Below are positions 1 to 36,424 of a stretch of 36,424 nt of DNA, one piece after another. Each line of letters begins with the position of its first letter. Within the stretch, counting starts at the first letter, position 1. The stretch comes from an uncultured Gammaproteobacteria bacterium (GTDB lineage Bacteria; Pseudomonadota; Gammaproteobacteria; Arenicellales; JAANXG01). The notes under the pieces are model-generated. The model worked only from the letters and a program-made list of their open reading frames with translations, ran no database searches and was not told the origin of the DNA. The DNA is taken from the NCBI GenBank assembly GCA_947259875.1, contig CAMYNX010000088.1:1-36424 (forward strand), read 5' to 3'. The translations under genes were made by a program, and so were the position numbers.

Positions 1-669
1 CTGGCCGATGATGCCAAGACGCCGATCTATGCGGCGGTCGACGGCAAACTTGCGGCGATACTGGCAGTGGCGGATCCGTTGAAGGAGGGCAGTGTTGCCG
101 CGATCGATGCCCTACACGAGGCGGGCATCGACGTCGCGATGATTACCGGCGATAACCAACGAACCGCCCAGGCGATTGCCGGCCAAACGGGGATCGACCG
201 GGTGCTCGCAGAAGTGTTGCCGGATCAGAAGGCCGCCGAGGTCAGACGCCTGCAGCAAGCAGGGCACAGCGTGGCTTTCGTGGGTGACGGGATTAATGAC
301 GCACCGGCGTTGGCACAGGCTGACATCGGCATTGCCATCGGCACCGGCACAGACATTGCCATCGAGGCAGGTGACGTGATTCTGATGTCCGGCGATCTGC
401 GGGGGATCGTCAACGCGGTTGCGCTGGCGAAAAAAACGCTGCGCACGATCCGGCTCAATTTTTTCTGGGCCTATGCCTACAACATCGCACTGATTCCGGT
501 CGCCGCCGGCGCGTTGTATCCGCTGATCAAGCTCCTGCTCAATCCGATGCTGGCTGCATTCGCCATGAGTATCTCGAGTTTGTTTGTGGTCACCAACAGC
601 CTGCGATTGCGTGGTTTCGTCTCGCCGTTACCGCATCGGCGGGATAATGTTGAACTATCCAACCCGTGA
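1..669 (+). CDS. copA: Cu(I)-translocating P-type ATPase, C-terminal part (5' end outside window)
   Basis: The reading frame is open from base 1, so the gene starts upstream of the window. The visible 222 residues cover the end of the P/N domain and the last two membrane helices of a CPx-type heavy-metal ATPase. Visible motifs are TGDN, the hinge [10 protein letters not shown], the M7 motif YAYNIALIP and an M8 helix with MSISS. The YN and MxxSS pair is the signature of Cu(I)/Ag(I) exporters (P1B-1) rather than Zn/Cd pumps. The protein would pump Cu(I) from cytoplasm to periplasm with ATP. It is followed on the same strand by a small exported protein and faces a copper island on the opposite strand. 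The symbol follows family usage; CopA/ActP paralogues cannot be told apart from this fragment. Confidence 0.93.
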
Positions 670-739
670 ACACTCCAAACCATTTACCCAAACGCCGAAA
701 ACGGCTCACATAGACGAGTAGATAGCGGAAATTATTACT

Positions 740-1027
740 ATGAACAAGATGAAACCAGTCGCTGCGATGATACTGACCGCGGCATTGACCTTACCCACCC
801 TCGTACTCGCCTGCGGGGCACCTGGATCGACAACCCACGTTGGCGGGCTGATGACCGTGGATCAGGACAACAAGTCGTTTACGATCCTGGACGCGCAATC
901 CGGCAGTCCGATTTCTTTTGTTGCCGACGACGGGATTCTGGAAAACCTCGACGGCGTGAGTGGCGTCATTCAAGTCACGTTCGAACAGACTGGTGAGACA
1001 TTGCGCGCCTTGGCGGTGAGCAGGTAA
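740..1027 (+). CDS. Small exported protein downstream of copper ATPase
   Basis: This 95-residue protein has a Sec signal peptide (MNKMK, then a hydrophobic stretch to about residue 24). A single Cys follows immediately (VLACGAP). That could be a lipoprotein or cleavage site, although the match to a lipobox is imperfect. The mature part is a short beta-rich domain (GGLMTVDQDNKSFTI ... ISFVADD ... VIQVTFEQTG), whose strand pattern resembles small OB-like periplasmic metal chaperones. It lacks the Met/His set of CusF, so the function is unknown. It lies 70 bases behind the ATPase gene on the same strand and is probably co-transcribed. The ribosome binding site is weak (GCGGAAATT). Confidence 0.7.
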   Translation: MNKMKPVAAMILTAALTLPTLVLACGAPGSTTHVGGLMTVDQDNKSFTILDAQSGSPISFVADDGILENLDGVSGVIQVTFEQTGETLRALAVSR

Positions 1028-1066
1028 CGCGACTCAATCACCGGCGGCACGCCAAGCTAGCGCGGT

Positions 1067-1113
1067 CCGAAAAACCGGGGTCGGAGTCACAGACTCCGAC
1101 CCCGGTTTTTCGG
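1067..1113. repeat. Perfect palindrome, 22-bp arms, 3-nt loop (REP-like or bidirectional terminator)
   Basis: The left arm at 1067-1088 begins ccgaaaaaccggggtcgg. The right arm at 1092-1113 is its exact reverse complement, and the loop is ACA. Each arm carries an A5 or T5 run and a GGGTCGGAGTC core. The hairpin could stop transcription from both sides: the ATPase unit from the left and the minus-strand copper operon from the right. GGGTC(A/G)GAGTC palindromes are also typical of REP elements mobilised by RAYT (TnpA-REP) transposases in gammaproteobacteria. No such transposase lies in the window. Confidence 0.85.
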
Positions 1114-1162
1114 TGGGGTATCCATACGCTCAGCTTCGGCTACGCTTAGTGCAGGGTTTAAA

Positions 1163-1263
1163 GCTGTCATCCCGAGGCGTTGTGGGCCGAGGGATCTTAC
1201 CCTGTTAAAGTCGCCGCCAACATCGAACACGGTGAGATTCCTCGTTGCACTCGGAATGACAGC
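1163..1263. repeat. Inverted pair of interspersed repeats of the TCATTCCGAG...GAGGAATCT type
   Basis: The left copy (1163-1201) reads gctgtcatcccgaggcg and ends in gagggatcttacc. The right copy (1231-1263) is in reverse orientation: ggtgagattcctcgttgc and ends in tcggaatgacagc. The reverse complement of the right copy is a diverged version of the left one, so the unit could fold into a long imperfect hairpin. This motif is scattered in many bacterial genomes, where it is often mistranslated as CHSECNEESH. No coding function is implied. Confidence 0.8.
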
Positions 1264-1398
1264 AAGCAATCGACACAACCAACAGCAGGCCGGATTCTTC
1301 TATCAGGTGCCAGCTCATGCTTAGCTCTTGGCTAGAAACACATAATCTCGGAATGACATGAATTGTTGGCACTGCGTTTTTGTGGGATGGTATTGCTC

Positions 1399-1629
1399 TT
1401 AGCCCTTCTTTTCGCCGCCCTGGTGCAATATGCGGGCCTCTGGTATCGGTGGGCAGGGCACGGTGCCGTAGGAGCAGAACACGCAACAGTCACCCGGCTT
1501 GGGTTTCAGTAGCGTCCCGCAGCCGGCACAATCGTAATAATACTGACAGGCGTCGGTGGCCATGGTCTCGGCCGCGCGGTGACCGCATGCCGGGCAGGTG
1601 ATTTCGGAAATCAGCTGAATAGTTGTCAT
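1399..1629 (-). CDS. GDCCVxC-domain small cysteine-rich protein
   Basis: The protein has 76 residues. It opens with MTTIQLISEITCPACGH, has a middle YYDCAGCG, and carries the family signature GDCCVFCSYGTVPCPP. That gives CPAC, CAGC and DCCVFC groups, likely a zinc-ribbon plus an extra thiol site. Some family members carry selenocysteine in the signature; here Cys is encoded. The start at 1629 is chosen because family members begin with M(S/T)TI. An ATG 15 bases upstream adds an unrelated MCPSN. It is the last gene of the long minus-strand copper operon. Family members often sit in mercury or copper resistance islands; no activity is established. Confidence 0.85.
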   Translation of the reverse strand: MTTIQLISEITCPACGHRAAETMATDACQYYYDCAGCGTLLKPKPGDCCVFCSYGTVPCPPIPEARILHQGGEKKG

Positions 1630-1656
1630 ATTACTTGGACACACGCGGCAATTGGT

Positions 1657-2340
1657 CTAACGAAGGCGATGCGTGGTGACCGCACTTCTGGCGATGATCC
1701 ATAGACTCGAAGTCATTAGCACATAGCCGACGGCGTAAAGGCTCCACGAAAATTCGCCGGGCCGATAACCGCGAAACGCTTCCTCTCCCCCGGGCAACAG
1801 TGGAACAGCTGGCAACAGAAAAGCCGCCAGCGCCATGGCAGTTCCAATCAGAAACAGTACGGTTGTGGTTGGCGTAAACCGTATGTCGCGCCCGCGTTGG
1901 GTCATTAACAATGTCCAACCGCCCCAGATGACGAAAAGCAGTGCAATCAACACTGGGGTCAGCCACGGACCAAACCAGGGCCAGGGGATGAGAAACAATA
2001 CGTCCCATTCCAGCCAACTGGACGGCCATCCGATCAACAGCTTGAGCCACACGTAGTAGAAAATATCCCACAGACCAAATACGTAGACGAATGCCGCAAA
2101 TACGGCGGTGAAACGCCTTGCCGCCAGCAATGCGACCGCGAGGATCATCACCACCGTTGCCACCTCCCGCCCTAGCTCGATGAGAAGGTCACGGTGCGAC
2201 ATGAGATTGAGCGGAAAGATGGCGAGTGGATGATCGGGGTAATAGATGCTTCGCAAATGAATAACCAGCACCGCTTCGACATTCGCCATGGCGACCGCAA
2301 ACAGGGTCAACCATACGATAGATCTGTTAGCCGCAAACAT
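1657..2340 (-). CDS. Polytopic membrane protein, unknown function
   Basis: The start is set at the ATG that precedes MFAANRSIVWL, giving 227 residues. The frame stays open another 43 codons upstream, but that part overlaps the preceding gene and is not hydrophobic. About six membrane segments are visible: near residues 8-28, 55-75, 78-100, 120-145, 160-180 and 200-220. A Trp-rich stretch (WPSSWLEWDVLFLIPWPWFGPW) lies in the middle. No family signature was recognised. It lies 27 bases before the GDCCVxC gene and 40 bases after a small hypothetical gene, so it is part of the same operon. Confidence 0.75.
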   Translation of the reverse strand: MFAANRSIVWLTLFAVAMANVEAVLVIHLRSIYYPDHPLAIFPLNLMSHRDLLIELGREVATVVMILAVALLAARRFTAVFAAFVYVFGLWDIFYYVWLKLLIGWPSSWLEWDVLFLIPWPWFGPWLTPVLIALLFVIWGGWTLLMTQRGRDIRFTPTTTVLFLIGTAMALAAFLLPAVPLLPGGEEAFRGYRPGEFSWSLYAVGYVLMTSSLWIIARSAVTTHRLR

Positions 2341-2380
2341 GGCCCGTGATGTTAACAAAAGCGGTGGCGACGAATGAGCT

Positions 2381-2638
2381 TTATTGATCGCCGCCTGGTT
2401 TCGTGCTTCGATCGAAAAACGACAATTCCCAGCGATCGGAACCGACATCGTAGCGCAATATATAGACATGCCCGTCGTCGCCTTGCACTTTGAAGTAGCG
2501 GTGTTTGGGATCCAGCCATCGATCCTGGACGTGGGCCACTTCGATCACGCGCTCGCCGAGAAAAAACCGGCGTGGTGTTTCCTCGCTGCGATGACCAGCA
2601 TCACATTCGACGCGAAGCTCGAGGCTGGAACTTGTCAT
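2381..2638 (-). CDS. Small conserved hypothetical protein
   Basis: An 85-residue soluble protein beginning MTSSSLELRVECDAGHRSEE, with a later segment VYILRYDVGSDRWELSFF. It has one Cys-x-x-x-His (CDAGH), several aromatic residues, no signal peptide and no membrane segment. The shape suggests a small beta-rich domain. It sits between the tailed cytochrome c and the membrane protein, in the same direction. The start was set at the second ATG because homologous-looking proteins lack the extra ten residues; this choice is uncertain. Function unknown. Confidence 0.65.
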   Translation of the reverse strand: MTSSSLELRVECDAGHRSEETPRRFFLGERVIEVAHVQDRWLDPKHRYFKVQGDDGHVYILRYDVGSDRWELSFFDRSTKPGGDQ

Positions 2639-2723
2639 CGGTTGAACACCGATGTCTGGAATTTGCACCGGTTCTCAGCCATGCGTTGCGTTGCCCGCCG
2701 GACTGCAAGCGTACGATAGAAGT

Positions 2724-3182
2724 TTACATGCACGACATGTGTTTTGGACCTTGGCATTCCAGCGCACGCGCACTCCATAGGCTTTTCATATACGCAACGA
2801 TGTCGAGAGCGTCTTGCATGCTCAGCACGCTCTTCCATGCGGGCATGCGCTGCGTACGCTGCGATCCCTCCAAGGTAACCCGGGCCAAGGCTTCGTCGCT
2901 GTGATGCCAGGCGTGTTGCGAATCGTCCAGCGCCGGGGCGCTGACGTAGCCCGGAAGTCTGAGACTAGGGGGTATGGAAGGTTCGCCGACGCCGTTCGTA
3001 CCGTGACAGGATTGACAATACTGGTCATAGAGCTTTTGTCCCCGTTTGGCCGCTTCAGGATCGGGCGGTTTCCCAGTCTCCGCGGCGGTGTGCCCGGCAA
3101 CCAAGGAAAACAGCACAGCGAGAACGAGAACATACATTTGTTTTGGTATGTGCATTACAGAGTCAAAATGATGAGTGCTCAT
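2724..3182 (-). CDS. Periplasmic cytochrome c with C-terminal Cys/His/Met tail
   Basis: This 152-residue protein has a signal peptide (about residues 10-34, MYVLVLAVLFSLVAGHTAA). One heme-c motif CQSCH lies near residue 57. A distal Met (RMPAWKSVLS) and the closing helix DALDIVAYMKSLW make it a class I monoheme cytochrome. The sequence runs past the normal fold end into ALECQGPKHMSCM, a tail with two Cys, one His and two Met that could bind copper. It follows the rhodanese gene by 27 bases. AAGG nine bases upstream supports the start at 3182. Its likely role is electron transfer or copper binding in the periplasm; the partner is not shown by the sequence. Confidence 0.9.
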   Translation of the reverse strand: MSTHHFDSVMHIPKQMYVLVLAVLFSLVAGHTAAETGKPPDPEAAKRGQKLYDQYCQSCHGTNGVGEPSIPPSLRLPGYVSAPALDDSQHAWHHSDEALARVTLEGSQRTQRMPAWKSVLSMQDALDIVAYMKSLWSARALECQGPKHMSCM

Positions 3183-3209
3183 GGTGGCTGCCTTCGGGTA
3201 AATTGTGGG

Positions 3210-4133
3210 TCAAGGTTGCGGACCAAGCTGCAGCGGCGCACGCTGGTCGCGCGCATATTCGGCCATCGATCCATCGAACACGCGAACATTGTCGTAACCG
3301 AGGCTGCGCAGCGTGAGATAAGCCTGCGACGCACGATGGCCGGTCTGGCAATAGGTAATAATCGGCTGGTCTTTTTTTTCGACGCCGACGTTGGCAAGGC
3401 TTTTTTGCAACTGATCGGCGGTTTTTGCGCGAAATCCATTGTCGAATGCCACCGCCCCATCCCACGGCCACCACTTGGCGCCGGGGATGTGGCCGGTGCG
3501 TTGTTTACTCCTGGGTTCACCTTGATATTCCTCCCTGGTCCGCACGTCGAGCAGCACCGCCGTGGCATCCTTGCCTGCTGATTTTACCGCCTCTAACGAG
3601 GCTTCGTTTTGACGTCTGTCGCTAGCCTTGGGGCTATAGTGAACTAATTTTGGTTTTGCCGGTGTCGCTACCACCTTTCGGCCGTCGAGAATCCACTGCA
3701 CCAGACCGCCATCTAGAACCGACACCTTTGCGTGCCCGATGCGCTCCAACTCCCAGAATAGGCGGCCAGCCTGCAGGCCACCGATGTCATCATAGATGAC
3801 AACGTGGGACTCAGCGTTGATGCCCAGCGCACCGAGGATCTTGAACAGGCGTTCATCGTCCACTCTGAGCATCACTCCATCCCGGCGCCGTTGAATGATC
3901 GCTTGATAGGGAAGATAAACCGCACCGGGAAGATGAAATCGCTGGTATTGGGTTCCGTCTGCAGCCATGTCAATCAGCACCACCGACGGATTGTCGATGT
4001 GCTTGCTGACCCAGTCTGCATCCACGAAAACAGGCTCGGCGGCGGATGTTTGCCACACAAGTGTCATGCACAGCAATGCAAGAACACGTAACAATAAGTT
4101 TGTTTTTGCGGTAATACCTTTCAATATCATCAT
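3210..4133 (-). CDS. Periplasmic two-domain rhodanese (sulfurtransferase)
   Basis: The 307-residue protein has an N-terminal signal peptide ending about residue 32 (WQTSAAEPVFV). Two rhodanese domains follow. The N-terminal domain (about 40-160) is inactive-looking, with DIGGLQAGR where a Cys loop would be. The C-terminal domain (about 185-300) has the active-site loop CQTGHRAS, and LDVRTREEYQG is conserved. It would transfer sulfane sulfur, for example from thiosulfate to a thiol acceptor, in the periplasm. The ribosome binding site AGGAG lies six bases before the ATG. It sits between two cytochrome c genes in a copper operon, which suggests a role in copper/sulfur chemistry rather than general cyanide detoxification (inference). 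Confidence 0.93.
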   Translation of the reverse strand: MMILKGITAKTNLLLRVLALLCMTLVWQTSAAEPVFVDADWVSKHIDNPSVVLIDMAADGTQYQRFHLPGAVYLPYQAIIQRRRDGVMLRVDDERLFKILGALGINAESHVVIYDDIGGLQAGRLFWELERIGHAKVSVLDGGLVQWILDGRKVVATPAKPKLVHYSPKASDRRQNEASLEAVKSAGKDATAVLLDVRTREEYQGEPRSKQRTGHIPGAKWWPWDGAVAFDNGFRAKTADQLQKSLANVGVEKKDQPIITYCQTGHRASQAYLTLRSLGYDNVRVFDGSMAEYARDQRAPLQLGPQP

Positions 4134-4187
4134 GACCGCTCCTTGTGCCGTCAGTATCGTCGTTGTTTAGCTATCAGGGCGCGGCCT

Positions 4188-4760
4188 TTATTTGTGGCCA
4201 TGCTTGGGGTCCTGCATATGTCCAGCGTCATGATGTTTATCATCGTGGTGTCCGTCATCATGGCCATGGCCTTGCGCCTTCTCTGCGCTGGCAAACTGCT
4301 TGATGTAGTTGACGACGTCCCAGATGTCGTTCTCCGACAATGCTCCCTTCCAGGGCGGCATGGCGCCGCGCCCTTCCGCGATCTTCCACGCCAAGTCACC
4401 ATCGGGATGTCGCGGTGCCATTACCTTGAGATTGGCGGCCGGTGGTTTCAGCGCCGTACCCGCGGGTCCGTCGCCTTCGCCCGTGGCGCCATGGCAACTC
4501 GCGCAGTTTGTTTGGTAGATCTGTTTCCCGTGTTCAACGGATTGCTCACTGGCTGAGACCGGATTGACGCGTTTTGACGCTTCCATGGGTGCCGCCCAGT
4601 GTGCTTTCTGGTGATGATGGCCGGCAGGATGCTCGCCGCCGGCCAGCGCAGTGGTGCCAGCCGCGCCAACCCCCAGCAATCCCGATATCGCGATCGTTGT
4701 TAGCACATGGCGGACACGGGAATCCGTGAATTTTCTTTGCATGAATCGATGTGTGTTCAT
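4188..4760 (-). CDS. Periplasmic cytochrome c with His-rich tail
   Basis: The 190-residue protein has a signal peptide to about residue 40 (TTALAGGEHPAG). A short His cluster (HPAGHHHQKAHW) and a class I cytochrome c domain with CASCH and the distal Met in GRGAMPPWKG follow. The fold ends in IWDVVNYIKQFAS. A hydrophilic tail then has about a dozen His (GHGHDDGHHDDKHHDAGH...HGHK) and probably binds Cu or Zn. The ATG at 4760 is preferred: AGGAACAGAG stands before it, while the ATG 21 bases upstream has no ribosome binding site. It lies just after the multicopper oxidase gene and may be its electron acceptor (inference). Confidence 0.92.
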   Translation of the reverse strand: MNTHRFMQRKFTDSRVRHVLTTIAISGLLGVGAAGTTALAGGEHPAGHHHQKAHWAAPMEASKRVNPVSASEQSVEHGKQIYQTNCASCHGATGEGDGPAGTALKPPAANLKVMAPRHPDGDLAWKIAEGRGAMPPWKGALSENDIWDVVNYIKQFASAEKAQGHGHDDGHHDDKHHDAGHMQDPKHGHK

Positions 4761-4809
4761 ACTCTCTGTTCCTGTTTGCATATGAGAACGATCCAGTGAT
4801 CGCTAATTA

Positions 4810-6144
4810 TTAAGCAATGCCGTCACGACGCAGCTCTTCCGGTGCCGCGCGATCGGCGACGGTCCCTTGCGGATTCGAATACCAGCCGGGATCGTCGTAG
4901 CTGGTGAGGTTTTCGCGCACCTTCAATACCGTGAACATGCCGCCGACCGTCGACTTGCTGAACTGAAGTTGCACCGGCGCCATGGGGGCGCTGTTTTTCG
5001 GCATCGGCATGCGCATATAGGCCATATCGCCCATGCCACCCTGGCCCATGGTCATATAACCCGGCAGTAGAGAGCGCACCTTGCTGTCCAGCTCGCCGGG
5101 TTCCATGCCGACCATATTCGGTAATCCGTGTCCCATCTGGGTCATGATGTGGTGGGTCATGTGGCAGTGCATGATCCAGTCCCCCGGGGCGTCGGCGATC
5201 AATTCGATATCCCGGGTCTGCCCCGTGGCGACCAGGGCGGTGGTCTCGGGCCACTGGGCCGCTACCGGGATCCGCTCACCGTCGGTAGCGGTGATCTTGA
5301 ACCGGTAGCCATGCAGATGGATTGGATGATGATCCATCGCCGACAGGTTTCCAATGCGAATGCGGACTCGTTCGTTCAGTTTCGCTACCAGGGGCTCGGT
5401 GCTCGGAAACGATTTGCCGTTGATGGTGAGGACATTGAAGTCCGTCATCTCATTGGGGTCCGGCCGCGACGTTCCGGGCTCGACACGGAACTCGTTGAGC
5501 ATTAACGTGAAGTCGCGATCGACGATGTCGTCGTCGGTGGGGTTCCGTGGATGAATGATGAGTGACCCCGTCAGTCCCATACCCTCTTGGGTCATGGTGT
5601 CGTAGTGCGAGTGGTACATGAACGTCCCATATTGACGAATGGTCCACTCGTACTTGTACGTCTCTCCAGGCGGGATCGGACGCTGGGTCACGCCGCTGAC
5701 GCCGTCCATCCCATTGGGCAGAAAGATGCCATGCCAGTGAACACTGGTGGGTACCGATAGTTTATTGGTTACGTAAACGCGTATGCGTTCGCCTTCCACC
5801 GCCTCGATGACCGTGCCGCTCTGGCGCCCGTTATATCCCCACACCGTCGCCTTGAGTCCGGGTGCAAACTCATGTTCGAACTCTTCGGCGATGAGATGGA
5901 ATACCTTGACGCCGTCCACAATCTTGAACGGCAGTGCGGCGCCGTTGGGCACCACCACCGGGCGGTAGTCCCGGCCCGGTTGGCCAGGCGGCAGCGGCTC
6001 GACGTTCATCGGGCCACCGCTGTAGGATTTCTCCCAACGGGTTTGTGATTCGCCGGCGTGCGCGGTATTTACCGATTGCACCAATGCCGCGCCGCCTGCG
6101 GCCGCGGCTCCGGTCATCAGGAAATGACGTCGTGAGTACTTCAT
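4810..6144 (-). CDS. Periplasmic multicopper oxidase, Tat-exported
   Basis: The 444-residue protein begins MKYSRRHFLMTGAAAAGG, a twin-arginine signal. All four copper-ligand segments are present: HWHG (136-139), YHSHYD (177-182), HPIHLHG (273-279) and HCHMTHHIMTQM (326-337). They supply the type 1 site (His273, Cys327, His332, Met337) and the trinuclear T2/T3 centre. A Met-rich stretch (about 345-390, e.g. GYMTMGQGGMGDMAYMRMPM) resembles the Met-rich segments of CopA/CueO-type cuprous oxidases. Strong ribosome binding site AGGAGG. The gene starts two bases after the TolC-like gene stop, so translation is probably coupled. Expected role: oxidation of periplasmic Cu(I). The CopA name used for Pseudomonas oxidases is avoided because it clashes with the ATPase. 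Confidence 0.95.
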   Translation of the reverse strand: MKYSRRHFLMTGAAAAGGAALVQSVNTAHAGESQTRWEKSYSGGPMNVEPLPPGQPGRDYRPVVVPNGAALPFKIVDGVKVFHLIAEEFEHEFAPGLKATVWGYNGRQSGTVIEAVEGERIRVYVTNKLSVPTSVHWHGIFLPNGMDGVSGVTQRPIPPGETYKYEWTIRQYGTFMYHSHYDTMTQEGMGLTGSLIIHPRNPTDDDIVDRDFTLMLNEFRVEPGTSRPDPNEMTDFNVLTINGKSFPSTEPLVAKLNERVRIRIGNLSAMDHHPIHLHGYRFKITATDGERIPVAAQWPETTALVATGQTRDIELIADAPGDWIMHCHMTHHIMTQMGHGLPNMVGMEPGELDSKVRSLLPGYMTMGQGGMGDMAYMRMPMPKNSAPMAPVQLQFSKSTVGGMFTVLKVRENLTSYDDPGWYSNPQGTVADRAAPEELRRDGIA

Positions 6145-6146
6145 GT

Positions 6147-7577
6147 TTAATGTCCTCCTGCGCCGCCAGCGGCGCTCAACGATGCGGCAGAAGCGGAGGC
6201 AGCCATACCGGTACCCCCCTGACTCATTCTGCCATGTAGGATTTGGTCGAGCTGATTGCGGGCGATCCAATAATCGCGCAGATTATCGATGTAGCGCCGG
6301 CCCAGTTTCACTTGCCGTTCTTGCACCTGCAGTAATCGAAATACGCCCACCTGCATGGCGTTGTATTCGAGCAATGTGCCGTTCACGATACGCTGACTTA
6401 GCGGCAACAATACCTTTTCCACGTGTTGCGTTTGCGCACGTGCCATTTTTACCGACTCTCGGGCCATGCGCGCCGCAGAACGGATCTCTATTGCCTTGGC
6501 GAGATATTGTTGCTGCGCGCGGCGCAATTCAGCGCGGCCGCCCGCCAGGCGGGCTTGCCCCACATCGAATATCGGTATTTCTATACCGAAACCGATGCCG
6601 TCTTCATACTCGCCGTCGTCGCGTTCCAGGACATAACCAAGATCCAGTTCCGGCACCAGACGCGTGTTGGTGTCCAAGCCTAGTCTGGTTGCGATCGCCG
6701 CTAGTTTTTGACGGGCCATCTGCAGGTCCAGACTGCGCTCGACGGCGCGGTTTTCGATTTGCCTGGTGTCGATCGGTTGCTCCGGCAGCGCCGGCAGATT
6801 GTCCGCGATCCGCCACTGGGTGTCCTGACCCCAAAAGCCCATCAGCACATTGAGCCGCTCTCGGGTTTGATTCAGTGTCAATTCCGCGGTGGCCAACAGC
6901 AGCCGCGCCTCCTGATGCAGCGCCTGCTGATTGGCAAGCCGCAGATCGGTGATGTTCCCCGCGTCATGCAGACGTTGCGCCGCATATAACGCGGCGGCAG
7001 TGGATTCAACGACCTGCTCCATCATGTCTTTGGTTTGTGCCGCTGCCTGGGCCCTGTAGAACGCTTCGCGGACCTCGGCCGCCAAGTCCAACGCCGCGGC
7101 GGTGACGCTCAATTTGGCACCCTCAAATTCGGCGCCGGCAAGTTTCTTGCGCAGTGGAATGGTGAACACGCGCAGAAAACTCAGCGACACGCCGACGTCG
7201 AAGTTGGTGATGTCCTCGTCGCGGCCATAAGTGACCTGACCGTGGAACAGTGGGTTGCTGAGTAATCCCGCTTGCACCAGATTCGCCTGCGCCACTCCCA
7301 AGTCCTCGTAGGTCGCCTGCAGGCGCGGGTTATTGAGCAACGCGACCTGCACTGCCTTTTCCGCGCTGAGCCCCTGTTGCAACATCTCGCGTATACGCTG
7401 TTCGACCGCTTGGTCCTCGGCGCCCCCGGTGTGCCAACGCACCTGGTAGCCGCCGCGTTGCTTCATCTGTTCTTGTACCTCGCTGAACCCGGCATCTTCA
7501 GGTACCGTGGCACACCCGGTGACCAGGACCGAGATAGTCAAGACTAGGGAACGATATTTGTCGATGGATATAATCAT
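6147..7577 (-). CDS. TolC-family outer membrane factor, lipoprotein
   Basis: The 476-residue protein has a lipoprotein signal (SVLVTGC, Cys22). Two repeated outer-membrane-efflux domains follow, with long coiled-coil helices, for example around 80-200 and 280-430. It resembles CusC/CzcC-type factors that form the outer-membrane duct of tripartite pumps. The C-terminus is Ala/Ser/Gly-rich and low complexity (AASASAASLSAAGGAGGH). Strong GGGAGG ribosome binding site. No RND pump or membrane-fusion gene occurs in this operon, so either its partners lie elsewhere or it serves the multicopper oxidase unit in another way. It is translationally tied to the downstream oxidase gene. Confidence 0.92.
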   Translation of the reverse strand: MIISIDKYRSLVLTISVLVTGCATVPEDAGFSEVQEQMKQRGGYQVRWHTGGAEDQAVEQRIREMLQQGLSAEKAVQVALLNNPRLQATYEDLGVAQANLVQAGLLSNPLFHGQVTYGRDEDITNFDVGVSLSFLRVFTIPLRKKLAGAEFEGAKLSVTAAALDLAAEVREAFYRAQAAAQTKDMMEQVVESTAAALYAAQRLHDAGNITDLRLANQQALHQEARLLLATAELTLNQTRERLNVLMGFWGQDTQWRIADNLPALPEQPIDTRQIENRAVERSLDLQMARQKLAAIATRLGLDTNTRLVPELDLGYVLERDDGEYEDGIGFGIEIPIFDVGQARLAGGRAELRRAQQQYLAKAIEIRSAARMARESVKMARAQTQHVEKVLLPLSQRIVNGTLLEYNAMQVGVFRLLQVQERQVKLGRRYIDNLRDYWIARNQLDQILHGRMSQGGTGMAASASAASLSAAGGAGGH

Positions 7578-7594
7578 TAGGTCCTCCCTGTCAT

Positions 7595-7870
7595 CTAGTG
7601 ATGTCGGTGCATATCGTGACCCACAGGGGCGGGCTTGGGCGCCGCGATCACCTTGGTATCCAATGCCGTCGAGCGGGGCGGCTCAGGCGCTTCTTGGGCC
7701 TGCGGGTTGGCGGGATGGTCAGGGCCGGCGAGCGGTACGGTAATGTTGCCCGCGCACGCAGTCAGCCAAACGGCGCTCATGCATAGCGCTAGGTATCGAA
7801 GCACATCTGCGAGCTTTGTTCGGCGCCAGGGTATTCGTGTTGGTACGGCGCGAATAAATTGATAATACAT
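7595..7870 (-). CDS. Small Pro/His-rich lipoprotein
   Basis: A 91-residue protein with a long charged N-region, a hydrophobic stretch and a lipobox (VWLTAC, Cys39). The mature part is short, Pro/Ala-rich and unstructured-looking. It ends in VGHDMHRHH, a possible metal-binding tail. The start is fixed by a strong GAGGAGG six bases upstream of the ATG at 7870. It is the first gene of the oxidase operon proper, 17 bases before the TolC-like gene. No recognised family; a periplasmic copper-binding accessory role is inferred only from the His/Met tail and the context. Confidence 0.8.
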   Translation of the reverse strand: MYYQFIRAVPTRIPWRRTKLADVLRYLALCMSAVWLTACAGNITVPLAGPDHPANPQAQEAPEPPRSTALDTKVIAAPKPAPVGHDMHRHH

Positions 7871-7943
7871 GAAACCTCCTCATAAGCCTGATCAACCACC
7901 GACACCTTGCCAGTGGTCGTGGTACAAAAGTAAGACAGATCAG

Positions 7944-8309
7944 TTAGGCTAACGGCCGGGGAGGTCTAAAGACTGTTTTGGACTGTTGTTGGTGGAATCT
8001 TTGCTGATGGGAGGTGGGAATAACGGACGGGTCGTCCTGTGAAATTCGCAACGCCGCAGACTGCAGCATGGTCACGCCATTCACACACTGTCCGCAGTGT
8101 GCAGATTGACAGCAAAATCCCTGCTGACACGCTCCGTTAGAAACAACGTGATGATCGAGGTGGGCGCACGGCGCCGCGGCTTCTGCATGGGTGCCGAGGG
8201 TGTGGGCCTGCTCTTTTTCGCAGCTGCCTGCAAACGACCATTGTATGGTGCCGACAACCAGAAAAGCCGCCAGTACACAGCGTATTGTCTTGTCGAGCAG
8301 GGTTCTCAT
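7944..8309 (-). CDS. CopL-like Cys-rich exported leader protein (copy 1)
   Basis: The protein has about 121 residues: signal peptide MRTLLDKTIRCVLAAFLVVG to about residue 27, then a Cys/His-rich core (CEKEQAH..., CAHLDHH, CQQGFCCQSAHCGQC) and a C-terminus ending FRPPRPLA. Short exported proteins with clustered Cys/His and a terminal PPR/RPP motif occur at the head of copper operons: CopL of Xanthomonas, and DUF2946/CruR-type upstream ORFs. Several of these act as copper-responsive regulators of the genes behind them. This gene lies 73 bases ahead of the oxidase operon on the same strand. The start is uncertain: the frame opens to 8387, but only the 8309 ATG gives a clean signal peptide. Confidence 0.75.
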   Translation of the reverse strand: MRTLLDKTIRCVLAAFLVVGTIQWSFAGSCEKEQAHTLGTHAEAAAPCAHLDHHVVSNGACQQGFCCQSAHCGQCVNGVTMLQSAALRISQDDPSVIPTSHQQRFHQQQSKTVFRPPRPLA

Positions 8310-8550
8310 CAGTGCAAACACAATCTGGGCATGAGCCAATAGACTCTTTTTCGGTCGCGAAGTTTCACAAAAAATCATCGCCAGCACAAATCTGACCGTG
8401 CCAGACAGTTAATTGATTGAAAAATTTTCCGTTCCTGCACCGCTTAATCCGTGTCTACAGAAACTACTTGCCGAAGCGGCGCCGTTATGCGGCCAAAACA
8501 CGGTGGATGGGCGTATACCCGGTTTTTATAACGAGATTTTTCCATCACGC

Positions 8551-8991
8551 TCACCAATCTTTGCAACACGCGATGATGCGGTCGACCACGATCTTTGTTT
8601 TTGGGTTTTGCCGGTAAAAATATAAGAGTGACAGCACGACCCACAATACCGCTAGCAGGCTCAGGCCGTATACGAGATCGGTGGTGACACCGAGTGCCAT
8701 AAAGGCAGCCAGGGTCAAAGTCAGCAACAACGGCAAACGGAAAATGTGTAATCCCTCGCTGGTTTTATTTTCCAGAAAATAATACACGCCGACAATGGTT
8801 TGTCCCATCAACACCGCAATGATTACCGGCTGATTGAATAGTCCGAGCCAATACAACACCAGTAACGCCATCCAGGTGACACTGACGCTCACACAGATCA
8901 CGCAAAATTTCCATTGGGTAACACTTTTGGTAATCAATAAGACCAAAAACAGTGCGGCGATGACCGACAATACCAGGACTGGATCGTTCAC
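8551..8991 (-). CDS. Four-helix membrane protein with CxxC, partner of the next gene
   Basis: The 146-residue protein has four predicted membrane helices (about 5-20, 28-50, 55-72 and 85-125). A CVIC motif (KFCVICVSVS) lies at the start of helix two and a Cys pair near the end (RIIACCKDW). The layout of paired Cys in a small four-helix bundle recalls thiol-redox membrane proteins such as the VKOR or MauE families, but no family is recognised. Its start overlaps the stop of the upstream membrane gene by ATGA (8988-8991), so the two are translationally coupled. Probably periplasmic thiol or metal chemistry (inference). Confidence 0.8.
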   Translation of the reverse strand: MNDPVLVLSVIAALFLVLLITKSVTQWKFCVICVSVSVTWMALLVLYWLGLFNQPVIIAVLMGQTIVGVYYFLENKTSEGLHIFRLPLLLTLTLAAFMALGVTTDLVYGLSLLAVLWVVLSLLYFYRQNPKTKIVVDRIIACCKDW

Positions 8992-9509
8992 ACCGCAAGC
9001 TCGATAGCAACTGCCGCAGAAACGAGTAACGCAAGCGTAATTACCATGCCTTGGAAGGGATACATCGCGCCGCCCCGTGCCAGTGCCAGTTTTCTACTGA
9101 GATAAGGCGACAAAAGTATCAGTACGCCTCCTATAATTCCGCCCACCAAGAATCGATTTATCAACAGGGTTTTCCCATATTCTCCCCAAAACGGCAGATA
9201 CACAGAGGTGTAGTCGGCCAGGGCGGATTGCAGGGGGAAGATGGTGGTAGCGAACGAGAAGATCGCCAGCGCCTCTTTTTGCCTGGGCACGTATTGTTTT
9301 TTCAGCAATCGTGCGACCCACAGTCCCAGCGCCACCGCGAACGCACCCAGGAATATGCCCACAGACATGGCCCCCACCCCGAGCTTGGCGGCGCCAAACG
9401 CCACCACCCCCGCACCCGCGGTGCACAACGGACAATGCGCATACGCCGTCGCCGGCAGCAGCAGCTGCAGCGCAAGCAGTCCGGTTAATAATGCTGCAAC
9501 AATAATCAT
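8988..9509 (-). CDS. Membrane protein with periplasmic HCPLC motif
   Basis: This 173-residue protein has a cleavable-looking signal (LLPATAYA) followed at once by HCPLCTAGAG, which puts a CxxC next to a His at the mature N-terminus. About four further membrane helices follow (GVGAMSVGIFLGAFAVALGLW, a middle one, INRFLVGGIIGGVLILLSPY, and the C-terminal helix). GGGAG seven bases ahead of the ATG supports the start. It overlaps the downstream CVIC membrane gene by four bases. Proteins with an N-terminal HCPLC and this topology recur beside copper and thiol-redox genes; the reaction is not known. Confidence 0.82.
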   Translation of the reverse strand: MIIVAALLTGLLALQLLLPATAYAHCPLCTAGAGVVAFGAAKLGVGAMSVGIFLGAFAVALGLWVARLLKKQYVPRQKEALAIFSFATTIFPLQSALADYTSVYLPFWGEYGKTLLINRFLVGGIIGGVLILLSPYLSRKLALARGGAMYPFQGMVITLALLVSAAVAIELAV

Positions 9510-9713
9510 CTCACTCTCCCATCACAAACCGGTCCATCCGTACTTGCTTAAGTATAGGGGACCAAACTCAACCGTCCGGCGTGACCCGGCCTCGATGCGC
9601 ACAGCGCGCGGATATCCGAGCGCAAGCCGGTGGCTCGAGGCTTTGAGATCCGAGCACCATGCTCACGCACAAGCAGTGTGGGTAACCGGACAGCGCACCC
9701 GCGTCCATACTGC

Positions 9714-10106
9714 TTACAGCTCTTCGTACAGGGCAATCTTGCCGTCTTTCATCGAGTAGATCTTCCAGGTTTGATTCTTTGGTCCGGGCATCCCGGGTGA
9801 TCCGGATGGCATGCCCGCCATCCCGATGCCGTCGATCGCCGGTTTTTCGGTCAACAGCTTGTCTATGACCTTGGACGGGATGTGCCCCTCGACAATGTAG
9901 TCGCCGATAATCGCGGTGTGACAGCTTTCCAGTGTTTCGGATACTTTATACTTGCGCTTGATCGCTGGCAGATCCTTGTCCTCCATGTTCACGACGTCGA
10001 CCTTGTAGCCGTTGCTTTCCATATGGTCTTTCCACCCGTTGCAACAACCGCAGGTGTAGGACTTGAACGCCAATCCGAGTATTGGTAACAACTTGAACGT
10101 CTTCAT
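9714..10106 (-). CDS. DUF411 metal-binding protein (CopG-like) with shortened signal region
   Basis: The 130-residue protein has the DUF411 core YTCGCCNGWKDHMESNG, KRKYKV, ESCHTAIIGDYIVEGHIP and IDGIGMAGMPSGSPGMPG. These supply the Cys/His/Met ligands typical of the family, which is found in copper and silver islands. The start at 10106 is preferred because GGAG lies eight bases before it and too close to the ATG at 10112. Oddity: only MKTFKLLPILGLA precedes FKSYTCGCC. Family members usually carry a full 20-25 residue signal plus an (I/V)xVYKSPTCGCC strand, so an in-frame loss of roughly 12-18 residues is suspected. The gene lies 40 bases after the CcdA-like gene. Confidence 0.9.
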   Translation of the reverse strand: MKTFKLLPILGLAFKSYTCGCCNGWKDHMESNGYKVDVVNMEDKDLPAIKRKYKVSETLESCHTAIIGDYIVEGHIPSKVIDKLLTEKPAIDGIGMAGMPSGSPGMPGPKNQTWKIYSMKDGKIALYEEL

Positions 10107-10151
10107 GAGCATGTCTCCAAAGTATATGCGTCAAAAGTTAAGCTATTTGAT

Positions 10152-10895
10152 TCAGCCGATGGTTGAAAACACTGGAAATGTTTTCAGCAGCCAAAACCCA
10201 AATGTAGATAGATAACCGGTGATCATGGCGATCCCGGTTACGATCAGAATCACACCGGCCACGATATGCAGTGTTTTGCCCATACGCCGCATCCCCTTGA
10301 GCCGGGTGAGAAACTTGTCCGCAAACAGCGCAGCGGCCAAAAACGGCAGGCTGAGCCCCAAGGCGTAGACGCTCAATAGGGCAATACCCTGATTCAAGGT
10401 TGCGGCCACCGCGCTGGCCGCGAGAATCGCGCCCAACACCGGTCCGATACAGGGGGTCCAGCCGAACCCGAACGCGAGGCCCAACAGGAACGCCGACACT
10501 GGACCGCCGCCTTCCAGGGTCACGTGAAAGCGTGTGTCGCGGTGCAGCTGCGGCAGCTTGATCAGCCCGGACATAAACAGACCAAAGACAATGATGATGG
10601 CGCCGCCGATAATGTTGGTTTCGTAGCGGTACTTGAGCAGCGACTGGCCGAGCACCGAGGCGCTCGCCCCAAGCACGATGAACACCACCGAAAAGCCCAA
10701 CACAAAAAACAGGCTGAGCGCCACGGCGGGTAACCGCGTATAGATCGGCTGTCCATTTTGCATATCGGTGATCGACCCCCCGGTAATGTAGGAAATATAC
10801 GCGGGAACCAGCGGCAGCACACAGGGGGAAAAAAACGATATGACACCGGCAAGGAAGATCGCTGGAAGCGCCAGGCTGGAGAGATCCCCCGCCAT
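10152..10895 (-). CDS. CcdA/DsbD-like transmembrane thiol reductant conduit
   Basis: The 247-residue protein has six membrane helices. It carries the family signatures GVISFFSPCVLPLVPAYISY in helix one and GFGWTPCIGPVLGAI in helix four, whose two Pro-Cys residues carry electrons from cytoplasmic thioredoxin to periplasmic partners. The length matches CcdA rather than full DsbD. The ATG at 10895 is the preferred start; a TTG twelve bases upstream lies inside the micro-ORF. The start codon shares its A with the micro-ORF stop (TAATG). The neighbouring TlpA protein is the natural substrate. Probable role: keeping periplasmic thiols reduced for copper-site or cytochrome c maturation. Confidence 0.94.
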   Translation of the reverse strand: MAGDLSSLALPAIFLAGVISFFSPCVLPLVPAYISYITGGSITDMQNGQPIYTRLPAVALSLFFVLGFSVVFIVLGASASVLGQSLLKYRYETNIIGGAIIIVFGLFMSGLIKLPQLHRDTRFHVTLEGGGPVSAFLLGLAFGFGWTPCIGPVLGAILAASAVAATLNQGIALLSVYALGLSLPFLAAALFADKFLTRLKGMRRMGKTLHIVAGVILIVTGIAMITGYLSTFGFWLLKTFPVFSTIG

Positions 10896-10969
10896 TACCA
10901 ATCCCAACCGCCGTTGTCCACGCTAACCAGCATGGCTGTTTTGTGACCGCCACAACTTTTCATGTTCAT
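10895..10969 (-). CDS. 24-codon micro-ORF coupled between tlpA and ccdA
   Basis: The peptide begins MNMKSCGGHK and ends NGGWDW. Its ATG overlaps the tlpA stop (ATGA, 10966-10969) and its TAA overlaps the ccdA start (TAATG, 10893-10897). It therefore fills the 70-base gap exactly, with no untranslated base. The peptide has one Cys and one His in a CGGH array, no signal peptide and a Trp-Asp-Trp end. Two readings are possible: a functional metal- or thiol-binding microprotein, or a leader whose translation couples tlpA to ccdA. No family is recognised. The seamless overlaps support translation; conservation is untested. Confidence 0.6.
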   Translation of the reverse strand: MNMKSCGGHKTAMLVSVDNGGWDW

Positions 10970-11541
10970 TTTCTTAATTTCTCGATCAGCGGCAGCAGTG
11001 TATCTTTGAGAACCCGTCCGTTTACGGCCCCGATGTGCTTGTAGGCGATGCGGCCGTTCCGGTCGATTACAAAAGTCTCCGGCACCCCGTAGACACCCCA
11101 ATCGATCCCGACCCGGCCGTTGATATCCGCACCGGTTCGGGTATACGGATCGCCCAAGGCGTCTAGCCACGCGGCGGCGTCTTTTGGCTGGTCCTTATAG
11201 TTTAAACCGTGGATCGGTACGATATTTTCCTGATACATCTGCATGAACAGCGGATGTTCATCCCGGCACGCGGTGCACCACGATGCAAACACGTTTACCA
11301 GGGAAACCTCGCCTACGAGATTATTAGTGGCCAGGCCTTCCGTGCGCCCCTGGACCGGCGGCAGACTGAACTCAGGCACTGACTTGCCAATCAATGGGGA
11401 TGGTACCTCCCGCGGATCGAGGGTGAGCCCGATACCCAGAAAGATTCCGATGGCGACAAAGATTGCCAGGGGCACCAGGAACTTGAAAGCCTGAGGGCGA
11501 GGCGCTCGCCGCGTTGCCTCGATCGATACTTTTTCAGACAT
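10966..11541 (-). CDS. TlpA/DsbE-type membrane-anchored thioredoxin-like protein
   Basis: The 191-residue protein has one N-terminal membrane anchor (about 21-42) and then a periplasmic thioredoxin fold. The active site WCTAC lies at 88-92. Family features are VNVFASWC, the DsbE/CcmG-type GVYGVPETFVID with its cis-Pro loop, and GRIAYKHIGAV. It resembles CcmG/DsbE, which reduces apocytochrome c or other periplasmic thiols. The start at 11541 has AGGAAGGA just ahead and overlaps the end of the MerR gene by eight bases. With the CcdA-like protein next door it forms a complete electron-relay pair. Its targets could be the island's cytochromes or copper proteins (inference). Confidence 0.94.
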   Translation of the reverse strand: MSEKVSIEATRRAPRPQAFKFLVPLAIFVAIGIFLGIGLTLDPREVPSPLIGKSVPEFSLPPVQGRTEGLATNNLVGEVSLVNVFASWCTACRDEHPLFMQMYQENIVPIHGLNYKDQPKDAAAWLDALGDPYTRTGADINGRVGIDWGVYGVPETFVIDRNGRIAYKHIGAVNGRVLKDTLLPLIEKLRK

Positions 11542-11989
11542 AGCGTCCTTCCTCGATCATTTCGTAACTTTCAGTGCGCAAGGCTTCGCTCGCCGAGTCA
11601 ATGAGCCGGCAAACGCCATTGTTGCCGGAAACATCGTCTGGGAGGTGTCGCCATAGTGCCAACGTTTTTTCCATGCGAGCTTGCAGGCACACGAGTTCTT
11701 CAATTTTCCTTTGGTTTTCACTGATGCGCTGACTCAGAATGTTCCGCACCCTTTGACAAGGTGGGTGTCCCTGCTCTGAGATCGCCAGAATCTCGAAGAT
11801 CTCGTTCAAGGTGAAACCGAGGTGCTGTGCGCTGCGGATGAACCGCAACCGTTCCAGATCGGTAGGTTTAAAAACCCGATATCCATTTTTGGGATCCCGG
11901 CGCGGGTTGAGAAGTCCGATGCGGGAGTAGTAGCGGACCGTGTGTGCGGATACGCCGCTGTGCTTGGACAATGCATTGACAGTAATCAT
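11534..11989 (-). CDS. MerR-family transcriptional regulator
   Basis: The 151-residue protein has the MerR N-terminal winged helix (MITVNALSKHSGVSAHTVRYYSRIGLL, NGYRVF, LERLRFI) and a central coiled coil (about 80-120). Cys occurs in HPPCQRV (near 77), in LVCLQAR and in NGVCRLI (near 132). The latter are candidates for metal sensing, but the exact CueR (CxCx6C..) or ZntR loop is not present, so the inducer is unclear. The ATG at 11989 has CAGGAG eight bases upstream. It overlaps tlpA and most likely controls this unit; a metal or a thiol stress signal is plausible from context. Confidence 0.92.
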   Translation of the reverse strand: MITVNALSKHSGVSAHTVRYYSRIGLLNPRRDPKNGYRVFKPTDLERLRFIRSAQHLGFTLNEIFEILAISEQGHPPCQRVRNILSQRISENQRKIEELVCLQARMEKTLALWRHLPDDVSGNNGVCRLIDSASEALRTESYEMIEEGRYV

Positions 11990-12012
11990 CACTATATCTC
12001 CTGAGACAAGAG

Positions 12013-12056
12013 TCGATAGCGACACACCCGTAGTCAAAAATTTGTAGCTGGGTGTC
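12013..12056 (-). promoter_or_regulatory. Candidate promoter/operator region ahead of the MerR gene
   Basis: On the minus strand a TTGACT box (12032-12037) is flanked by GACACCC (12050-12056) and GGGTGTGTC (12021-12029). These form an imperfect inverted repeat around it. MerR-type promoters often pair TTGACT with a dyad and a long spacer. No convincing -10 hexamer at 18-20 bases was found, so this is a weak call. Confidence 0.25.
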
Positions 12057-12107
12057 CGATATCAGTGTGGGATCCGGCAGCCTGGCATCAGCTCACAGCT
12101 ACCGTGG

Positions 12108-12515
12108 TCAGGAGACGAGTCGTGGAGGATGGAAGATACTGGTTGAGTGGTTGGTTAGGATTAGATTCGGCGGATCCTGAATGACGACCGTAACACCGCG
12201 CTGGACCCAAATTTCGCCCACCCGATGCGTCAACACGGTCGTGCCGGATAGTGAGCACGATATAGCGCACTCGTTGCAGTCAGACATCGACATGTTTGCT
12301 GGGCAGTCTGATTCCGGGGTGCAGTCTGGCGAGGTACACGGTTTGTGGGCCGAAGATTCGTGAGCCGATGCCATGCCGACTGCAGCCCCCTGGTCCACCG
12401 AGCCGTCACCCATCATCATGCCAGGCGAAACCTGCACTGCAGCCGGGGCCGCTGACAGCATAACCAGTGCCGCCATTATGGCCCACAAGACCGTTGGTAC
12501 GATTCGACCACTCAT
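12108..12515 (-). CDS. CopL-like Cys-rich exported leader protein (copy 2)
   Basis: The 135-residue protein has a signal peptide (MSGRIVPTVLWAIMAALVML, cut near SAAPAA), a Met/Ser/His-rich stretch (SPGMMMGDG...ASAHESSAH) and a Cys cluster (CTSPDCTPESDCPANMSMSDCNECAISC). It ends IFHPPRLVS. The plan matches the protein at 7944-8309: signal, Cys cluster ending in CxxC, about 60 residues, then a PPR terminus. It heads the MerR-TlpA-CcdA unit, 118 bases upstream, as the other copy heads the oxidase operon. CopL/DUF2946-type proteins are the closest known parallel. An ATG at 12557 is possible but would place residues before the signal. Confidence 0.72.
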   Translation of the reverse strand: MSGRIVPTVLWAIMAALVMLSAAPAAVQVSPGMMMGDGSVDQGAAVGMASAHESSAHKPCTSPDCTPESDCPANMSMSDCNECAISCSLSGTTVLTHRVGEIWVQRGVTVVIQDPPNLILTNHSTSIFHPPRLVS

Positions 12516-12735
12516 TGTAAAAATATAGCACACCGGCTCACGATTCGAATGTGACATATGTTAAAAAGCACGGCAAAGTTTACTCAGAATACGGGGTTTT
12601 TTAAGAGTCAGGCGCTAAATTGGTGTTTTTCGCGGCACGCATCGACATGGAATGCGGCGCCTCAATGGTCAAAGGCATCGACCCGGTCCTGCCAGGCACG
12701 GCGTCCGGTCCATGGCCGGCACCGAAGTTACGGGA

Positions 12736-13374
12736 TCACGAGTAGAGCTGCGGTGCCCCAAGTTGTTGGTTAATCTGATTGCAGACCTGTTGAGACATGC
12801 GCAACCCCTGGGCAAGTTGATGTAGATATTTCGCCTCTGGGTTGGTGTCGAGATCAATCGCCATCAACGACATCGCATAGACCTGTTGTTCCATACCCCG
12901 CGGCACGCTGCGAATAAAGCCTTCGATGTCGAGAGGTTGCGCCAGTTCTTGTCGTACGAAGTCGATCTCATCTTGAGTGATATCGCCAAGGCGCTGCAAT
13001 ATATTCTCTGTCTCCTCGCGATCCACGCGGCCATCTGCTTTGGCCGCATTGATCATCGCGCGGATTAAAAGTGTCGCTTCTTCGTTGGCTTGTTGTTGAT
13101 TCATGCCTTCGGGCACGCATTGTTCGCTGGTGACCGGCGCCGTGGAACTCGCTTGATTCTGCCCAAATTGCTTGAGCGCGGCTTCGGCCAAGCCGCCCAA
13201 TAGGCCGCCTCCCGAAGAACCCCCTGAGCCCAATACGCCCCCGAGCAAACCACCGAGTCCGCTTCCGGAAGCGCCCGCCCCGCCCAAGACGCTCTTTAAG
13301 ACTTGTGCGCCGAGGCCGGAAGACACTGCATTGTTACCCATCAGACTGCCGAGTATTTTTATCGCGTCAACCAT
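12736..13374 (-). CDS. DUF533 (YebE-like, TerB fold) protein
   Basis: The 212-residue protein has an N-terminal part (1-70) dominated by Gly/Ser/Leu repeats (LGGLLGGVLGSGGSSGGGLLGG) that may insert in or lie on a membrane. From about residue 90 there is an alpha-helical TerB-like domain (LLIRAMINAAKADGRVDREE ... AMSLMAIDLDTNPEAKYLHQLAQGL). E. coli YebE and relatives share this order and are envelope-stress induced; the molecular role is unknown. Ribosome binding site GGAGGAG. It lies just outside the copper island with its own start and faces no obvious partner. Confidence 0.9.
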   Translation of the reverse strand: MVDAIKILGSLMGNNAVSSGLGAQVLKSVLGGAGASGSGLGGLLGGVLGSGGSSGGGLLGGLAEAALKQFGQNQASSTAPVTSEQCVPEGMNQQQANEEATLLIRAMINAAKADGRVDREETENILQRLGDITQDEIDFVRQELAQPLDIEGFIRSVPRGMEQQVYAMSLMAIDLDTNPEAKYLHQLAQGLRMSQQVCNQINQQLGAPQLYS

Positions 13375-13577
13375 TCTTTGCTCTCCTCCAATTCAGTGAT
13401 AATCAATTCTGACAAGCCCGCATTCTTTTCTCAACAAATAGCAATATCTGCACAGTACCGGGCCTCTTGTTTCGAGATATGCAGGAACGGCCCCAACCCT
13501 GTCACACGCCTGGCGAGTGTATCATCTGGGTCAACCGGGTGGTACTCCGTGCACAATCCCGGGGTAGCCGGTCGGTA

Positions 13578-15290
13578 CTAGGCTCGCTTCAGCAACCGCG
13601 AAAGTATGCCCGGCAGATTGAACCGTGACACACCGACCGGCCAGTTGAGCTCCTTCTTGTGATCAAGCGTGTTTATAAGTGAACCGCGAAACTCATCCTG
13701 CAGCTCGTGCCACGCCAAAGAATCGCGTTGTCCGCTTTCCGTCAATTCCTTTATTCGCTGGAGTTGCGCGCGCGCCGTATGCATACGATCTTCAAGTAAG
13801 TCCGCCGTGTGTTTTTGGATCAGGCCATATTTTTGTTTGTGATTGTTCAATCGAAGCGCCGCTTCGTAGGTGCAATCGACAATCTCATCGCGGGTCATCC
13901 ATTTTGTTTCATAATTCAAGAAGTCTTTCCAGGTCACCGCGGATTCCATCAAATGTCTGTGATCTGCGAGGGTATGGGCGAATAACCGGTAGCCGTAGGC
14001 CGCGGGCCGTTCCCAAGCGGCGCTCCCGGGATCGAGAAACGGCGCCAGTGGAGCAATAAAGGGATGCAGGATTTTCCTCTTGCCGTAGGTCGCAAGCAGG
14101 TACTCGCAGTAATCCACCGTTTCCAGGACCGACTCATAGGTTTGTCTCGGCAGGCCGATCATGAAAAACACATCGATGCGTCCGCAGCCGGTTTCGATGA
14201 AGCTGGCAATCGCGTCCTCCAGTTGCCGATTGTCAAACGGACGACCGAAGGCGTGGCGGATGCTCTCGTCATGTGTTTCGGGTGACATCTCGACGTTGTA
14301 TCTGGGGATCGATGTGTGGATCCGGCGGATCACGTCCTCGGGGGGCGGAGCAAAGAACTCGATGACAAATTCGTTGCGAAGTTTTAACCGCTTGATCTCG
14401 TCCAGAAGACGAAACGCATAGTCCCGGCCATTCTGGAGGATATCGCCGATGAGCATCGCGGGCGCGTTGAAATACTTGACGCTCTGAGCAAGCTCCGCTG
14501 CTACTTTCTGTGGCGACTTGACCGCCAGCTGGGAACGATTAAATACTCTTTGGCCGGCCGATTTCGAACCGCCACAGGCCACACAGTCGTACTGACATCC
14601 CCGGTACGGAAAAATCGCCGTCATTGGGTACCGCGGCCACGAGCGAAACGGCACATAACCCCTGAAATCCAGAAATCGAAGTACTTTGTTGATCGGTAGC
14701 CCATAGTCGATGGTGATGTCGTCGATCTCGGTGGGCACGTGACTGATCTCATTTGAATGTACGCGGCCAGTGGCATCCTTAAACGTTAAATTCGGCACCT
14801 CGGTGTAATCACTGCCGGCAACGATGGCGCGCATTAACATCACTAGGGGAAGCTCCGCTGAATCTCCCTTGACCACGTAATCGACAAAGGGATAGCGGAT
14901 CAACTCGTCGGAAAAATACGTCGCGGAGTATCCGCCGTAGATCACCGGCCGGTCTGGATGGATGCTCTTGATCAGCTCACCCAATGCCAGGCTGCCCTGG
15001 ACATGCGGCAGCCAATGCAGATCTACCGCAAACGCCTTTGCCTTGAGCCGCGCGATCTCGCGCGCCGGGTCATAGCCTGGCGACATCAGCATCTTGTTCG
15101 CGACATTGATGATGCGGGTGGAAAATCCAGCTTTTTCGAGATGATGGCACAGGCTCACGAAACCGATGGGATACATCTCAAAGATCGGTGTCGAGGGTAT
15201 GACGTCGCTGATCGGGCCAAGCAGAACGGCACGCGTGCGAAAATCAAACAGGCTCGGCGGATGAAGAAAGACGATGTCGGTAGCGAACAT
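13578..15290 (-). CDS. B12-binding/radical SAM protein
   Basis: The 570-residue protein has an N-terminal cobalamin-binding-type Rossmann domain (about 1-170: FLHPPSLFDFR, GFVSLCHHLEKAGF, DRPVIYGGYSATYF, YVVKGDSAELPL). A radical SAM barrel follows, with the cluster motif CQYDCVACGGS (CxxxCxxC) near residue 240. The C-terminal 180 residues are helical and hold no known motif. The order and the GGS after the cluster resemble the Ta0216-type B12/radical SAM family; the substrate of that family is not known. It is a stand-alone gene and no methyl acceptor is evident nearby. The start at 15290 is preferred; a TTG 24 bases upstream is possible. Confidence 0.88.
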   Translation of the reverse strand: MFATDIVFLHPPSLFDFRTRAVLLGPISDVIPSTPIFEMYPIGFVSLCHHLEKAGFSTRIINVANKMLMSPGYDPAREIARLKAKAFAVDLHWLPHVQGSLALGELIKSIHPDRPVIYGGYSATYFSDELIRYPFVDYVVKGDSAELPLVMLMRAIVAGSDYTEVPNLTFKDATGRVHSNEISHVPTEIDDITIDYGLPINKVLRFLDFRGYVPFRSWPRYPMTAIFPYRGCQYDCVACGGSKSAGQRVFNRSQLAVKSPQKVAAELAQSVKYFNAPAMLIGDILQNGRDYAFRLLDEIKRLKLRNEFVIEFFAPPPEDVIRRIHTSIPRYNVEMSPETHDESIRHAFGRPFDNRQLEDAIASFIETGCGRIDVFFMIGLPRQTYESVLETVDYCEYLLATYGKRKILHPFIAPLAPFLDPGSAAWERPAAYGYRLFAHTLADHRHLMESAVTWKDFLNYETKWMTRDEIVDCTYEAALRLNNHKQKYGLIQKHTADLLEDRMHTARAQLQRIKELTESGQRDSLAWHELQDEFRGSLINTLDHKKELNWPVGVSRFNLPGILSRLLKRA

Positions 15291-15499
15291 TAATTTCCCA
15301 CTTGTCTCAATCAATCAAATGATGGAAATCTCGCGTGACTCGAGCATCGGCAACCGGTTTACGACGCCGATTCATGCCTGGCCGAATGTCGTCTGCGAAG
15401 GCTTCAATTCAACGGTTCGTTAGATTCAAGCACAATTATTGCCGGCAAAACTTGATCTAGCCCAAGACTTGGGCGAGGATTTGCGCAAATCAAGCATAC

Positions 15500-15513
15500 T
15501 TGATTCAAATCAA
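15500..15513 (+). promoter_or_regulatory. FNR/ANR-type binding site (TTGAT-N4-ATCAA)
   Basis: TTGATTCAAATCAA matches the FNR/ANR consensus in every defined position. It lies about 120 bases ahead of the formate dehydrogenase gamma-type gene. If it were a class II site centred at -41.5, transcription would start near 15548. It suggests low-oxygen activation of that gene; the opposite-strand radical SAM gene is also within reach. Confidence 0.7.
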
Positions 15514-15574
15514 CAACAATTCTTAAATTTTGAAAGGCGATTCGTTTTGTTGAACCACTTTATGGGAAGCAGCC

Positions 15575-15625
15575 ATGGCAAGCACAGCGGTAGCCGAGAT
15601 GCTGACCTGCGACGAACTGGGTTGA
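15575..15625 (+). CDS. Possible 16-codon leader ORF ahead of cytochrome b gene
   Basis: An ATG preceded by GGGAAG at good spacing opens a 16-residue frame (MASTAVAEMLTCDELG). It ends in TGA directly against the GTG at 15626 of the next frame. It may be a leader or chance. Support is limited to the ribosome binding site and the exact junction. Confidence 0.25.
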   Translation: MASTAVAEMLTCDELG

Positions 15626-15631
15626 GTGGAT

Positions 15632-16429
15632 ATGGAACACATCAGTGATGACACGATCGCTAGTTACGGTGTTGGAGCGCTGGGGTTGGGGATACTTGTG
15701 CTTGTTGTCATCTATGCCCTACAGGGGCGAGTGCGAATTGAACCCGGCCGGGCGAATAAGACAGTTCCGCGTTGGACACCCTTCGAGAGGGTTCTTCACT
15801 GGTATGTGGCGATACTTTTCATTGTGCTGGCTGTGACCGGGCTGGGTCTTTTATTCGGAAGAATGACCTTGCTCCCGGGCGCCGGGCAGGAGGCGTTCAC
15901 AGCGTGGGCTAATCTGGCCGTATCGATCCATAACCTGTTGGGTCCCGCGTTTGCGGCTGGTGTCCTGGTGATGATCGTGCTGTGGATGCGGAACAATATC
16001 CCAGCCCGATATGATTGGGAGTTCTTCAAACAAGGCGGTGGATTCGTCACCGGCAGGTATCCACCTGCGGGAAAAGTCAATGCCGGTAATAAGTTGTTCG
16101 TGTACTGGTTGGGTCTCGTCATCGCGGGGACCATCGTTTGTGTTAGCGGGCTGATTCTGGAATTCCCGGACTACGGTCAATCAGCGCAGACGATGCAATT
16201 GTCCAGTACGCTGCACCTGATTGGCGCGCTGGCGTGGACCCTTATTATTTTGGGGCACGCCTATCTGGGGAGCCTCGGTGTTGAGGGTGCATTTGAAGCG
16301 ATGACTTGCGGACGCGTGGACGTGAACTTTGCCAAGCAACATCACGACATGTGGGCTGAAGAACTGATGCAAATGGGGGTCACGCCTCAATCATCCCAAA
16401 CGCTCGAGGAATCCATCGACGACCCGTGA
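15632..16429 (+). CDS. Formate dehydrogenase gamma subunit-like cytochrome b556 (orphan)
   Basis: The 265-residue protein has a short N-terminal helix and then four core membrane helices of the FdnI/FdoI cytochrome b family. Candidate heme-ligand His lie in ERVLHWYV, SIHNLLG, STLHLIGAL and LGHAYLG. The C-terminal part EAMTCGRVDVNFAKQHHDMWAEE is typical of the gamma subunit. It would pass electrons from a membrane-bound dehydrogenase to quinone. No alpha (molybdopterin) or beta (Fe-S) subunit gene lies within several kilobases. The ATG at 15632 or the GTG at 15626 could be the start; neither has a strong ribosome binding site. An upstream FNR box suggests anaerobic or microaerobic induction. 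Confidence 0.9.
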   Translation: MEHISDDTIASYGVGALGLGILVLVVIYALQGRVRIEPGRANKTVPRWTPFERVLHWYVAILFIVLAVTGLGLLFGRMTLLPGAGQEAFTAWANLAVSIHNLLGPAFAAGVLVMIVLWMRNNIPARYDWEFFKQGGGFVTGRYPPAGKVNAGNKLFVYWLGLVIAGTIVCVSGLILEFPDYGQSAQTMQLSSTLHLIGALAWTLIILGHAYLGSLGVEGAFEAMTCGRVDVNFAKQHHDMWAEELMQMGVTPQSSQTLEESIDDP

Positions 16430-16918
16430 AGGCGGGGCCGGCGTCAAAAGCGCCTGATGAGGAATGCCGGCTAGGAATTCATTATCTTACTTGAATGTTA
16501 TTCAGCCGCCGGTCGGGTTTTCGGCGTCTATCTTTCCGGACCAAATGCCCGTTTGAATCGCGGAAGGGGGTCTGCGGCATCTGCATCCACGTGCGCCGAT
16601 CCTGTTTTCTTCGATTGTTATCGCGTTCCATGCTGGCGATCTCTCCCATATGCTGATTTCCCGAATATTTACGAATTTATAACCGAGATCCGGCGGTTGA
16701 GCAAGGTGCAGGCGGAACACCACACACCGTTTAACCTGATGCCCAAGGCCGTTCATCAAATCGTTTAGGGTGGTACGTCTTCCGCCCCAATCGTTCCAGG
16801 TGCCTGCCGGTCTGAGTTGCGCGTGAACTAGTATTCTCCATAGTTTATGAATTGATGAGTCTTAGTGCAGAATGTGAGGTCTGGGACTTCAATACGTCGC
16901 TAATCGAGATTGTGTCCA
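16430..16918. other. Intergenic stretch without a confident gene
   Basis: The only frame of note is plus 16553-16768. Its second half (DFPNIYEFITEIRRL) vaguely recalls the C-terminal helix of glutathione S-transferases and could be a gene relic. It has no ribosome binding site and no recognisable N-terminus, so it is not called as a gene. No repeat or hairpin with a T-run was seen. Confidence 0.4.
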
Positions 16919-17440
16919 GTGAATAGAAAAGCTACCGCGGTTGTCTCGAGTTTGTTGTTGTGGGCACCGCTGTTTGTGATCGGTCCGGTGGCCCAGGCCA
17001 ACACGGAGCCGCCGATCATCAGAGCCGCCGGTTGCCTGATTCCGACGCCCAAGGGGATCGTGATGGGGATAAATCGGGTTTTGGGTAAGATCCAGCTTCC
17101 GATGGGCAGGCATATGGCCGGTGAGGATCCGCGACAAACCGCCGCCCGGGAAACGTTGGAGGAAACCGGTATTGATGTGGATGTTGATGCGCTGATTCTG
17201 ACGCTCGAGAATAACCAGGTTTATCTCTTTTTGTGTACACCCAAAACGCCCATCACCGATTATTCAATTTTGCAGTCCAGGGACAAGTGGGAAGTATCGA
17301 AAGTCGTGGTACTTGACCCTCATACTATGCGTAATTTCGATGGCACGATCATTACTAATGCTTGGCGTTTTCCCGAGACTCGGGTTTTCTTGAAAGCGCT
17401 GTTTCCAAGTGGAGAAAAGGCGAATGGCATGGGGGGGTAA
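16919..17440 (+). CDS. Exported Nudix-family hydrolase
   Basis: The 173-residue protein has a clear Sec signal peptide (about 1-27, SSLLLWAPLFVIGPVAQA). A Nudix domain follows whose box (63-85: G-x5-E-x7-RETLEETGI) matches GX5EX7REUXEEXGU at every fixed position, so the metal-binding glutamates are intact. Nudix enzymes cleave nucleoside-diphosphate-linked compounds and are normally cytoplasmic, so an exported one is unusual. The start is uncertain: GTG at 16919 gives the signal peptide directly, and a TTG at 16910 is also in frame. The gene converges on the small minus-strand gene at 17549. Confidence 0.82.
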   Translation: MNRKATAVVSSLLLWAPLFVIGPVAQANTEPPIIRAAGCLIPTPKGIVMGINRVLGKIQLPMGRHMAGEDPRQTAARETLEETGIDVDVDALILTLENNQVYLFLCTPKTPITDYSILQSRDKWEVSKVVVLDPHTMRNFDGTIITNAWRFPETRVFLKALFPSGEKANGMGG

Positions 17441-17548
17441 GTGATAGAAACCAGAATGCCACAGTAGACTCCGTCACGTGGGATGAAATGTTTAGTCGGT
17501 TCCCAGGTCACGAACTAGTTGCGCGCCGTCAACCTTACCGCGATGACC

Positions 17549-17872
17549 TTATGTGTCCTCTTTTACCTCAATACTGTCTACGGGCGGCAACAGCAGATTC
17601 GTGGTATGCGCGATGTCGTAACCATAGAAGCGTTGTAGATAGCCGTAAATGTCCTCATTATTGTGACGTGACTGGAGGTCATTCGACACTAGGTCGATAG
17701 TTGCTCTTGCGAGCATGGTGGCATCTTTTTCGGGGAGATTGACCGTGAACAAGCGGCCGTCGCGCTGGAATCCGGCATCCAGCATCGCATTGCTCACTAA
17801 TTCCCAGATCTCGGCACATCGTTCCTGCGTGTGATGGTCGTAGGAGAGATTGATTGCAATCACGTACGGCAT
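17549..17872 (-). CDS. Small conserved protein, possible VapD/Cas2-like fold
   Basis: A 107-residue soluble protein opening MPYVIAINLSYDHHTQERCAE, then LVSNAMLDAGFQRDGRLFTV and a closing helix-rich part (NNEDIYGYLQRFYGYDIAHT). An N-terminal beta strand, a helix and an AGFxxxGRLF strand resemble the ferredoxin-like fold of VapD and Cas2, and the length fits. This is a shape comparison only. AAGGA eight bases before the ATG at 17872 supports the start over 17899. There is no antitoxin partner and no CRISPR array nearby. Confidence 0.7.
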   Translation of the reverse strand: MPYVIAINLSYDHHTQERCAEIWELVSNAMLDAGFQRDGRLFTVNLPEKDATMLARATIDLVSNDLQSRHNNEDIYGYLQRFYGYDIAHTTNLLLPPVDSIEVKEDT

Positions 17873-18274
17873 ACGCAAGTCCTTGAAGGAATGGGACAAT
17901 GCAACCGGGCCACAATTAGATTCGCTCCTAAGCAGATGCCATGGGCTGTGTTTAACACAGATCCGTCATGGATTAAAGCGTACACGTTGATAATGGGCAT
18001 GATCGCGCCGAGGATATCGAATAAACCATTTCGTGGGCGTCATTGCAAGACCTGAATAGTTCCGGGTACCGAGACAGGTGAGATGAAGGCCGTTTTGATA
18101 TCGCGTCCAGGATGAGATCTGCTGACCCCGTGCCGTATTTTAAAAATGTGATGATGGGTGGAATGTCGACGCTAATGAGCTGGCAAAAAATCCAAAACTT
18201 AGTGTACGGATCCGGCTTATAATCATTAAATCTGTCTTTCAGTCGGGAGCAACCTGTAAAGGATACCCACTAGT
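17873..18274. other. Intergenic region upstream of broken gshA
   Basis: It contains the perfect short palindrome CTGTGTT-T-AACACAG at 17946-17960, a possible operator. It also has a good -10 hexamer TATAAT at 18218-18223 without a clear -35, a candidate promoter for gshA. No gene is supported here. Confidence 0.4.
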
Positions 18275-19796
18275 TTGAGTCACGTCTTGCAACAACGCAT
18301 GATCCGGCTTCTCGAGAACGATCACAAAGGATTATTAGTAGGAGGCAAGAAGGGAGTCGAGAAAGAAAGCCTGCGAGTAAGCCGGGATGGGAAGATCGCG
18401 CAAACGCCGCACCCAGCGGTGCTGGGCTCGGCGCTGACAAATCCCCATATCACCACGGATTATTCGGAGGCCTTGCTCGAACTCATAACACCCCCGTTTA
18501 CGGAAATTGACGAGACACTTAAGTTCCTCTCACAGGTTCATCAATTTATATACGGAAAGTTGGACGATGAAATGCTGTGGGCCACCAGCATGCCCTGCTT
18601 GTTAGAAGGAGAGAGTAGTATCCCGATCGCATCTTATGGCACTTCCAATGTCGGCAAGATGAAACATGTCTATCGGCGTGGTCTGGAGTATCGTTATGGT
18701 AGAACCATGCAAGCGATTGCGGGCGTACACTTTAACTACTCACTGCCAGAGCGCTTCTGGCCTGTCTTCCAAGACATGGAAAACAACTCAAAGGCGCTCA
18801 AGGATTTTGTCTCTGACTGTTACTTTGGTCTTATACGAAACTTTCAGAGGCAAGGTTGGCTCATTCCTTATTTATTTGGTGCTTCCCCCGCAGTATGTAG
18901 ATCATTTTTTAATGAACCACCGTCAGGATTTGACGAATTTGGTGCCGGCACGTATTACCAACCCTACGCGACTTCGCTGCGTATGAGTGATATCGGCTAT
19001 AAAAATAAGGCGCAAGCGGATCTTGGAATTTCCTATAACAACCTAGAGGACTACGTGCGAGGCCTGACCCAGGCAATAGAGACCCCCGATCCCGAGTATG
19101 CGCGGGTAGGAGTGGTGGTCAACGGGGAGTATCGGCAACTCAATGCGAATATCCTGCAGATTGAAAATGAATACTATAGCTTCGTGCGTCCGAAACAGGT
19201 CGCAGTATGTGGAAATCCGCGCGCTCGATGTCGACTTATTTCATCCTCTCGGAGTGAACGAGCCTCAACTGCGCTTTCTCGAGGCCTTTATCATTTACTG
19301 CTTGTTGCAGGAAAGCCCTCCAATGAGTCTGGACGAGCAACAGGAAGTTGAACGCAACCAGCAGATGGTGGCGTGCTGCGGGCGTGATCCATCGCTAAAG
19401 TTGTATCGTCTAGGGTCACGACAACCCCTCCGGCAGTGGGCGGCAGAAATATGCGAGATGATGCAGCCCATTGCGGAATTGCTGGATGACGATGAGCCGG
19501 GGCGTCTATATTCGAAGGCCCTCGTGGCGCAGAAAGCCGTGATTGAAGACGTTGAACGAACACCTTCTGCAATACTGCTCGATGAAATGCACCAAGATAG
19601 AGAATCGTTTTTTCACTTTGCCCTCGACATGTCCGAAAAGCACGAGAAATATTTCAAAGAAGCGAACATGCCGGCGGATCGGATGGCTTATTTTGAGAAC
19701 ATAGCCAAGGAATCGTTAAAACGTCAGCAAGAGATCGAAGCAGCCGACGAAATCTCTTTCGAGCAGTATCTAGCAACGTACTTCGCTCAATCGTGA
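18275..19796 (+). pseudogene. gshA: Glutamate-cysteine ligase, frame-broken
   Basis: Two overlapping frames together give nearly a whole proteobacterial type-1 GshA (first step of glutathione synthesis). The first frame (TTG at 18275) encodes GLLVGGKKGVEKESLRV, TTDYSEALLELITPP, AIAGVHFNYS and QLNANILQIENEYYSFVRPK. Similarity stops near 19196 and resumes in the next frame near 19203 with QYVEIRALDVDLFHPLGV, running to the stop at 19796. E. coli GshA has about 18 residues between RPK and YIEVR; here only about four remain. The lesion is therefore a deletion of roughly 40-50 bases that also shifts the frame, not a single-base slip. The total, 1522 bases, is not a multiple of three. Either a true pseudogene or an assembly error. 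Confidence 0.88.
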
Positions 19797-19853
19797 ATTA
19801 ACTTATAGAGTCAGTTTGTAAACGCCAACCCCCTGGTTATGCTTGACCTGGCA

Positions 19854-20417
19854 TCAAGACCCACGGTCCTGGCTTCGCAACAGCCACATCATATGCAGCG
19901 CCAATGCGTCCTGCAATTCTTCCTTGGTGCATAATGTTGGATTGTTAATCGGATGACATTCCATCGCGCGCTTGCGCTTTTCCGCGACCTTAATCAGCCG
20001 TTCACTCTTATTCACCACATACGCGACCGCTGACGCCACCTGCACATCGGACAGATCGGTCAAACCGCCCTTCGGAGGCATCCGTCCATGTCCGTTTATG
20101 GCGTGCCGGACGAGTATATCCAGGTCCTGTTCAACACGATCCGTCCACGCGGCAACGTCTCCAAGCTGCGGTGCGCCCTTGACTCCGTCCCCATGGCAGG
20201 AGAGACATTTACTATTGAACACTGACCTGCCGATTTTGAGATTGTAGGGTGCCTTTACTTCGCTGGCAGATCGTGGCACCGGACTCGATCCGGATTTGAA
20301 TTCGCCGATCTTTGTTTGGTTCGAGTTGACCGTGCTTTGCGCCGCGTCTTGATCGGTGCACCCGGCAACCATGAGCGCAGTCAGCACTAACATTCCTAGG
20401 GGGCGCGGCCTTGTCAT
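19854..20417 (-). CDS. Cytochrome c5-like lipoprotein
   Basis: The 187-residue protein has a lipobox (LMVAGC, Cys20), a flexible linker to about residue 60, and a class I cytochrome c domain: KCLSCHGDGVKGAPQLGD, distal Met in GRMPPKGGLTDLSD, closing AVAYVV. The GAPxLGD and MPPKGG segments are typical of cytochrome c5. A C-terminal extension of about 45 residues holds two more Cys (MECHPINNPTLCTKEE), perhaps a disulfide. AAGG precedes the ATG. It is an outer- or inner-membrane-anchored electron carrier. It converges on gshA and is divergent from the gene at 20606. Confidence 0.9.
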   Translation of the reverse strand: MTRPRPLGMLVLTALMVAGCTDQDAAQSTVNSNQTKIGEFKSGSSPVPRSASEVKAPYNLKIGRSVFNSKCLSCHGDGVKGAPQLGDVAAWTDRVEQDLDILVRHAINGHGRMPPKGGLTDLSDVQVASAVAYVVNKSERLIKVAEKRKRAMECHPINNPTLCTKEELQDALALHMMWLLRSQDRGS

Positions 20418-20605
20418 CGCCTTGGGGGACCTGTAATAGAATGACCTGTTCTGCCAACGTTGGTAAAAATCGATGGCACTCGCGTTATAGTCAAGTGTTG
20501 ACCATCACCGAGGAGAAGGCAACTAGTTTTTGATAGTAAAGCATTGCCCACGAAATTGTTGATTTTAGTCTAAGCTAATAACAGGTGGGTAACTGGGCGT
20601 ATCTG

Positions 20606-20938
20606 ATGAGATTGGTGCTATTTGTTTTGCTATTTAGTATTTATCTAACCTCGTCCGCCCAATTCAGCAAGCAGGTTGACGAAGATGGAAACGTCACTTA
20701 TGTTGAAGATCCGGATTTCGATGAGGCACAAAACGAATTGGATGGTTCGCAGACACAGGATGATCTGTCAGAAATCCAAGAGTACCTCAGACAGAGGGAC
20801 GCAGCCAGAAAACAACAACAAGCGAAACGCAGAACCAAAAGCTCCATTGGTCTGAACCGCCGGCGAGTCGATTTGAACCGGCGCCTGAATTATCGAAAAT
20901 GTCGCGATCTGAAACGCTGGGGCCTGAAATGCTACTAG
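20606..20938 (+). CDS. Small exported protein with DUF4124-like N-terminus
   Basis: A 110-residue protein with a signal peptide (MRLVLFVLLFSIYLTSSAQ) followed by FSKQVDEDGNVTYVEDPDF, close to the xxWVDExGxVTYSD pattern of DUF4124. The middle is acidic and Gln-rich (EIQEYLRQRDAARKQQQ), the end strongly basic with two Cys (YRKCRDLKRWGLKCY). DUF4124 proteins are small envelope proteins of unknown role in gammaproteobacteria. A GTG start at 20585 is possible and would add MGNWAYL. Confidence 0.72.
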   Translation: MRLVLFVLLFSIYLTSSAQFSKQVDEDGNVTYVEDPDFDEAQNELDGSQTQDDLSEIQEYLRQRDAARKQQQAKRRTKSSIGLNRRRVDLNRRLNYRKCRDLKRWGLKCY

Positions 20939-21053
20939 GCAAGGCACGACCTCAGCACTAGAGATTACTTATTAGGTTCGAAAATCCTTGTGTCCTACCG
21001 TGCAATCAAAGACGATTGCGTCCGTGGTATCACTTTGCCCTTACATTTAAGCG

Positions 21054-22019
21054 ATGGCCCATATCTGCATCATTCACGAGAACCACGAGTGGACAGCACC
21101 GCTGTGTGCCGCGCTGGACCACCTGGGACTGCCCTACAAGGAGTGGTTTGTTAATGGTGGCTACGTTGATCTTGCCACACCGCCATCGCAAGGAGTGTTC
21201 TATAATCGCATGAGTGCCTCGTCGCACTCTCGCGGTCACCGCTACGCGCCCGAGTACACCGCCGCGATCCTCGACTGGTTGGAGTCCCACCATCGACGGG
21301 TGATTAATTCGCGCCGTGCCCTGCGACTCGAGATCAGTAAGATCGCACAATACGCGGCGCTCAATGCGCAAGGGATTCGCACTCCACGCACCATCGCAGT
21401 CGCCGCGCGGGATGAGATCGTTGCAGCCGCCCGTGTTTTTGATGGCCCGTTCGTCACCAAGCACAATCGCGGCGGCAGGGGTATTGGGGTTCGGTTATTC
21501 CGTAACATTAAAGCATTACAGCATTATGTTGGCGGTTCTGATTTCGATCCTCCGGTCGATGGCATCACGCTGGTGCAGGAATATATAGACGCACCGGAAC
21601 CGTTTATTACACGCTGCGAGTTTATTGGTGGCGAATTTTTCTATGCAGTGCGTGTCGACACCACGCAAGGATTCGAACTATGCCCGGCGGACGATTGCCA
21701 GCTTGAGGATGCTTTATGTCCAACGACTACACAACAAAACTCCAAGTTTCAAGTCGTAAAAGGTTTCACGCATCCGATCCTCGCGCGATATGCGCGGTTC
21801 CTTAAGGTCAACCATGTTCACATCGCCGGCATCGAATATATCCTCGACCATAATGGTGAACTGTTCACGTATGATGTCAACGTCAATACCAACTACAATC
21901 GCAACGCTGAGGCTGAAGCAGGTGTTGCGGGAATGCGTGCAGTTGCTACTTATCTTGGCGAGGAACTCAGGCACGTTAATGAGGCAATGAAGCGGCAACA
22001 GGATGCGGTGGTTGGTTGA
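21054..22019 (+). CDS. ATP-grasp ligase, RimK-like
   Basis: The 321-residue protein has an N-terminal Rossmann-like pre-ATP-grasp domain (about 1-95). The ATP-grasp fold follows: ATP-binding loop FVTKHNRGGRGIGVRLF (about 138-154), VQEYIDAPEP, and the metal-binding end FTYDVNVNTNYNRNAEAE. It would couple ATP hydrolysis to ligation of a carboxylate with an amine or thiol. The RimK/lysW type is closest in layout, but the substrate cannot be read from the sequence. It follows the small exported protein by 115 bases with no strong ribosome binding site. Convergent with the c-di-GMP gene. Confidence 0.87.
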   Translation: MAHICIIHENHEWTAPLCAALDHLGLPYKEWFVNGGYVDLATPPSQGVFYNRMSASSHSRGHRYAPEYTAAILDWLESHHRRVINSRRALRLEISKIAQYAALNAQGIRTPRTIAVAARDEIVAAARVFDGPFVTKHNRGGRGIGVRLFRNIKALQHYVGGSDFDPPVDGITLVQEYIDAPEPFITRCEFIGGEFFYAVRVDTTQGFELCPADDCQLEDALCPTTTQQNSKFQVVKGFTHPILARYARFLKVNHVHIAGIEYILDHNGELFTYDVNVNTNYNRNAEAEAGVAGMRAVATYLGEELRHVNEAMKRQQDAVVG

Positions 22020-22057
22020 ATTCTGGGGGACTCGACGGCGCTGCTGATATACCGGAA

Positions 22058-24592
22058 TCAAGGACCGGACGATGCGGAGACTAAAGATACATGTTGAATC
22101 TTTTCATGATCACTTAGACAAAATCGTTCGCGCAACAATCTGGTGAAATCCTCAGCCGGCATGGGTTTACCGCAGTAGAATCCTTGCACCTCATCACAGC
22201 CATGCTCGTGCAGAAAATGTAGCTGGGCGTCATTCTCCACACCCTCCGCCACTACTTTGAGGCGCAGATTGTGGGCCATGGAGATTATCGTCAACGCGAT
22301 GACCTTATCGTCGGGATCGTTATGCAATTCGCGTACGAAGGAACGGTCGATCTTTACCCGGTCGAGTGGGAAACGCTTCAAATAACTGAGGCTCGAGTAC
22401 CCGGTACCAAAGTCATCGATCGATAGGCCGATCCCCATCTCCTTGATCCTAATGAACGTGGTAATGGCCTTTTCGGGGTTCTGCATAATTAGACTCTCGG
22501 TAAGTTCCAGGTCGAGATACTGGGGGTCTAGACTGCAATCTGCCAGTACTGTTTCGACCATATCGGCAAGGTCTAACATATCCAATTGGCGTGCTGATAG
22601 GTTGACTGCTACGCGCAGCTTAGGGAGTTCCGCTTTCTGCCATGCGTATGCCTGTCCACAGACGGTCGCCATCACCCACTCTCCGATGGGCTCGATCAGA
22701 CCGATTTCCTCGGCGATTGGAATGAATTCACTTGGCGGGACTAACGTCTGGTTGGCACGTTGCCACCGCAGCAACGCCTCTGCAGCCACCAAATCGCCGT
22801 TGTGCAGGTCGAAGATAGGTTGGTAGTACAACAAAAATTCACCCCGTTCCAACGCCCCCTGAAGTGCGCCACGCAAGAGCATTTTCCTGGACAGCCCGGA
22901 ATCCATTCCCCGGCTGAAAAAACGATAGTGATTGCCGCCCAACGCCTTGGCCTGGTGCAGCGCGATGTCGGCGCATTTGACCAGGGATTCCATGTCCAGT
23001 GCATCCCGGGGGAATAGGCTGGCACCGACAGTGCAGGTCATATTCATCTGCTGCTTGCCGATCTCAACCGGAGTCTTGATACCCTGCATGATATCCTTGA
23101 GCAAATTTTCGGTATCATCTTGTGTTTCCATTTCGGAAAGAATTATCGCAAACGTGTCGCCTCCAAACCGGACCACGGTATCCCCTTCCCTTACGAGTGA
23201 AGACAAACGCGCCGCGACGACCTTGATCAACTCATCTCCGGCGTCGTGACCGAGATTTTCATTGATCAGTTTGAACTGATCGAGATCGAGGAATAAAGTT
23301 GCAATTGTTCCCCCATGTTGCCGCGCATGGATTATTGCTTGTGTCAGGCGGTCTCGGAGTAAGGCACGATTGGGAAGATCGGTGAGGGCATCATGGGTGG
23401 CAAGGTGGACGAGCTGTTGTTCGCTTTGTCGTCGTTCAGAAATATCCCGGATCGTTCCTACTGCATGCCATTTGCCGTCGATGACTACCTGAGATATCGA
23501 AAGCTCCAGCGGGAACTCGGTATTATTACGGCGAAGCCCGAAAAACTCGATAGTTCTGTTTATCAGCGGGCCGGTTCCATTTTTTCGAAATTGCTCGATC
23601 CCTTTCTTATATTGATTGCCATATCGCTTGGGCACAATGAACTTGTGCAGTTGTTGACCAACAATCTCGTCCTTGCCGTAGCCAAACATTTTTTCCCCGG
23701 CACGGTTCCAGTAAGTAACTATCCCTTGATCGTCCATTAATACGATTGCATCCTGCGAGGCATCGGAAATGCTACGAAACTTGGCTTCGCTATCTTTTAG
23801 CGCGTTATGTACCCTGAAAATCATTCTGGCACGAGCCAAGTCCCGTTTGTGTATGACGCGGTTAGAAAACCACAGGGCGAGGAAAAGAAATATAAATAGT
23901 GAGGCCAATACTCCTGACTCTATTTTTCTCCGCAACCTTATGCTGGCCAATTCATCGGAGACGTCGGTATAGATCTCAAACACACTAACGACCTTGCCAT
24001 CCGGCGCCGCAAACTCCGGTGTGTAGGTTTCCACGTACTCTGACTCCTTAACCAGATTCTCGTGGAGTTCTTCCTCGGTGACCAGAGCTGAGTAGGGCTG
24101 TCCACTCGCTGCTTGACGCAATCCAGAACTCGCGGCACGCTGGTCTCCTATATCCTCTTTGTTGGTGGAATAAAGTGTTAAGCCCTCGAGATTGAAGATC
24201 TTGAGCTTCTTTATGCTGGAGTGTGCCAAGATAGGCGGCAGCTGCTTTTCGATGTGCGGCGGCAATCCCAGTTGCAGCTTGTGATCGTGGAAGATGCCGG
24301 GATCAATATTTTGATAAGGTCCAGGCCCCAGCGCGTCCGCGGTCTGATCGTCGGCGGGAAACAACATCTCGTAGTGATGCCGTATGAGCGCCTGGACCGA
24401 TTGAGCAACCAGAATGTTGTTGTGCTCGACGTTATTGATGTATGCGTTGACTGCAATCTTGTAATGCACTACGGCCATGACCGTGGCGACGATCGCCACG
24501 ACCAGGAAGCTGGACAGCGAAACGTAACGCAGTCCCGTGAATTGCAGTTTAGGGCCGGCACCCATTGCTGGTTGCGAAGCCGAGCGGCTCAT
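22058..24592 (-). CDS. Membrane PAS-GGDEF-EAL c-di-GMP signalling protein
   Basis: The 844-residue protein has a first membrane helix (about 24-45), a periplasmic sensor of about 185 residues, and a second helix (about 232-252). A PAS/PAC domain (about 270-395), GGDEF (about 410-565) and EAL (about 580-825) follow. The GGDEF signature is degenerate (FGGDTFAII, Glu to Thr), so cyclase activity is probably lost. The RxxD inhibitory site (REGD) remains. The EAL domain keeps EALLRW, DFGTGYSSLSYL, KIDRSFV and the EGVE segment, so a c-di-GMP phosphodiesterase, possibly gated by GTP on the GGDEF domain, is likely. No obvious effector lies next to it. Confidence 0.95.
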   Translation of the reverse strand: MSRSASQPAMGAGPKLQFTGLRYVSLSSFLVVAIVATVMAVVHYKIAVNAYINNVEHNNILVAQSVQALIRHHYEMLFPADDQTADALGPGPYQNIDPGIFHDHKLQLGLPPHIEKQLPPILAHSSIKKLKIFNLEGLTLYSTNKEDIGDQRAASSGLRQAASGQPYSALVTEEELHENLVKESEYVETYTPEFAAPDGKVVSVFEIYTDVSDELASIRLRRKIESGVLASLFIFLFLALWFSNRVIHKRDLARARMIFRVHNALKDSEAKFRSISDASQDAIVLMDDQGIVTYWNRAGEKMFGYGKDEIVGQQLHKFIVPKRYGNQYKKGIEQFRKNGTGPLINRTIEFFGLRRNNTEFPLELSISQVVIDGKWHAVGTIRDISERRQSEQQLVHLATHDALTDLPNRALLRDRLTQAIIHARQHGGTIATLFLDLDQFKLINENLGHDAGDELIKVVAARLSSLVREGDTVVRFGGDTFAIILSEMETQDDTENLLKDIMQGIKTPVEIGKQQMNMTCTVGASLFPRDALDMESLVKCADIALHQAKALGGNHYRFFSRGMDSGLSRKMLLRGALQGALERGEFLLYYQPIFDLHNGDLVAAEALLRWQRANQTLVPPSEFIPIAEEIGLIEPIGEWVMATVCGQAYAWQKAELPKLRVAVNLSARQLDMLDLADMVETVLADCSLDPQYLDLELTESLIMQNPEKAITTFIRIKEMGIGLSIDDFGTGYSSLSYLKRFPLDRVKIDRSFVRELHNDPDDKVIALTIISMAHNLRLKVVAEGVENDAQLHFLHEHGCDEVQGFYCGKPMPAEDFTRLLRERFCLSDHEKIQHVSLVSASSGP

Positions 24593-25140
24593 TAACCGTT
24601 GCCCACCGGCGAAGAACTTGCAACGCGCGGTCTACGCCTCGCGACCACGTCGGCGTCTGGGTTGACGTGGATCTTTGTCATGAACTGTTGCCCTGTGTAG
24701 TTGCGCTCAGCGTCGAGGACTCTGCGCCTCAATCGACACCCCAAAGAAATGCATACCCCTATATGTAACGGTTAGCAAACATACGGTGAGAGTCAAGGCA
24801 ACCATCTGAATTAGATGAATTTTTGAGAAGTTTTTCGATAAATTGTCAATTTCTCGCAAGGCCGAACAAACTCTTTCCCCGGGGGTGATCCAGGCTCATG
24901 GATCACGCCTGCGCGGGCGCACCAACGGCCGGCGTCGGAGCAACCACCCCCAGCGTGGGCAAGGCGGAGTTGTAGAGTGCGAGCTGCTGCGCGGCCACGC
25001 GAGGTCTGTCACTGGTCGGAAGGGCGCCCGCTTGCGACATACTAAGCTTGCCGCGTTGGCCGCATTTAGATTTCGGGCGCACGACTGACACAACGCACGG
25101 AGCGATACCCAATTGACCGACCCGGGACCGGGTTCGTGCC
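24593..25140. other. Long intergenic stretch, no gene supported
   Basis: It holds a small hairpin, GTGATCC-8nt-GGATCAC (24885-24906), after a CCCCGGGGG run. Weak frames on both strands in 24843-25112 have biased composition, no ribosome binding site and no family likeness. It may contain decayed sequence. Confidence 0.45.
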
Positions 25141-25521
25141 TCAGGATCCGGTTTCGCGTGTGTCGAAAGCGACCTCGATGTGATTGCCGTCCGGGTCGGA
25201 GATGTGTACTTGCTCGAGTTCTAGGTCTGGCACGGTGGCCATGCGGTACGGTATGCCGTGCTTTTTCAGCTTATCCAGAAACGTAGGCATGTCTTGAGCC
25301 CGAAACGCGAAGTGCTCGATTTGCGGCTCAATTCCGGCCGGCGTCGAGGAACTCTCCACCAAATGTACCGCAGCTCTGCCACCGCAGTAGAGCCAGCAGC
25401 CGTTGAACGGGAACGACGGTCGAGCCCCGATCTCCATGCCGAGAATATCCACGTAAAACCGGGTCATCTTCTCGAGGTTTGCAGTGCGGATGTTTACGTG
25501 GTCGAGCCAGACGAGGGGCAT
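25141..25521 (-). CDS. VOC-superfamily (glyoxalase/dioxygenase-like) protein
   Basis: A 126-residue single-module vicinal-oxygen-chelate protein: WLDHVNIRTANLEKMTRFYVDILGM, CGGRAAVHLVE, IEHFAFRAQDMPTFLDKLKKHG, and the end VHISDPDGNHIEVAFD. Candidate metal ligands are His8, His near 53/70 and the Glu in HIEVAF. One module implies a dimer with shared active sites. The substrate is not predictable (glyoxalase, fosfomycin-type or ring-cleaving). No strong ribosome binding site. It stands alone, divergent from hsp20. Confidence 0.9.
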   Translation of the reverse strand: MPLVWLDHVNIRTANLEKMTRFYVDILGMEIGARPSFPFNGCWLYCGGRAAVHLVESSSTPAGIEPQIEHFAFRAQDMPTFLDKLKKHGIPYRMATVPDLELEQVHISDPDGNHIEVAFDTRETGS

Positions 25522-25918
25522 GGACTGAGAACCATTTTATCTACGAACCGATAGGTTAATGTTTATTATAAGTATTTAGCAAACTAGGTGATGATAGACG
25601 GAAGCAACAGTGCGACATTCTATTCCCTACTAATCCACTGCGTTACGTTTTGGCTCAAGACGCAAAACTTAAAAAATACAAATTAGATTCCACAGTTGGT
25701 GATAGCAGCGCTGTTGCTTGTTGTCTTCACCGGCACTGAAGCGCAACGTGTATCGCGGTGCGGCGAAGGCTTCTGTGACAGGTATTGCCATGTCGGTATG
25801 GAAATTGTGGCCTTGCGTCCCCATATAAATACTAACCGGCGACGTGTTCCTTGCGGTAAGGAAATGCCGTCGGTAGTTTGGGCTTTTGACTGATCAACAG
25901 GCCCGAAGGAGGTAATAG
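25522..25918. other. Intergenic region upstream of hsp20
   Basis: It holds a candidate heat-shock promoter element (see 25797-25826). A frame at 25699-25893 (GTG start) would encode a 64-residue signal-peptide-like protein with CGEGFCDRYC. It has no ribosome binding site and covers the promoter, so it is judged doubtful. Confidence 0.4.
25797..25826 (+). promoter_or_regulatory. Candidate sigma-32 promoter for hsp20
   Basis: CCCCATATA at 25819-25827 matches the sigma-32 -10 consensus CCCCATnT well. The expected CTTGAA -35 box about 13-15 bases upstream is poor here, so the call is moderate to low. Its position 95 bases before an hsp20 start fits the expected regulation. Confidence 0.4.
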
Positions 25919-26425
25919 ATGACATTAGCAGAGAAAATCAGACACTTACCGGTAACTCGGGAAAAGGCGAAAGGACGCCGTGGTCTGATGGCGGATCCGT
26001 GGGAAGAGATGGATCGGATGTTCGATCGCTTCCTGGGGCGTTCTATGATGAGGGGCTGGACGCGACCGAGGTGGTGGCCGCTCGAGGCGCCCCTCGGAGA
26101 AGCGGAGTTACCGCGGGTGGATGTGGTAGATCATGACGACGAAGTTGTGATTCGTGCTGAGATGCCCGGGGTCGCCAAAGACGACCTTGAGATCACTTTG
26201 GGTGACGACACGGTCACGCTTCGCGGCACGATCAAAGAAGAGCACGAGGAAAAGGAAGGCGACTACTATTACAAGGAGACCGGACACGGTGAGTTCGCGC
26301 GTACTGTAGGTTTGCCAGCCAAGGTAGACGGTTCGAAAGCCGAGGCTACTTTCGAGAATGGAATCGTGCGTGTTCTGTTACCCAAGATGTCAACTGCCAA
26401 GAAGCAGAAAATCGACATCAACTGA
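25919..26425 (+). CDS. Hsp20/alpha-crystallin small heat-shock protein
   Basis: The 168-residue protein has an N-terminal Arg/Met/Trp-rich arm (about 1-60) and an alpha-crystallin domain (about 60-155: LPRVDVVDHDDEVVIRAEMP, LEITLGDDTVTLRGTIKEE, EFARTVGLPAKVDGSKAEA). It ends ENGIVRVLLPKM. It is an ATP-independent holdase that oligomerises through this domain. The C-terminal IxI anchor motif is not evident in the short tail (KKQKIDIN has IDI). Perfect ribosome binding site AAGGAGG. A Rho-independent terminator follows at once, so it is a single-gene unit. Confidence 0.95.
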   Translation: MTLAEKIRHLPVTREKAKGRRGLMADPWEEMDRMFDRFLGRSMMRGWTRPRWWPLEAPLGEAELPRVDVVDHDDEVVIRAEMPGVAKDDLEITLGDDTVTLRGTIKEEHEEKEGDYYYKETGHGEFARTVGLPAKVDGSKAEATFENGIVRVLLPKMSTAKKQKIDIN

Positions 26426-26445
26426 CAAGGTTGTTTCCTTGTTGA

Positions 26446-26471
26446 AGCCCGGCGCACAGCCGGGTTTTTTT
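26446..26471 (+). terminator. Rho-independent terminator after hsp20
   Basis: Stem CCCGGC (26448-26453), loop GCACA, stem GCCGGG (26459-26464), then seven T (26465-26471). It lies 22 bases after the hsp20 stop. Confidence 0.85.
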
Positions 26472-26684
26472 ATGGCAGCGGTCCATGATCTCGGCAGGTT
26501 TGAGGATGAGGTGGTATACAATTTGACCCGTATATAACCCAAGGCGTCCCACCACCCGACACTGCGCTTGTCCCCGCACAGCAGGGGAACTGCGCGCAGC
26601 ACAAGTCTCATTGCCATCATCCAGGATCTTTGGTGCAATATAGGAGCTGGCTCGTCGCGGCGTACGCCTCAGAGGGAACAAAGA

Positions 26685-27437
26685 ATGATCGAAGTACATA
26701 AAGCAAACGGTATCGCCGTCTTGCAGATGCAGCACGGCAAGGCCAACGCCCTCGATGTAGAGCTTTGCACGGAACTGAAGGGCACATTGCAACAGGTGGA
26801 ATCAACCTCGAAGGCCGTGGTGCTGACCGGTCAGGGAAAGATCTTTTCCGCGGGCGTTGATCTGGTCCGGCTGCTGAACGATGGTGACGAGTATCGTACC
26901 GCCCTGCTCACCGCGCTTGGCGACGTGATGCACGCGTTGTTCTTCCACCCCAAACCATTGATCGCAGCGATTAATGGCCACGCAATCGCCGGTGGTTGTA
27001 TCCTCGCGTGTGCAGCCGATCATCGCATTATGACGCGAGAAAACGGAAGGATCGGAGTGCCGGAGTTAACAGTGGGGGTGCCGTTCCCCCCTATCGCGCT
27101 TGAGATCATGCGCTTTGCCACACCGCCACAGTACTTCCGGCAATTGGTATTCAGGGGTTTGACTTATCCGCCCGAACAGGCCCTCGCACGGGGGCTCGTC
27201 GATGAGCTTGTTGCGGGCGAAGCGTTATCTGACCGCGCCATGATCTGCGCCGCGGAGCTTGCCTCAATTGCGCCACTGTCTTTTGAACTCACCAAGTTGC
27301 AGGCGTGCCGGCTGGTGTTCGAGAAACTGGAGCAGAAATGGTCGCAGAACATGGCCGCTCAAGTGAATGAGGCGTGGAATTCAGCAGAGGTAGTAGCGGC
27401 GGTGCAAAATTACGTAGACAAAACGCTCCGTAAATGA
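26685..27437 (+). CDS. Enoyl-CoA hydratase/isomerase family protein
   Basis: A 250-residue crotonase-fold protein: MIEVHKANGIAVLQM..GKANALD, the first oxyanion-hole segment FSAGVDLVRLL, LIAAINGHAIAGGCILACAADHRIM (second oxyanion-hole Gly), and GVPELTVGVPFP. The classical hydratase Glu pair is only partly kept, and the GRIGVPELTVG Glu may be the sole acid/base. Hydratase, isomerase or thioesterase-like activity are all possible. GAGGGAAC precedes the ATG at 26685; the frame upstream to 26568 lacks coding character. It is a lone gene without other beta-oxidation genes. Confidence 0.9.
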   Translation: MIEVHKANGIAVLQMQHGKANALDVELCTELKGTLQQVESTSKAVVLTGQGKIFSAGVDLVRLLNDGDEYRTALLTALGDVMHALFFHPKPLIAAINGHAIAGGCILACAADHRIMTRENGRIGVPELTVGVPFPPIALEIMRFATPPQYFRQLVFRGLTYPPEQALARGLVDELVAGEALSDRAMICAAELASIAPLSFELTKLQACRLVFEKLEQKWSQNMAAQVNEAWNSAEVVAAVQNYVDKTLRK

Positions 27438-27560
27438 TGCGGGACTGAGGGCTTTGCGGTGCCAATACCGGAGATGTCGCCGCGCCCCCGCTTTGCCTTG
27501 CGATGCATCGCGTGTCTCAATGGTACGGGCTAACCAGGGACTTCCTGTTATGCTTTGGCG

Positions 27561-28517
27561 ATGCAGGAATTATTCAATATTGTTCTCCCTGTTTTTGGCA
27601 TCATATTCGCGGGTTATGCATCACGGCGCTTCGGTTTGTTGCAAGACGCCAGTGCCCAGGCCCTTAACAGCTTTGCGTATTATATTGCGCTGCCGGCGCT
27701 GCTGTTTCTGTCAACGGCAAGGGTGCCGGTGCAATCGATTCTCAACTGGCCATTTATCTTTGCGTATCTTTGTGGGGCTTTGATTACCTTAGGTGTTGCC
27801 CTCGCCGGAGGGCGTTTGTTCTTCGCGCACCGGAACTTGTCCACGCTCGCGTTGCACGGCCTGGCAGCTGTTTTCGCCAATACCGTATACATGGGAATTC
27901 CATTGTTTCTCGCGGCTTTTGGTGAACGCGGTGCGGCGCCGGCGGTGGTGGGTGCGGTGGCCAGCAATCTGTTTTTCATCGGTTTGGTGGTGCTGGTGCT
28001 GGAGATCTCCCAACATCGCAGCGGTGGCTCCGCTTTGGCCGTTAAAGCGGTGGCGAAGGCGTTGTTCAGCAACCCGGTTTTAGTGGCGCCGTCGCTGGGA
28101 TTAGCGGCCTCGGCGTTGCAGATCCATCCGCCAGTGCCGGTGGATCGCTTCCTCGAACTACTCAGCCGGGCAGCCGGACCGTGTGCATTATTTGCCTTGG
28201 GCTTGTCCTTGTATGGATTCCCCATCCGTGCGGGGGCCAGTGAGATCACATGGTTGGCGTTGCTCAAGTTGCTGATCCATCCGCTCATCACCTGGGTGGT
28301 CGTAGGCCCGGTCCTGGGTCTCGATCCCATTTGGGCTGCGAGTGCGGTGCTGCTTGCCGCCATGCCGACAGGGGCCATCGTGTTCATGTTTGCTCAGAAA
28401 TACGATTCATACGTACAGCACAGCGCTACCACTGTGGTCATCACCACGGCCCTGTCGTTGGTTACGTTGGGCGTGTTGTTTTCGTGGTACGGAACAACAA
28501 TACCGACAACTCATTAA
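27561..28517 (+). CDS. AEC-family (auxin efflux carrier-type) permease
   Basis: A 318-residue protein with about ten membrane helices in two inverted five-helix halves. Family marks: LFNIVLPVFGIIFAGYASRR, FAYYIALPALLFLS, FANTVYMGIPLFLAAFG, SRAAGPCALFALGLSL, LLAAMPTGAIVFMFAQKY. It probably exports or exchanges small organic acids; the substrate is not readable. The ATG at 27561 is used; a TTG two codons upstream is also in frame. It is convergent with the protease gene. Confidence 0.92.
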   Translation: MQELFNIVLPVFGIIFAGYASRRFGLLQDASAQALNSFAYYIALPALLFLSTARVPVQSILNWPFIFAYLCGALITLGVALAGGRLFFAHRNLSTLALHGLAAVFANTVYMGIPLFLAAFGERGAAPAVVGAVASNLFFIGLVVLVLEISQHRSGGSALAVKAVAKALFSNPVLVAPSLGLAASALQIHPPVPVDRFLELLSRAAGPCALFALGLSLYGFPIRAGASEITWLALLKLLIHPLITWVVVGPVLGLDPIWAASAVLLAAMPTGAIVFMFAQKYDSYVQHSATTVVITTALSLVTLGVLFSWYGTTIPTTH

Positions 28518-28617
28518 ATGTATGCGCTGATGTATTTCTAGTTGCACAAAGAGCGACCATGATTGGTCGGCGGCTTGAGTTACCGCACTTTCAAATCACC
28601 ACGCTAGGTTGGTCTGG

Positions 28618-30168
28618 CTACAGATTTCCAAGGGTATCAAAGGAAGCGACCTGTTTTGTTGTGGTCTGGTCGTTTTGCTTTGTGTATTCCGCACCAGTTT
28701 GGACGGTGTCCGGCACGGATGCCGATGTAAGCGCTGGCGTCACTCTGTGGAACAATGTGTTATGGCGTTGGAATGGTTCATCTAAACCCATAGGGCTGGA
28801 ACGCGCCCAGGTTTCAATTTCGAGCAATAAAGGTAGATTCGACTCGAATGCCGTGTTCGCAAGTTCTTCCAGCGCTTCGACGTCGGTTACCGGGAAATAA
28901 GTCCCATCGTAGACAGCGCCGGTAATGGTTTTTATATCCAACTGGAGCGGAAATACAATCGGCCCGTTACGCGCGACAGTCTTCTGAGAACTTGCAATAT
29001 AAGCCATGTGTGCAGGGCCGAGACTTTGCACCTTGGTGATCACAGGGGTCTTGAACTGGGGCCGTGTGGGGTCTTCATCGCGCCACATCTCGACTGTCAT
29101 CCCCAGATGACCCTTGTAGTACTCGGCGGCCGGTGATTCTCCGGCCTTCCATCCGTCGGTTAGCGTAATAGCAACGAGCTTGGTTTCACCGGCCCGGATC
29201 AGGTTAAAGATAATCGTGTCATCTGGGTTGTGATTGCAGATGAATTGCAGCGCCTGACTGGCAGTGGTTATCGGAGTGTTGTCCATCTGATAGATGACGT
29301 CCCTGGCCAAGAGCTTACCCGCACCGGGTCCTTCTGTAGGCGTTTCCGTCAGGATCAGGGCGGCGTGTCCTTTGGGAACCCGAAACACGGTTGCTTCATC
29401 GGGTGTGAGTAGGGTGACGATGTTGTTTATCCCGGCATCGCCCCAACTCGGTGGACCATCGCGCAGGAGCTGAGTTTCCTTTTTCACCAGGTTAATGGGC
29501 AGCGCATAGTTGATCCCTGTATTGTTCCCGTTTCTATTGGCCACTATGGCGGTGCTAACACCAATCACCTCGCCGCTGCGGTTGAATAACGCACCGCCCG
29601 AGTTTCCTTGGGCAATGGTCGCGTCGGTTTGTAAATAAGGCAAGGCGCCATTGGCGATTCTCTTGGTGTGGGAGACGATACCGCGGCTGATGGAGTTTGG
29701 ATTGAGACCCAACGGGTTTCCAACCGCGTAGACTTCATCACCCGCGCGCAACGTATCGGAATTTCCAAGCCGTGCTCGCCGTATCCCATCACAATTTGGC
29801 AGACGCAGAATAGCGATGTCCGTGCGCGGGTTGGAATTGACGACGGTTGCGGGGATTCCGGAACTATCAGACCAATGCCTTGGGTATACTTCAATGACGG
29901 CAGCGTTGGCGATTACGTGGTGACTGGTCCACACCTCGCACCGCTGTGAGGACACCAAAAATCCGGAACCCGACGCGGCCTCCCAAACGGAATCGCCGAC
30001 TGCGTCAACGCGCACATGGGAAATGGTCTTTAGCCATACAGAGACATCGAGCATGGCCTCGGGGTCAAATCGTTGCTGTGCGCGATTCCAATAAATCCCC
30101 AAGGGGATTAGCGCAACCAATAATCCCAGCACCCCGATTCGCCACGCGGTTTTAACTTTGTTGGTCAT
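28618..30168 (-). CDS. Membrane-anchored trypsin-like serine protease with PDZ regions
   Basis: The 516-residue protein has one N-terminal membrane anchor (about 9-27), a periplasmic trypsin-like domain (about 50-235) and PDZ-like regions (about 260-360, 370-430). The catalytic triad is visible: His in WTSHHVIAN, Asp in NPRTDIAILRL, Ser in ATIAQGNSGGALF. Cys in SSQRCEVW and RLPNCDGIR may form a disulfide. It resembles DegS/HtrA envelope-stress proteases but is longer. The Gln/Thr-rich C-terminus shows no known motif. Start at 30168 (MTNKVKTAW); seven codons upstream are also open. No partner gene adjoins it. Confidence 0.9.
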   Translation of the reverse strand: MTNKVKTAWRIGVLGLLVALIPLGIYWNRAQQRFDPEAMLDVSVWLKTISHVRVDAVGDSVWEAASGSGFLVSSQRCEVWTSHHVIANAAVIEVYPRHWSDSSGIPATVVNSNPRTDIAILRLPNCDGIRRARLGNSDTLRAGDEVYAVGNPLGLNPNSISRGIVSHTKRIANGALPYLQTDATIAQGNSGGALFNRSGEVIGVSTAIVANRNGNNTGINYALPINLVKKETQLLRDGPPSWGDAGINNIVTLLTPDEATVFRVPKGHAALILTETPTEGPGAGKLLARDVIYQMDNTPITTASQALQFICNHNPDDTIIFNLIRAGETKLVAITLTDGWKAGESPAAEYYKGHLGMTVEMWRDEDPTRPQFKTPVITKVQSLGPAHMAYIASSQKTVARNGPIVFPLQLDIKTITGAVYDGTYFPVTDVEALEELANTAFESNLPLLLEIETWARSSPMGLDEPFQRHNTLFHRVTPALTSASVPDTVQTGAEYTKQNDQTTTKQVASFDTLGNL

Positions 30169-30755
30169 TCTTAAATACACCGCATCCAAAGAATATGACC
30201 TTGCGAGAGCGCCCCGCTAGGATTAGCGAACCTCTTCAAGAAGGTTTAAAACCGTCAATCCTCGCTGAAGCTGACTTTCAGGCCCCACCGCAAAATCGCG
30301 GAGCACTCGGTCTCTCTATGGATTCTTGCAGACACCCCATGATTTCTATGTGTCTATTTCAAGTTTAGCCTACGATAGCCAACTTGCAGTATCTTTATAG
30401 AAAAATTAATTAGTTAATCCACTCCGGAATACGGTAAAAATACCACTCGCGTAAGACTAATTCGGTCTTGGGCCGCCGGCGCTATTTTTCCCCTATTTTT
30501 GTTTTGGGTGAGGTGCAAGCCCAGGCGTTCGAGACCGAGCCAGGGGCGGAATAGGCACATACTCGTGCATGAAGTTTCACTCCGGGCATCACGCGAATTC
30601 CTTACCGTAGATGCCGCCGGCGGAACTTTTGTCATCAATACCGGGTAGTAATTAGACGGAAGAAGTGTATCGGGCAACTGGGCTCATCTATCCACAAGTG
30701 ACCAATCCGCGATCATTGATGGTTTCGAGCCACTTATGCACATAGAATTGCGCGA
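30169..30755. other. Intergenic stretch between protease and DAHP synthase genes
   Basis: No gene is supported. A plus-strand promoter-like pair, TTGCAG (30384-30389) and TAATTA (30407-30412) with a 17-base AT-rich spacer, could serve the downstream gene with a leader of about 335 bases. A minus-strand frame at 30414-30677 has no ribosome binding site. Confidence 0.4.
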
Positions 30756-31805
30756 ATGAGCGACCAAATTAGTGACATCAACGTTCTTGCCCAGGATCTG
30801 CTGCCGACGCCAGATCAGCTACGCAGTGATCTGCCTCTATCAAAAACCGCGGAACGCACGGTTCTGCAAGGCCGCCGTGTCATGCGGCGAATTCTCGACC
30901 GCCAGGACTCACGGTTATCAATAATCGTTGGTCCGTGTTCGATTCACGATATCGAAGCCGCCCATGACTACGCACACAAGTTGAGGGCGCTGGCCAATGA
31001 GGTGGAAGACAGATTGTTTATAATTATGCGAGTCTACTTCGAGAAGCCGCGTACCACCGTGGGTTGGAAGGGATTTATCAATGACCCTGATATGGACGAC
31101 TCCTTCCATATCGAGAAAGGCCTTTACCAGGCGCGCAAGCTGCTACTCCACTTGGCGGAGGTCGGATTACCAGTGGCGACTGAGGCGTTGGATCCAATTA
31201 TGCCTCAGTACTTATCCGATCTGATTTCCTGGACCGCAATCGGCGCGCGCACCGTTGAGTCCCAGACCCATCGCGAGATGGCCAGCGGTCTGTCCAGCCC
31301 GGTAGGATTCAAAAATGGCACCGATGGCACATTGGAAGTGGCGATCAACGCTCTCCAATCGGTAACCCAACCGCATCATTTTCTAGGAATCAACCAGATC
31401 GGACAGACTACAGTGTTTCGCACGCGCGGTAATCGCTATGCACACATTGTCTTACGTGGCGGGGGTGGCAAGCAAAATTATGACTCGGTCAGTATCGCCA
31501 AGTGCGAGCGGGAGCTCAAACAAGTCGGCTTGTCCGTCAATATTATGGTGGATTGCAGTCACGGTAACTCAAACAAGAATCCAGCGCACCAGCTATTGGT
31601 GGCCAAAGACTGTCTGAATCAGATCCTTGACGGCAATACATCGATTATCGGGCTAATGTTGGAAAGTAACCTTAGCGCCGGAAACCAGACCATTTCCAAG
31701 GACTTGTCCAAGTTGGAATACGGTGTTTCGGTTACCGACGGCTGCATTGACTGGCCGACCACGGAAGAACTACTGAGAGGAATAGCGGATACACTGCGCA
31801 AGTAA
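30756..31805 (+). CDS. 3-deoxy-7-phosphoheptulonate (DAHP) synthase, class I
   Basis: A 349-residue enzyme of the AroF/AroG/AroH type: condenses phosphoenolpyruvate and erythrose 4-phosphate, the first step of the shikimate pathway, in the cytoplasm. Conserved segments: IIVGPCSIHD, MRVYFEKPRTTVGWKGFINDP, GARTVESQTHREMASGLSSPVGFKNGTDG, TRGNRYAHIVLRGG, MVDCSHGNSNK, IIGLMLESNL and SVTDGCIDW. Cys (GPCS), His and Glu metal ligands are all present. Which feedback class (Phe, Tyr or Trp) it belongs to cannot be read from sequence by eye, so no symbol is given. It has the usual family length. Confidence 0.96.
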   Translation: MSDQISDINVLAQDLLPTPDQLRSDLPLSKTAERTVLQGRRVMRRILDRQDSRLSIIVGPCSIHDIEAAHDYAHKLRALANEVEDRLFIIMRVYFEKPRTTVGWKGFINDPDMDDSFHIEKGLYQARKLLLHLAEVGLPVATEALDPIMPQYLSDLISWTAIGARTVESQTHREMASGLSSPVGFKNGTDGTLEVAINALQSVTQPHHFLGINQIGQTTVFRTRGNRYAHIVLRGGGGKQNYDSVSIAKCERELKQVGLSVNIMVDCSHGNSNKNPAHQLLVAKDCLNQILDGNTSIIGLMLESNLSAGNQTISKDLSKLEYGVSVTDGCIDWPTTEELLRGIADTLRK

Positions 31806-31910
31806 TCCCGCCTTGCCAAAAACAATTACGCCTTACTTGGGCCTGTTCACAGACGTAAAGTCCGTTCATCTCCAAACGCTCCGACAAATAGTCTCGCCGA
31901 CAAAACTGTC

Positions 31911-32684
31911 ATGCCGCTCATGGACGACTATTCTTTCCTCACCCTGGCATTGTTTGCCGGGATCATTTTTTTGTCCGGCCTGGTGCACGGCACATTGGGA
32001 CTGGGTTTTCCATTGATCGCCACACCGCTGCTCGCTCTTTTCGTTGATGTGCGAAGCGCCATTGTCATTACGCTGCTGCCCACCATTACAGTCAACGTCG
32101 TCAGCATTGTGCGCGGTGGCCGTTGGCGTGAAAGTATTGGGAAATTTTGGCCGCTTGCCGTATATGCTGTGATCGGCAGCGCCGTCGGCACCTGGTTTCT
32201 CATCATCAGTGACCCCGCACCCTACAAGCTGTTGCTTGCCGCGCTGATTTTGTTTTACTTGAGTGCGAACCGTTTGGGTGCATTCAAGATGCAATGGATC
32301 GCGTCTAATCCCGGTTGGTCCATGTTGACGTTTGGTTTCACCGCCGGCGTTGCGAGCGGCACCACGAACGTGATGGTTCCCGTATTGATTATTTACACCC
32401 TGGAGTTGGGTCTCGCCGCAAACGCCATGGTGCAGGTGTTTAATATGTGCTTTTTTGCCGGCAAGATCGCACAGATCGGCATGTTTGCCAGTGCCGGCGT
32501 GGTTGGCCCCGGAATAGTGATGTCAACGACACCGTTGGCCGGTGTCGCCTTGATTGCACTGCTGTTCGGTATGGCGATTCGTGATCGCTTTCCGACCGAT
32601 AACTATCGCATTATTGTTAAAGGTGTGTTGTTTATCATTGCGATCGTGTTAATCATACAGTTCTTTGTGCAAACCTCGCGATAA
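31911..32684 (+). CDS. TSUP-family (TauE/SafE-like) membrane permease
   Basis: The 257-residue protein has about eight membrane helices in two repeats. The family mark GLVHGTLGLGFPLIATPLLAL lies in the first half and its partner FTAGVASGTTNVMVPVLIIY in the second. Members export sulfite, sulfonates or sulfoacetate or take up related anions; the substrate is not known. The ATG at 31911 is used; a second at 31920 is equally possible, and neither has a clear ribosome binding site. It is 105 bases after the DAHP synthase gene. Confidence 0.92.
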   Translation: MPLMDDYSFLTLALFAGIIFLSGLVHGTLGLGFPLIATPLLALFVDVRSAIVITLLPTITVNVVSIVRGGRWRESIGKFWPLAVYAVIGSAVGTWFLIISDPAPYKLLLAALILFYLSANRLGAFKMQWIASNPGWSMLTFGFTAGVASGTTNVMVPVLIIYTLELGLAANAMVQVFNMCFFAGKIAQIGMFASAGVVGPGIVMSTTPLAGVALIALLFGMAIRDRFPTDNYRIIVKGVLFIIAIVLIIQFFVQTSR

Positions 32685-32892
32685 GCTTGGATAATCTACC
32701 GGTAGCCATCGTGACAAAAATTTAGTTACATCCGCGCCGAAGCACCTCCAATTTCTGTTTCATCGATCTCCGATCGCCGGACCCTGTAGCATGTATGTCG
32801 GTCGCCGCAAGAAAACTGCTCACGCGGTGCGTGATTGAATATGGCGTGATGCTCGCAGCTAAGGTGCGGTAGTGTCTGACAGTGAACGCGCG

Positions 32893-33141
32893 TTACTTCG
32901 ACGTAAACCACGTCGGAAAACGTGCCGGCTGTTTCTGCTGCACCTTACTCCGGTTGCGCACAACTTTATGCTCATCGATGTTTTGTTTGTGCTCGGCCTC
33001 GGTGATTTCAACACCCTTGTTGTCTCCCGGACTTATGATTCGAATTGGACCATCATAGTTCCATCCATCCGCCCACACCGGTATAGACAAACATAGCACC
33101 GTTATCAAAGTGATGAGAGTTCCCCTGTGAGGTAATGCCAT
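32893..33141 (-). CDS. Small exported protein, unknown
   Basis: An 82-residue protein with a good Sec signal peptide (MALPHRGTLITLITVLCL, cut near VWADG) and a short hydrophilic mature part starting DGWNYDGPIRIIS, rich in Lys, Gln and Arg at the end. No family recognised and no clear ribosome binding site. The signal peptide is the main evidence. Confidence 0.5.
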   Translation of the reverse strand: MALPHRGTLITLITVLCLSIPVWADGWNYDGPIRIISPGDNKGVEITEAEHKQNIDEHKVVRNRSKVQQKQPARFPTWFTSK

Positions 33142-33235
33142 TAGCGCAATATTAATCACGGCAGTTGCGCAAATATTTTTGCAAATATACTAAATACACG
33201 GCGCCCAACGCTTAGAAATTGATTGCCCAGGACAC

Positions 33236-33862
33236 CTACCAATAGGCCAGCAGTTTGTCGTTTACGATCTTCCATTCAAATCGGGTCAGCGGACGGTTTC
33301 CCTTCTTGATACATTCGCCAGTTGAAACGTCAAAAGTCCATTCATGTTTAGGACAGGTTAGTACACCATCCTCGAGCGCAAGGTGTGGAATGTTCGTGAC
33401 CTGATGTGGGCAGCGGCTGTCGTAAACGCGAAACTCACTGTCATCGCGATAAATAAACAGGCTTCGCCCATCGCAGTTTAGGTAGTTGATTTTTTGATTC
33501 TCAATTTCTTGGGTAGGGGCTACCTCGTGCCACTGGGACTTGGCGTCCAGGAGCTCAGGGCGAAACTCCGGAATGTCCATATCTAGAATGATGTCCACCG
33601 CCCAGACGATCTTAGCAAGGCCAAGGGCGGGAAATGCCATCAACAGGGCATCGAGTATCTCGTGGGGAGTGGCTCCGTCTCTCATTGCCCGGCTGAGGTA
33701 CTGCCTGAAACCATTTTCGGTCTGCGCATGCACCTTGGTAATCACCGAGATGAGACTGCGAGTCTTTTTGTCCAGATGCGTTCCCGCCTGTTTGAGGAAC
33801 GTAAAATATGGCTTGATCGCGTCAGGACGGGCTTTGATTAAATAATTAAGGGCATCACTCAT
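33236..33862 (-). CDS. Fusion of carboxymuconolactone decarboxylase-like (AhpD fold) domain and Rieske ferredoxin domain
   Basis: In this 208-residue protein residues 1-105 are an AhpD/carboxymuconolactone-decarboxylase-type helical domain (LDKKTRSLISVITKVHAQTENGF, ATPHEILDALLMAFPALGLAK). The redox CxxC of AhpD is missing (KVHAQTE instead), and the His is kept. Residues 110-208 are a Rieske [2Fe-2S] domain with SRCPHQV...VLTCPKHEWTFD, i.e. CxH and CxxH ligands, of the small soluble ferredoxin kind. GGAG lies before the ATG. The two domains usually occur in separate genes; a fused oxidoreductase or decarboxylase with its own electron entry is inferred. Confidence 0.9.
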   Translation of the reverse strand: MSDALNYLIKARPDAIKPYFTFLKQAGTHLDKKTRSLISVITKVHAQTENGFRQYLSRAMRDGATPHEILDALLMAFPALGLAKIVWAVDIILDMDIPEFRPELLDAKSQWHEVAPTQEIENQKINYLNCDGRSLFIYRDDSEFRVYDSRCPHQVTNIPHLALEDGVLTCPKHEWTFDVSTGECIKKGNRPLTRFEWKIVNDKLLAYW

Positions 33863-34163
33863 GGGGCGTACTCCAACATTTCTGAATTCAACCGCGACGG
33901 TTGATAAACCTCAATGATAACAAAAGCGCGGCACGCGTTAGACGAGCATATTGTGACGGCAAACAGCGACGAGGGAACGAGCCATATGGGTCAGTGTCGC
34001 CCACACCGCGGGTTCGTTGTATATCGCTTCTCTAATTGTCAAGTTCAACTACAATTGATTGATGCAACCCCGAGATGATAATTCACTCGCGGATGTTACT
34101 ACTAGTCTGAAATTTTATTGTCCATAGTATATTGATTTTAAAAGCATCCCTGATGCAAGTAGT
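33863..34163. other. Divergent intergenic region
   Basis: AT-rich toward 34100-34150, as expected for promoters of the two flanking divergent genes. No clear -35/-10 pair, hairpin or gene could be fixed. Confidence 0.4.
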
Positions 34164-35918
34164 GTGAAGCTAAACAAGATTCCATTCATCGTCCTAGGGG
34201 TCCTAGCCGTAGCAGGGTCTGCCTATTACTTTGGTTTTGGCACACCCCGAGACTCTGGCGTGCCGAACGCGCACCTCGATCTGGTGCCAGCTGACACCTT
34301 GATGTTCGCCGGCGGGGTTGAACCAGTGCCGGTACGCAAAATGCTCGAGCACACTGGGTTGAATTACGCGCAGTGGTTCGAACCCGACGACTTGACTCAG
34401 ATCTACCAAGCCTTGGACCTGCAAGATGCAGCGGACGGTGTCAAACTGCTGAGTAAACTGCTGGTTCTTTATTTTAATCATCTCGATGACCCGGCGGAAC
34501 TGCTCGGCAAGCTAGGTTTGGCCGATGAGTTTCATATGACGTTCTATACCGTGGGTCTCGTTCCTGTCATGCGGATGCAGGTCGCAGACAGATCGGCGTT
34601 TGATCGCACATTTGCCAGTATCGAACACAATGCGCGAGTAGCGCCGTTAGTTCGCGATTTGGGGGATGTAGAGCATAAAGTCTATCCGTTGGTTAAAGGT
34701 TCGGATAATCCGTCCCTGGTGGTGGTCGAGACCGGCGACGATGTGGCATTTATTGTCGATCTCGGAGATCCGGAGGCACTGTCCATCGCGATTGGTGCGA
34801 CCAAGCCCGCGACGTCCATGGCGGAAACTGATGAGATAAAAAGACTGAATCAAAAATACGATTACTCCGCGTTCGGCACCTTCCTGCTCAACCATCGGGC
34901 AATCGTGTCTGCGTTAACCTCTGCGGAGAATCAAGCTGGCCGAACCATTGCCAGGTTGCTAGCCGACGACGTACGTGCGGATGACATAAAACTTTTGCGC
35001 AACCGAACGTGTGCAAAAGAATTTAACAGCATTGCACGAATCTGGCCGCGAACAGTGGCGGGATACCGAAATATGGAAATTACCGATGGCGGTTTCGCAA
35101 GCGAGTTCCACTCCGTCATCGAGATCGAGCATCCAGAGCTTCTCGAAACTCTGCGAAGGGTGAGGGGCTACATTCCGCGTTCGTTGATCGAAAGCGAAGA
35201 TACTGAGTTTGCCTTCGCGTTGGGCCTTGATGTCGGCAAGCTGGGACGAGTCGCCGGAGAACTGGTGCGATACATGAGACAGTGGAATTATGAATGTCCT
35301 GTTCTAGTGCCGTTGAATCGATGGGGTGAGAACGCGGCCTCGGCGTCGATGACGGCATCCGTGGGCGCCGCCATGGGACAGGGCATAAAGGGAGTGAGCA
35401 TTGGCTTGTTGGATCTAGACATAGATGGTGCGGGCGGCGACCTCAGATTGAATAAGCTTGACGCCGTGCTTGCTGTATCCGCAGAAGATCCAAAACTACT
35501 GCTGGAAAACGCAGGCGCAATTCCCGGACTGGGCCAGATCGATGTCCCGGAAGATGGCACGCCGGTTGACGCGTGGCTGCCGATACCGTTGACCAGTGGA
35601 CATCTGCGTTTACCGCTCAAATTGGCGTTGTCAGGGGATCATCTGATCGCTTTTGCAGGTGCCAAGGCGGGGCAACTGGCTAAGGCATTTGCGGGCGACA
35701 ACCTCGAGCCCAACGGACTGTTGTACTATAAGTTTGACTACCAGTCTTACTTCAATACGTTGGTGAATGTATTTGGATCTCACCAAGGCCGGCACTACCG
35801 GCCAAAGGAGAGGCAGATGCTGGAAGCGCTGCGTTCAATCAACGCCGTATACCGAGGTCACCTGGATATCACCGACCGTGGTATCGAGATGACCGGGGAC
35901 ATTATCGTTCGCGATTAG
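34164..35918 (+). CDS. Large exported or anchored protein, DUF3352-like
   Basis: A 584-residue protein with an N-terminal hydrophobic segment (about 6-26, IPFIVLGVLAVAGSAYYFGFG) that anchors or exports it. LDLVPADTLMFAGGVEPVP follows, close to the LPADTLxY opening of DUF3352-type proteins. The remainder alternates alpha/beta elements without catalytic motifs. Two Cys (RNRTCAKEF, YECPVL) may pair. It starts with GTG at 34164, with no strong ribosome binding site. Function unknown, periplasmic location likely. Confidence 0.8.
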   Translation: MKLNKIPFIVLGVLAVAGSAYYFGFGTPRDSGVPNAHLDLVPADTLMFAGGVEPVPVRKMLEHTGLNYAQWFEPDDLTQIYQALDLQDAADGVKLLSKLLVLYFNHLDDPAELLGKLGLADEFHMTFYTVGLVPVMRMQVADRSAFDRTFASIEHNARVAPLVRDLGDVEHKVYPLVKGSDNPSLVVVETGDDVAFIVDLGDPEALSIAIGATKPATSMAETDEIKRLNQKYDYSAFGTFLLNHRAIVSALTSAENQAGRTIARLLADDVRADDIKLLRNRTCAKEFNSIARIWPRTVAGYRNMEITDGGFASEFHSVIEIEHPELLETLRRVRGYIPRSLIESEDTEFAFALGLDVGKLGRVAGELVRYMRQWNYECPVLVPLNRWGENAASASMTASVGAAMGQGIKGVSIGLLDLDIDGAGGDLRLNKLDAVLAVSAEDPKLLLENAGAIPGLGQIDVPEDGTPVDAWLPIPLTSGHLRLPLKLALSGDHLIAFAGAKAGQLAKAFAGDNLEPNGLLYYKFDYQSYFNTLVNVFGSHQGRHYRPKERQMLEALRSINAVYRGHLDITDRGIEMTGDIIVRD

Positions 35919-36019
35919 CCGGTGACTGCAGCCATGCGTGTGCAGGGTGCGCCATTTCCTCCACCCACCGGGCTGTTCTCCGCATCCGAGTGCATACGCA
36001 CCAGGCACCCGTGATGCAA

Positions 36020-36035
36020 ATTGAATCAATTCAAT
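36020..36035. promoter_or_regulatory. Palindrome ATTGAA-N4-TTCAAT upstream of the synthase gene
   Basis: A perfect 6-bp inverted repeat with a TCAA spacer, 72 bases before the ATG at 36107, in an AT-rich stretch. It could be an operator. It resembles but does not match the FNR box. Confidence 0.35.
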
Positions 36036-36106
36036 CAAATTTCCGCTACAATTTAGATGCTTTTATTAGAACCTTCGTTTATTGAGACTTGGATCTGACA
36101 GACAAC

Positions 36107-36424
36107 ATGAGCCGCCATATTCAACTGATGGATACAACACTGCGAGACGGTGAGCAGACCCGCGGTGTTTCGTTCTCCCAGGACGAGAAAGTCAGCATTG
36201 CCAAGGCATTGTTGCAATCCCTGCGCGTGGAACGCGCCGAGGTTGCCTCCGTCGGGGTTTCTGAGGGAGAACGGCAGGCGGTGACTAACATCAACCAATG
36301 GGCCGCCGAGGAAGGTATGCTGGACAGGGTCGAAGTGCTGGGCTTTGTGGATCGGACCCGCAGCGTCGATTGGATCACCAGTACCGGCGGCAAGGTGCTC
36401 AATCTGTTGGCCAAAGGGAGCGAG
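36107..36424 (+). CDS. 2-isopropylmalate/homocitrate/citramalate synthase family protein, N-terminal part (runs off window)
   Basis: The visible 106 residues begin [20 protein letters not shown], the family's catalytic Arg/Asp/Glu motif. They continue [13 protein letters not shown] and [18 protein letters not shown], the start of the HMGL-like TIM barrel. The enzyme joins acetyl-CoA to a 2-oxoacid. The visible part does not decide between isopropylmalate, citramalate and homocitrate synthases. The frame is open to the last base. Start at the ATG at 36107; no strong ribosome binding site. Confidence 0.9.

Follow-up and report, generated by a model that had tools for sequence, protein, structure and literature searches.

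A 24-codon open reading frame between tlpA and ccdA keeps its overlaps and phase while its peptide drifts, consistent with a translational relay

A small open reading frame (micro-ORF) of 24 codons fills the 70-nt gap between the stop of a gene for a DsbE/TlpA-family protein (here, tlpA) and the ATG of ccdA in the 36,424-nucleotide stretch of gammaproteobacterial DNA analyzed here (the window), and it probably acts as a translational (termination-reinitiation) relay from tlpA to ccdA. A previous examination of the letters alone (the sequence-only reading) had proposed either a copper/thiol microprotein or a coupling leader and had regarded both as new. The coupling leader is the better supported of these because the architecture of the junction is kept while the sequence drifts; it is not new in kind, given a reported mycobacterial precedent (PMC4633059).

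Micro-ORF and flanking genes

The micro-ORF lies on the minus strand at 10895 to 10969 and consists of 24 codons plus TAA (translation, MNMKSCGGHKTAMLVSVDNGGWDW). Read from 10969 to 10895, its start codon overlaps the tlpA stop and its stop codon overlaps the ccdA start, just as the sequence-only reading described. The features of the locus were as follows.

9714-10112, minus strand: DUF411 protein (PF04214), downstream of ccdA after a 39-nt gap
10152-10895, minus strand: ccdA, DsbD_TM membrane protein, 247 aa (PF02683, 67.7 bits)
10893-10897, minus strand: TAATG, micro-ORF stop and ccdA start (-1 overlap); micro-ORF TAA at 10897-10895
10895-10969, minus strand: bridging micro-ORF, most likely a ribosome relay; offsets the same in 6 of 7 close relatives, peptide unconserved
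10966-10969, minus strand: ATGA, DsbE/TlpA stop and micro-ORF start (-4 overlap); micro-ORF ATG at 10969-10967
10966-11541, minus strand: tlpA, DsbE-family thiol:disulfide interchange protein, 191 aa (TIGR00385 dsbE, PF08534)
11534-11989, minus strand: merR-family regulator (PF13411/PF09278); stop overlaps the tlpA start by 8 nt (ATGTCTGA)

The protein encoded by tlpA scored 167.5 bits against the dsbE model TIGR00385 (cutoff, 123.15), versus just 26.8 bits against the TlpA model NF047696 (cutoff, 230). Both flanking genes look complete, as had been stated from the letters alone, because the alignments covered positions 2 to 173 of 173 in the DsbE model and 3 to 215 of 219 in DsbD_TM (PF02683). 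No NCBIfam model matched CcdA above its own cutoff.

Layout of the junction in related genomes

A CcdA search of 109 genomes of the order gave 11 matches at an E value of 1e-60 or better. Eight of these, with ccdA at least 78% identical and tlpA directly upstream, formed the close set (locus L016, a duplicate of the G005 junction, was not counted); these 8 were the only close junctions found, and most share ancestry. The frame was open, free of internal stops, and overlapped both neighbors in 7 of the 8 distinct junctions. It comprised 24 codons in the window, G003, G004, G005, and G006 (with a GTG start), 25 codons in G001, and 6 codons in G017. The -4 overlap at the start was present in all seven bridged junctions, the window included (ATGA in six, GTGA in one), and their gaps of 70, 73, 70, 70, 70, 70, and 16 nt are all 1 mod 3. 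In contrast, the next gap of the operon, between ccdA and the DUF411 gene, measured 39, 39, 40, 38, and 39 nt in the five closest genomes (window, G001, G003, G004, and G005) and 36, 95, and 43 nt in G017, G006, and G002, so that its phase drifts.

The remaining close junction, in G002 (locus L008), contains no micro-ORF; tlpA itself ends in the same TAATG (gap, -1 nt). TAATG was thus found at the ccdA start in 8/8 close junctions, with some frame ending there in each. The overlaps and the phase were also present in G006 and G017, though the spacers of these two no longer resemble that of the window. Among more distant loci of the same order, L010 (G014) had an 11-nt gap and no bridge, L013 (G018) had a frame of 4 to 5 codons that ends 4 nt short of ccdA, and L012 (G008) had no tlpA match beside ccdA. 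A TlpA search matched 150 of 369 genomes of the class, and among the 30 loci examined ccdA adjoined tlpA in the window's own only. The ccdA search of the same 369 genomes gave nothing above 63% identity besides the window's own gene, and no ccdA was found in viral contigs.

Divergence of the peptide

Substitutions were compared pairwise among the five closest genomes (ten pairs). For the micro-ORF, pN was 0.388 and pS was 0.522 (pN/pS, 0.74, a rough value given the few sites), compared with pN of 0.064 and pS of 0.439 for tlpA and pN of 0.051 and pS of 0.433 for ccdA. The pN of the micro-ORF was therefore near the pS of the flanking genes (0.43 to 0.44) and six- to eightfold above their pN. 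Differences were spread evenly over the codon positions of the micro-ORF (0.46, 0.38, and 0.41), whereas those of tlpA were concentrated at the third (0.09, 0.05, and 0.33). On these comparisons the peptide is without detectable constraint, and the dN/dS check suggested for it came out against a conserved product.

The motifs CGGH and GWDW, whose conservation at related junctions the sequence-only reading had named as a check, were confined to the window's peptide and occurred in 0/6 of the other bridging peptides of close relatives. Cysteine counts over the seven bridging peptides were 1, 1, 1, 1, 3, 0, and 0, with none in G006 or G017. Neither Pfam nor NCBIfam gave a match to the peptide; a search at an E value of 1 across 13 genomes of the family recovered it in its own genome and in none of the 12 others, and a protein search of its whole own genome at an E value of 10 returned one match. 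A plasmid search with 23 of the 24 residues returned two Streptomyces matches (E values, 2 and 5), which were taken as noise. Of the two signs of neutral drift that had been named as arguing against a functional product, the unconserved peptide was found, while the predicted stops or frameshifts were absent from the frame.

Retention of the open frame

The five closest genomes carried stops in the other two spacer frames in 4/5 and 5/5 cases (9/10 in all, nine stops at seven places) and in the micro-ORF frame in 0/5. If the frames were exchangeable, the probability of this pattern would be about 0.008, a figure that overstates the case because three stops share a place. All three frames are open in the G006 spacer; apart from the overlaps and phase, the open frame of this genome is hardly informative. 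In a tree-based neutral simulation started from the present-day spacers, the frame stayed open in all four other close genomes with a probability of 0.09 to 0.18; this simulation scores stops alone and leaves the overlaps and the 3-nt length change of G001 uncounted.

How often such frames occur was estimated from the window and 20 further 20-kb stretches of this genome, 436 kb in all, with simple gene calling. Strictly bridging frames numbered 2 among 81 same-strand gaps of 15 to 150 nt, whereas base shuffling of the spacers gave 0.50 on average (24/300 shuffles reached 2), and with looser windows 8 bridged gaps were observed versus 6.4 expected. A single bridging frame is on its own within chance genome-wide. 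What goes beyond chance, as judged from the related junctions, is the retention of the frame in the same form.

Control gaps were taken from these 8 loosely bridged ones, of which the window's and the ilvD-SH3 gap are the strict ones; ilvD-SH3 was followed together with three of the remaining six. At the tlpA-ccdA junction, 6/7 relatives had both the start and the stop at exactly the same offsets, compared with 1/19 relative-junctions for the four controls (ilvD-SH3, 0/5; atpG-atpD, 0/5; the other two, 1/5 and 0/4), with one control pair, at L191, unscored since its downstream gene falls outside the locus (Fisher test, P = 2e-4, relatedness ignored). The control relatives all belong to the genus, and the tlpA-ccdA set adds G006 and G017; with same-genus relatives only (4/5), P was 2e-3. 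In looser windows some bridge, mostly in a different frame, was present in 9/19 control junctions versus 6/7 here (ilvD-SH3, 3/5; atpG-atpD, 3/5; the other two, 1/5 and 2/4, mostly at other offsets).

The ilvD-SH3 control is imperfect: a GTG stands 3 nt before the called start of the downstream gene in 6/6 sequences and is probably the true start, with ATG at the called start in 3/6. In G000 this gap is bridged by a 29-codon frame (L157, 14793 to 14879, minus strand; loci L172 to L177). Given the probable GTG start and some bridging frame in 3/5 relatives, the ilvD-SH3 bridge may itself be a looser relay.

Alternative explanations

The most serious alternative to a relay is an ordinary gap in which one frame is open by luck, the overlaps are coincidental or serve something else, and ccdA starts alone. 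The half a frame or so expected by chance per 81 gaps, the neutral probability of staying open in four relatives, the moderate Shine-Dalgarno-like stretch of ccdA, and the loose bridges at nearly half of the control junctions are all in keeping with it, but it leaves unexplained the two overlaps and the phase in G006 and G017 despite dissimilar spacers, the invariant TAATG of the close junctions, and the near absence of control bridges kept in the same form. We consider this account unlikely, though it deserves real weight. A functional microprotein, such as a copper/thiol ligand or a partner of TlpA and CcdA, would fit the CGGH motif and tryptophan-rich end of the window's peptide and the copper/redox neighborhood; with a pN as high as the flanking pS, CGGH in 1/7 peptides, cysteine-free versions in two genomes, and no database or family match, the peptide shows no Cys/His motif under purifying selection, and the proposal, as put forward by the sequence-only reading, can scarcely be upheld.

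A regulatory leader of the mgtQ type, in which translation of the micro-ORF would melt or form a hairpin that hides the ccdA ribosome site, has a known precedent: mgtQ, a small ORF lying between mgtC and mgtB in a Salmonella operon, is likewise reported to promote translation of the gene that follows (PMC8092293). It differs in having its own strong Shine-Dalgarno sequence, in lying 51 nt from the upstream stop, and in its reported means of action, alternative stem-loops and acidic residues (PMC8092293). Here a consensus fold does cover the ccdA start, with 3/23 pairs kept while both sides changed; against this, the fold of the window's sequence does not surpass those of shuffled sequences (z, 0.16; 107/200 as good), the covariation term is unfavorable (+1.84), no Rfam model matched at gathering scores between 10100 and 12100, and the micro-ORF start has no strong Shine-Dalgarno sequence of its own (-3.0 kcal/mol, about the median). 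Such a leader is very unlikely. The micro-ORF is also in the -1 frame of tlpA, so a -1 frameshift at the tlpA end would yield TlpA with a 24-residue tail; there is no conserved slippery heptamer, the tlpA ends differ by eye (AAGAAAATGA, GAGAGAATGA, GAGGGAATGA, and AAGAGAATGA), and the tail would be unconserved, which makes frameshifting a barely credible account.

Translational relay from tlpA to ccdA

Under the relay reading, ribosomes finishing the DsbE/TlpA gene at ATGA would reinitiate at the overlapping ATG of the micro-ORF, translate 24 arbitrary codons, terminate at TAATG, and reinitiate on ccdA. Translation of ccdA would in this way stay tied to that of its upstream partner over 70 nt, a distance that ribosomes would seldom cover unaided after termination, and the stretch of mRNA from merR through tlpA and the relay to ccdA would be translated without a break. 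The peptide would be a by-product; what would be needed is the phase and the absence of stops. The layout of the junction, its retention in relatives, and the absence of detectable constraint on the peptide are observed; translation of the micro-ORF, a dependence of ccdA on it, and selection for the coupling are inferred. Both ATGA (10969-10966) and TAATG (10897-10893) are stop/start overlaps of the kind that defines coupled pairs, and both are kept in relatives. No promoter-like or terminator-like site was found on the minus strand from 9600 to 12300, in keeping with the relay, and neither RNA structure nor Rfam families offered an alternative.

Reinitiation was strongly distance dependent in six native gene pairs from two species; of three Escherichia coli pairs given a 38-nt gap, two are reported to have lost 80 to 90% of it and one to have lost it altogether (PMC10666635). 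Given this distance dependence, a 70-nt gap should uncouple ccdA unless ribosomes are carried across, and direct coupling over such a length is improbable. A review proposes that delivering a ribosome to the next gene may be all that a short ORF does (PMC12548453), and a synthetic version of such an ORF is reported to raise expression (PMC13255528).

Several observations count against the relay. The Shine-Dalgarno-like stretch of ccdA has a predicted energy of -4.2 kcal/mol, equaled or exceeded by 41% of 343 called genes (-10.1 in G017), and with this moderate stretch ccdA may initiate alone; the micro-ORF start has no strong one (-3.0 kcal/mol). The neutral openness of 0.09 to 0.18, the loose bridges in 9/19 control junctions, the uninformative G006 frame, the small and largely related set of close junctions, and the exceptions at L010 and L013 weigh in the same direction, as does a rival model named in PMC10666635, in which ribosomes scan long gaps.

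If the relay is right, the micro-ORF is a natural intergenic frame kept for the act of translation and not for its product. The close junctions would then provide a clean comparison set, with the same genes at gaps of 70, 73, 16, and -1 nt and always a frame ending at the ccdA start. The case also carries a warning for small-protein surveys: a small ORF that is open, overlapping, and long kept need not encode a functional peptide.

Comparison with known systems

Coupled small ORFs of mycobacteria (Shell et al. 2015, PMC4633059) are described as having at times just their placement and coupled architecture conserved, not the peptide, and the micro-ORF shares this pattern as well as a stop that overlaps the start of the next gene. 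The mycobacterial ORFs are reported to begin leaderless transcripts and to end at RTGA (PMC4633059), in contrast to the micro-ORF, which appears to lie inside an operon, has a start that overlaps a gene's stop, and finishes with TAATG. Coupling conserved without the peptide is already known, and what is new here is its apparent position inside an operon with overlap at both ends.

In MIRU elements, likewise, a short overlap couples a short ORF within an insert to the gene downstream (PMC12548453), but they are interspersed repeats, unlike the window's peptide with its single match in its own genome. The nearest case in the literature found is dba-dsbI of Campylobacter jejuni, in which translation of a small upstream cistron is reported to be required for expression of a membrane thiol-redox protein (PMC3167755). 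It differs in that Dba is longer than 28 residues and is proposed to have a function itself, in the 11-bp gap, and in a proposed mRNA hairpin (PMC3167755). Termination-reinitiation pairs with -4, -1, and -8 overlaps are described as using the same coupling step (PMC10666635, PMC6728339); there two protein genes overlap directly, whereas here a frame with an unconserved product is interposed and two steps would be involved. No small ORF between tlpA or dsbE and ccdA was named in the titles and abstract openings of a mostly open literature, PMC4460558 included.

Bridged gaps upstream of other ccdA genes

A wider survey drew 104 ccdA loci from genome contigs, the order, and the class; loci that lacked an ORF of 100 codons in the 260 nt upstream were dropped (15/104), and among the rest, the 48 junctions whose gaps measured 15 to 150 nt fell into 35 clusters. 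A gap was scored as bridged if a frame started at -4 to +3 of the upstream stop and ended at -4 to +14 of the ccdA start. Bridges were found in 18/35 clusters versus 7.1 expected from dinucleotide shuffles (0/400 reached 18) and, without the six clusters of the window's clade, in 12/29 versus 5.9 expected. Among these twelve, some are weak by their shuffle bridging rates (L020, 0.68; L025, 0.78; L048, 0.92; L039, 0.77; L061, 0.61), and others are less expected (L040, 0.07; L013, 0.07; L137, 0.07; L078, 0.17). The upstream gene was taken as the longest ORF, the ccdA start is uncertain in one Rhodobacteraceae group, and L062 was scored with differing upstream ORFs. Because the windows were chosen after some of the data had been seen and the clusters are partly nonindependent, the survey is a lead and not a result, hinting that bridged gaps before ccdA are more common than chance.

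It is conceivable, if rather doubtful, that sequence-free relays recur before ccdA-type genes in Proteobacteria, with the second reinitiation step fixing a low ratio of CcdA to its partner and just the phase and overlaps kept. If so, ccdA would be reached by just part of the ribosomes that translate the upstream redox gene, which would hold the membrane electron conduit low relative to its periplasmic partner.

Two groups of frames seen in these loci are recorded separately. A 30-codon frame bridges the gap before ccdA in L028, L029, L030, L032, L034, L043, L044, and L077; it varies little or not at all among several Rhodobacteraceae genera and Jiella, which suggests an element that spread recently. 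In Alcaligenaceae and Nitrosomonas (L078, L079, and L081 to L086), frames of 12 to 20 codons run from the upstream stop to 8 to 13 nt inside ccdA; that of L084 has the same length and phase and a different peptide.

Operon and neighboring genes

The order of tlpA, ccdA, the DUF411 gene, and the next two genes was kept in the stretches of 7/7 relatives. In the same stretches, some of which end early, merR was matched in 5/7 and the efflux and oxidase genes were matched in 3/7. The 8-nt overlap of merR and tlpA (11534-11541) was kept in 6/6 sequences in which both genes were mapped, the window included (8 examined). Beyond the DUF411 gene lie genes for proteins without a Pfam match, an outer-membrane efflux protein, and a multicopper oxidase. 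Two proteins encoded on the minus strand at 8551 to 8991 and 8988 to 9509 appear membrane-like by eye and have no Pfam or NCBIfam match; their genes overlap by 4 nt in 8/8 sequences mapped. Two small Cys-rich copper-cluster proteins without a Pfam match are encoded at 7944 to 8387 and 12108 to 12557 (minus strand). Farther away, the plus strand at 16919 to 17440 encodes a NUDIX-like protein with a signal-peptide-like N terminus, as judged by eye from the translation.
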